In this document: piece after piece, positions 1 to 32,627 of the stretch | Position numbering within the stretch: the first letter of the stretch is position 1 | How the letters are laid out: each line of letters opens with the position of its first letter | Assembly: GCA_018711035.1 (NCBI GenBank) | Contig: DVIU01000207.1 | Location: 1 to 32,627 of the forward strand | DNA length: 32,627 nt | DNA from: Candidatus Scatousia excrementigallinarum | GTDB lineage: Bacteria > Cyanobacteriota > Vampirovibrionia > Gastranaerophilales > Gastranaerophilaceae | Direction of reading: 5' to 3' | Made by a program: the position numbers and the translations under genes | Notes under the pieces: generated by a model | The model's database searches: none | Seen by the model: the letters and a program-made list of their open reading frames with translations, nothing else | Told to the model about the DNA's origin: nothing

Positions 1-452
1 CCGTTCGTTACCCAGTTCTTCCAGTCTGAACCCCAGATTGATGTCGCTTTATCTATATACGCAGGGTTATCTTTTTCCTGATCTTCTACTTTCGCTACTC
101 CGTATTTCTCAAGAAATTCGCCCATTGTTGCACTGTTTAAGTAATTATTCGCATCCGTTTCACTCACCATTATCTGGCCGTCTGTATTTATTATTCCGTA
201 CTGGTTCTTCAAGCTCCCATACTCTGTCAAGCTCGTGCCGGTTAATTTCTGCAACGTCTTATTGCCATCTGCATCATATGTTGAAAACATCAATTCCGTC
301 TGATTTAATGCATCCAAATATGCCGAGCTTGCTTCACTCGTTTTGCTCGCCAAAGACATTTTCGCCGTTGTTATCGTTTGTGAACGTAGTTCATTATCCG
401 ACAACCGCGCCGTTATACTTAATAATCTCGCTTGTGATGCACTCAGGCCCAT
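1..452 (-). CDS. Start of a protein of unknown function, cut by the window edge
   Basis: The minus strand is open without a stop from an ATG at 452 to the window edge, giving 150 codons of a larger gene. An AAGGAG Shine-Dalgarno lies 5 nt before the ATG and fixes the start. The N-terminus (MGLSASQARLLSITARL, then a Ser/Ala/Thr-rich helix-prone stretch to about residue 50) has no obvious signal peptide. It resembles an N-terminal module I associate with large Gastranaerophilales proteins, and superficially the coiled N-terminus of flagellin/hook-associated proteins; neither link can be proven here. Codon use is unlike the neighbours: 9 of 16 Thr codons are ACG, and GCG and TCG are frequent, whereas dnaK prefers ACA/ACT. 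The open frame on the opposite strand is its shadow. Confidence 0.75.
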   Translation of the reverse strand, partial: MGLSASQARLLSITARLSDNELRSQTITTAKMSLASKTSEASSAYLDALNQTELMFSTYDADGNKTLQKLTGTSLTEYGSLKNQYGIINTDGQIMVSETDANNYLNSATMGEFLEKYGVAKVEDQEKDNPAYIDKATSIWGSDWKNWVTN

Positions 453-573
453 GATTACTCCTTGTCCTATAGTATTTTAATACGGCAATTTTATTAAAAA
501 TCTTTATTTTAGAGGCATTAGCGTCTTTACATTTAGTTACAATTATTTAAAATTTTTGTGTTAGCATAAAATT

Positions 574-1866
574 ATGATTGATAGATATTCACGTGAAGAA
601 ATGAAAAAAATTTGGGATTTACATACAAAGTTTGAGTACTACCTCAAAGTTGAAATTGCCGTATGTGAAGCTTATGCAAAAACAGGAAAATTCCCGAAAA
701 AAGATATTGACGAGTTAAAGAAAAGAGCATCTTTTACAATAGAAAGAATTGACGAAATTGAAGCAGAAGTACGACATGATGTAATTGCATTTTTAACCTG
801 CGTAAATGAAAGTCTTGGAGAGTTAGCAAAATATATGCATGTTGGTATGACAAGTTCTGATGTAATTGATACTGCATTTGCACTTCAGATTCAGGATAGC
901 GGAAAAATTATAATTAATGATCTGGAAGATACACTTAAATCATTAAAGGAACTTGCCAACAAACACAAAAATACTGTTTGCATAGGTCGTTCCCACGGCA
1001 TACATGCAGAGGTCATGACTTTTGGAGTAAAAATTTGCTCATGGATAGATATTCTGGAACGTCAGCTTGATAATTTCAAACACGCCCTTGAAGAAATACG
1101 CGTCGGACAGATTTCAGGGCCAGTGGGAACCTACAGTAACATTTCTCCGAAAATAGAAGAAATTACCTGCAAAAACCTCGGCCTCAAACCCGCAAGAATT
1201 TCAACCCAGATTATCTCAAGAGATTATCACGCATACTTTATGCAGTCACTTGCACTTATTGCAAGTGTGATTGAACAGTTTGCAACAGAAATTCGACATT
1301 TGCAAAGAACTGAAGTTCTGGAAGTTGAAGAAGGTTTCGGAGCAAAGCAAAAAGGGTCATCTGCAATGCCGCATAAGAAAAATCCGGTATTAAGCGAAAA
1401 TTTATGCGGACTGGCAAGAGTCGTCCGTGCAAACTCTTTAGCAGCTATGGAAAATATTCCGCTCTGGCACGAAAGAGATATATCCCACAGTTCTGCCGAG
1501 AGAATAATATTCCCCGACAGCCTTATTCTGGTAGATTTTATGCTTTACAGATTTAACAGTGTAATTAAAAATCTTGTTGTACATGAGAAAAATATGCTTA
1601 AAAATACAGAAAAATTCGGCGGGATAGTTTTCTCACAAAAAGTTTTGCTTGAACTCGTTGAAAAAGGTTTGACCAGAGAAGAAGCCTACCGTATTGTACA
1701 AAGAAATGCCCTTGATGCATTTGAAAATGACGGTGATTTTAAAGCTAACCTGCTAAAAGATACCGATGTAGCCGCTCATTTAACAAATGATGAAATTGAA
1801 AAAATATTTGATAAAAATGCATTTTTGGAAAATATAAACACTATTTACAAGCGCATCCTGCGTTAA
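574..1866 (+). CDS. purB: Adenylosuccinate lyase
   Basis: Cytosolic enzyme of purine synthesis. It splits SAICAR to AICAR plus fumarate, and adenylosuccinate to AMP plus fumarate. The 430-residue length is normal for the short clade. The fumarase/aspartase superfamily signature is at residues 262-271 (SSAMPHKKNP), on the flexible loop carrying the catalytic Ser. RSHGIHAE (139-146) contains the catalytic His141, and VGMTSSDVIDT (90-100) is the substrate-binding TSSD motif. No Shine-Dalgarno precedes the ATG; an AT-rich CATAAA box lies directly upstream, so a very short leader is possible. The 3' end overlaps the convergent glycosyltransferase gene by 26 bp. The adenine deaminase at 29193 is the only other purine gene in the window. 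Confidence 0.97.
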   Translation: MIDRYSREEMKKIWDLHTKFEYYLKVEIAVCEAYAKTGKFPKKDIDELKKRASFTIERIDEIEAEVRHDVIAFLTCVNESLGELAKYMHVGMTSSDVIDTAFALQIQDSGKIIINDLEDTLKSLKELANKHKNTVCIGRSHGIHAEVMTFGVKICSWIDILERQLDNFKHALEEIRVGQISGPVGTYSNISPKIEEITCKNLGLKPARISTQIISRDYHAYFMQSLALIASVIEQFATEIRHLQRTEVLEVEEGFGAKQKGSSAMPHKKNPVLSENLCGLARVVRANSLAAMENIPLWHERDISHSSAERIIFPDSLILVDFMLYRFNSVIKNLVVHEKNMLKNTEKFGGIVFSQKVLLELVEKGLTREEAYRIVQRNALDAFENDGDFKANLLKDTDVAAHLTNDEIEKIFDKNAFLENINTIYKRILR

Positions 1867-2893
1867 AATTATCAAGCACGTGCATAGCTTTTTCTATAAC
1901 AACATCGGCAGAAGGATATTTTGTACATTCGTTATGACCTTTTTCTTTAGGGCAAACCCGTTTATTGCATGGTCTGCATGGCAAATCACCGCTTAATGCA
2001 AAATACTTATTATCATCTCCAAAACAACCGAAAAGACGGATATCAGTACAACAGAACACCTCAATTAATGCAGGCTCGGAAGCTGCCCACGCGAGGTGTG
2101 CACTACCTGAATCAGGAGCTATAACCAGATTAACACGAGAGAAAAGTTCCATTAAATCATTTAAATTAGTTTTCCCCGCAAGGTTGATATACTTATCGCC
2201 TCCGATAGAAGAAATAAGCTTTTTATCCTGCTCCATTCCGGTAAAAATCAGCGTACACCTGTCCTTTAAAGCGTCAACGACCTTAATCCAGTTTTCTACA
2301 GCCCAGTGTTTAGGCTCCCAAGTTGTAGCCGGAGCAATTACAACAAGCGGTTTTGATAAATCTGCATCCTCGAGCAATCTGTCAACCCTCTGCTTTGTAA
2401 TTTCTGACTGTTCAGGCAACGACATTTTTATATTATTAATATCAAACCCGAGATATTTAGCATAATCAAGGTTCCACATAACCATGTGTAAACCATCAGG
2501 AGCCGGAGGTAAAACCTCATTAGCCCCAAGAGAAGCAAATTCTGAAGAATATTTCGAAATTATTCTTCTTTTTGCGCCGCAAAAACGCATAAAAGGCAAA
2601 CTCTTAATTCTTCTCTGACAGTCAAATGCTATATCATAATTTTCTTTTCTTAAATCAAAGATAAGTTTAACCATTTTAAAAAAGTATTTAAGATTAAATT
2701 TATTTTTACGCCAGGTATAAAGAGGAGCAAAAAAAACTTTGTCAGCACAAGAATTTCCCTGCACAATATCAATGCCTTTTTCAGTGGTAACCCAGTGAAC
2801 TTCGTATCCGTTTGCTTTCAAATTATTAGCAAGCGGAACGGTAAAAATCACATCCCCAAGCGATGATAATTTAATTAATAATACTTTTTTCAT
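1841..2893 (-). CDS. Glycosyltransferase family 9 (heptosyltransferase-like)
   Basis: A 350-residue GT-B enzyme of the ADP-heptose:LPS heptosyltransferase type, expected to work at the inner face of the membrane on a lipopolysaccharide-like core. The N-terminal Rossmann half opens with LIKLSSLGDVIFTVPLA (residues 6-22), the GT9 acceptor-site signature. The C-terminal half has the nucleotide-sugar site (VVIAPATTWEPKHW near 184-197, and APDSGSAHLAWA). It ends in a Cys-rich stretch (CRPC...C...C) often seen in this family. It lies 24 bp downstream of prepilin 1 on the same strand and may be co-transcribed with it. Which sugar and acceptor are used cannot be told from sequence. A convergent overlap with purB is present at the 3' end. 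Confidence 0.9.
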   Translation of the reverse strand: MKKVLLIKLSSLGDVIFTVPLANNLKANGYEVHWVTTEKGIDIVQGNSCADKVFFAPLYTWRKNKFNLKYFFKMVKLIFDLRKENYDIAFDCQRRIKSLPFMRFCGAKRRIISKYSSEFASLGANEVLPPAPDGLHMVMWNLDYAKYLGFDINNIKMSLPEQSEITKQRVDRLLEDADLSKPLVVIAPATTWEPKHWAVENWIKVVDALKDRCTLIFTGMEQDKKLISSIGGDKYINLAGKTNLNDLMELFSRVNLVIAPDSGSAHLAWAASEPALIEVFCCTDIRLFGCFGDDNKYFALSGDLPCRPCNKRVCPKEKGHNECTKYPSADVVIEKAMHVLDNFNAGCACK

Positions 2894-2917
2894 AAAATAA
2901 TAATACTATAAAAATCA

Positions 2918-3695
2918 TCACTTTAAAAGCATATCAGAAGAACAGCCTATTCCGGAAATAGGTGAACCGTGGTGCATACCATTGAGTGAAGACGCATATA
3001 CCTCTTTTTCTGAAGTACAGCTATCCTTAAAATACTGAGGTCTGTATCCGCAATTTGCCCCAACTGGACATGCTCCGGGCGGAGTTATTACCAGAGCAAA
3101 AAAGTCTCTGCCTAAAATATTCGGTGGAGATTGTATACCATTTACATCTACAAATATATAAATTACAAACATATCATAAAAACTATTTGCTCTAAAATAT
3201 ACAGTTGCACCTTCTAATGAATACCAAACAGTATTAAGACCGTTATCACTATCTATATACCCTCCAAATGAATATGGATTCATACCGGTGCCATATAAAG
3301 TTTTATAAGATTCAATATTACCTCCGCCATAAGAGCAATCCTGTCCTTCAGGACAGATATTTTCATAAGTTCCAATTCTGACTCCCAATTTTTTCTTAAT
3401 CAATTCTAGAATTTTATACTCTTCCTCAAGCGAAGAAAACATCTCATCTGTATCAGAAACAGCTAAATCATTTTTTACAAAAAGATATGCGTTACTTATT
3501 TTAGAATAAAGACTTTTCCATTTATTTCTGCATACTAAATCCTGATATTTACCAACAAGTACAGGCATTGTTATTGCCGCAACTATACCAATAATCCCAA
3601 GAGTAATAAGAACTTCTGATAATGTAAACCCTTTTCCCGAGAAGGTTCTACACTGCCCCCCCCCCCGAAATCCGCTCTATTTCTGCATTCTTCAT
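2918..3695 (-). CDS. Prepilin 1, frame interrupted at a G11 tract (candidate phase-variable gene)
   Basis: Type IV pilin-like protein. The true start is the ATG at 3695, 7 nt after a GGAGG. From it the leader reads MKNAEIERISGGG, then with 11 G the frame runs AV-stop. With 10 G it would continue QCRTFSGKG|FTLSEVLITLGIIG into the pilin, giving 258 residues with a 22-residue leader cut by prepilin peptidase between G22 and F23. The hydrophobic N-terminal helix (about 23-45) anchors or polymerises the pilin. The variable domain has several Cys and the motif VDVNG...PN..G.DFF, shared with prepilins 3 and 4. As written the gene is OFF by one extra base (778 nt). It has its own promoter (3717-3745). 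No ATG lies between the tract and the pilin helix, so no easy internal restart exists. Confidence 0.9.
3656..3666 (-). repeat. G11 homopolymer in prepilin 1 leader
   Basis: Eleven C on the plus strand, read as G11 in the gene. It encodes Ser-Gly-Gly-Gly of the leader, 9 codons after the ATG. It sits in GGATTTC-G11-CA, the same flanks as the tract of prepilin 2. Runs this long are typical substrates for slipped-strand mispairing. Confidence 0.95.
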
Positions 3696-3716
3696 AATTT
3701 ATCCCTCCATATATAA

Positions 3717-3745
3717 AGAATACACTATTTTAGATAATTTTTCAA
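3717..3745 (-). promoter_or_regulatory. Promoter of prepilin 1
   Basis: TTGAAA (3740-3745) and TATTCT (3717-3722) on the minus strand, separated by 17 bp, good matches to sigma-70 boxes. Transcription would start near 3709, leaving a 5' leader of about 14 nt containing the GGAGG. Confidence 0.6.
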
Positions 3746-3783
3746 CCGGATTTAAATGAAATTATTAATTTTTTGTTTATTTT

Positions 3784-3813
3784 TTAAGGATTTCTTGAAA
3801 TCAGTGTTATAAA
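3784..3813 (+). promoter_or_regulatory. Possible extended -10 promoter of dnaK
   Basis: TGTTATAAA (3805-3813) is an extended -10 with a weak -35 (TTAAGG, 3784-3789). No CIRCE inverted repeat (TTAGCACTC-N9-GAGTGCTAA) is visible, so HrcA control is not indicated. AAAGGAGA at 3846-3853 is the ribosome binding site. Confidence 0.4.
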
Positions 3814-3862
3814 TAAAAATATAGAAATAAACAAATTATTTAAGTAAAGGAGACAATAAATT

Positions 3863-5707
3863 ATGGCAAAAACAATAGGTATTGACTTAGGTACAACAAA
3901 CTCCGTTGTAGCAGTCATGGAAGGCGGTAAGCCTACAGTTATTGCCAACGCTGAAGGTTCCAGAACAACCCCTTCAATCGTAGGCTTTTCTAAAACAGGT
4001 GAAAGATTAGTTGGTCAACTGGCTAAACGTCAGGCAATTTTAAACCCTGATAAAACTATCGCTTCTATCAAAAGACATATGGGCGAAGATTATAAAGTAA
4101 ATATTGACGGTAAAGATTATACTCCGCAAGAAATTTCAGCAATGATTTTAAGAAAATTAGCTGATGACGCAAGTTCTTATCTTGGAGAAAAAGTTACATC
4201 AGCAGTTATTACCGTTCCTGCTTACTTTAATGACGCTCAAAGACAGGCTACTAAAGACGCCGGTAAAATTGCAGGTTTAGATGTTCTTCGTATCGTTAAC
4301 GAACCAACAGCAGCAGCTCTTGCTTACGGTCTTGAAAAAGATAAACCTGAAAAAGTTCTTGTATTCGACTTAGGCGGCGGTACTTTCGATGTATCTATCC
4401 TCGAAATAGGCGACGGCGTTCACGAAGTTCTTTCAACATCAGGTGATACTCACTTAGGTGGTGATGACTTTGACCAAAAAATTATGGACTGGATGTGCGA
4501 TGAATTTAAAAAACAAGAAGGAATTGACCTCCGTAATGACAAACAGGCTATGCAGCGTGTTAAAGAAGCTGCTGAAAAAGCTAAATGCGAATTGTCATCT
4601 GTTATGGAAACTAACATTAACCTTCCGTTCATCACAGCAGACGCTAACGGCCCAAAACACTTAGACCTGAATTTAACAAGAGCTAAATTTGAAGATTTGA
4701 GCCGTGACCTGTTAAACAGATGTAAAACTCCGGTTGAAACTGCATTGAAAGATGCCGGTGTAACAAAAGCTGATATTAATGAAGTTGTATTAGTCGGCGG
4801 TTCTTCAAGAATTCCTGCTGTTCAACAGTTAGTAAAAGAATACACAGGTAAAGAACCTAACCAATCAGTAAACCCTGATGAAGTAGTTGCAGTTGGTGCA
4901 GCAGTTCAGGCAGGTGTACTTGCAGGTGAAGTTAAAGATATCGTATTGTTAGACGTAACCCCTCTTACACTTGGTATCGAAACATTAGGCGGAGTTATGA
5001 CTCCGTTAGTTCCTAGAAACACTACAATACCGGTTTCTAAATCACAGGTATTCTCAACTGCCGAAAATAACCAGACTGCCGTTGACATTCACGTTCTTCA
5101 AGGTGAAAGACCAATGGCTAAAGATAACAAATCTTTAGGTATGTTCAGACTTGACGGTATTCCGCCGGCAATGAGAGGGCTGCCGCAAATCGAAGTAACA
5201 TTCGATATCGACGCTAACGGTATCGTTAACGTATCTGCTAAAGATAAAGCTACTAATAAAGAACAAAAAATTACAATCACAAATTCATCTAACCTTTCAG
5301 AAGCAGATATTGACAAAATGGTTAAAGAAGCCGAAGCTAACGCTGCTGAAGATAAAAAGAAAAAAGAAGAAGCAGAAATCAAGAATAATGCAACAAGCTT
5401 AATCGGCTCGGCTGACAGAATCGTAAAAGATTTTGAAGGCAAAATTGATGCGGCTGACAAATCAAAACTTGATGAACAAAAAGCAGCACTTCAAAAAGCA
5501 TTGGATGAAAACAAGTCAACAGATGAATTGAAAAAATTATCTGAAGAATTGCAACAAACAATGTTCAGCATTTCACAAAAAGCATACGAAGCAGTTCAAA
5601 AAGAAGAACAGGCAAACCAGGGAACAGCTTCCAGCGACAGTGCAGCTTCTGAAGATAAAAAAGGCGGAGATGATGACGTAATCGACGCTGAATATACTAA
5701 AGAATAA
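3863..5707 (+). CDS. dnaK: Chaperone DnaK (Hsp70)
   Basis: ATP-dependent Hsp70 chaperone of the cytosol, 614 residues. IDLGTTNS at 7-14 is the phosphate-binding signature. [10 protein letters not shown] and [11 protein letters not shown] are the other two Hsp70 signatures, followed by the substrate-binding domain and a Lys/Glu-rich lid ending in [12 protein letters not shown]. Around residues 70-95 ([24 protein letters not shown]) the protein lacks the roughly 24-residue insertion of Gram-negative DnaK and looks like Bacillus-type DnaK. grpE and dnaJ are not adjacent; it stands alone between two prepilins, with its own ribosome binding site and a strong terminator. Codon choice is restricted, as expected for a highly expressed gene. 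Confidence 0.98.
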
Positions 5708-5726
5708 AATCAAAATAACTATATAG

Positions 5727-5764
5727 AAAAATAGGGCTTTTGTTTCGAAAGTCCTATTTTTTTT
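5727..5764. terminator. Bidirectional terminator between dnaK and prepilin 5
   Basis: AATAGGGCTTT (5730-5740) pairs with AAAGTCCTATT (5748-5758) over 11 bp with one G-U pair and a 7-nt loop, flanked by A-run and T-run. It can end dnaK on the plus strand and prepilin 5 on the minus strand. Confidence 0.85.
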
Positions 5765-6389
5765 ACCATGGATAATCATCTTTGATTTCCCAACCGTCAT
5801 ATTCTATCAATTTAGCACACAGACCACCTTGTCTTTTCCCTTTTGCGCATAAATGTCCTGCCGAATTTCTAATAAAAAATTCTTCTCTTGTCCCTTTCCA
5901 TCCGATACTATACGGTTCAAAGCCCTTTCTGCTTGTAAACTGAAAAATAAATCTATCACGCGAATTATACTCTTCTACTTCTTTTTGACAATCCGAATAT
6001 TTTACACAAAAGAAATATAGACTATTATAATTAGAAAATCCTGAGCCATTTGGGAGTGCGACAATTGCATATTTACCTTTAGCTATTGTTTCTGTTGTTT
6101 TAATATAAGGCAGTAAATATTTTTGTAGCCATAACAATTGTTTTTCACCATCACCCTTAAGAGAGCCGCTCTCTCCAAAGTTATTTGACTCCCAGTTATT
6201 CCAATCACCATATTCCAATTTTGCTCTCTGAAAGGCCTGAGCCATTATTGAATTAAATGCTTTTAAACGTGTTGCTGTTACGTTTTTTAGGTGCTTCTCA
6301 ACTAAAACCGGTAATGTCAAAGCAGCAACAGTTCCTATTATTCCTAAAGTGATTAATACTTCAGCTAAAGTAAATCCTCGTTTATTCAT
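5763..6389 (-). CDS. Prepilin 5 (no G tract)
   Basis: Type IV pilin-like protein of 208 residues. The start is the ATG at 6389, 5 nt after AGGAGG, giving a short leader MNKRG cut before F6. The hydrophobic helix FTLAEVLITLGIIGTVAALTLPVLVEKH follows the canonical pattern with Glu at mature position 5. The C-terminal part (FEPYSIGW..., two Cys, then YDGWEIKDDYPW) is the same subtype as prepilin 2. Unlike prepilins 1-4 it has no homopolymer and an intact frame, so it is readable as written. The promoter is a near-consensus pair with a perfect 24-bp palindrome at the transcription start. A divergent XRE regulator lies 100 bp upstream, which suggests regulation at transcription instead of by a leader tract. 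Confidence 0.92.
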   Translation of the reverse strand: MNKRGFTLAEVLITLGIIGTVAALTLPVLVEKHLKNVTATRLKAFNSIMAQAFQRAKLEYGDWNNWESNNFGESGSLKGDGEKQLLWLQKYLLPYIKTTETIAKGKYAIVALPNGSGFSNYNSLYFFCVKYSDCQKEVEEYNSRDRFIFQFTSRKGFEPYSIGWKGTREEFFIRNSAGHLCAKGKRQGGLCAKLIEYDGWEIKDDYPW

Positions 6390-6414
6390 AAAGCCTCCTA
6401 GCAATATATTACTT

Positions 6415-6438
6415 TTAATATCAATATATTGATATTAA
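6415..6438. promoter_or_regulatory. Perfect 24-bp palindrome, likely operator of prepilin 5
   Basis: The half-site TTAATATCAATA is followed by its exact reverse complement. It covers the predicted start site (+1 to about +22) of prepilin 5, where a bound repressor would block transcription. The adjacent XRE protein is the obvious candidate binder; this is inference. Confidence 0.65.
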
Positions 6439-6443
6439 GTATT

Positions 6444-6472
6444 AATATATTCCCTTATGTTTAAAATGTCAA
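6444..6472 (-). promoter_or_regulatory. Promoter of prepilin 5
   Basis: On the minus strand TTGACA (6467-6472), 17-bp spacer, TATATT (6444-6449). Ten of twelve or better matches to the sigma-70 consensus. Start predicted near 6437, at the edge of the palindrome. Confidence 0.75.
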
Positions 6473-6476
6473 GGGA
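6451..6476. promoter_or_regulatory. Inverted repeat in the divergent promoter region
   Basis: TCCCTT (6451-6456) and AAGGGA (6471-6476) form 6-bp arms 14 bp apart. The repeat spans the -35 of prepilin 5 and the upstream region of the XRE gene, so one protein bound here could affect both directions. Short arms leave chance possible. Confidence 0.35.
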
Positions 6477-6477
6477 T

Positions 6478-6483
6478 TATAAT
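6478..6483 (+). promoter_or_regulatory. -10 box of the XRE gene, leaderless configuration
   Basis: A perfect TATAAT ends 6 nt before the ATG at 6490, so transcription should begin at or next to the start codon. No Shine-Dalgarno is present. The -35 region is weak (TTATGT, 6455-6460). Confidence 0.55.
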
Positions 6484-6489
6484 TTTTAA

Positions 6490-6711
6490 ATGAGAGATAA
6501 ATTAAAATATAAATTAGGACGTAACATAAAAGCTGAGAGAATAAGAAGAGATTTAACTCAGGAAGAATTCGCAGAAAATATTGATATGAGTTTAAGCCAT
6601 GTTAGTAAAATTGAGCAGGGCATAACTTCACCAACTGCAATTGCTCTTTTTAAAATGGCAAAAATATTATGCATACCAATGGAAAAATTTTTTGAAGGAA
6701 TTGAAATTTAA
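6490..6711 (+). CDS. Small XRE-family HTH regulator
   Basis: A 73-residue single-domain DNA-binding protein of the Cro/C1 type. Helices run from about residue 9 to 66: IKAERIRRDLTQEEFAENIDM (helix 1 and 2) then SLSHVSKIEQGITSP, where the recognition helix reads LSHVSKIEQG, typical for this family. No ligand or protease domain follows. It is transcribed away from prepilin 5, with a palindrome and a second inverted repeat between them, so control of prepilin 5 and of itself is the natural inference. The start is supported by the TATAAT 6 nt upstream and absence of a better ATG. Confidence 0.88.
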   Translation: MRDKLKYKLGRNIKAERIRRDLTQEEFAENIDMSLSHVSKIEQGITSPTAIALFKMAKILCIPMEKFFEGIEI

Positions 6712-6712
6712 G

Positions 6713-7051
6713 TCAACCCTGAATATTAAATTTTTGTTTTGCTTTTTCGAGTTTTACAAGTTTTGAAAACTCTTTTTCTGCGGGAGTCTTTATTCTGAAC
6801 ATATCCAATAGCATTATCTTAAAAATTCTCAATCCGGTCTTTGAAAATAAAGGAATTCTATCAACTTTTGGGCCCTTAGCTTGCATTGAAAGCTCAAAAT
6901 TATCTTTGGCAAGTTCTGCGTAAGCTTTTTTTGCATTTTTGTAATCTTTATAATTTCCGAGAACCGATGAGAATACTATATCAGATTTTAATTGAGTAAG
7001 TTTACGGGAAATTTGTGCTGTTTCAGAAATAACCTTTTGAACTTTTGCCAT
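6713..7051 (-). CDS. Small protein of unknown function (112 aa)
   Basis: I do not recognise a family. The protein is Lys-rich (about one residue in five), mostly helix-prone, without signal peptide or clear membrane segment. A moderately hydrophobic stretch TGLRIFKIMLLDMF sits around residues 71-84. A GGAAG ribosome binding site precedes the ATG. It abuts the XRE gene tail to tail (1 bp apart) and is separated from the upstream gatA by a terminator, so it is probably its own unit. In size and composition it recalls the 143-residue gene at 9485-9916, which likewise follows a prepilin/gatA boundary, but I cannot align them convincingly. Confidence 0.75.
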   Translation of the reverse strand: MAKVQKVISETAQISRKLTQLKSDIVFSSVLGNYKDYKNAKKAYAELAKDNFELSMQAKGPKVDRIPLFSKTGLRIFKIMLLDMFRIKTPAEKEFSKLVKLEKAKQKFNIQG

Positions 7052-7071
7052 TTTAACTTCCTTTCATAATT

Positions 7072-7099
7072 AAAAAAGGCGGACTTAATATGCCCGCCT
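7072..7099 (-). terminator. Terminator of gatA
   Basis: On the minus strand AGGCGG and CCGCCT form a 6-bp GC stem with an 11-12 nt loop, followed by TTTTTT. It sits directly after the gatA stop. Confidence 0.8.
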
Positions 7100-7106
7100 G
7101 AACAAC

Positions 7107-8570
7107 TTATATTTTTGCAAGTTGCAAGTAGTAATCGTTTGCCCTTTCGAACTTATGCGCGGCATTAAACAATCGGCTTTCCTGTAACTGAGGAGCAAGT
7201 ATTTGTAAACCAATCGGCATACCGTCTTTATCAAATCCGGCAGGAACGCTCATGCCGGGAATACCGGCAAGGTTAGCAGAAATCGTTGCAATATCCGTCA
7301 AATACATTTGAAGCGGATCAGATGATTTAGCACCAAGTTCAAACGCAGTGTTAGGGCAAGTCGGTGAAATCAAAATATCAACTTTCTTGAATGCTTCAAC
7401 AAAATCCTGAGTTACAAGAGCACGCATTTGCTGTGCTTTTTTGTAGTAAGCATCATAGTAACCTGATGAAAGTGCATAAGTTCCGAGCATTATACGACGT
7501 TTAACTTCAGGCCCGAAACCTTCTGCCCTTGTTTTTGTATACATTTCCATAAGATTTTTCGCATCAGGAGTTCTGTAACCGTATTTTACACCGTCAAATC
7601 TTGCAAGATTTGAAGAACATTCAGCAGTTGCAAGAATATAGTAAATTCCGATTGAGTGCTTCAAATTCGGGAGTGAAATTTCAACAACTTCAGCTCCGAG
7701 TTTTTTGTAATCTTCAATAGCTTTTTTCATAGCAGCAGCAACATCATCAGAAAGTCCTTCTGTCATAAGTTCTTTAATTACACCGACTTTCAAGCCTTTA
7801 ATATCATCATTCAAATGAGCGGCATAATGTTCAACCGGTAAATTTAAAGAAGTGCTGTCTTTAGGGTCGTGACCTGAAATAACTTCAAGTAAGTTTGCTG
7901 CATCTTCGACAGTTCTTGCAAAAGGGCCGATTTGGTCTAAAGAAGACGCAAATGCAATCAAACCGTAGCGGGACACTCTGCCGTAAGTAGGTTTCATACC
8001 TACAATTCCGCAGAAAGAAGCCGGAAGACGAATAGAACCGCCCGTATCAGAGCCTAAAGCAAGTGTAACTTCGCAGGAAGAAACAGAAGCTGCCGACCCG
8101 CCGGAAGAACCGCCGGGAACCTTCTTCAAATCCCAGGGGTTATGAACTTTTTTAAATGCAGAGTTTTCATTGGAAGAACCCATTGCAAACTCGTCAAGAT
8201 TAGCTTTTCCAAGAATCGGCACAAGGTTGCCGAGGAGTTTTTCGGTAACAGTTGCATTAAACGGAGAAACAAAGTTTTCCAAAATTTTGCTTGAAGCTGT
8301 AGTTTTCGAACCGATAAGATTCATATTATCTTTCAATGCGAGAGGAATACCTGCCAGAAGCGGCAAGTCTTCACCTTTAGCAATTTTTTCATCTACTTTT
8401 TTAGCTGTCTCAAGTGCAGTATCTTTTGTCAAAGAATTAAACGCACCCAATTTATCATCGAGTTCGGAAATTCTTTCAAAAGCCGCATTTGTTAATTCAA
8501 CAGCGGAAACTTCTTTATTTTTTAGGGCTTTACTTTGTTCGGCAGCCGATTTTTTCAAAAGCTCGTTCAT
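7107..8570 (-). CDS. gatA: Asp-tRNA(Asn)/Glu-tRNA(Gln) amidotransferase subunit A
   Basis: Amidase subunit of the GatCAB complex, which converts Glu-tRNA(Gln) and Asp-tRNA(Asn) to the amidated forms using ammonia released from glutamine. The 487-residue length is typical. The amidase-signature triad is visible: Lys80 (GIPLALKDN), cis-Ser155 in GGSSGGS, and nucleophile Ser179 in GSDTGGSIRLP. An AAGGAG lies 5 nt upstream of the ATG. gatB and gatC are not in the neighbourhood, so the complex is encoded at scattered sites. The downstream terminator marks a monocistronic end. Confidence 0.97.
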   Translation of the reverse strand: MNELLKKSAAEQSKALKNKEVSAVELTNAAFERISELDDKLGAFNSLTKDTALETAKKVDEKIAKGEDLPLLAGIPLALKDNMNLIGSKTTASSKILENFVSPFNATVTEKLLGNLVPILGKANLDEFAMGSSNENSAFKKVHNPWDLKKVPGGSSGGSAASVSSCEVTLALGSDTGGSIRLPASFCGIVGMKPTYGRVSRYGLIAFASSLDQIGPFARTVEDAANLLEVISGHDPKDSTSLNLPVEHYAAHLNDDIKGLKVGVIKELMTEGLSDDVAAAMKKAIEDYKKLGAEVVEISLPNLKHSIGIYYILATAECSSNLARFDGVKYGYRTPDAKNLMEMYTKTRAEGFGPEVKRRIMLGTYALSSGYYDAYYKKAQQMRALVTQDFVEAFKKVDILISPTCPNTAFELGAKSSDPLQMYLTDIATISANLAGIPGMSVPAGFDKDGMPIGLQILAPQLQESRLFNAAHKFERANDYYLQLAKI

Positions 8571-8664
8571 AATATCTCCTTAGCTAGTCTTTCCTTAAAC
8601 CCGCAACGGGGCTTATAGCAAAAGTTTAGAATAAACATCTCCAAGAAGCAAGCCTATGTTAACA

Positions 8665-9427
8665 TTAATAACTAACTTTATACGGGTAATCATCAGGTAT
8701 TTTCCAGCCGTTCATTTGGATTATTGCAGTGCAGTAATTTTTTTCGGAGCCGCTGCAGGAATATTGTGCTCCTGTGTAGAGCTTTTTAATATTGCCATCC
8801 CAGCCTACTTTATACGGTTCCATCCCTTTATTATAGTGATACTTCCATCCCTCCGCGGTATTATTTGGATAAAAACTAAAAATAAAGACGCATTTGCCAT
8901 TAACATTATGAATGCTATTACCCTCTTGATTTAAACACTTGTCAGGATTTCCCGGGAAATAATGCCAATCCCGCATGATGCCTGGCATTGTTCTTAGCGC
9001 ACTCCCATCCGGGAAATAAACAATAAGTGCTCCTTTCTTAGAACCAGATGCTATCGTTTCTATTTTAGTTGTTTTTAAATACGGGGCAAGATATTTTCTA
9101 AACCATTTTTCTTGCTGAGAACTTCCGGAAACAACATTTCCGTCCTTATCTATTTCTGCCCCTGCAAGATCTTCATACCAGTATTTTTTATCACCATAAT
9201 CTTTTTCCGCCATCAATATTGCCTGATTGATTACGGAATAAAATTTCATCAGACGTGTCTCAACTACTCTGTTGTTATTCTTCTGAACCAAAACTGGCAA
9301 CGTCGTTGCTGCAACAATGCCTATTATCCCCAATGTTATCAGGACTTCTGCTAATGTAAAGCCTTTTCCTGTGAGGGTTTTAAGATGCCCCCCCCCCCGA
9401 AATCCTCGCTATGCCTATCTTTTGCAT
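8665..9427 (-). CDS. Prepilin 2, frame interrupted at a G11 tract (candidate phase-variable gene)
   Basis: Pilin-like protein of the same subtype as prepilin 5. The ATG at 9427 follows AAAGGAGG by 5 nt. The leader reads MQKIGIARISGGG; with 11 G it ends AS-stop, with 10 G it continues HLKTLTGKG|FTLAEVLITLGIIG for a 253-residue prepilin with a 22-residue leader. The C-terminal half carries GMEPYKVGWDGN, two Cys and MNGWKIPDDYPYK, matching the EPY..GW.G and GW.I.DDYP motifs of prepilin 5. Length is 763 nt, one base more than a multiple of three. A good promoter (9448-9476) serves it alone. No in-frame ATG lies between the tract and the hydrophobic helix; the ATT/ATG codons inside the helix would destroy the signal. 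Confidence 0.9.
9388..9398 (-). repeat. G11 homopolymer in prepilin 2 leader
   Basis: Eleven C on the plus strand, G11 in the gene, encoding Ser-Gly-Gly-Gly nine codons after the ATG. Flanks GGATTTC and CA are identical to those of the prepilin 1 tract. Confidence 0.95.
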
Positions 9428-9447
9428 TTCTTCCTCCTTTTATTATC

Positions 9448-9476
9448 ATTTTAAACTATTTTTATTCTTTTTTCAA
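9448..9476 (-). promoter_or_regulatory. Promoter of prepilin 2
   Basis: Minus-strand TTGAAA (9471-9476), 17-bp spacer, TAAAAT (9448-9453). The -35 is identical to that of prepilin 1. A start near 9441 leaves a short leader holding AAAGGAGG. Confidence 0.6.
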
Positions 9477-9484
9477 GCTTATTT

Positions 9485-9916
9485 TTAACGCTTCATTGAT
9501 TTGCTTATTTGTGAGTGAATTTTGTTTGCTTTATAAAGATATTCAGTAAGTATCGCATAATTCTGCACAGCCTCACGATAAGGCGCACGAATCTTCATTA
9601 ACTCGTCTACATTTTTATTAATATTTGCAAGAGATTCAAGAGAATCGCTCATCTGCACAAGAGAATTGAACTTACGCGAGACTTTTGCAAGAATATATCT
9701 TTTTACAAACACAATCGCCCTGTCAATTACAGGAAAAGTTCTTGCATGAACTGCCGGCTTTTGCAAAGGAACAGAAACCGTACCTTCAAGCATTTTAGAA
9801 TCAAATTCATTAATTTTATGCGGATTAGCAGTAAGGTTGGAAAGAGCGTCAATCTGTTTGTTGATTGACTTTACCGCCTCAATATTTGTTAATGCTCCGA
9901 ACTGTTTGTTTCCCAT
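9485..9916 (-). CDS. Protein of unknown function (143 aa)
   Basis: Not recognised. The sequence is helix-rich and basic towards the C-terminus, with no signal peptide or obvious transmembrane helix. Repeated Leu/Ile spacing (SDSLESLANINKNVDELMKI at about 90-109, then YAILTEYLYKANKIHSQI) suggests helical hairpins or a short coiled coil. No clear Shine-Dalgarno precedes the ATG at 9916. It lies upstream of prepilin 2 on the same strand, but prepilin 2 has its own promoter starting immediately after this stop, so co-function is not required. Confidence 0.7.
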   Translation of the reverse strand: MGNKQFGALTNIEAVKSINKQIDALSNLTANPHKINEFDSKMLEGTVSVPLQKPAVHARTFPVIDRAIVFVKRYILAKVSRKFNSLVQMSDSLESLANINKNVDELMKIRAPYREAVQNYAILTEYLYKANKIHSQISKSMKR

Positions 9917-10003
9917 AGTTTTCTACTTTTATAATAAAGCATAAACAAAAAAAATTTTTCCTGCAAATACAGTAAAAATATGAGCAAATTTAAATATTTT
10001 ACT

Positions 10004-10009
10004 TATAAT
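10004..10009 (+). promoter_or_regulatory. -10 box upstream of the winged-helix gene, leaderless configuration
   Basis: A perfect TATAAT ends 8 nt before the ATG at 10018. No ribosome binding site is seen. The -35 region (TGAGCA at 9981-9986) is weak. Confidence 0.5.
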
Positions 10010-10017
10010 ATAAATAT

Positions 10018-10341
10018 ATGTACGATTACGAACTTGAAGAAGAAGACAAGGATTTAAAAAAAGTCGGGCTGGAATTGATGTTTATGACCCCTGAGAAATG
10101 CTCAAGCGAAAAAGGTATTACATCAGTTGAGCTCGCCAAACTTGTTGAACTGCCTCTTGAAATAGTAAAGAAAAAATTACAAATATTAAAAGATGAAGGA
10201 ATCGTTCAGGTAAAAGGAATTAACCCGAAATACTGGAAGTTTGATAATTATACATTTCAACGAATGGATGAAGACAGCGACATATTTAAACTTTTATGCA
10301 GTTTTGATGATGTTGATTTTGACAGATTTTTCCAATATTGA
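10018..10341 (+). CDS. Small winged-helix-like protein (107 aa)
   Basis: A small acidic protein with a central helix-turn-helix-like core: GITSVELAKLVELPLEIVKKKLQILKDEGIV (about residues 34-64) followed by a beta-wing (VQVKGINPKYWKF). That is the pattern of a winged helix as in ArsR/MarR-type or scaffold wHTH proteins. The N-terminus is very acidic (YDYELEEEDKDL) and the C-terminus ends with FDDVDFDRFFQY. DNA binding is plausible but the acidic ends would also fit protein-protein contact. It ends 12 bp before the TIGR02757 gene, whose promoter lies inside the last codons of this gene. Confidence 0.75.
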   Translation: MYDYELEEEDKDLKKVGLELMFMTPEKCSSEKGITSVELAKLVELPLEIVKKKLQILKDEGIVQVKGINPKYWKFDNYTFQRMDEDSDIFKLLCSFDDVDFDRFFQY

Positions 10342-10347
10342 TATAAT
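10319..10347 (+). promoter_or_regulatory. Perfect consensus promoter, leaderless, for the DUF2400 gene
   Basis: TTGACA (10319-10324), exactly 17 bp, TATAAT (10342-10347), with an added extended -10 TG at 10339-10340. The ATG follows 6 nt after the -10, so the mRNA should start at the initiation codon. It overlaps the 3' end of the preceding gene. Confidence 0.8.
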
Positions 10348-10353
10348 AAACAT

Positions 10354-11100
10354 ATGATTACAAAGAATGAAATAGATAGTCTGGTTGCAAAATTTGAGAC
10401 AGAAGATTTTATAAAAGATGACCCTGTAAGATTTCCAAACAGGTTTAAGGATAAAAAAGATATCGAAATAGCAGGGTTTATTGCATCCCTTGTAGCATAC
10501 GGCAGACGCGATGTTTTCACAAAAAAACTCGACACGCTGTTTCATATTGCAGAAAATAAACCGCTTGAGTTTATATTGAACTTTGAACCTGAAAAGATAG
10601 GAAATTTTAACTATCGTTTCGGCAAGCCGGAAGATTTTGCGCAAATATTTTCTATAATGCGTGAACTTTATGCAAAAGACGGCGGACTGGAAGAACTTTT
10701 CAAATACGGTTATGAAAACCCATACAAGGGTAATATGTTTGTACCCGTGACAGATTATTTTTATTCACGTGCACAAAAGGCGGCACAGGGATTTTATTTT
10801 ATGATACCTGACCCTAAAAAAGGCGGTGCAATGAAGCGTATGTGCATGTTTTTACGCTGGATGGTACGAAAAGGGCCTGTAGATTTCGGGATTTGGGATT
10901 TCATGCCTGCGTCAGACCTGTATATACCGCTCGATGTACACGTTGCTAGAATTTCACGTGAAATGGGACTTTTGACAAGAAATGCAAACGATTTTAAAGC
11001 AGTAATAGAATTAACGAATAACTTAAAACAATTTGACCCTGCCGACCCGTCTAAGTATGATTTTGCAATGTTTGGTTATGGCGTGAATGAGAAAAAATAA
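10354..11100 (+). CDS. TIGR02757/DUF2400 family protein
   Basis: A 248-residue protein I match to the TIGR02757 (DUF2400) family from its pattern: FIASLVAYGRRDVFTKKLDTL near 42-62, FNYRFG, and the C-terminal MCMFLRWMVRKGPVDFGIWDFMP...LYIPLDVHVARISREMGLL. Conserved Arg/Trp/Asp residues in that last segment recall the HhH-type DNA-glycosylase fold, but the biochemical role of the family is not established to my knowledge. It is cytosolic, with no signal peptide. The promoter is the strongest in the window, with no Shine-Dalgarno, pointing to leaderless translation. A convergently placed RNA locus follows. Confidence 0.88.
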   Translation: MITKNEIDSLVAKFETEDFIKDDPVRFPNRFKDKKDIEIAGFIASLVAYGRRDVFTKKLDTLFHIAENKPLEFILNFEPEKIGNFNYRFGKPEDFAQIFSIMRELYAKDGGLEELFKYGYENPYKGNMFVPVTDYFYSRAQKAAQGFYFMIPDPKKGGAMKRMCMFLRWMVRKGPVDFGIWDFMPASDLYIPLDVHVARISREMGLLTRNANDFKAVIELTNNLKQFDPADPSKYDFAMFGYGVNEKK

Positions 11101-11138
11101 CAGCCGCGAATATAAAAACTGGAATTATTATGAATTTA

Positions 11139-11147
11139 TGATATAAT
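11139..11147 (+). promoter_or_regulatory. Extended -10 promoter of the plus-strand small RNA/peptide
   Basis: TGATATAAT is a perfect extended -10 (TGnTATAAT); the -35 region (CTGGAA, 11119-11124) is a weak match. Transcription would begin near 11154. Confidence 0.6.
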
Positions 11148-11223
11148 AAATTCAGGGTAAGACTCGTCTGCCTCCGACTACACATCAACATTACTGTAAA
11201 AATGGTGGAAAGGAGGTGAGAAT

Positions 11224-11298
11224 ATGAATAAGTGTATAATAAAAAATGCCCTATCGGTAGTAGGACATTTTTTACAAATATTATCGCTTTTCATATAG
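11224..11298 (+). CDS. Very small hydrophobic peptide (24 aa)
   Basis: An ATG with an unusually strong ribosome binding site (AAAGGAGGTGAG, 5-6 nt spacing) opens a 24-codon frame ending in TAG. The peptide begins MNKCIIKNALSVVG and continues with a hydrophobic run ending LSLFI, compatible with a membrane-inserting peptide of the size of type I toxins. The second half of the frame is overlapped by an antisense transcript. There is no matching known toxin sequence I can name. The hairpin inside the frame could instead mean that the region is only a non-coding RNA. Confidence 0.45.
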   Translation: MNKCIIKNALSVVGHFLQILSLFI

Positions 11299-11336
11299 GG
11301 TCTGTAAAGGTCGCTTCACGGAGCGGCCACCCTTAT
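11248..11336 (-). ncRNA. Candidate antisense RNA of about 90 nt
   Basis: A strong minus-strand promoter (11343-11370) should start an RNA near 11336. It would end at a hairpin TGTCCTA/TAGGGCA flanked by AAAAAA and TTTTTT (about 11248-11275), an intrinsic terminator. On this strand the imperfect pair is a permitted G-U; on the plus strand it is C-A. The RNA is fully complementary to the 3' half of the plus-strand RNA, including the second half of the small ORF. Confidence 0.45.
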
Positions 11337-11342
11337 AATAAT

Positions 11343-11370
11343 ATTATAACGCATCTTAAAAATATTTCAA
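11343..11370 (-). promoter_or_regulatory. Strong promoter of the antisense RNA
   Basis: Minus-strand TTGAAA (11365-11370), 16-bp spacer, perfect TATAAT (11343-11348). It lies directly after the stop of the HTH gene at 11375, and no protein gene follows it on that strand for about 270 bp, so its product should be an RNA. Confidence 0.65.
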
Positions 11371-11374
11371 GAGG

Positions 11375-11593
11375 TTAAGCCGGCGGATTTTCGTCGGGAA
11401 CGTAGCGGAGCAGGTCGTTCGGTTTGCATTTCAGATACCAACAAAGTTTATTCAAGATTTTAAATTTAATTCCTTGAGTTTTGTCTAAATAAAGGTTTTG
11501 TATTGTTTCATATTTTACATTAATACATCTTGCAACTTCTGCAACAGTAGTCTTTCTTTTACCTATCATTGTTGAAACTTCATTTATTATCAT
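11375..11593 (-). CDS. Small XRE/Cro-type HTH regulator (72 aa)
   Basis: I place the start at the ATG at 11593 (MIINEVSTMIG), not at the longer upstream extension. A promoter with TTGTCA and TATACA lies inside that extension and its -10 ends 9 nt before this ATG, making the mRNA essentially leaderless. The protein is a compact Cro/C1-like HTH: TTVAEVARCINVKYETIQNLYLDKTQGIKFKILNKLCWYLKCKPNDLLRYVP. It has the shape of the HTH_26/YozG-like small regulators with the conserved C-terminal LC..L.C...DLL. Its neighbour downstream is the putative toxin/antisense RNA locus; a regulatory link is possible but unproven. Confidence 0.85.
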   Translation of the reverse strand: MIINEVSTMIGKRKTTVAEVARCINVKYETIQNLYLDKTQGIKFKILNKLCWYLKCKPNDLLRYVPDENPPA

Positions 11594-11602
11594 ATAGTCG
11601 AT

Positions 11603-11632
11603 TGTATAAAATTTTCCTAAATTTGTTGACAA
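11603..11632 (-). promoter_or_regulatory. Promoter of the HTH gene at 11375-11593
   Basis: Minus-strand TTGTCA (11627-11632) and TATACA (11603-11608), 18-bp spacer. The predicted start lies 0-3 nt before the ATG. The -35 lies within the short inverted repeat TTTGT-TG-ACAAA, a possible autoregulatory site. Confidence 0.55.
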
Positions 11633-11707
11633 AATCCATATATTAGGATAATATTCTATATATAAGGAATAAATTAGTAACATTACTTAATCTGGAAAGG
11701 GGTCAAA

Positions 11708-11902
11708 ATGGATGCAAAACAACTCGGAACACTTGCGGATTCCGTTGTTCAAATATATAGTCTCAGTGCAGTCGCAAAAAATTTCACGGATTCACATTAT
11801 ATGGATGACAACATGCTTCACATCGGACTTATGATGGATAAAATTTACGAACAATCAACAAGATTAAAAGCCTTGCTCGAAAGTTATCAGGTTATTCCTT
11901 AA
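11708..11902 (+). CDS. Small protein of unknown function (64 aa)
   Basis: A GGAAAGGGG ribosome binding site sits 6-7 nt before the ATG, and a strong terminator follows the stop, so this is a well-defined single-gene unit. The protein (MDAKQLGTLADSVVQIYSLS..., ending in RLKALLESYQVIP) is mildly acidic and probably all-helical, with no signal peptide, metal motif or membrane segment. No family is recognised. It is divergent from the HTH gene at 11593 with about 115 bp between starts, so it could be a regulated target, but nothing in the sequence shows this. Confidence 0.75.
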   Translation: MDAKQLGTLADSVVQIYSLSAVAKNFTDSHYMDDNMLHIGLMMDKIYEQSTRLKALLESYQVIP

Positions 11903-11918
11903 TGAATATTCATTTAAA

Positions 11919-11955
11919 AACCGCCCCGAAACCGAGGCGGTCTTTTTATTTTTTT
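11919..11955. terminator. Bidirectional terminator
   Basis: ACCGCC (11920-11925) pairs with GGCGGT (11936-11941), with a further CG pair inside a mismatch, preceded by AAAAA and followed by CTTTTTATTTTTTT. It ends the 64-aa gene and, on the minus strand, pfp. Confidence 0.88.
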
Positions 11956-11967
11956 CAAGCTTAGATT

Positions 11968-13650
11968 TTACGCATTTACCAGCTCTTTGCTTCTCTCAAG
12001 CTGCAATGTACAAGTTGTTACATCACAAACACAAGAAGGCCCAAAGTATTGGATTGCTCCAGGGAATAAATATCTGTCATTCATTGCCCATTCTTCTCTA
12101 TGCATTTCAAGCTGTTTGAATACAGGCCCGTCAAGTCTTACGAGAGCCTTCTGAATTACAGGCTTCATTTCGCCGTGACGTTTTTCCATATTCATCATCA
12201 TTGTAAGAGGCACCCCGCCTGCTACCCATTCAGAAGCAGGAGCAGTAAGGTTTCTTACTGATGAAAGGTATCCTGTCAAACCGAAGTTAATCAAAGCAAA
12301 TGCATTGAAGCCTAATGAATAGCAGTAATCCGCATCAAAGTTTGAAGGGAATGCACATCTGCCTTCATATCCGAAGAAGTGTGACTGAGCTGAGAATTTA
12401 CCAATATAATCCCCTTGAGATTTCAACTCATCCAATCTTGTCTGAATCATTTCGATTAACAATTTTTCAGTTTCGATTTTTGAAACCTGAACGTTTCCGT
12501 GAGGGTCACGGTCTGCAAGAAGCTGACCTTTGATTAAAACAGGAAGCGAACTGTAAACTTTTGCATTTGCAGGTTCAAGTCTGTTTTCAACGATATCAAA
12601 TTTATCTCTGATTGTAGTTGCGTTTACAAAATCAGGGTCATTTTCAAGAGAAGCCATAATATCATTCAGGTTAGAAATCATTGATTTCATTTCCGGAATA
12701 AATTCAATCAAACCTTCAGGAATAATTGCGATACCGAAGTTTTTACCCTTATCAGCACGTTTAACAATAATATCGCACATATAGTTAATAATGCTTTCCA
12801 GAGACATTTTCTTTTCTTCAACTTCTTCCGAGATCAAAGTTATGTTTGGCTGGGTTTGCAACGCAGCTTCCAGTGCAACGTGAGAAGCACTTCTGCCCAT
12901 AATTTTAACAAAGTGCCAGTATTTTTTAGCAGAATTTGCGTCACGTTGAATGTTTCCGATTAATTCCGCGTAAGTTTTAGTAGCGGTATCAAAACCGAAA
13001 GAAATTTCGATTTGTTCATTTTTCAAATCGCCGTCGATTGTTTTAGGGCATCCGATAACCTGAATACCTGTGTTATTTTTAACAAACCATTCAGCAAGAA
13101 GCGCAGCGTTTGTATTGGAATCGTCACCGCCGATAATTACAACAGCAGAAATTCCTAATTTTTTACAAACAGCCAGCGATTTTTGGAACTGGTCTTCTGT
13201 TTCGAGTTTTGTTCTGCCTGAACCGATAATATCAAAACCGCCGGTATTTCTATACTGGTCAATAAAGTCATCAGTAAATTCAATATATTTTCCGTCGATG
13301 ATACCTGAAGGGCCGCCGAGGAACCCGTATAATTTATTAGAGGAATTTGCCTGTTTCAAAGCGTCATACAAACCTGCAATTACGTTGTGTCCGCCCGGTG
13401 CCTGACCGCCTGAAAGGATTACACCTACATTTTTAACTTCGGATGCTGTTAATGAAATTGAATTTTTGAATGTTACAACAGGTTTTCCGTAAGTATTTTT
13501 GAATAATTCTTTAATCTGTTCCTGATCTCTTACTGATTGAGTTGCAGAACCTTCAGCCAATTCCAGCGAATTAATGCCTTTTGCAAGACATTCCGGAAGT
13601 TTAGGCTGATACTTTAATCTTTCGATTTGCAAAGGTGAAAGTGTTTTCAT
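11968..13650 (-). CDS. pfp: Pyrophosphate-dependent 6-phosphofructokinase (long clade)
   Basis: Catalyses reversible phosphorylation of fructose 6-phosphate with PPi as donor, so glycolysis can run with less ATP cost. The 560-residue length and layout fit the long PFP clade (TIGR02477). [14 protein letters not shown] at 76-89 is the phosphate-binding loop. The donor-specificity positions are diagnostic: GGDDS at 174-178 has Asp177, and PKTIDGD at 202-208 has Lys203, where ATP enzymes carry Gly at both. [11 protein letters not shown] is the sugar-phosphate site. The ATG at 13650 follows an AAGGAAGGG site. It is monocistronic, ending at the terminator at 11919-11955. Confidence 0.95.
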
Positions 13651-13731
13651 AAGTTCCCTTCCTTATCTTTAGTAATACGTTTACGCCAACATAATAGCAC
13701 AAAAACACATAATCATGTTAATATTAATTAC

Positions 13732-14790
13732 ATGAAGATTCTTTTTATAACAGATTTGTTTCCTGTAAAAGAAAATGAAACCGCAACTCCAAGAACTCTT
13801 TTTGATTTTGTTGAAGGGTGGAAACTTTTGGGGCACAACGTTGACGTCATAAAACCAAACTTCATTTTTAACTCTTTTATACGCAAAAAACCTTTTTATA
13901 AACAGGGAAATTACAACGGAATACTTAATCTGAATTTCTGGCTGCCGTTTCTCGGAAAAATGCCAGAACCGAAGGAAAATTATGATATTGTGATTGCGCA
14001 CATGCCATCAGGAATTCTTTATGCAGATAAACTTGGTTTACCGTTTATTGCAGGGGTTCATAATTCAGACTTAACGGTTTTGACAAATCCAGCATACAAA
14101 TTCCACTTTAAAAAACGGCTGGAAACTGCATTACAGAACGCAAAAGCAATTGCGTGCCGCTCTTATATTATCCAGAAAAAACTCCTCACTCTTTATCCGG
14201 GATTTAGAGAAAAATCTTTTGTGGCACCATCGGGTGTTGACAGCAGAATAATTGTACAGCGCACACCTATCCAAAACCGCGACAGAATAAAAGTTTTAAC
14301 CTGTGCGAACTTCAAAAAACGCAAAAATATAGATAAAGTGATAGAAGCAATAAAAGGGCTGGAAGGTTTTGAACTGACTGTAATAGGAGACGGTGCCGAA
14401 CGTTCGGCACTGGAAAAGCTTGACCCCGGTGTAACTTTCACAGGACGACTTTCAAACCATGACGTACTCGCCAGAATGCGTGATAGTGATATTTTTATAC
14501 TTCCAAGTGTAGGCGAAACCTTTGGCATGGTTTATTTAGAAGCCATGGCTTCCGGCTGTATCACAATAGGCACAAAAGGTGACGGGATTGATGGATTTAT
14601 TCGCGACAAACAAAACGGCTTTTTAACCCTTCCGGTTTCAACTGAAATAAGAAAATTACTTCTTAATATAAAAAACATGGATGATGACAGTCTGAAAGTA
14701 TTATCCTACAATAGTTTTAATACTATCAAGCAGCTAACGCAAACCGCTGTTTGTGAACATTATTTGCAACAAATCTTTAAGATTTTATAA
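13732..14790 (+). CDS. Glycosyltransferase family 4 (GT-B)
   Basis: A 352-residue glycosyltransferase. The N-terminal acceptor domain starts MKILFITDLFPVKENETATPRTLFDFVEGW. The C-terminal donor domain carries the GT4 features: ANFKKRKNIDKVIEAIKGL, VIGDGAER, FTGRLSNHDVLARM, and the E-x7-E element in GETFGMVYLEAMASG (roughly residues 261-275). A role in envelope polysaccharide or glycolipid synthesis is likely, but the substrate is unknown. No Shine-Dalgarno is visible; TAATAT lies 7 nt upstream of the ATG, again compatible with a leaderless start. It stands alone between pfp (divergent) and the symporter gene. Confidence 0.9.
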   Translation: MKILFITDLFPVKENETATPRTLFDFVEGWKLLGHNVDVIKPNFIFNSFIRKKPFYKQGNYNGILNLNFWLPFLGKMPEPKENYDIVIAHMPSGILYADKLGLPFIAGVHNSDLTVLTNPAYKFHFKKRLETALQNAKAIACRSYIIQKKLLTLYPGFREKSFVAPSGVDSRIIVQRTPIQNRDRIKVLTCANFKKRKNIDKVIEAIKGLEGFELTVIGDGAERSALEKLDPGVTFTGRLSNHDVLARMRDSDIFILPSVGETFGMVYLEAMASGCITIGTKGDGIDGFIRDKQNGFLTLPVSTEIRKLLLNIKNMDDDSLKVLSYNSFNTIKQLTQTAVCEHYLQQIFKIL

Positions 14791-14794
14791 AGAT

Positions 14795-14824
14795 TTGACA
14801 TCATGAAAGCATGTTTCTGATAGT
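14795..14824 (+). promoter_or_regulatory. Promoter of the symporter operon
   Basis: Perfect -35 TTGACA (14795-14800) with GATAGT (14819-14824) at 18 bp. It leaves a 5' leader of about 60 nt ending in GAAAGGAAGAG; I recognise no riboswitch in it. Confidence 0.5.
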
Positions 14825-14890
14825 ATTAACTAGTTGGTTACGTTACCCTTTGGATAAACTGCCGAACATCACTCGAAAGGAAGAGAATTA

Positions 14891-16459
14891 ATGAAAAAAT
14901 TTTTAACTGTACTTTTTACACTCTTAATCAGCGTTCAACAGGCTAATGCATTTAGCATTGACGAATTTATGGACAAAAACATCGCGCCTGTTTCAGATAA
15001 AATTGCTGATATAATATTCTTTCCTGTTCACGTTTTCGGTGCTGATGTTCCTATTATAATATTTTGGATTTTGTTTGCAGGATTATTTTTTACATTTTAT
15101 TTGCGTGGAATCGCCGTTTGGGGATTTATCCACGCCTGTGAGAATGTAATCCGGCCGAAAAAAGACAAAGGTGACGGAACAGGTGAAACTTCTCCGTTTC
15201 AGGCTTTGATGACTGCATTATCAGGAACTATCGGACTCGGAAGTATTGCAGGAGTTGCTATTGCAATTTCAATGGGAGGCCCGGGTGCTGCATTTTGGAT
15301 TATTGTCGGGGCACTTTTGGGAATGTCATTGAAATTCGTGGAAGCGTCGCTTGCCGTTAAATACAGAAGATTTAACCTTGACGGGTCTATATCCGGCGGC
15401 CCAATGCACTATATGGCTCACGGACTAACCAGAAAAAAACTCAGATGGCTCGGACAGCCTTTATCTGTTATGTTTGCAGTGCTTTGTATCTGTGGCGGTA
15501 TTACCGGCGGAAATATGATTCAGATTAATCAGGCTGCTAACCAGTTCGTTAATGTTGCAGGCGGTGAAAACGGCCCGCTGCACGGTCTACACTGGCTTAT
15601 AGGCCTTGGGATGGCAATAGTTGTAGGGTTAATCGTTATCGGCGGTATTAAAAATATTGTAAAAGTTACTGAAAAAATTGTTCCGTTAAAAATATTTATT
15701 TATTTATTTGCAGCTATGGCAGTAATTGTATGTAACTTTAAATTAATCCCGCATGCAGCTTGGATTATTGTAAAAGAAGCTTTCAAACCTGAATCTATCT
15801 ATGGCGGAATGTTTGTGGCAATGATTATGGGTTTAAGACGTTCTGTTCAATCAAATGAAGCCGGTACAGGTTCGGCACCTATTGTATATGCTACTGTTAA
15901 AACAGATGAACCGTTGTCTCAGGGGTTTGTTGCATTACTTGACCCGTTTTTGACAGGATTTATGTGCACGCTCACTGCTTTTGCAATTGTTATTACCGGC
16001 GTTTACAAAACTCATGCCGGACACACTTCCGGTATTGAAATGACATCAGATGCAATTTCATCAGTTATGCCATTCTTCCCGAAATTACTCGCAGGAATAG
16101 TTTTGCTTTATGCGTTATCAACAATAATAAGCTGGGCTTATTACGGTCAGAAATCCTGGAATTTCCTTTTCGGTGAAGGAAAGAAAAGAAGTCTTACATT
16201 CCAATTATTATATTGTGCATTTATCGTAATAGGTTCGGTATTGAACGTTACTTCCGTAATTAATATTACTGATGCAATGATGATTGCAATGTCCATTCCT
16301 AATATTATTGCAATGTATATTCTGGCACCTGAAGTAAAAAAAGATTTGAAAGCATACTGCCAAAAATATAAACTTGGTAAACTTATCAACAGAGACTGGA
16401 TTGCTGAATCAGAAATTAAAAATGACGGGGAGGAAGAATTATGTCTGACCACCAAATAA
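14891..16459 (+). CDS. Alanine/glycine:cation symporter (AGCS family)
   Basis: Inner-membrane sodium-coupled amino acid importer, 522 residues, longer than the usual 450-480. The AGCS core is clear: FQALMTALSGTIGLGSIAGVAIA (near 104-126) with the N-G/GSIAGV sodium/substrate loop, GGPMHYM, and RSVQSNEAGTGSAPIVYA in the second half. About ten hydrophobic helices are visible. The extra N-terminus (MKKFLTVLFTLLISVQQANA, then FSIDEFMDK) looks like a cleavable signal peptide, which is unusual for this family. The last 19 bp overlap the ACT-domain gene, whose ribosome binding site lies in this coding sequence, so the two are translationally coupled. Confidence 0.95.
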   Translation: MKKFLTVLFTLLISVQQANAFSIDEFMDKNIAPVSDKIADIIFFPVHVFGADVPIIIFWILFAGLFFTFYLRGIAVWGFIHACENVIRPKKDKGDGTGETSPFQALMTALSGTIGLGSIAGVAIAISMGGPGAAFWIIVGALLGMSLKFVEASLAVKYRRFNLDGSISGGPMHYMAHGLTRKKLRWLGQPLSVMFAVLCICGGITGGNMIQINQAANQFVNVAGGENGPLHGLHWLIGLGMAIVVGLIVIGGIKNIVKVTEKIVPLKIFIYLFAAMAVIVCNFKLIPHAAWIIVKEAFKPESIYGGMFVAMIMGLRRSVQSNEAGTGSAPIVYATVKTDEPLSQGFVALLDPFLTGFMCTLTAFAIVITGVYKTHAGHTSGIEMTSDAISSVMPFFPKLLAGIVLLYALSTIISWAYYGQKSWNFLFGEGKKRSLTFQLLYCAFIVIGSVLNVTSVINITDAMMIAMSIPNIIAMYILAPEVKKDLKAYCQKYKLGKLINRDWIAESEIKNDGEEELCLTTK

Positions 16460-16719
16460 TCGTAACGGTATCAGGAATTGACAAAGTAGGTATTGTAGCA
16501 AACGTAACCTCTGTACTTGCAAAATATGGAGTTAATATCGAAGATATCAAACAAACTTTGATGCAGGGGCACTTTGTAATGTTCCTTCTTGGTAATATTG
16601 AAAAATCCGAATATTCTTTCAAAGAAATTAAAGAAGCATTAACCGAAACAGGTAAACAGCTCGGTATGGAAGTTTGGGTTCAGAGAAAAGAAATCGTGGA
16701 TAATATGCATATTATATAA
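16441..16719 (+). CDS. ACT-domain protein (UPF0237-like)
   Basis: A 92-residue stand-alone ACT domain of the type once called UPF0237. IIVTVSGIDKVGIVANVTSVLAKYGVNIEDIKQT (6-39) is the first beta-alpha-beta unit, with the Gly at the usual ligand turn. HFVMFLLGNIEKS and the KEIKEALTETGKQLGMEVWVQ strand-helix-strand complete it. ACT domains bind amino acids. Overlap with the amino-acid symporter (GGGGAGGAAG ribosome binding site inside the preceding gene) suggests it senses the transported amino acid or its downstream pool; this is inference. Its 3' end overlaps nagZ by 8 bp on the other strand. Confidence 0.92.
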   Translation: MSDHQIIVTVSGIDKVGIVANVTSVLAKYGVNIEDIKQTLMQGHFVMFLLGNIEKSEYSFKEIKEALTETGKQLGMEVWVQRKEIVDNMHII

Positions 16720-17683
16720 TCATAAATTTTTTCTTCAATGCTATAATTCTTGAATAAGAATCTTCTATTTTATTAAAAAGCTCAATATCATTTTGGGCTT
16801 TTTTTGCAAGTTTTTCAATCACATCAATAACTTCAGGATTAGAATTTCTGAATATAAACATATTCAAACCTGCACGAATACCTTCTTCACAGGCCTGTAA
16901 AGCTCCAAATCCCGCAACACCTTTCATAACCATATCGTCAGAAATTATAACTCCGTCAAATCCGAGCCTTTCACGTAAATATGTCAGTGCATTTTTGCTC
17001 AAAGATACCGGAATATTTTCTCTGTCAAAACATGTACAATGCAAATGAGCTGCCATCACCGCTTCAATACCGTCTTTTATCGCCTCTGCAAATGGTTTGA
17101 TATGGGTTTGTTCCATTTCTTCAAAAGACAGGTCAATCACCGGAAGTGTAAGATGACTGTCAGCATTAGCATCACCGTGTCCCGGAAAATGTTTGACACA
17201 GGGAATAATACCATTTTTACGGTAAACACCCGAAACCAATTTTTGTGCTTTTATTACATCTTCAACTTTATCAGAAAAAGCTCTCTCTCCAATAATCGGA
17301 TTATGAGGATTTGTATTAACATCAATGCAGGGTGCAAAGTTCATATTCACACCATAATCTTTTAATTCACGAGCAATTTCATCAGTTTGATGACAAAGGA
17401 AGTCCAGCCCCTTTTCATACGCGAATTTAGCAGACAAATATTTTTTACCGTTATGTATATTTTCCGTTCTCTCAACCCTTCCGCCTTCCTGATCTATTGA
17501 AAAAAACGGCGGTGTGAGAGCAAGATTTTTCATCTCTGCAATTAATTCCCAAAACTGCTTTGCAGATTGAATATCTTTAGTAAAAAAGATTATACCTCCA
17601 AGCCCGTTAGAGAGAGCTTTTCTATATTCCCCGCCCTCAAGGCCGAGGATAAACATCTGGTAAAGTTTCTGCCTTATATCCAT
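16712..17683 (-). CDS. nagZ: Beta-N-acetylglucosaminidase NagZ (GH3)
   Basis: Cytosolic peptidoglycan-recycling enzyme that removes GlcNAc from GlcNAc-anhydroMurNAc peptides. At 323 residues it is a single TIM-barrel GH3 as expected for NagZ, without a signal peptide. KHFPGHGDANADSH (164-177) is the NagZ loop with the catalytic His177 of the Asp-His pair, and IISDD (246-250) holds the nucleophile Asp. FSIDQEGGRVERT (61-73) and GERAFSDKVEDV (132-143) are further signatures. It is the last gene of a three-gene minus-strand unit; the start overlaps the preceding stop as TAATG, which gives translational coupling. Confidence 0.96.
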   Translation of the reverse strand: MDIRQKLYQMFILGLEGGEYRKALSNGLGGIIFFTKDIQSAKQFWELIAEMKNLALTPPFFSIDQEGGRVERTENIHNGKKYLSAKFAYEKGLDFLCHQTDEIARELKDYGVNMNFAPCIDVNTNPHNPIIGERAFSDKVEDVIKAQKLVSGVYRKNGIIPCVKHFPGHGDANADSHLTLPVIDLSFEEMEQTHIKPFAEAIKDGIEAVMAAHLHCTCFDRENIPVSLSKNALTYLRERLGFDGVIISDDMVMKGVAGFGALQACEEGIRAGLNMFIFRNSNPEVIDVIEKLAKKAQNDIELFNKIEDSYSRIIALKKKFMII

Positions 17684-18261
17684 TACAAAATCTCACTATA
17701 AAGATTATATAATTCCGTTAAGTTTCCTGTTTCAACAACGTCTTCAATTTTATTAATCACAGCATCAGCATCTTTCAAATCTTTAAAATTTGAAGGCATT
17801 TTGATATCGGCTGTGGTTTTAAGAGCTGTAAAACCTTTGTTTTCAATTAAAAAAGCTTTATAATTATTTAAAATATCAAGTTTTTTCTCATCAAGAGCAA
17901 AGTCTTTTCCCGTGTAATATTTTACCTCCTTAGGCAGGTGTTCGTAAAAAGCAGAAACAAAATTAACTTCGGAAACAGTTTCTTCTTCATCATATTCCGC
18001 CCCGCAGCAGAAATTATTTAAAACAGGCTTGTCTTTTAAAGTTCTGATTGCCGCTGCCCATAACATACACCCGAGATAAAAAGCAATATAATCATCTAAA
18101 AGTTTTTCAAGTTTAGGAAAATACATTTTAAACTGACTTTTTTTCTGGCTGAAATTTTTAAATCTATTAATAGTATTATATAAATATTCTACATTCGGAA
18201 CAAAAGCGGAAATATGCGCTACAAAACCCGGATCAAATTGTACACCTTCATCAAAATTCAT
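17683..18261 (-). CDS. Protein of unknown function in the nagZ operon (192 aa)
   Basis: I do not recognise the family. The protein is cytosolic by appearance, acidic and helix-rich, with a conserved-looking core YIAFYLGCMLWAAAIRTLKDKP around residues 57-78 and a Cys pair in NNFCCGAEYDEEETV. No catalytic motif stands out. The ATG at 18261 is preceded by AAGGAGATAT, and the stop overlaps the nagZ ATG by one base. Placement between a secreted alpha/beta hydrolase and NagZ suggests an envelope or cell-wall turnover connection, but the sequence itself gives no proof. Confidence 0.8.
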   Translation of the reverse strand: MNFDEGVQFDPGFVAHISAFVPNVEYLYNTINRFKNFSQKKSQFKMYFPKLEKLLDDYIAFYLGCMLWAAAIRTLKDKPVLNNFCCGAEYDEEETVSEVNFVSAFYEHLPKEVKYYTGKDFALDEKKLDILNNYKAFLIENKGFTALKTTADIKMPSNFKDLKDADAVINKIEDVVETGNLTELYNLYSEIL

Positions 18262-18273
18262 TTTTATATCTCC

Positions 18274-19440
18274 TTATAAATCTTCTTTTTCTGTATCTAT
18301 GCTGTCTGGCTCAAGCATAAATTTATACCCGTCAACAAACGATTGAGCAACAGCTTTTGAAAAAATCTTACGTGCAGACCAGTATGATGTATGTGCAAGA
18401 AGGAAAGTTCTCCTGCTCCAAACTTTTGAATTATCATATACAAATCCGCCCGGATTGATAACATTAATTCTGGCTTTTTCCGAAAGCTCTTTTATTGTAA
18501 GGTTTTTGGTTGTAGGAAAACCCATAGGGTCTTCCTTAAAATTAACCGTAAGCATAAACAGATTGTTCTCAAGCATATATTTCAACATAAATCTGTTATA
18601 GTATGTCAATTCATAATCAGAATCAGATAAATCAGAATAAAATAACACAAGAGGGCTTGCAAAATTAACAATTCCTTTAACTGCACCCTCCGGAATACAG
18701 GCCTGATTCGTGTAATCGTCCATATTGAGGTATATTTTTTTGAAGCTTTCTCTGTCTCTATTAAAACGCAAACGCCCATCAGATGTAACAGCACCAAGGC
18801 CGGCTTTTGAAAGAGCAGAAATACAGGTATCTTTTCTCGGATTATCCGAAACAAATTTACGCACATAATCATCTGCACCCGCTACATCAAATAAATCAGC
18901 AGCATTCAGGTAAGGAAGTTTATTAAATAAGTATTCATAAGTAATAAAACTTCCGGCAGAGTACCCGAATAAGACAACCTGATTGCCGTTTGAATACTCA
19001 TTTAGCACAGTTTTATGCAAATCATCCAATATAGGAAGCATATGATGAGATTTCTGAACCCATATTGCATCATGCAAGAATCCTGCAATTAAAGAACGTA
19101 CCCCGTAAGCAATAGTAGGACTGAATGCTTTTGATAAATCGAGCTGCTGTTCAACAAATTCTAAATCGTTTTTGCTCTTATCCCCCCAGAAAAATATTTC
19201 AGCCTCAGGATTTATAGTATATTGCCCGTTATTGAGAAACAATGATGCGGCTTCTTCATTTTTCTCAAAACTTTTCTTCATAACCGGATGCAGTTTGGTA
19301 ACCCCTTTTTCAAACCAGTTTTTCATCTTTTCGTCATTATTATTGGAGCCGTTGATGTAAACAAAACTTATGCTGTTCTGTGCAAGAGAAATATTTTGAA
19401 ACAACAGAATTGCCGCTAATAAACATAAAATCTTTTTCAT
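18274..19440 (-). CDS. Secreted alpha/beta-hydrolase-like protein
   Basis: The N-terminus (MKKILCLLAAILLFQNISLA|QN) is a signal peptide, so the protein acts outside the cytoplasm. The mature part has a nucleophile elbow G159-Y-S161-A-G163 following VVLFGY, with a preceding strand and following helix (SFITYEYLFNKL), as in lipase/esterase folds. The acid and His of the triad cannot be fixed with certainty; His in LLAHTSYWSARKIF near the C-terminus is a candidate. Length is 388 residues. It is the first gene of the operon with the 192-aa gene (12 bp gap) and nagZ. Substrate is unknown: a lipid, peptidoglycan ester or acyl chain are all possible. Confidence 0.8.
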   Translation of the reverse strand: MKKILCLLAAILLFQNISLAQNSISFVYINGSNNNDEKMKNWFEKGVTKLHPVMKKSFEKNEEAASLFLNNGQYTINPEAEIFFWGDKSKNDLEFVEQQLDLSKAFSPTIAYGVRSLIAGFLHDAIWVQKSHHMLPILDDLHKTVLNEYSNGNQVVLFGYSAGSFITYEYLFNKLPYLNAADLFDVAGADDYVRKFVSDNPRKDTCISALSKAGLGAVTSDGRLRFNRDRESFKKIYLNMDDYTNQACIPEGAVKGIVNFASPLVLFYSDLSDSDYELTYYNRFMLKYMLENNLFMLTVNFKEDPMGFPTTKNLTIKELSEKARINVINPGGFVYDNSKVWSRRTFLLAHTSYWSARKIFSKAVAQSFVDGYKFMLEPDSIDTEKEDL

Positions 19441-19494
19441 AACAAAATATTACCACAAATAGCAAAAAAAATATTTTCGGGGTTTAATATATTT

Positions 19495-21465
19495 ATGATT
19501 TTCGCCATTTCAACATTAAATTTTCCGAAAAATCATCCTTTAAAAATTCAGGAAAAATCCCCGCGTTTAGTATCAACAAAGGTGAACGACACTTATTCGC
19601 CTTCATTTTGTGCGGAGAAAAAAGTGTATGATTTTGAAAATGAAATGAGAAACCTGGAAGGTATAAGATGTGCACGATGCAATCAAAGAATGCTTTCCCG
19701 CAGGAAGTATCTTATGCTTCTTGAAAAAATGTCACAGGTACAAAACGGTCATGAACTTGAAAAGCTTTTAACGGAAAATAAGCAATATCTTTCCGAAAGT
19801 AATGCTCTCATATTAAAGGATTTAAAAAATATAAATACAAAACATCCCGACGCTGATATAAAAAAAGTTATAAGCAAAATCCATTATCATGCACCGGTAT
19901 TTTATGCAGAAACCTGCCAGAATAATATTAATTTAATTCAGCTTGTTACTGAAAAATTATTTATGGGTGAAGATAACAGGTCTGTTTATCTTAAAACAAT
20001 TGAAAAATTGAAAAAGCATAAAGATTTTACTCCATATAATATCAACGAATTCAGTTCGATAATGAACACAACATTAAGAGAAACAGATTATCCGCGAAAA
20101 CAAAAGCTTTACGACAAAGTAATGCTTCATCAGACAAAAGCTTTTAAATATTACAAAAATATAACAGGTCAATCACTTTTAAGCCAGGAGCCTGAAAAAG
20201 CATTGATAAGCCTTGGGAAAGCTTTATTTAAAACATCTGTTTCTGAAATAAGTAATATTTCTAATAGAGAACCTGATTCAGAAATTAATAAAATATTAAT
20301 CTGCTCTGACTGTGCTTATAAAACAGCAAACAGCAGCAGATATTTTAAAGCTTCAGACAATTCTGAAGCTTTAAAAAACAAATTTACACAATACCTTCAG
20401 GATATTAACAAAGCGGCAGGAAACAATGAACTTCATGCTGACAAAACTTATATCAAAAATCTCGTTAAATTTGTAAGAAAAACATCAAATAATAACATTG
20501 TACTCAATGCTAACGATTGGAGTTTTCTGGAATACAAAAAGAATTTTAACGATTTCCCTTTTGAGAATATTGAAGGAATCCCCTGCCCTAAATGCGGTGC
20601 AATTATGCTTACTCATCAACAGCGGGAAAAATTATTTCAAAAAATTCAAGAAAGTTCCTCAATCAAAGAGTTAAGCGACATCTTGAAAGAAAATCAGCAA
20701 AATCTTCCTCCCATAACTAAAAAACTTGCTGAAAAATTCCGTGATAACTTTATTCGCGACCCTTATATAACCGACACGCTTATGAAGAAAAAAATGAGTA
20801 ATTTCGTAAACAAACTCGCAACACATGAACTTCGTATGTATATTAAAAATTTACAAAAGAAATCAAAAGATTCCTCTATAAATGAAACAGACAGAATAAA
20901 ACTTGAAAAAATTATCACAAATCTTCAAGAATATGACAAAAGAAAAAAACTTTTCTTTAATTCTACACAATTAAAAAATCTTGTAATACAACCACCGGTT
21001 GCAGATGAGGGGGATTGCTTACAACTCCGTGATAAAGCCGAAGAATTTCTTATGAAAATTGAACTGCTGCAAGGGCCGGTTTATCATTCAAAAGAAATGA
21101 GCGAATCTGAAAACTATAGCTGGACTAAAGTCTTTACAGAACGAATCTTTAGAAAAGCTGTATTTACACAGGATCACCTCATCGCCAGAAACAGCGGAGG
21201 CCCTGATACAAATGACAATAAAATAGGACTACATAGAGAATGCAATCAGTTAAAAGGCAAAAAATCACTGACAACATGGGTAAAAGATTCGCCTGAAATT
21301 GAAGATTACCTGGCTGATTACTTGAGAACAATCAATGTGAAAAGACAAGAGCAAAATATAAAAGACTGTGATACATACGCAAGTGATATTTCTGAGAAAA
21401 TATATTATCTCTGCGGAGGACGTGAAAAATTAAGAAAAGAATTTGGAAAAAAAGACAACCCTTAA
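19495..21465 (+). CDS. HNH-endonuclease-like protein with CxxC zinc knuckles
   Basis: A 656-residue protein. The C-terminal HNH core is D560-H561-LIARNSGGPDTNDNKIGLH580-REC583-N584-QLKG, with the usual His-Asn-like metal site. Upstream are CxxC pairs at 59-62 (CARC), 270-273 (CSDC) and 364-367 (CPKC). The first and third start near-parallel repeats: LEGIRCARCNQRML and IEGIPCPKCGAIML, each followed by a helical segment with ELEKLLTENKQ or ELSDILKENQQ. So the protein appears to contain an internal duplication, with 270-273 perhaps completing the first zinc site. The N-terminus is not a clean signal peptide. It might be a genuine nuclease or an effector-like protein. No partner gene or immunity gene is adjacent. 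The stop codon lies within its own terminator. Confidence 0.8.
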   Translation: MIFAISTLNFPKNHPLKIQEKSPRLVSTKVNDTYSPSFCAEKKVYDFENEMRNLEGIRCARCNQRMLSRRKYLMLLEKMSQVQNGHELEKLLTENKQYLSESNALILKDLKNINTKHPDADIKKVISKIHYHAPVFYAETCQNNINLIQLVTEKLFMGEDNRSVYLKTIEKLKKHKDFTPYNINEFSSIMNTTLRETDYPRKQKLYDKVMLHQTKAFKYYKNITGQSLLSQEPEKALISLGKALFKTSVSEISNISNREPDSEINKILICSDCAYKTANSSRYFKASDNSEALKNKFTQYLQDINKAAGNNELHADKTYIKNLVKFVRKTSNNNIVLNANDWSFLEYKKNFNDFPFENIEGIPCPKCGAIMLTHQQREKLFQKIQESSSIKELSDILKENQQNLPPITKKLAEKFRDNFIRDPYITDTLMKKKMSNFVNKLATHELRMYIKNLQKKSKDSSINETDRIKLEKIITNLQEYDKRKKLFFNSTQLKNLVIQPPVADEGDCLQLRDKAEEFLMKIELLQGPVYHSKEMSESENYSWTKVFTERIFRKAVFTQDHLIARNSGGPDTNDNKIGLHRECNQLKGKKSLTTWVKDSPEIEDYLADYLRTINVKRQEQNIKDCDTYASDISEKIYYLCGGREKLRKEFGKKDNP

Positions 21466-21480
21466 CAAGGTTGTCTTTTT
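21448..21480. terminator. Terminator overlapping the HNH gene stop
   Basis: AAAAAAGACAACC (21448-21460) pairs with GGTTGTCTTTTT (21469-21480), an excellent stem with an 8-nt loop that contains the TAA. It is usable in both directions, so it also closes the aquaporin gene. Confidence 0.9.
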
Positions 21481-21494
21481 ATATATAAATTATT

Positions 21495-22136
21495 TTATTC
21501 ATTGTAAGTAACCGCTTTAAAAGTAACGGCGGCTGCTACAGCAGCAATTAAATTTACGATAACCGTAATTGCAGCAATTTTCCAGAAAGCTGCATGCATA
21601 ATCCCAAGAGAAAGAGCAACAGCAGGATTGAAAGCACCCGGACATATTGTACCCCCTACGGAAAAAGCACCCACCATTACAGCCGAACCAATAGCTAGAC
21701 CGTAATATGAATTACCGTTAACTGCTCTTGATGTAGCAGTCAACAATACTACATAACATAAAGCAAAAGTAAACAAAAACTCTCCAATAATTAGTCCTGA
21801 AATGTTAAAATCAGCACCTCTTGAATAAAGTTCCGGAGATACGAGATAATTAACGACAAAAGCAGCCGCAACACCTCCTACAACCTGAGCAACAGCATAA
21901 GGCAGCCATTGTGAGGCCGGCAAAGCCCCTCTTATAACAGCGGCAAGCGAAACAGCCGGATTATAATGCCCGCCTGAAATATGTCCCCCCGCATAAACCA
22001 TTATCATTAAAGCAAAACCTATCGCAACAGGCGGCACTACCCCGCTGCCCCCGAACAAAAGTGTGCTTCCTACCGTAAATACCAGAAAAAAAGTTCCGAT
22101 AAATTCTACCAGATACTTTCTCAAATTTTCTTTCAT
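21495..22136 (-). CDS. Aquaporin / MIP-family channel
   Basis: Six-helix channel for water or small neutral solutes in the inner membrane, 213 residues from the ATG at 22136. That ATG lies 6 nt after AAGGAG; a second ATG three bases earlier is also possible. Both pore loops are present: HYNPAVSLA (NPA 59-61) and AFNPAVALS (NPA 170-172). In the second loop Val173 replaces the Arg of the aromatic/arginine filter found in AqpZ and GlpF, so selectivity may be broader or different. Related bacterial proteins with NPAV in both loops exist, so this is a subfamily feature and not damage. It is monocistronic, divergent from pgeF. Confidence 0.93.
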   Translation of the reverse strand: MKENLRKYLVEFIGTFFLVFTVGSTLLFGGSGVVPPVAIGFALMIMVYAGGHISGGHYNPAVSLAAVIRGALPASQWLPYAVAQVVGGVAAAFVVNYLVSPELYSRGADFNISGLIIGEFLFTFALCYVVLLTATSRAVNGNSYYGLAIGSAVMVGAFSVGGTICPGAFNPAVALSLGIMHAAFWKIAAITVIVNLIAAVAAAVTFKAVTYNE

Positions 22137-22210
22137 CATTTTCTCCTTATGAATCACGACCCGCACGTAACAGCCGTATAAATTTTAACCATACCCCAAA
22201 ATTTAAACTT

Positions 22211-22231
22211 CGGGTGAAAATTTTTCATCCG
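22211..22231. promoter_or_regulatory. Imperfect palindrome between aquaporin and pgeF
   Basis: CGGGTGAAAA, one T, TTTTCATCCG: ten-base arms with a single G/T imperfection. Its place in a divergent intergenic region suits an operator; as RNA the central loop would be too small without opening A-U pairs. Confidence 0.35.
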
Positions 22232-22254
22232 CCAGTTTTCTTATTATTTTTGCA

Positions 22255-22273
22255 GTATCATCTACCGTGATAC
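22255..22273. promoter_or_regulatory. Inverted repeat upstream of pgeF
   Basis: GTATCA (22255-22260) and TGATAC (22268-22273), 7 bp apart, about 25 bp before the pgeF -10 box. Possible operator; short enough to be chance. Confidence 0.25.
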
Positions 22274-22297
22274 AAAAAATATAACCTGTATTTATGG

Positions 22298-22303
22298 TAT
22301 GAT
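22298..22303 (+). promoter_or_regulatory. -10 box of pgeF, leaderless configuration
   Basis: TATGAT ends 6 nt before the ATG at 22310; no Shine-Dalgarno is present. The -35 is not recognisable. Confidence 0.4.
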
Positions 22304-22309
22304 AAACTT

Positions 22310-23038
22310 ATGTTTTATTTTGACGAAATTAACGGAAAGAAAATCTTACGCTCGGATTTATTAAATGCCGAACATTTTTTCACAACACGTGAAAGTTTTA
22401 TAAAAACTAAAGAACCTGAGTTTGAAAAAACAGCGACAAAAAACATCACTGAAATTACAAACTATTTAGGTGTTAAAAACCTTATATCACCTAATCAAAC
22501 CCATACTTCTAATGTCCAGATAGTCTGCGGGGATAAAAAAGATTATCCTGACACAGACGGATTAATTTTAACAGACAAAGACAATGCAATTTTCTTAAAT
22601 TTTGCGGATTGTACACCGGTAATTATCTATGATAAAGAACATAATATCGGAGCTGTTTCTCATGCCGGCTGGCGTGGAACAGCCGGAAATATTGCGGCAA
22701 AAACCGTCAAAAAAATGACTACTGTTTTTGCATCCGATCCTGAAAATCTTATCGCAGTAATTGGCCCTGCAATTTCTATGTGCTGCTATAATGTCGGTAA
22801 GGATGTCTTTGAAAAACTTAAAGCCACAGTAAAGGATTTTGAAGGTTTATACGAAATACGTAACGGTGAAATTTTTGTGGATTTAAAAGGTATCAATAAA
22901 CGCCAGCTTGAAGAATGCGGGGTCAAAAAAATTGATGTCTGCCCTTATTGCACAGTATGCGACAATGATATGTTTTTCTCTTACAGAAAAGAAAACGCAA
23001 CAACAAACCGTCACAGTGCCGTTCTTAAATTGAAATAA
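22310..23038 (+). CDS. pgeF: Peptidoglycan editing factor / multicopper-like (YfiH family)
   Basis: YfiH/PgeF family of 242 residues, formerly annotated as polyphenol oxidase (laccase domain). Known members hydrolyse wrongly incorporated residues in cell-wall precursors, and related ones act as purine nucleosidases. The zinc site residues are visible: His65 (NQTHT), Cys101 (FADCTPV) and His118 (SHAGWRGT at 117-124). The C-terminal CPYCTVCDNDMFFSYRKE and RHSAVLKL close the domain. The 3' end overlaps pabA by 14 bp on the opposite strand. It is cytosolic with no signal peptide. Together with nagZ it is one of two wall-recycling genes in the window, though not linked. Confidence 0.95.
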   Translation: MFYFDEINGKKILRSDLLNAEHFFTTRESFIKTKEPEFEKTATKNITEITNYLGVKNLISPNQTHTSNVQIVCGDKKDYPDTDGLILTDKDNAIFLNFADCTPVIIYDKEHNIGAVSHAGWRGTAGNIAAKTVKKMTTVFASDPENLIAVIGPAISMCCYNVGKDVFEKLKATVKDFEGLYEIRNGEIFVDLKGINKRQLEECGVKKIDVCPYCTVCDNDMFFSYRKENATTNRHSAVLKLK

Positions 23039-23579
23039 AATTTTCAAAAATCTTATGTCCGTACTGTGATAAAATTGCCTCTGGATGAAACTGTACTCCA
23101 AACACGGGCAAAGATTTATGTTCAACAGCCATATTTATTCCGTCAAAAGTTGCTGCTGTTTCTATTAAATCTTCAGGCAAATTTTCCGCAACAAGAGAAT
23201 GATATCTTGTCACAGAAAACTTTTCGGGAATACCTTTAAATAACTTAGAATCAATATGCCTAATTTCAGAAACTTTTCCGTGGCATGGTTGTTCTGCGCG
23301 GACAATCCCCGCACCGAAAAATTTTGCAATACACTGATGCCCGAGACAAACCCCGAGTATTTTCCTGCTCTGATAAAACTCTCTTATGACCTGCATTGAA
23401 ATCCCTGCCGAATCAGGATTTCCCGCGCCGGGAGAAATGATAATACTCTCAAAATCAAGCTCTCTTAATTCTTCAATGCTAATTTTATCATTTTCATAAA
23501 CAGCAGGGTTAACCCCGAGTTCTCTAAGGTATTGCACAATGTTGTATGTAAATGAATCGTAATTATCTATCAAAATCAT
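23025..23579 (-). CDS. pabA: Aminodeoxychorismate/anthranilate synthase glutaminase subunit
   Basis: Class I glutamine amidotransferase of 184 residues that supplies ammonia to its chorismate-binding partner. The triad is visible: Cys78 in GVCLGHQC, and His165-x-Glu167 in QFHPEA. MILIDNYDSFTYNIVQYL is the normal N-terminus of the TrpG/PabA family. The family is often shared between tryptophan and folate synthesis. Here the start codon overlaps the stop of the PabB-PabC fusion gene by 4 bp (ATGA), and no trp gene is near, so the folate role is preferred. Confidence 0.95.
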   Translation of the reverse strand: MILIDNYDSFTYNIVQYLRELGVNPAVYENDKISIEELRELDFESIIISPGAGNPDSAGISMQVIREFYQSRKILGVCLGHQCIAKFFGAGIVRAEQPCHGKVSEIRHIDSKLFKGIPEKFSVTRYHSLVAENLPEDLIETAATFDGINMAVEHKSLPVFGVQFHPEAILSQYGHKIFENFISI

Positions 23580-25219
23580 AACTCGACCCTTTTTATTCCG
23601 CGGACTGAATTTATACAGTAAATATTACCAGCATTAAGCAAATCGCTTTTATATAAAATTCTTTCCTCACAAACTCCGCTGTCAAAAAGGTTTTGACGTA
23701 AAATTCCATTCAATAGCCCGCTGCTTAGAGGTGGTGTATAAAACTTTCCGTCAATCTCCAGCAAAATATTTGTTCTTGCTCCTTCACAAAGTTCACCGCG
23801 TTCGTTAAAGAAAATTTCATCATAAATTTCTTCTCTCTGAATCTTTTTGTAACTTTCCTCATACCACGGTTTATATGTAGTTTTGTGCCTTAAAAATTCA
23901 TTATTACTATCCAGTATTCTCTCTGAAAGCTCAATTTGATTTACGGTTGTTCGTGAATATGGTTTATATTGAATCCCATATTCTCCGTTTTTATGCAGAA
24001 TTATCCGCATAATTCCATCCTGTTCAGGTTCTATTGTATAGAGTTCCTTATTAAATTTAAAACCGAGTTTTTCTGCACTCTCTTTGAGTCTTTTTAGATG
24101 TTCTTCTTTTAAAAACATTGCACGGTTTTGAACTTTAATGGTTTCAATAAGAGAAAATTCTTGTTTCAAAAATGCGGCTTTCACAAATGTTTCCTCCCAT
24201 TCCTCTTTAATATCCGAATCCCACACAATAGCACCACCTGTTCTGAATTTATAAGTAACCTGATTTTTTGTCTTTTGTAAAATTCTTATTGGAACACTGA
24301 AAACATTTTTTTGCGGCGAAAGAAAACCTATTGCACCGCAATAAACATTTCTTCTGCCTTGTTCAATTCTGTCAATAATATTCATTGTACTGATTTTCGG
24401 TGCACCGGTAATTGAGCCGCACGGAAAAATAGCCTTAAAAATATCATACAGACTAACATTATCTAATAGTTCGGCCTCAATCTGAGATGTCATCTGGTGG
24501 AGAGTTTTGTGAGTTTCGATATCAAAAAGCCTGCTGACCTTTACGCTACCGGTCTTTGCAATTCTGCCCAAATCGTTTCTGAGCAAATCCACAATCATAA
24601 CGTTTTCAGCGCGATTTTTTATGTCGTTCTTTAAAAACGCAATATTTTCTCTGTCTTTTTCCAAAGTTTCACCACGCTTAACCGTGCCTTTCATAGGTTT
24701 AGTTAAAATATGCCGTCCGTCAATTTCAAAAAATAACTCGGGAGAAAATGACATCACAGTTTCATACTTATTAGAAAAAAAAGCGTTATAAGGTGTTTTC
24801 TGATTTTGACGCAAATATTTGTAAAAAAACAGCTCATCACCGGTATAATCCACATTCCAATCATAGGTATAGTTAACTTCATAAGTATTGCCTGCGGCAA
24901 TTTCGTTTTTTATCTGCCGCAGAGCACTGCTGTATTCAGCATATGATATAGCAGGCAATGCTTTAAAATCCGGCTTTCCGTTGCAGAAAAATTCGAAATC
25001 TTTATATCTATCAAAAACTTCAAAATACAAAAGCGGTACGTCTGATTTTATGTCTTTTCCAAGAAAAGCATCTTTTGCTTCATATCTTACGTAACCTGCA
25101 AGATAATACTTCTCTCGCAGTTTTTCAATCTTTTGAAAACATTCCGGTAATTCCTGACCATCAAAAGCCTTAATAATCTCTAACGGATTCTCAAATAACC
25201 TGTCCGAATAAATTATCAT
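23576..25219 (-). CDS. pabB: Aminodeoxychorismate synthase component I fused to aminodeoxychorismate lyase
   Basis: A 547-residue bifunctional enzyme making para-aminobenzoate for folate. The N-terminal part (about 1-330) is the chorismate-binding domain: FSPELFFEIDG, TKPMKGTVKRG, and the signature GSITGAPKISTMNIIDRIEQGRR. A class IV aminotransferase-like PLP domain (PabC) follows from about 335. It has RHKTTYKPWYEES with the likely PLP Lys, FNERGELCEGARTNIL, and PPLSSGLLNGILRQ. I start it at the ATG at 25219 (MIIYSDRLFENP), not the in-frame extension upstream. It overlaps pabA by 4 bp, so all three pab activities come from one two-gene operon. Confidence 0.94.
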   Translation of the reverse strand: MIIYSDRLFENPLEIIKAFDGQELPECFQKIEKLREKYYLAGYVRYEAKDAFLGKDIKSDVPLLYFEVFDRYKDFEFFCNGKPDFKALPAISYAEYSSALRQIKNEIAAGNTYEVNYTYDWNVDYTGDELFFYKYLRQNQKTPYNAFFSNKYETVMSFSPELFFEIDGRHILTKPMKGTVKRGETLEKDRENIAFLKNDIKNRAENVMIVDLLRNDLGRIAKTGSVKVSRLFDIETHKTLHQMTSQIEAELLDNVSLYDIFKAIFPCGSITGAPKISTMNIIDRIEQGRRNVYCGAIGFLSPQKNVFSVPIRILQKTKNQVTYKFRTGGAIVWDSDIKEEWEETFVKAAFLKQEFSLIETIKVQNRAMFLKEEHLKRLKESAEKLGFKFNKELYTIEPEQDGIMRIILHKNGEYGIQYKPYSRTTVNQIELSERILDSNNEFLRHKTTYKPWYEESYKKIQREEIYDEIFFNERGELCEGARTNILLEIDGKFYTPPLSSGLLNGILRQNLFDSGVCEERILYKSDLLNAGNIYCINSVRGIKRVEL

Positions 25220-25324
25220 AAAATGAATTCTACAACAAAAATCCGAAAACACGAAAATGTTTACAAATTCTTGAATGCATTAAAAGTTTATGCTAAATTA
25301 TTAATAAAAAACAGGAGTGAAGTT

Positions 25325-25741
25325 ATGAAAAGATTTTTATTGACATTTTGTGTAGTTATGCTTGCCATACCTGCATTCGCTGATAATAGCGAAGCGGTTC
25401 AATACATGAATCAGTCACAGGGATTTTCAGGTTTTAACCGCTCACTGCCTCAGTCAAGTTCATTTAAAAACTTAGAAAAAAATAATAAATTTACGGCACC
25501 TGCTGTTTCAGAAGATGAGGACTATTCTGATTATGATAAAGACGGTTACAGAATTGAAAATGATGAACCTGTAAAAACAGAAAAAAAGGTTATTAAATCT
25601 TTAAAGGATTCAAACGGTCAGGTAAAAACTAATCCTCAGAGCACACCGATGACTTATGATAAATTCCCTCAGAATTACGGCAACGGTGATACCATGATGA
25701 TGCAGAACATGATGATGCCTATGGGAAATATGATGTTCTAA
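25325..25741 (+). CDS. Secreted Met-rich protein of unknown function
   Basis: The ATG at 25325 follows AGGAGTGAAGTT; upstream in-frame codons are noncoding leader. The protein is 138 residues: signal peptide MKRFLLTFCVVMLAIPAFA|DN, then a polar, probably disordered chain with an acidic patch (SEDEDYSDYDKDGY, about 60-73). It ends in a Met-rich tail (residues about 125-137: MMMQNMMMPMGNMM). Met-rich tails bind Cu(I) or similar soft metals in some periplasmic proteins, so metal binding is a possibility, not shown. It leads a likely operon with the TonB-like secreted gene (33 bp gap), a small membrane protein and the efflux pump. The region shows no homologue I can name. Confidence 0.82.
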   Translation: MKRFLLTFCVVMLAIPAFADNSEAVQYMNQSQGFSGFNRSLPQSSSFKNLEKNNKFTAPAVSEDEDYSDYDKDGYRIENDEPVKTEKKVIKSLKDSNGQVKTNPQSTPMTYDKFPQNYGNGDTMMMQNMMMPMGNMMF

Positions 25742-25774
25742 GTTTACGTTTTTTTACTAAAAAAAGGAAGTATT

Positions 25775-26482
25775 ATGTTTAAAAAATTATTGAATATATT
25801 TGTAATCTTATCCGCACTTTTATGTTTAGGATTAAAAGCCGTTGCAGCAAACTGGCAGCCGGCAAATAATATTTTGGGAAATGTCATATACGTGGATACA
25901 GATAGTATCAGGCAAAAAGATAACCGCATTTTTTATTATGTAAAATATTTTGAAGAAAATATTAACAATGACAGCAAAGTGCTTGTAATGTCAGAAGCCA
26001 ACCATCCTTTTGTAATAGGAGACCCTGTTGCTTATAAAAATACCTACTTTATGCTGAGTATTGATTCAGTTAACGAAAAAGTTATGAAATATATAGAAAA
26101 CAAGGATATACCTGAAGTTGAACCGGGAAGTGATTTGGATAGCATTCCATTAAATCTTGATCCATATGCAAAAAATATAATTACAAAAATCAAAAGCAAT
26201 CTTAAATATAAATTTAAATATAGAAACAGTTTTGCAAAAGCAATGATTAAAATAAATAAAAATGGAGAATTAAAAAAAGTTTATATCTATGAATCTTCCG
26301 GCAACCAAAAACTTAATATAGCAATCAACAAAGCAGTAGAAGCTTCTGCTCCGTTTGACCCGCTGCCTGAAGAATATGATAAAACATTTGCAATCCTCTG
26401 GTTAGATGTAAACTTCGGACAAGATAAGTCTGTAATACTTTTAAACTCGGTACTTTCTTTAGGGAAAATGATACTCAGATAA
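25775..26482 (+). CDS. Secreted protein with a TonB/TolA C-terminal-like domain
   Basis: 235 residues. An N-terminal signal peptide (about MFKKLLNIFVILSALLCLGL...AVAA) is followed by NWQPANNILGNVIYVDTDSIRQKDNRIFYYVKYFEE (about 26-61). The latter resembles the small beta-rich surface-adhesin-E-like domain (W...yvD..Si......yyvky). The C-terminal part (YAKNIITKIKSNLKYKFKYRNSFAKAMIKINKNGELKKVYIYESSGNQKLNIAINKAVEASAPFDPLPEEYDKTFAILWLDVNF) fits a TonB/TolA C-terminal fold: helix, strand with I.I...G.l....i..SSG, then A(I/V)..A.PF.PLP. So it is likely periplasmic or envelope-associated. No ribosome-binding oddities (AAGGAAG). It precedes a small membrane gene and an efflux pump in one orientation. 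Confidence 0.8.
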   Translation: MFKKLLNIFVILSALLCLGLKAVAANWQPANNILGNVIYVDTDSIRQKDNRIFYYVKYFEENINNDSKVLVMSEANHPFVIGDPVAYKNTYFMLSIDSVNEKVMKYIENKDIPEVEPGSDLDSIPLNLDPYAKNIITKIKSNLKYKFKYRNSFAKAMIKINKNGELKKVYIYESSGNQKLNIAINKAVEASAPFDPLPEEYDKTFAILWLDVNFGQDKSVILLNSVLSLGKMILR

Positions 26483-26491
26483 GGATTATTT

Positions 26492-26737
26492 ATGAATAAT
26501 ACAATAACATCAGCCCCCAAACCCGTAAACTGGCAAAGACGTAAACAGCTTGTCAACTGGTCAGGATATGCAGCTCTTGGTTTTGGCACATTATGCGGAG
26601 CAACCGGTTTTAGAAAAGTAAAAATCCCGCAAAAAAGAATTATACATAAATATTCAGCCTATCTGGCGGGTATTACATCATTTTTACACCTTGGATTTAT
26701 CAAAGGCTTAGACAGAATATTTGAGAAGAGACAGTAA
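26492..26737 (+). CDS. Small membrane protein of unknown function (81 aa)
   Basis: A basic, Lys/Arg-rich small protein with two weakly hydrophobic stretches: LVNWSGYAALGFGTLCGATGF (about 20-40) and YSAYLAGITSFLHLGFIKGL (about 54-73). The loop between them is basic (RKVKIPQKRIIHK), as expected for a cytoplasm-facing loop of a two-helix membrane protein. An AAGGAT precedes the ATG by 6 nt, and it begins 9 bp after the upstream stop. It is 18 bp from the efflux-pump ATG. A regulatory or assembly subunit for the pump would be the contextual guess only. Confidence 0.7.
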   Translation: MNNTITSAPKPVNWQRRKQLVNWSGYAALGFGTLCGATGFRKVKIPQKRIIHKYSAYLAGITSFLHLGFIKGLDRIFEKRQ

Positions 26738-26755
26738 AAATTTACGGAATAGAAA

Positions 26756-28309
26756 ATGGCAGAAAATATATCAACACAAGAAGAATGGCACCCTTCAATT
26801 AACCCCTGGCTTATGATAACCCCTGTTATGCTGGCAATATTTATGTTTGTGCTGGATGAAACAATATCAAACGTAGCTTTAACCTACATTGCAGGATCAA
26901 TGTCTGTAAGTTTGAATGAATCGACATGGGTTTTAACAAGCTATCTTATAGCAAGCGGTATAGCAATTCCGCTTGTAGCTTCGGCCTCAAAACTATTCGG
27001 ACGTAAAAACTATTTTATGATTTGCCTTATGGTGTTTACTATTTCATCGTTTTTATGTGCAGTGTCACATTCAATGATAATGATAGTATTATCAAGATTC
27101 TTACAGGGACTCGGAGGAGGCGGTTTATTGCCTCTCGGTCAGTCAATAATGCTTGAAAGTTTTCCCAAAAAAGATCGGCCGAAATCAATGGCAATTTTCG
27201 GTATTGCAGTAATTTTTGCCCCGCTAATCGGGCCTGTTCTGGGCGGTTGGATTACGGAAAACTGGTCTTGGCCGTGGATTTATCTTATAAATGTTCCGCT
27301 GGGATTTTTATGTGTTTTTCTTTCAAAAAATCTTCTGGAAGACCCGCCTTACGCAAAGAAACAAAAGAACATTCATTTTGATTATAAAGGAATGATGTTT
27401 TTAGCAGGCTGGCTAATCTGTCTTCAGGTCGTTCTGGATAAAGGTAATGATGCTGATTGGTTCGGATCTGCCTGGATATGCTGGTTGAGCGGAATCTCAT
27501 TATTATTTGCAGTTCTGTTTTTCATTTCACAGGCTGTAGGAAAAGAACCGCTTATTGATTTAAGAGTATTGAAAGACAGGACTTACTTTTTCGGAACGCT
27601 GGTTCAGGTAATTTTGATGGGAGTATTTCTTTCATCCGCAGCACTTTTACCGTCCATGTTACAGAACTTACTCGGCTACACTGCTTATTTAAGCGGTTTA
27701 TCTATGGGGTCAAGAGGTGTCGGGAGTTTTATCGGAGTTGCATTATATCTAACACTTTCAAAAAAACTCGGAGACAGGCGTATTGTTATGATTGGATTGA
27801 TTTTGCTTGGATTAGGAAGTGTATTTTTCGGTGATATAAACCTGCAAATAAATCTCTCGACAATCGCATTGCCGAATATTCTTTACGGTTCAGGTCTATT
27901 TCTTGCTCTTACACCTTTAATTCCTCTCTCATTTTCAACAATTAAAAATGAACATATGACAAATGCAACAGGGTTACAAAACCTTGTGAAAAACATTGGC
28001 GGTGCAATCGGAACATCAATCGGGACAACAATGGTTGCAAGATTCGCTCAGGCTCACCAGCATTTAATGACTAACCACCTTCATGATACAAGCAGTGTTT
28101 ATGTTGAAAGAATCAGCGCACTTTCCGGAGCATTTTCTCAAATAGCTGATTCTGCAACCGCTCATACAATGGCGCAGGGACAGATTTATTCACAGTTAGT
28201 GCAACAGGCACATTTGTGGGGATATATAGATACATTCAGATGGTTTGCCTTCGCAACCTTCCTTTTAATACCTATGCTCGTATTTATCAAAAAACCTAAA
28301 ATCACTTGA
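26756..28309 (+). CDS. DHA2-family drug efflux MFS transporter (EmrB/QacA type)
   Basis: A 517-residue inner-membrane proton-driven multidrug exporter with about 14 transmembrane helices, matching the DHA2 length. VMLAIFMFVLDETISNVALTYIAG (19-42) is the TM1 signature with the Asp in the charged motif D1. LFGRKNYF is motif A, and GPVLGGWITENWSWPWIYLINVPLG is motif C plus the QacA/EmrB signature. RLLQG-like RFLQGLGGGGLLPLGQ is motif B. The usual EmrA membrane-fusion partner is not adjacent; the two secreted genes upstream may be the accessory set. No Shine-Dalgarno is obvious before the ATG. The next promoter lies in its last codons. Confidence 0.94.
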   Translation: MAENISTQEEWHPSINPWLMITPVMLAIFMFVLDETISNVALTYIAGSMSVSLNESTWVLTSYLIASGIAIPLVASASKLFGRKNYFMICLMVFTISSFLCAVSHSMIMIVLSRFLQGLGGGGLLPLGQSIMLESFPKKDRPKSMAIFGIAVIFAPLIGPVLGGWITENWSWPWIYLINVPLGFLCVFLSKNLLEDPPYAKKQKNIHFDYKGMMFLAGWLICLQVVLDKGNDADWFGSAWICWLSGISLLFAVLFFISQAVGKEPLIDLRVLKDRTYFFGTLVQVILMGVFLSSAALLPSMLQNLLGYTAYLSGLSMGSRGVGSFIGVALYLTLSKKLGDRRIVMIGLILLGLGSVFFGDINLQINLSTIALPNILYGSGLFLALTPLIPLSFSTIKNEHMTNATGLQNLVKNIGGAIGTSIGTTMVARFAQAHQHLMTNHLHDTSSVYVERISALSGAFSQIADSATAHTMAQGQIYSQLVQQAHLWGYIDTFRWFAFATFLLIPMLVFIKKPKIT

Positions 28310-28334
28310 TAAATTTAATAATATCAGTTATACT
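28306..28334 (+). promoter_or_regulatory. Promoter of prepilin 3
   Basis: TTGATA (28306-28311), 17-bp spacer, TATACT (28329-28334). The -35 overlaps the stop codon of the efflux gene. Start near 28341, with AGGAGG 5 nt before the ATG. Confidence 0.65.
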
Positions 28335-28361
28335 TATATATGGTAAATAAAGGAGGATTGT

Positions 28362-29139
28362 ATGAAAACCATTGATATGATTGCATTCCCACAGAGGGGG
28401 GGGGGGCTCATTTAACGCCGGCGAGCTTTTCTACGCTTTGGGATTGTCCCGACAAAAATCAGGTTTTACCTTAGCTGAAGTTCTGATTACTTTAGGTGTT
28501 ATAGGTGTTGTTGCGGCAATGACTCTGCCGGCTCTCGTTACAGATTACAAAGGTAATATACTTAAAACACAGCTTCAAAAATCATATTCTGTTATACAGA
28601 ATGCCTTGCAAATGATGAATAATGAGCAGGGTTTTGTAGCAAAACCGGGTTCTTATGCGCAAAGAGCTTTTATAACTACGTATAAAAAATATTTATTAGT
28701 CGCAAGCGATTGCAACAGTGATAAATGTGAATCCCGATATGAGGAAAATGAAGATGGTGATTCAGTAATGACCAATAATTCCTCCAATTATAAAACATAC
28801 AATAATAAAAAATTAAAGAATCAATATCTTGACGATGGACAGCTTATTCTTCCGGACGGAAGCTTTATAATGGTTCAAAATGAAGAGAAGGCATTGGATG
28901 GTACCATATTAATTTCTGTAGATGTAAACGGCATCTATAAAAAGCCAAACCGCTGGGGGCATGATTTGTTCACTTTTCAAATTATGGATGATGGTAAGCT
29001 GTTACCTATGGGCAGTGACGGAACCCTATTTGATAATGATACTTACTGCTCGGGAACAAGCAGTTCCAGTATAAACGGTATTGCATGCACTTACAGAGCA
29101 CTTACTGAAAAAGATTACTTCAAAAATCTGCCTAAATAA
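28362..29139 (+). CDS. Prepilin 3, frame interrupted at a G11 tract (candidate phase-variable gene)
   Basis: The ATG at 28362 follows AGGAGG by 5 nt. The leader reads MKTIDMIAFPQRGGG and with 11 G ends LI-stop; with 10 G it continues into a 258-residue prepilin through SFNAGELFYALGLSRQKSG|FTLAEVLITLGVIG. The leader would be 34 residues, longer than the 22 of prepilins 1, 2 and 4. The pilin domain has VDVNGIYKKPNRWGHDLF, the motif shared with prepilins 1 and 4, and Cys pairs typical of disulphide-stabilised pilins. A TTG at 28381 gives an in-frame reading across G11, but has no ribosome binding site, so I reject it as the main start. TTG codons further down (around 28438-28446) could allow weak leakage. 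The stop overlaps an ATG (TAATG) just before the adenine deaminase gene. Confidence 0.9.
28396..28406 (+). repeat. G11 homopolymer in prepilin 3 leader
   Basis: Eleven G on the plus strand, 11 codons after the ATG, encoding Arg-Gly-Gly-Gly at 10 G. It is the only one of the four tracts on the plus strand of this window; the other three lie on minus-strand genes. Confidence 0.95.
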
Positions 29140-29153
29140 TGATTTCATGCTAT

Positions 29154-29159
29154 TATAAT
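29154..29159 (+). promoter_or_regulatory. Possible -10 box of adenine deaminase gene
   Basis: TATAAT between the prepilin 3 stop and the ATG at 29193; no good -35 is seen. It would give ade expression independent of prepilin 3 translation. Confidence 0.35.
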
Positions 29160-29192
29160 CAAAAACAAACGAAACACAAAAAGGCAGAAAAA

Positions 29193-30911
29193 ATGAAAAA
29201 TATTGAAAAAATTATCAGAGTAAGCAAAGGTTCCGACTTAGCAGACATTGTAATCAAGAACGCTAAACTTGTAAATGTTTTATCCGAAGAAATATACGAA
29301 ACAGATATAGCTGTTATAGACGGCAAAATAGCCGGAATTTCAAAAGGATATAAGGGCAGGGAAGAATATGATGTCAAAGGTGCTTACGTTACTCCGTCAT
29401 TTATTGACGGGCACGTTCATCTGGAAAGCTCTATGCTTATGCCGTCGGAGTTTGCAAAACTCGTGCTTGCCTCAGGAACTACAACAGTAATCGCAGACCC
29501 CCATGAGATTTCTAACGTTATGGGGTTGCAGGGAATAAGTTTTATGAGAGAAGCAACAAAAAATCTGCCGCTTGATGTTTATATGATGCTTCCGTCGTGC
29601 GTTCCTGCAACAAGTCTGGAAACATCAGGGGTCGATTTAAACAGCTATGATTTAGCACTCCTTATTGACGCGCCATGGGTTCTCGGGATTGCGGAGATGA
29701 TGAATTTCCCGGGAGTTATCAACTGTGATAAAAGCGTTTTGAGCAAAATTAAACTCGGCATTGATAAAAATAAACGTGTTGACGGTCATGCGCCGCACCT
29801 TTGCGGGAAAGAGCTTGATGCATATGTAGCCTCCGGCGTAGCGTCTGATCACGAATGCACTACGCCGGACGAGGCAATTGAAAAACTCCGTCTGGGTATG
29901 CACTTAATGGTAAGAGAAGCAACCGGTGCAAGAGATTTAGAGCCTCTGATTCCTGTTTTAAAAAAATACAATACAAGAAAATGTATGTTTGTAACTGATG
30001 ACAGACATCCGAAACATCTGGGCAAACACATTTCAAGAATGGTTAAAAAAGCTGTCCGCCTTGGAGTTGACCCGATTAAGGCTATCCAGATGGCAAGTAT
30101 AAATACAGCAGAATATTTCAAACTTTATAATGTAGGTGCAATTGCACCCGGTTACAAAGCTGATATTGCAGTCTTTGAAAACCTTGAAACTTTTGAACCT
30201 AAAATGGTATTTAAAAATGGAATACTCGTCGCAAAAGACGGTAAAACTACAATTGATTTGACAGAAATGAAACCTCCGGCTTTGAGAGGTTCAGTAAATA
30301 TCAAATACCTTTATAAAGAAGATTTGCAAATAAAAATTCCTGACAAAAAAGAAAACATAAAGGTTATAAATGTTATTCCTCAGCAATTAATCACAAAACT
30401 CTCTATTGAACCTGCAAAAATCAAAAACGGCATGGCAATATCTGACACCGACAATGACATTCTGAAGATTGCAGTAATAGAACGTCATAAAGCAACAGGA
30501 AATATCGGGCTCGGGTTTGTAAAAGGTTTTGGTTTAAAATCAGGAGCGATAGCCTCAACAGTAGCACATGACAGTCATAACATGATAGTTATAGGTACAA
30601 ATGACGATGATATGTATTATGCAGCCGTGGAACTCGTTAAATCTCAGGGCGGTAAAATTATTGTCGAAAACGGCAAAACGCTTTCACATTTGCCGCTGCC
30701 TATTGCAGGCTTGATGTCTGACAAGTCTGCGGAAGAAGTTATGGCCAATATCTCTGAACTTGAACAAGCTTCTGAAAAAATAGGATGTAAAATTGCAGAT
30801 CCGTTTATGAGTATGGCCTTCTTGTCATTATCAGTAATTCCTGAAATAAAAATTACAGATAAAGGACTGATTGACGTAAATAAATTTGAGGTTACAAATC
30901 TGTTTTTATAA
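29193..30911 (+). CDS. ade: Adenine deaminase
   Basis: Amidohydrolase that converts adenine to hypoxanthine in purine salvage; 572 residues from the ATG at 29193, a normal length. The metal site HVHLESS has His74 and His76, and SGTTTVIADPHEISNVMG carries the next ligands. Later VDGHAPHLCG, SDHECTTPDEAI and the C-terminal AHDSHNMIVIGTNDDDM plus PLPIAGLMSD are typical of bacterial AdeC/YicP. An in-frame extension back to 29139 starts inside the prepilin 3 stop, but the protein family begins at MKNIEKIIRVSKGS, so I trim it. It ends 1 bp before the convergent prepilin 4, without a visible terminator. Confidence 0.95.
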   Translation: MKNIEKIIRVSKGSDLADIVIKNAKLVNVLSEEIYETDIAVIDGKIAGISKGYKGREEYDVKGAYVTPSFIDGHVHLESSMLMPSEFAKLVLASGTTTVIADPHEISNVMGLQGISFMREATKNLPLDVYMMLPSCVPATSLETSGVDLNSYDLALLIDAPWVLGIAEMMNFPGVINCDKSVLSKIKLGIDKNKRVDGHAPHLCGKELDAYVASGVASDHECTTPDEAIEKLRLGMHLMVREATGARDLEPLIPVLKKYNTRKCMFVTDDRHPKHLGKHISRMVKKAVRLGVDPIKAIQMASINTAEYFKLYNVGAIAPGYKADIAVFENLETFEPKMVFKNGILVAKDGKTTIDLTEMKPPALRGSVNIKYLYKEDLQIKIPDKKENIKVINVIPQQLITKLSIEPAKIKNGMAISDTDNDILKIAVIERHKATGNIGLGFVKGFGLKSGAIASTVAHDSHNMIVIGTNDDDMYYAAVELVKSQGGKIIVENGKTLSHLPLPIAGLMSDKSAEEVMANISELEQASEKIGCKIADPFMSMAFLSLSVIPEIKITDKGLIDVNKFEVTNLFL

Positions 30912-30912
30912 T

Positions 30913-31714
30913 TTAATTACACTTATGTTTGCCCTGCCAGCTCAAATCATTGCAGTGCAGATAATCCATATTTTCATTATAAATTACCCATGCAGTGCAT
31001 CCGTAGCCATATCCTGCGCCGGTAGAGTTTACGACACAATTTTTTTCAAAAGGCCTGTAAGTTTCAATTTGTGTACCAAAAGGTATAATTGATGTTTTAG
31101 TAATATAAAATACAAAAATATCTTTACCTATAGTATTTGGAGCTTTTACACCATTCAAATCAACAAAGAATTCTCCGCATACATTATTCAAAACGCCTCG
31201 TCCCATTACCTTATCGCAATTTTCAGCATAAATCCACGAACCGGACAACATAATACCATCAGAAAGAACTAACCTTGTATTCGCGGAAGATCCGTTTGAT
31301 GTTCCGTTCAGAGCATTTACATTCCACTTCATCTCATCACATTCAGAACCGTAAAGACAATTTTTTATAACTTTTAAATAAGGAGAGATATTTTTTAAAA
31401 AGACATTTGCACCTGATCTATCCTCGTCTTGGCCATCTTCTCCCGGAGCATAAAGTGTCATACCCCAATTTTCGGGACTTCCATTTTCTCTTATTGCATT
31501 TAAATAAGCGTGAGAAACAGTTGAATAAATTTTTTTTAATTTAGAAACCGTTACTTTTTCCTGATGCTTTTGGACAATTGACGGTAAAGTCATAGCAGCG
31601 ACAATCCCGACTATACCGAGTGTCACCAGTGTCTCGGCAAGCGTAAACCCTTTTTCTGAGAGGAATTTAGAACGCCCCCCCCCCCGTAAATACAATCATA
31701 TCAACATATTTCAT
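30913..31714 (-). CDS. Prepilin 4, frame interrupted at a G11 tract (candidate phase-variable gene)
   Basis: The ATG at 31714 follows AAAGGAGG by 5 nt. The leader reads MKYVDMIVFTGGG; with 11 G it ends AF-stop, with 10 G it continues RSKFLSEKG|FTLAETLVTLGIVG. The ON product would be 266 residues with a 22-residue leader. The Glu at mature position 5 is kept. The pilin domain has FFVDLNGVKAPNTIGKDIF, as in prepilins 1 and 3, and several Cys. A TTG at about 31695 reads through the tract in frame but lacks a ribosome binding site. The leader shares MK..DMI.F with prepilin 3, so these two look like a pair by descent. It lies 27 bp downstream of the WG-repeat gene on the same strand and may be in one transcript with it. 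Confidence 0.9.
31675..31685 (-). repeat. G11 homopolymer in prepilin 4 leader
   Basis: Eleven C on the plus strand, G11 in the gene, encoding Thr-Gly-Gly-Gly nine codons after the ATG. Flanks (TTTAC before, CGTT after) differ from those of prepilins 1 and 2, so the tract is kept although the surroundings have diverged. Confidence 0.95.
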
Positions 31715-31741
31715 ACGTTCCTCCTTTAAATAAAATTAATT

Positions 31742-32627
31742 CTATTGCAATCTGCGTTTTAATTCATACTTAACATCTGCCAACGGGCCGTTGTTCGGAG
31801 TTCTTACGGTATTATAATAATTTCTTACATATACAAACGGATACTTTGGCAGCCATCCGAGTTTGAAGAAAATTGTAACAGTATCTGCGCCTTGAGAAAG
31901 CATTAATTCATCAATAGTCTTTTCATGCGCCGGGGAAATTGATGAGAAAATTTTTAAAAGATAATCGGTAAATGTTACACTGTAATATCCTGTTGCAGTA
32001 CCAGGTTTTGCAATAAGTTCTGATACTTTGAAGTTTTCATTCCCTTTAATATTTTTTACATCCTGCGGCAAAGCAAGAGTCTCTCCTCTTACCTGCTCAA
32101 TCTCATACCATTGCCCGTTATAATTTATTCTCATGATATTAGGTTTTGGCATGTAAATATCATCGAATTTATTTTCTAATATGGTTTTTCCTTCCATATC
32201 AACGACGCCGAATTTGAAATTCTTACAGGTTAAAAACATACCGCCGAAAAGCAAATCAATAGAAGAATACTCCCGTGGTAAAATCTCTTTTCCGTTCTCA
32301 TCATATAAAGCATACCGGTTGCCGCTTCCTATTTTTAAATATCTACCCAAAACTCTTTCGGCATGGCTATATTTTACCGGTACAAGAATGTTACCCTGAT
32401 TATCTATTAACCCGAATTTATTTTTTTTCTGAACTATATAAGATGTACCGCCAAGCTTAATCATTTTTTTATAGACAGGCTCTATAATAACTGTGCCATC
32501 AGAATCTTTCAGTCCGAATAGATTTTCCTGATTAAAAACTTTTACTGATACATTTTTAGACACTTCAGCCTTATGAGTTTCGCAATAAACAGAGCTCTTG
32601 CAAACCAAAATTAAACTTAAAACCAAT
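31742..32627 (-). CDS. WG-repeat protein, 5' end outside the window
   Basis: The frame is open to the window edge. The visible start is a hydrophobic stretch (LVLSLILVCKSSVYC) that looks like the inner part of a signal peptide, so the true ATG is a few codons beyond. At least four WG-type repeats follow, about 35-40 residues apart: FGLKDSDGTVIIEPVYKK, FGLIDNQGNILVPVKY, YALYDENGKEILPREY and FGVVDMEGKTILENKF. These are beta-propeller-like WG_beta_rep modules seen in secreted surface proteins. The C-terminal 100 residues form a separate unknown domain ending KYELKRRLQ. It precedes prepilin 4 by 27 bp. Confidence 0.82.
   Translation of the reverse strand, partial: LVLSLILVCKSSVYCETHKAEVSKNVSVKVFNQENLFGLKDSDGTVIIEPVYKKMIKLGGTSYIVQKKNKFGLIDNQGNILVPVKYSHAERVLGRYLKIGSGNRYALYDENGKEILPREYSSIDLLFGGMFLTCKNFKFGVVDMEGKTILENKFDDIYMPKPNIMRINYNGQWYEIEQVRGETLALPQDVKNIKGNENFKVSELIAKPGTATGYYSVTFTDYLLKIFSSISPAHEKTIDELMLSQGADTVTIFFKLGWLPKYPFVYVRNYYNTVRTPNNGPLADVKYELKRRLQ

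Follow-up and report, generated by a model that had tools for sequence, protein, structure and literature searches.

A divergent one-domain XRE gene and tandem operator-like sites at a tract-free prepilin, an example of a putative repressor architecture in a Gastranaerophilales genome

The arrangement of a type IV prepilin gene lacking a G tract and a small, divergently oriented gene of the XRE family suggests, with a probability of about 0.7, that a private XRE protein holds the strong prepilin promoter shut, that XRE gene and operator form a socket behind which prepilin bodies are swapped, and that prepilins bearing a G tract use another switch. The locus is situated on contig C164, referred to as the window (the whole stretch of DNA analysed, 32.6 kb), of an uncultured Gastranaerophilales genome (2.81 Mb, 304 contigs, 99.8% complete, 7.8% contamination). 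The features between and within the two genes are the following, with positions given in the window:

5763–6389, minus strand: prepilin coding sequence, 208 aa, no G tract (Pfam N_methyl PF07963, TIGR02532)
6394–6399, minus strand: prepilin Shine-Dalgarno sequence AGGAGG, read from the sequence
6399–6414, no strand: operator-like site O1, 12/16 to the core of O2 by core similarity, adjoining the prepilin ribosome site
6415–6438, no strand: candidate operator O2, perfectly palindromic over 24 bp and placed at the prepilin start site (core 6419–6434), from palindrome and conservation
6440–6455, no strand: operator-like site O3, 11/16 to the core, containing the prepilin -10, statistically weaker than O1
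6444–6449, minus strand: prepilin promoter -10 TATATT (TATAAT in 6/6 orthologues)
6467–6472, minus strand: prepilin promoter -35 TTGACA (present in 6/6 orthologous promoters)
6478–6483, plus strand: XRE promoter -10 TATAAT, six bases before the ATG, from consensus matching
6490–6711, plus strand: divergent one-domain XRE gene (HTH_3, PF01381), putative repressor, 73 aa, probably leaderless

The prepilin scored above the cut-offs of both motif models (PF07963, 25.9 bits against 21.2; TIGR02532, 25.3 bits against 16.3) and carries the type IV prepilin motif. A first-pass annotation of this DNA had described the gene as free of a G tract, and the longest G run in the region from -260 to +20 of its motif indeed comprised 3 bases; no homopolymer tract of the kind that marks a phase-variable gene was found in its leader or promoter. 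The promoter, reported there as a consensus TTGACA-N17-TATATT, matched 11 of 12 consensus positions (6472–6444, minus strand), and the divergent gene was likewise verified as encoding a lone HTH_3 domain (PF01381, E = 9e-14, 51.6 bits against a cut-off of 23) with no sensor domain. Its nearest solved sequence was C.BclI (2b5a; E = 2.3e-6), the PADLOC Control_protein model matched at E = 3.6e-6, ranking only twelfth among models, and the one close public relative bearing a taxon name belongs to Candidatus Gastranaerophilales (L181). The XRE gene has no Shine-Dalgarno sequence and its -10 lies at the ATG, the transcript start being predicted from sequence only, and consensus matching revealed no good -35 at the right spacing from the TATAAT. 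The pair is neighboured by dnaK, gatA and one small ORF without a name, and a scan of seven further proteins of the window, immediate neighbours included, gave no match to a defence model. Elsewhere in the window, the ORF list shows no prepilin motif adjacent to a second small HTH gene (HTH_26, 11375–11683).

The palindrome at 6415–6438, already recognized in the first-pass annotation as perfect over 24 bp at +1, exceeds every other perfect palindrome of the window in length, and dinucleotide shuffling of the intergenic region attained that length in 2 of 5000 rounds; a scan admitting imperfect palindromes too gave p = 0.02 for this region. The annotation had held that loss of the palindrome in relatives keeping both genes would speak against its proposal. 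This outcome was avoided, since the core TATCAATATATTGATA is exact in the window and in five orthologous promoters (6/7), the seventh (L047) differing at two positions; the prepilin itself is usually different in these relatives. The exact core occurs once in the 2.81-Mb genome, and allowing a single mismatch added one further site, by eye inside a histidine-kinase-like coding region. Degenerate copies of the core lie 20–21 bp away on both sides of O2 in 7/7 orthologous promoters. The left copy (O1 side) matches at 12–14 of 16 positions across the seven promoters, with 12 being reached by a shuffled-flank null in 0.4%, and the right copy (O3 side) at 11–12 of 16, for which the evidence is weaker because the null reaches 10 in 12%. 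In 7/7, the centre of the right copy falls 42.5 bp upstream of the XRE ATG, though the spacing between O2 and O3 varies between 20 and 21 bp. Three tandem sites cover the prepilin -10 (O3), the +1 (O2) and the leader (O1), with O2 as the best match. Compared against the GACT-tat-AGTC class of C-boxes alone, the core did not belong to it. A second dyad, placed earlier at 6451–6476, did not withstand analysis: the inverted repeat actually found nearby (6446–6456/6471–6481, 91%, 14 nt between) was equalled in 38 of 300 shuffles, which is chance level, and its CCC/GGG arms are absent from 6/6 orthologous promoters, so that it was rejected as a feature.

The pair is one instance of an architecture that recurs across the genome. 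The genome contains 131 matches to the prepilin N-terminus, and the longest G run near them is bimodally distributed, 79 having 9–12 G and 52 at most 7 G, a few of the latter being cut off by contig ends. The earlier designation of the gene as the only tract-free prepilin thus holds for the window (one of five) and fails for the genome (52/131). Out of 55 XRE matches, 24 have a divergently oriented prepilin no more than 600 bp away, one has a same-strand prepilin neighbour and none a convergent one. When the 118 prepilins with at least 400 bp upstream were considered (13 with less were left out), a profile search detected a divergent XRE at 29 of 45 tract-free prepilins, leaving 16 without, versus 0 of 73 tract-bearing ones (Fisher 2e-16). 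The same was observed in the relative G006: 31 divergent, no convergent and one same-strand pair occurred among 49 XRE and 97 prepilin matches, and on contigs C1 and C2 and the first 160.6 kb of C3 (61 of the 97 prepilins) a divergent XRE was present at 23/38 tract-free versus 0/23 tract prepilins (Fisher 4e-7). Tract and divergent XRE hence never coincided among 118 prepilins here and 61 in G006. These counts support the proposal of a dedicated putative repressor module and of two alternative control styles, and extend it to a genome-wide pattern. The loci examined were the best 30 of 49 XRE matches in G006 and the best 30 of 68 in G009. In the wider family, 28 genomes were examined, all but one from other genera, and in 11 of them the best XRE locus was accompanied by a divergent prepilin; among XRE loci from other bacteria this was so at 0 of 7, L187 being left out of these. 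One and the same XRE subfamily has a divergent prepilin in some genera and lacks one in others (L202, L204 and L205 versus L192, L196 and L199), as though a socket might stand empty. Several XRE matches in relatives (L169, L177, L218 and others) contain a stop within the matched stretch, which may reflect an upstream extension beyond the real start codon or decay of the regulator.

The paired XRE genes follow two designs. Those of at most 90 aa (58 pairs, nine genomes) look leaderless: none has a Shine-Dalgarno sequence, the -10 adjoins the ATG in 38/58, and, among the 43 whose prepilin promoter is good, 22 have the prepilin -35 at a distance of 18 or 19 bases from the XRE ATG. Those of 91–107 aa have a Shine-Dalgarno sequence in 16/21, and the prepilin -35 is 40–91 bases off where the promoter is good (18/21). 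Within the window's own genome, 0/20 short versus 6/9 long XREs have a Shine-Dalgarno sequence (p = 2e-4). Prepilin promoters matched at least 10 of 12 consensus positions in 61 of 79 pairs, the survey leaving out pairs with a gap below 60 or above 260. Many of these comparisons are not independent, as the genomes are related. For operators, short XREs with a gap of 75–200 were scanned, one per 60%-identity family. Five of these 22 families have strong palindromes of differing sequence, all centred 62.5–65.5 bp before the XRE ATG, against a mean of 0.135 and a maximum of 2 in 200 rounds of shuffling; this significance is inflated because the position window (-67 to -59) was picked post hoc, after the first palindromes had been seen. 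The remaining short-XRE families have palindromes at other distances, or none standing out. Among six orthologue pairs compared, symmetric double changes of the arms were found in three and one-sided changes in three. Palindromes per se were not clearly enriched (p ≤ 0.05 at 20 of 81 XRE pairs versus 12 of 73 regions upstream of tract prepilins, the pairs counted being those with an identified prepilin and a gap of at most 260), and the control regions may contain terminators of upstream genes. As the tract-prepilin control scores nearly as often, a shuffle-based excess of palindromes was dropped as a stand-alone argument, and the case was built on conservation, position and uniqueness in the genome.

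An 11-G tract accompanies each of the four remaining prepilins in the window (3656–3666, 9388–9398, 28396–28406 and 31675–31685). Tract length is uniform genome-wide, with exactly 11 G in 64/79, and 72 of 73 tract prepilins with enough upstream sequence have a Shine-Dalgarno start codon whose frame enters the tract. At the assembled length, 61 of these leaders are shifted by one base against the prepilin, all in one direction; 8 share its frame and 3 use the remaining frame. Most tract prepilins therefore look OFF in the assembly, where homopolymer assembly error is possible. For tracts of exactly 11 G with a leader, 56 of 60 are off frame in the same direction, so that losing one G would open them. 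These prepilins, which have no XRE, would presumably be switched by slippage in the out-of-frame leader. A match to DUF6613 was strong in a tract-bearing prepilin body (8665–9333) and weak in the XRE-paired one (5763–6389), suggesting that both classes share a body family.

Orthologues of the window XRE were found in 6 of 12 other genus members searched (73–88% identity), with a divergent prepilin in 6/6. When XRE pairs of at least 75% identity were compared across genomes, the prepilin bodies were at least 50% identical in 21 comparisons and less than 40% identical in 33, with none between, the median for random pairs being 29%; prepilins of up to 120 aa (4 of 84 pairs) were left out. Co-inheritance of XRE and prepilin as a general rule was rejected, the body being at background identity in those 33 comparisons. 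These represent roughly a dozen XRE families, a single one of which accounts for eleven. Of the 33 swapped pairs, 23 show conserved DNA past the prepilin stop (67–88%), often beginning less than 20 bp after it; there is no match in the other ten, nine of which belong to the window's own XRE family. At the window locus, the dnaK-side DNA is kept in L045 and L046 and the gatA-side DNA in L046, and the body differs. Because bodies are either kept or at background while the flanks are often conserved, XRE and operator look like a constant socket that accepts different prepilin bodies, some of which occur elsewhere behind a G tract. Bodies also appear in both styles: a G009 body behind an XRE (L175) is 86% identical to the 11-G-tract body C208, the XRE-associated body L177 shares 77% identity with C105, and for the body behind the G010 orthologue of the window XRE (L047) the identity to the tract-bearing C134 is 67%. 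Altogether, a tract-class relative of at least 35% identity exists for 54 of the 81 XRE-class bodies. A 5' break of the exchange was not apparent, as swapped pairs were no more alike than random ones already in the common N-terminal codons.

We propose that an XRE dimer binds the tandem palindromic sites between both genes and, on O3, O2 and O1, would cover the prepilin -10, start site and leader. Since the sites overlap these elements, binding would block prepilin transcription and also set the XRE's own level. The same arrangement, each time with its own XRE and operator, may serve many tract-free prepilins, and XRE and operator would stay at the locus while bodies are exchanged behind them. 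The window anatomy fits plain repression and also a self-regulating switch of the restriction-modification controller type. In such a bistable switch of controller or lambda type, which we regard as possible but doubtful, XRE at O3 would activate its own leaderless, -35-poor promoter while closing that of the prepilin, so that cells would be prepilin-ON or prepilin-OFF and pass this state on with no change in DNA. The constant distance of O3 from the XRE ATG despite the varying O2–O3 spacing agrees with it, but may come from the two overlapping promoters; the leaderless start, the poor -35 and C.BclI as the nearest solved protein point the same way, as does C.Esp1396I, which activates its own gene from one site, represses it from a second and represses the partner gene at that gene's start from a third (PMC4041747). 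However, O3 is the weakest site, whereas activation usually wants a strong one, and operators of other XRE families lie at other distances. A wider picture can be put forward tentatively, namely that Gastranaerophilales hold a large, mostly silent prepilin repertoire under two exclusive switches, slippage and a C-protein-like epigenetic one with private orthogonal operators, the bodies being movable cargo.

That the XRE chiefly regulates itself, or activates the prepilin rather than repressing it, is unlikely: autoregulation is frequent among XRE regulators, but prepilin promoters at or near full consensus need no activator, and the operators extend over the -10, start and leader of the prepilin. 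Least probable by far is an accidental neighbourhood of a generic phage, antitoxin or defence-type XRE and a prepilin. The XRE fold is common, and weak matches to phage, antitoxin and control-protein models were obtained, but pairing and orientation in two genomes contradict such an accident, the neighbouring genes and the seven scanned window proteins are free of defence matches, and the phage match is single and weak. Defence-model and phage scans gave no support for a phage or defence origin of the pair.

The immunity control of lambda cI and the 434 repressor combines divergent promoters, three tandem operators and a leaderless repressor transcript. The window locus shares the divergent promoters, three tandem sites and an apparently leaderless regulator, but has no cleavage or sensor domain, a single target gene and no Cro-like partner that could be found. 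In the antigenic variation of Neisseria pilin, the N-terminal part is constant and the body is exchanged from silent copies into one expression locus; the prepilins described here likewise have a constant N-terminal part and an exchanged body, but the exchange occurs between species and at many loci, each with its own regulator. The sister prepilins, with 9–12 G in an upstream leader frame, resemble the phase-variable homopolymer tracts of, for example, Neisseria, Campylobacter and Helicobacter, whereas the window prepilin is tract-free, and tract and XRE controls are mutually exclusive. Controller (C) proteins of type II restriction-modification systems (C.BclI, C.Esp1396I, C.Csp231I), which are dimeric, are small one-domain XRE proteins as is the window XRE. 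C genes are commonly leaderless, and a C-box class GACT-tat-AGTC is described (PMC4824078). The window locus resembles Esp1396I (PMC4041747) in its tandem operator-like sites and in the proposed repression of a partner gene at the start site. It differs from C-protein systems in having no linked restriction or methyltransferase gene among the seven other window proteins scanned, no GACT-tat-AGTC C-box, a prepilin as partner, and dozens of XRE paralogues within a single genome that each have an operator of their own. The window XRE may therefore work like a controller, and is not classed as one because restriction-modification genes and such a C-box are missing. In PMC5877343, type IV pilus genes are mentioned for a relative from the termite gut, and no description of the prepilin/XRE architecture was found in the open-access literature searched, most subscription journals being outside its reach.

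One bacterium thus appears to carry dozens of parallel one-domain putative repressors, each tied to a single surface-protein gene; in neither of the two genomes checked did such a pairing coincide with a slippage tract. This offers natural sets of related putative repressor-operator pairs and makes the choice among some 130 pilus-like proteins by a gut symbiont testable. Fixed sockets with exchangeable bodies would, if true, be a route to surface diversity other than silent-copy recombination into one expression locus.

Type IV machinery is present in the genome, with one PF01478 match and four PF00482 matches in two genes, so that about 130 prepilins are served by only one prepilin-peptidase match and two T2SSF genes (G000:C68:964-1356; C79; C290). 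Many prepilin matches end contigs (e.g., C265, C100, C206, C17, C48, C111, C132 and C260), as if the common N-terminal segment breaks the assembly.

Follow-up and report, generated by a model that had tools for sequence, protein, structure and literature searches.

A candidate type I toxin-antitoxin module with convergent, overlapping RNAs and a 24-residue hydrophobic peptide in Candidatus Gastranaerophilales

The window (i.e., the whole stretch of DNA analyzed, 32,627 nt) belongs to a member of Candidatus Gastranaerophilales (Melainabacteria), and its positions 11119 to 11370 contain two near-consensus promoters, one per strand, which face each other with ~200 bp between them. This is the arrangement described in a previous sequence-only reading, and the two elements it had named, a plus-strand extended -10 and a minus-strand TTGAAA-N16-TATAAT, are both present. 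So are the strong ribosome binding site and the tiny hydrophobic ORF that it had placed on the plus RNA. The features of the locus are as follows.

11139-11147, plus strand: extended -10 TGATATAAT of the predicted toxin-mRNA promoter, as seen in the sequence; predicted RNA start near 11154.
11154-11333, plus strand: predicted toxin mRNA of ~180 nt, folded closed.
11154-11158 with 11329-11333, plus strand: helix P1 (AGGGU/ACCCU), a long-distance closure of the 5' and 3' ends in both the minimum-free-energy and the centroid fold.
11160-11165 with 11298-11303, plus strand: helix P2 (AGACUC/GGGUCU), predicted pairing of the leader with the stop-codon region, overlapping the stop codon.
11171-11175 with 11212-11216, plus strand: helix P3, anti-Shine-Dalgarno CCUCC with the Shine-Dalgarno (SD), plus an inner stem, from folding and covariation.
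11212-11216, plus strand: Shine-Dalgarno GGAGG, 7 nt before the ATG at 11224.
11222-11228 with 11290-11296, plus strand: helix P4 (AUAUGAA/UUCAUAU), start codon with the last codons, from folding.
11224-11298, plus strand: 24-codon ORF of the predicted toxin, MNKCIIKNALSVVGHFLQILSLFI, with a cationic N terminus followed by a hydrophobic helix; stop codon TAG at 11296-11298.
11240-11274, minus strand: in-ORF hairpin (P5), at which the minus (antitoxin) RNA is predicted to terminate; UUUUUU comes next on the minus strand.
11309-11328, plus strand: 3' hairpin (arms 11309-11316/11321-11328), followed by a T-rich stretch.
11241-11336, minus strand: predicted antisense (antitoxin) RNA of ~96 nt, deduced from the promoter and hairpin positions, overlapping the 3' untranslated region (UTR) and, counted from its 3' end, two thirds of the ORF.
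11370-11343, minus strand: predicted antitoxin promoter TTGAAA-N16-TATAAT, which scores higher than any other promoter-like site in the region (11/12).

Homologous loci were found by DNA search in several same-genus and same-family genomes. Scanning named contigs with a sequence pattern yielded 14 loci, nine of them in Candidatus Gastranaerophilales MAGs. A covariance model (R1) with a hand-set structure, spanning the segment from the anti-SD to just beyond the stop codon, detected the module in 13/13 genomes of the same genus, in 124 of 239 sampled genomes of the family (30 of 41 genera, up to nine copies per genome), and in 132 of 286 genomes of the order, only four of which belonged to other families. 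The 77 positives in a 292-genome sample of the phylum were likewise all from the same genus or family, the module being almost absent outside the latter. This covariance search, proposed as a check in the sequence-only reading, recovered homologues in which the ORF, the two promoters, and the two hairpins are all retained, and it revealed a multicopy, clade-wide family that was absent from that reading, as were the closed fold of the mRNA as a whole and the melainabacterial host. The comparative analyses below are based on 103 distinct loci, of which 62 nonredundant ones were used for the wobble, promoter, and partner-swap tests.

The genome of the window itself carries a second complete copy between other genes (G000:C179:3460-3598, minus strand, equivalent to L029 1492-1630; peptide MNRKIIKSALVVLDTLLKIIIICL) and a weak third match (C158:10084-10223, minus strand). 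Copies within one genome are diverged rather than near-identical, including tandem sets of three diverged modules ~300 bp apart in L107 (G246:C22), L075 (G101:C56), and L015/L047 (G004:C18). Neighboring genes vary, with 183 neighbors falling into 103 clusters (68 of them singletons) and no constant neighbor. At the window's site the order is DUF2400, module, HTH_26, small ORF, and PFK. Two sister genomes have a module at this same site between flanking proteins up to 98% identical, with a very different peptide (MTRELIKKALAILELLIRLIRVLI), while genome G011 lacks a module between the DUF2400 and HTH_26 genes and carries its closest relative of the window module (L009, 84% identical DNA) on another contig. 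The different peptide at the same site, the empty site in G011, and the relative located elsewhere indicate gain, loss, and replacement of the module. Viral, phage, and plasmid collections, queried by pattern or DNA, yielded no homologue, and there is accordingly no sign that the module serves to addict mobile elements.

Some additional observations concern the surroundings of the module. A same-genus syntenic DUF2400-HTH_26 site without a module (L058 2216-2571) has its space filled by an extra small gene after DUF2400, which is missing from the window. The HTH_26 gene adjoining the module is a small Cro/C1-type gene (window positions 11375-11683, minus strand); a 53% identical homologue (L010 1097-1399) adjoins the closest relative in another arrangement, and HTH-like neighbors were seen at several other module loci too.

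The ORF was retained at 21 to 29 aa in 93 of the 103 loci, with a conserved ribosome binding site and a length of exactly 24 aa in most. The peptides conform to the consensus M-[KN]-R-x-I-I-K-x-A-[LI]-x-x-[LI]-x-x-L-[LI]-[KQ]-I-I-x-x-F-[LI], have a mean GRAVY of 1.44 and a net charge of +2.6, and show an amphipathic periodicity that is helical, not beta (helical moment z +1.5). Synonymous-site conservation in the ORF, another of the checks suggested beforehand, disclosed a coding signature: pN/pS was 0.58 despite the RNA structure holding synonymous sites, and codon position 2 was the least diverse and position 3 the most. Loci in which the ORF is broken and the RNA structure kept, which had been named in advance as counterevidence, were rare (~4 to 6 of 103). 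Among the exceptions, L083 and L106 have an ATA instead of an ATG start, L086 carries a 1-nt frameshift and L020 a 10-nt duplication that break the ORF, L113 is truncated, and L015:2072-2242 is aberrant. The lesion in L086 (module at 2034-2169, minus strand) is a one-base insertion in an A-run of the ORF that leaves the RNA intact; slippage might occur at this A-run. These comparisons strongly support that the ORF is under coding selection and is translated into a peptide. A predicted small hydrophobic or membrane peptide under such selection is one of the features by which type I modules are recognized.

Across the 62 loci, a minus-strand promoter with at least 10/12 matches lay 3' of the ORF in 95%, against 7.8% in shuffled sequences, and its -10 occupied a nearly fixed position, ~41 to 58 nt past the stop codon in most loci. 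Plus-strand promoters, in general weaker than the minus ones, reached at least 10/12 in 42% (null, 5.5%). Judging from these matches, a strong antitoxin promoter opposes a weaker toxin promoter across loci. In none of 100 block-shuffled versions of the window did a convergent promoter pair enclose a GGAGG and a start codon, versus 2 overlapping calls here. Two other elements were noted in the region: a second minus-strand promoter-like site (TTTACA-17-GATAAT, 10/12, 11308-11280) lying within the ORF and 3' UTR, and an operator-like palindrome around the toxin -10 box (11133-11154, GAATTTAT-GATATA-ATAAATTC) that was not kept in the relatives compared.

The predicted plus RNA (11153-11338) folds at -60.7 kcal/mol, compared to -38.3 +/- 4.1 for dinucleotide shuffles (z -5.48, 0/200 as stable), and 12 relatives folded individually adopted much the same plan, i.e., P1 to P5 plus the 3' hairpin. 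Native helix partners bound better than swapped ones in the 62 loci for P2 (-8.7 versus -6.1 kcal/mol, P = 3e-10), the inner stem of P3 (P = 5e-4), P4 (-7.9 versus -5.0 kcal/mol, P = 6e-10), and P5 (P = 3e-6). All five modeled pairs of P4 changed on both sides. The GGG/CCC of P1 is nearly invariant in the relatives and hence affords little covariation power, its support coming from conservation only. The sequence-only reading had suggested that a leader CCTCC (11171-11175) could mask the GGAGG; this is backed by the retention of the CCUCC in 53 of the 62 loci versus 19% of shuffles, and by helices 1 and 2 of the model (anti-SD region), which covary and have 90.5% and 85.5% of cells paired. In the model alignment as a whole, 83.5% of cells were paired, versus 70% when shuffled and at most 52% when slid, with covariation of 0.36 versus 0.15 and at most 0.09, respectively; because this alignment was fitted to the structure, the partner-swap test is cleaner than the covariation score. 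An RNAalifold analysis of a first MAFFT alignment was set aside since the 5' halves were misaligned and only the in-ORF hairpin was recovered, which is why the hand-set structure model was used instead.

The SD was predicted to be mostly paired in full-length and truncated RNAs of the 62 loci. Truncating the mRNA 3' end in silico did not free it; the AUG alone was freed, and only if the 3' half of the ORF was absent. By prediction and covariation, the primary toxin mRNA would thus be structured and translationally inert, another feature expected of a type I locus.

The two hairpins carry imperfect pairs of opposite strand preference. In the in-ORF hairpin (arms 11240-11253/11261-11274), C11249.A11265 reads as C-A on the plus strand, which folds at -11.1 kcal/mol, and as G-U on the minus strand, which folds at -13.6 kcal/mol. 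In the 3' hairpin, U11311.G11326 is G-U on the plus strand and C-A on the minus strand (-16.9 and -11.8 kcal/mol). The strand assignments of the sequence-only reading, which had placed the G-U on the strand where each hairpin would act, were therefore correct; the 3' hairpin also has a second G-U, at the loop. The idea that such pairing marks two opposed RNAs generalizes strongly across the 62 loci with opposite sign, G-U wobbles being found 35 times on the minus versus 4 on the plus strand in the in-ORF hairpin (per-locus P = 1e-5) and 62 times on the plus versus 2 on the minus strand in the 3' hairpin (per-locus P = 1e-9), with the reservation that these P values assume independent loci and independence is only partial. 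Only mismatches between flanking Watson-Crick pairs were scored, and hairpins were scored symmetrically, with G-T and A-C pairs both allowed, so that neither strand was favored. Clustering at 85, 70, and 60% identity preserved the direction (in-ORF hairpin, 27:2, 10:1, and 7:1 loci; 3' hairpin, 42:2, 29:1, and 19:1 loci). The strictest clustering, into 14 groups, gave an in-ORF bias of 7 loci to 1 (P = 0.07), meaning that independent wobble events are limited in number. Wobbles in the SD/anti-SD helix were uninformative (10:11).

The in-ORF hairpin is also much more stable than when the same peptides are recoded with synonymous codons, with codon usage taken from 13 window genes (z -4.1 on the minus and -3.2 on the plus strand), and its minus form is the more stable one in 85% of loci. 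All 14 modeled pairs covary, and one subfamily uses in the stem the rare Leu codon CTA, which makes up 16 of 600 Leu codons in the window genes. The sequence 3' of the 3' hairpin has a mean of 7.4 T per 15 nt across loci. A generic terminator scan of the region called neither hairpin, so the terminator function assigned to them rests on comparative evidence. The minus RNA as a whole is mildly structured (folding z -1.9 versus shuffles). From the retention of the in-ORF hairpin in homologues and its tuning to the minus strand, the minus RNA is predicted to end at this A/T-flanked hairpin, as the sequence-only reading had proposed. The comparative data strongly support two opposed RNAs at this locus, the wobble pattern being the decisive evidence. 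At the sequence level, the minus strand has a predicted gene for an antisense RNA that is complementary to the toxin mRNA and is driven by a separate promoter, as in type I modules.

Overall, the comparisons reveal opposed RNA structures, a putative antisense promoter, coding selection on the peptide, and a predicted closed mRNA fold. The earlier suggestion of a candidate type I toxin-antitoxin locus is supported by all the comparative tests that could have broken it. The locus is quite likely a type I toxin-antitoxin module on the chromosome, one of a new family whose action would resemble that of the Bacillus pairs with convergent, 3'-overlapping genes. Transcription of the plus strand would give the ~180-nt mRNA for a cationic amphipathic membrane peptide of 24 residues, the predicted toxin. 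This mRNA would be shut by pairing of the CCUCC over the SD, of the start codon with the last codons, and of the leader with the stop-codon region, the closed fold and the local anti-SD preventing early translation as in aapA/IsoA (PMC6733600). The stronger minus promoter would yield the ~96-nt antisense RNA, which would run across the 3' UTR into the ORF, take in its last two thirds, and stop at the hairpin embedded there; by its C-A mismatch on the plus strand, this hairpin plausibly spares the toxin mRNA from early termination while the minus terminator stays good. Once paired with the antisense RNA, the mRNA would be destroyed, via RNase III, and/or held shut. As the antisense RNA is predicted to stop short of the SD, the two RNAs would most likely form a duplex that is degraded by RNase III, the mode of repression in txpA/RatA, with a structural effect on the mRNA possible besides decay, as in bsrG/SR4 (PMC6562991). 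Should the antisense RNA be lost or transcription stop, surviving processed mRNA would be translated, and the peptide would disturb the membrane.

Three other explanations were weighed. A small membrane peptide useful to the cell as a regulator or effector, whose level the antisense RNA only tunes, would suit the fact that toxicity of the peptide is a prediction and that a few loci without the ORF still keep the RNA. About half of the family genomes carry the module and a murJ/Sua5-like site is occupied by it in six genomes, so some copies look stably kept, as a useful peptide might be. Multicopy, tandem, replaceable, and patchy loci with no constant neighbor nevertheless suit a harmful product better, as do near-consensus antisense promoters and a shut message, and we regard a nontoxic peptide as rather improbable. 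The multicopy nature, the short inverted ends (GGGT/ACCC), and the strong RNA structure also recall an RNA-only element or a MITE-like small repeat, with a frame left open by chance of the hairpins. Against this stand the conservation of codon position 2, the pN/pS value, the in-frame 21 to 29 codons with a conserved ribosome binding site, the amphipathic periodicity, and the divergence of same-genome copies; the RNA-only and MITE-like readings were rejected on the coding signature, the periodicity, and the diverged copies, and have very little chance of being correct.

A leader peptide or attenuator of a downstream gene, with the in-ORF hairpin acting on the plus strand, would fit the shortness of the ORF and the T-run that follows this hairpin on the plus strand too. 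It is contradicted by the wobble bias that tunes the hairpin to the minus strand, and the ORF has its own 3' hairpin; moreover, downstream genes differ and tend to lie on the opposite strand (53 minus versus 40 plus), the next gene in the window being convergent. We rejected the leader-peptide reading as very improbable.

Reports of type I modules had until 2025 been confined to Proteobacteria, Firmicutes, and Tenericutes (PMC12390103). The present data place a widespread, multicopy, structurally well-defined type I-like system in Melainabacteria, uncultured cyanobacterial relatives common in guts, and the covariance signature of the family can be used to find more. The wobble pairs reveal which strand each hairpin serves and provide a clean comparative test of opposed RNAs, and this test could be run genome-wide to find antisense-controlled genes without transcriptomes. 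A more tentative possibility, which we consider doubtful at this stage, is that the modules form an independently evolved, clade-wide type I class in host-associated Melainabacteria, with one stretch coding for the peptide, sealing the start codon, and forming the antitoxin terminator, and constitute a fast-turnover bank rather than a plasmid-addiction relic. If true, the patchy copies, tandem arrays, and fixed-site replacement would mark a bank of growth-arrest or anti-phage modules.

Database searches identified no known counterpart. Rfam gave no match at gathering score; S4-Bacteroidia (22.8 bits, gathering 34.7) and STnc430 (20.8, gathering 47) surfaced far below threshold under permissive filters and were taken as chance. 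Seven family peptides searched against Pfam up to E = 10 matched only DUF3896 (E = 0.14, one peptide), no NCBIfam entry matched the family peptides, and none of the known toxin peptide profiles in Pfam/NCBIfam (Fst, Hol_Tox, TisB, and others) did, very short peptides limiting the power of such searches. A search of PDB sequences gave no usable relation. With no Rfam, Pfam, or NCBIfam entry, and with a literature search that turned up no type I report from the Cyanobacteriota/Melainabacteria group before the Microcystis locus of 2025, the best explanation is a new, apparently sequence-unrelated family of the known type I kind.

Among the known systems with very small toxins, Ibs is shorter than TisB; IstR-1 does not belong to the 3'-overlapping antisense RNAs, and the ibs gene is covered by Sib over its entire length. 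The family peptides gave no Pfam match at threshold, which sets them apart from tisB and ibs. The Escherichia coli tisB/istR-1 toxin resembles them as a similarly tiny amphipathic membrane peptide (TisB, 29 aa; PMC11449926). Within the Cyanobacteriota/Melainabacteria group, a type I-like locus has been described for Microcystis aeruginosa, msoT1/msoA1, presented in 2025 as the first from beyond Proteobacteria, Firmicutes, and Tenericutes; it is from one photosynthetic strain, with candidate toxins of 39 to 81 aa and two predicted transmembrane helices in MsoT1 (PMC12390103). By this description it differs from the present module in toxin length range and predicted helices, and the covariance model found no match in the nonfamily part of the phylum sample.

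An inert primary toxin transcript masked by an anti-SD has been described as a hallmark of type I loci, and the module shares with Helicobacter aapA/IsoA and plasmid hok/Sok an inert mRNA, a masked SD, and a 5'-3' long-distance interaction (PMC6733600). It differs in that the antisense RNA overlaps the 3' half rather than the 5' UTR/SD, with a predicted end within the ORF, that the anti-SD is a local upstream CCUCC whereas aapA/IsoA masks the SD by a 3' anti-SD via the long-distance interaction, and that, according to folding, 3' trimming alone does not free the SD; membership in the aapA/IsoA group is not indicated. The closer likeness is to the Bacillus subtilis pairs txpA/RatA, bsrG/SR4, bsrE/SR5, and yonT/SR6, convergent genes with a 3' overlap and a small membrane peptide. 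In these systems, ~100 nt of the toxin mRNA, on its 3' side, are bound by the antisense RNA, and in bsrG the SD is sequestered too (PMC6562991); compared to an overlap of ~100 to 140 bp in the txpA/bsrG type, the predicted overlap here is ~93 nt, in the same arrangement. The module would work like the txpA/bsrG type, but having no detectable sequence or Rfam relation to the Bacillus systems it is not filed as a member. It further departs from them in its peptide of only 24 aa, in an antitoxin terminator predicted to lie inside the coding sequence, and in a start codon that would pair with the last codons.
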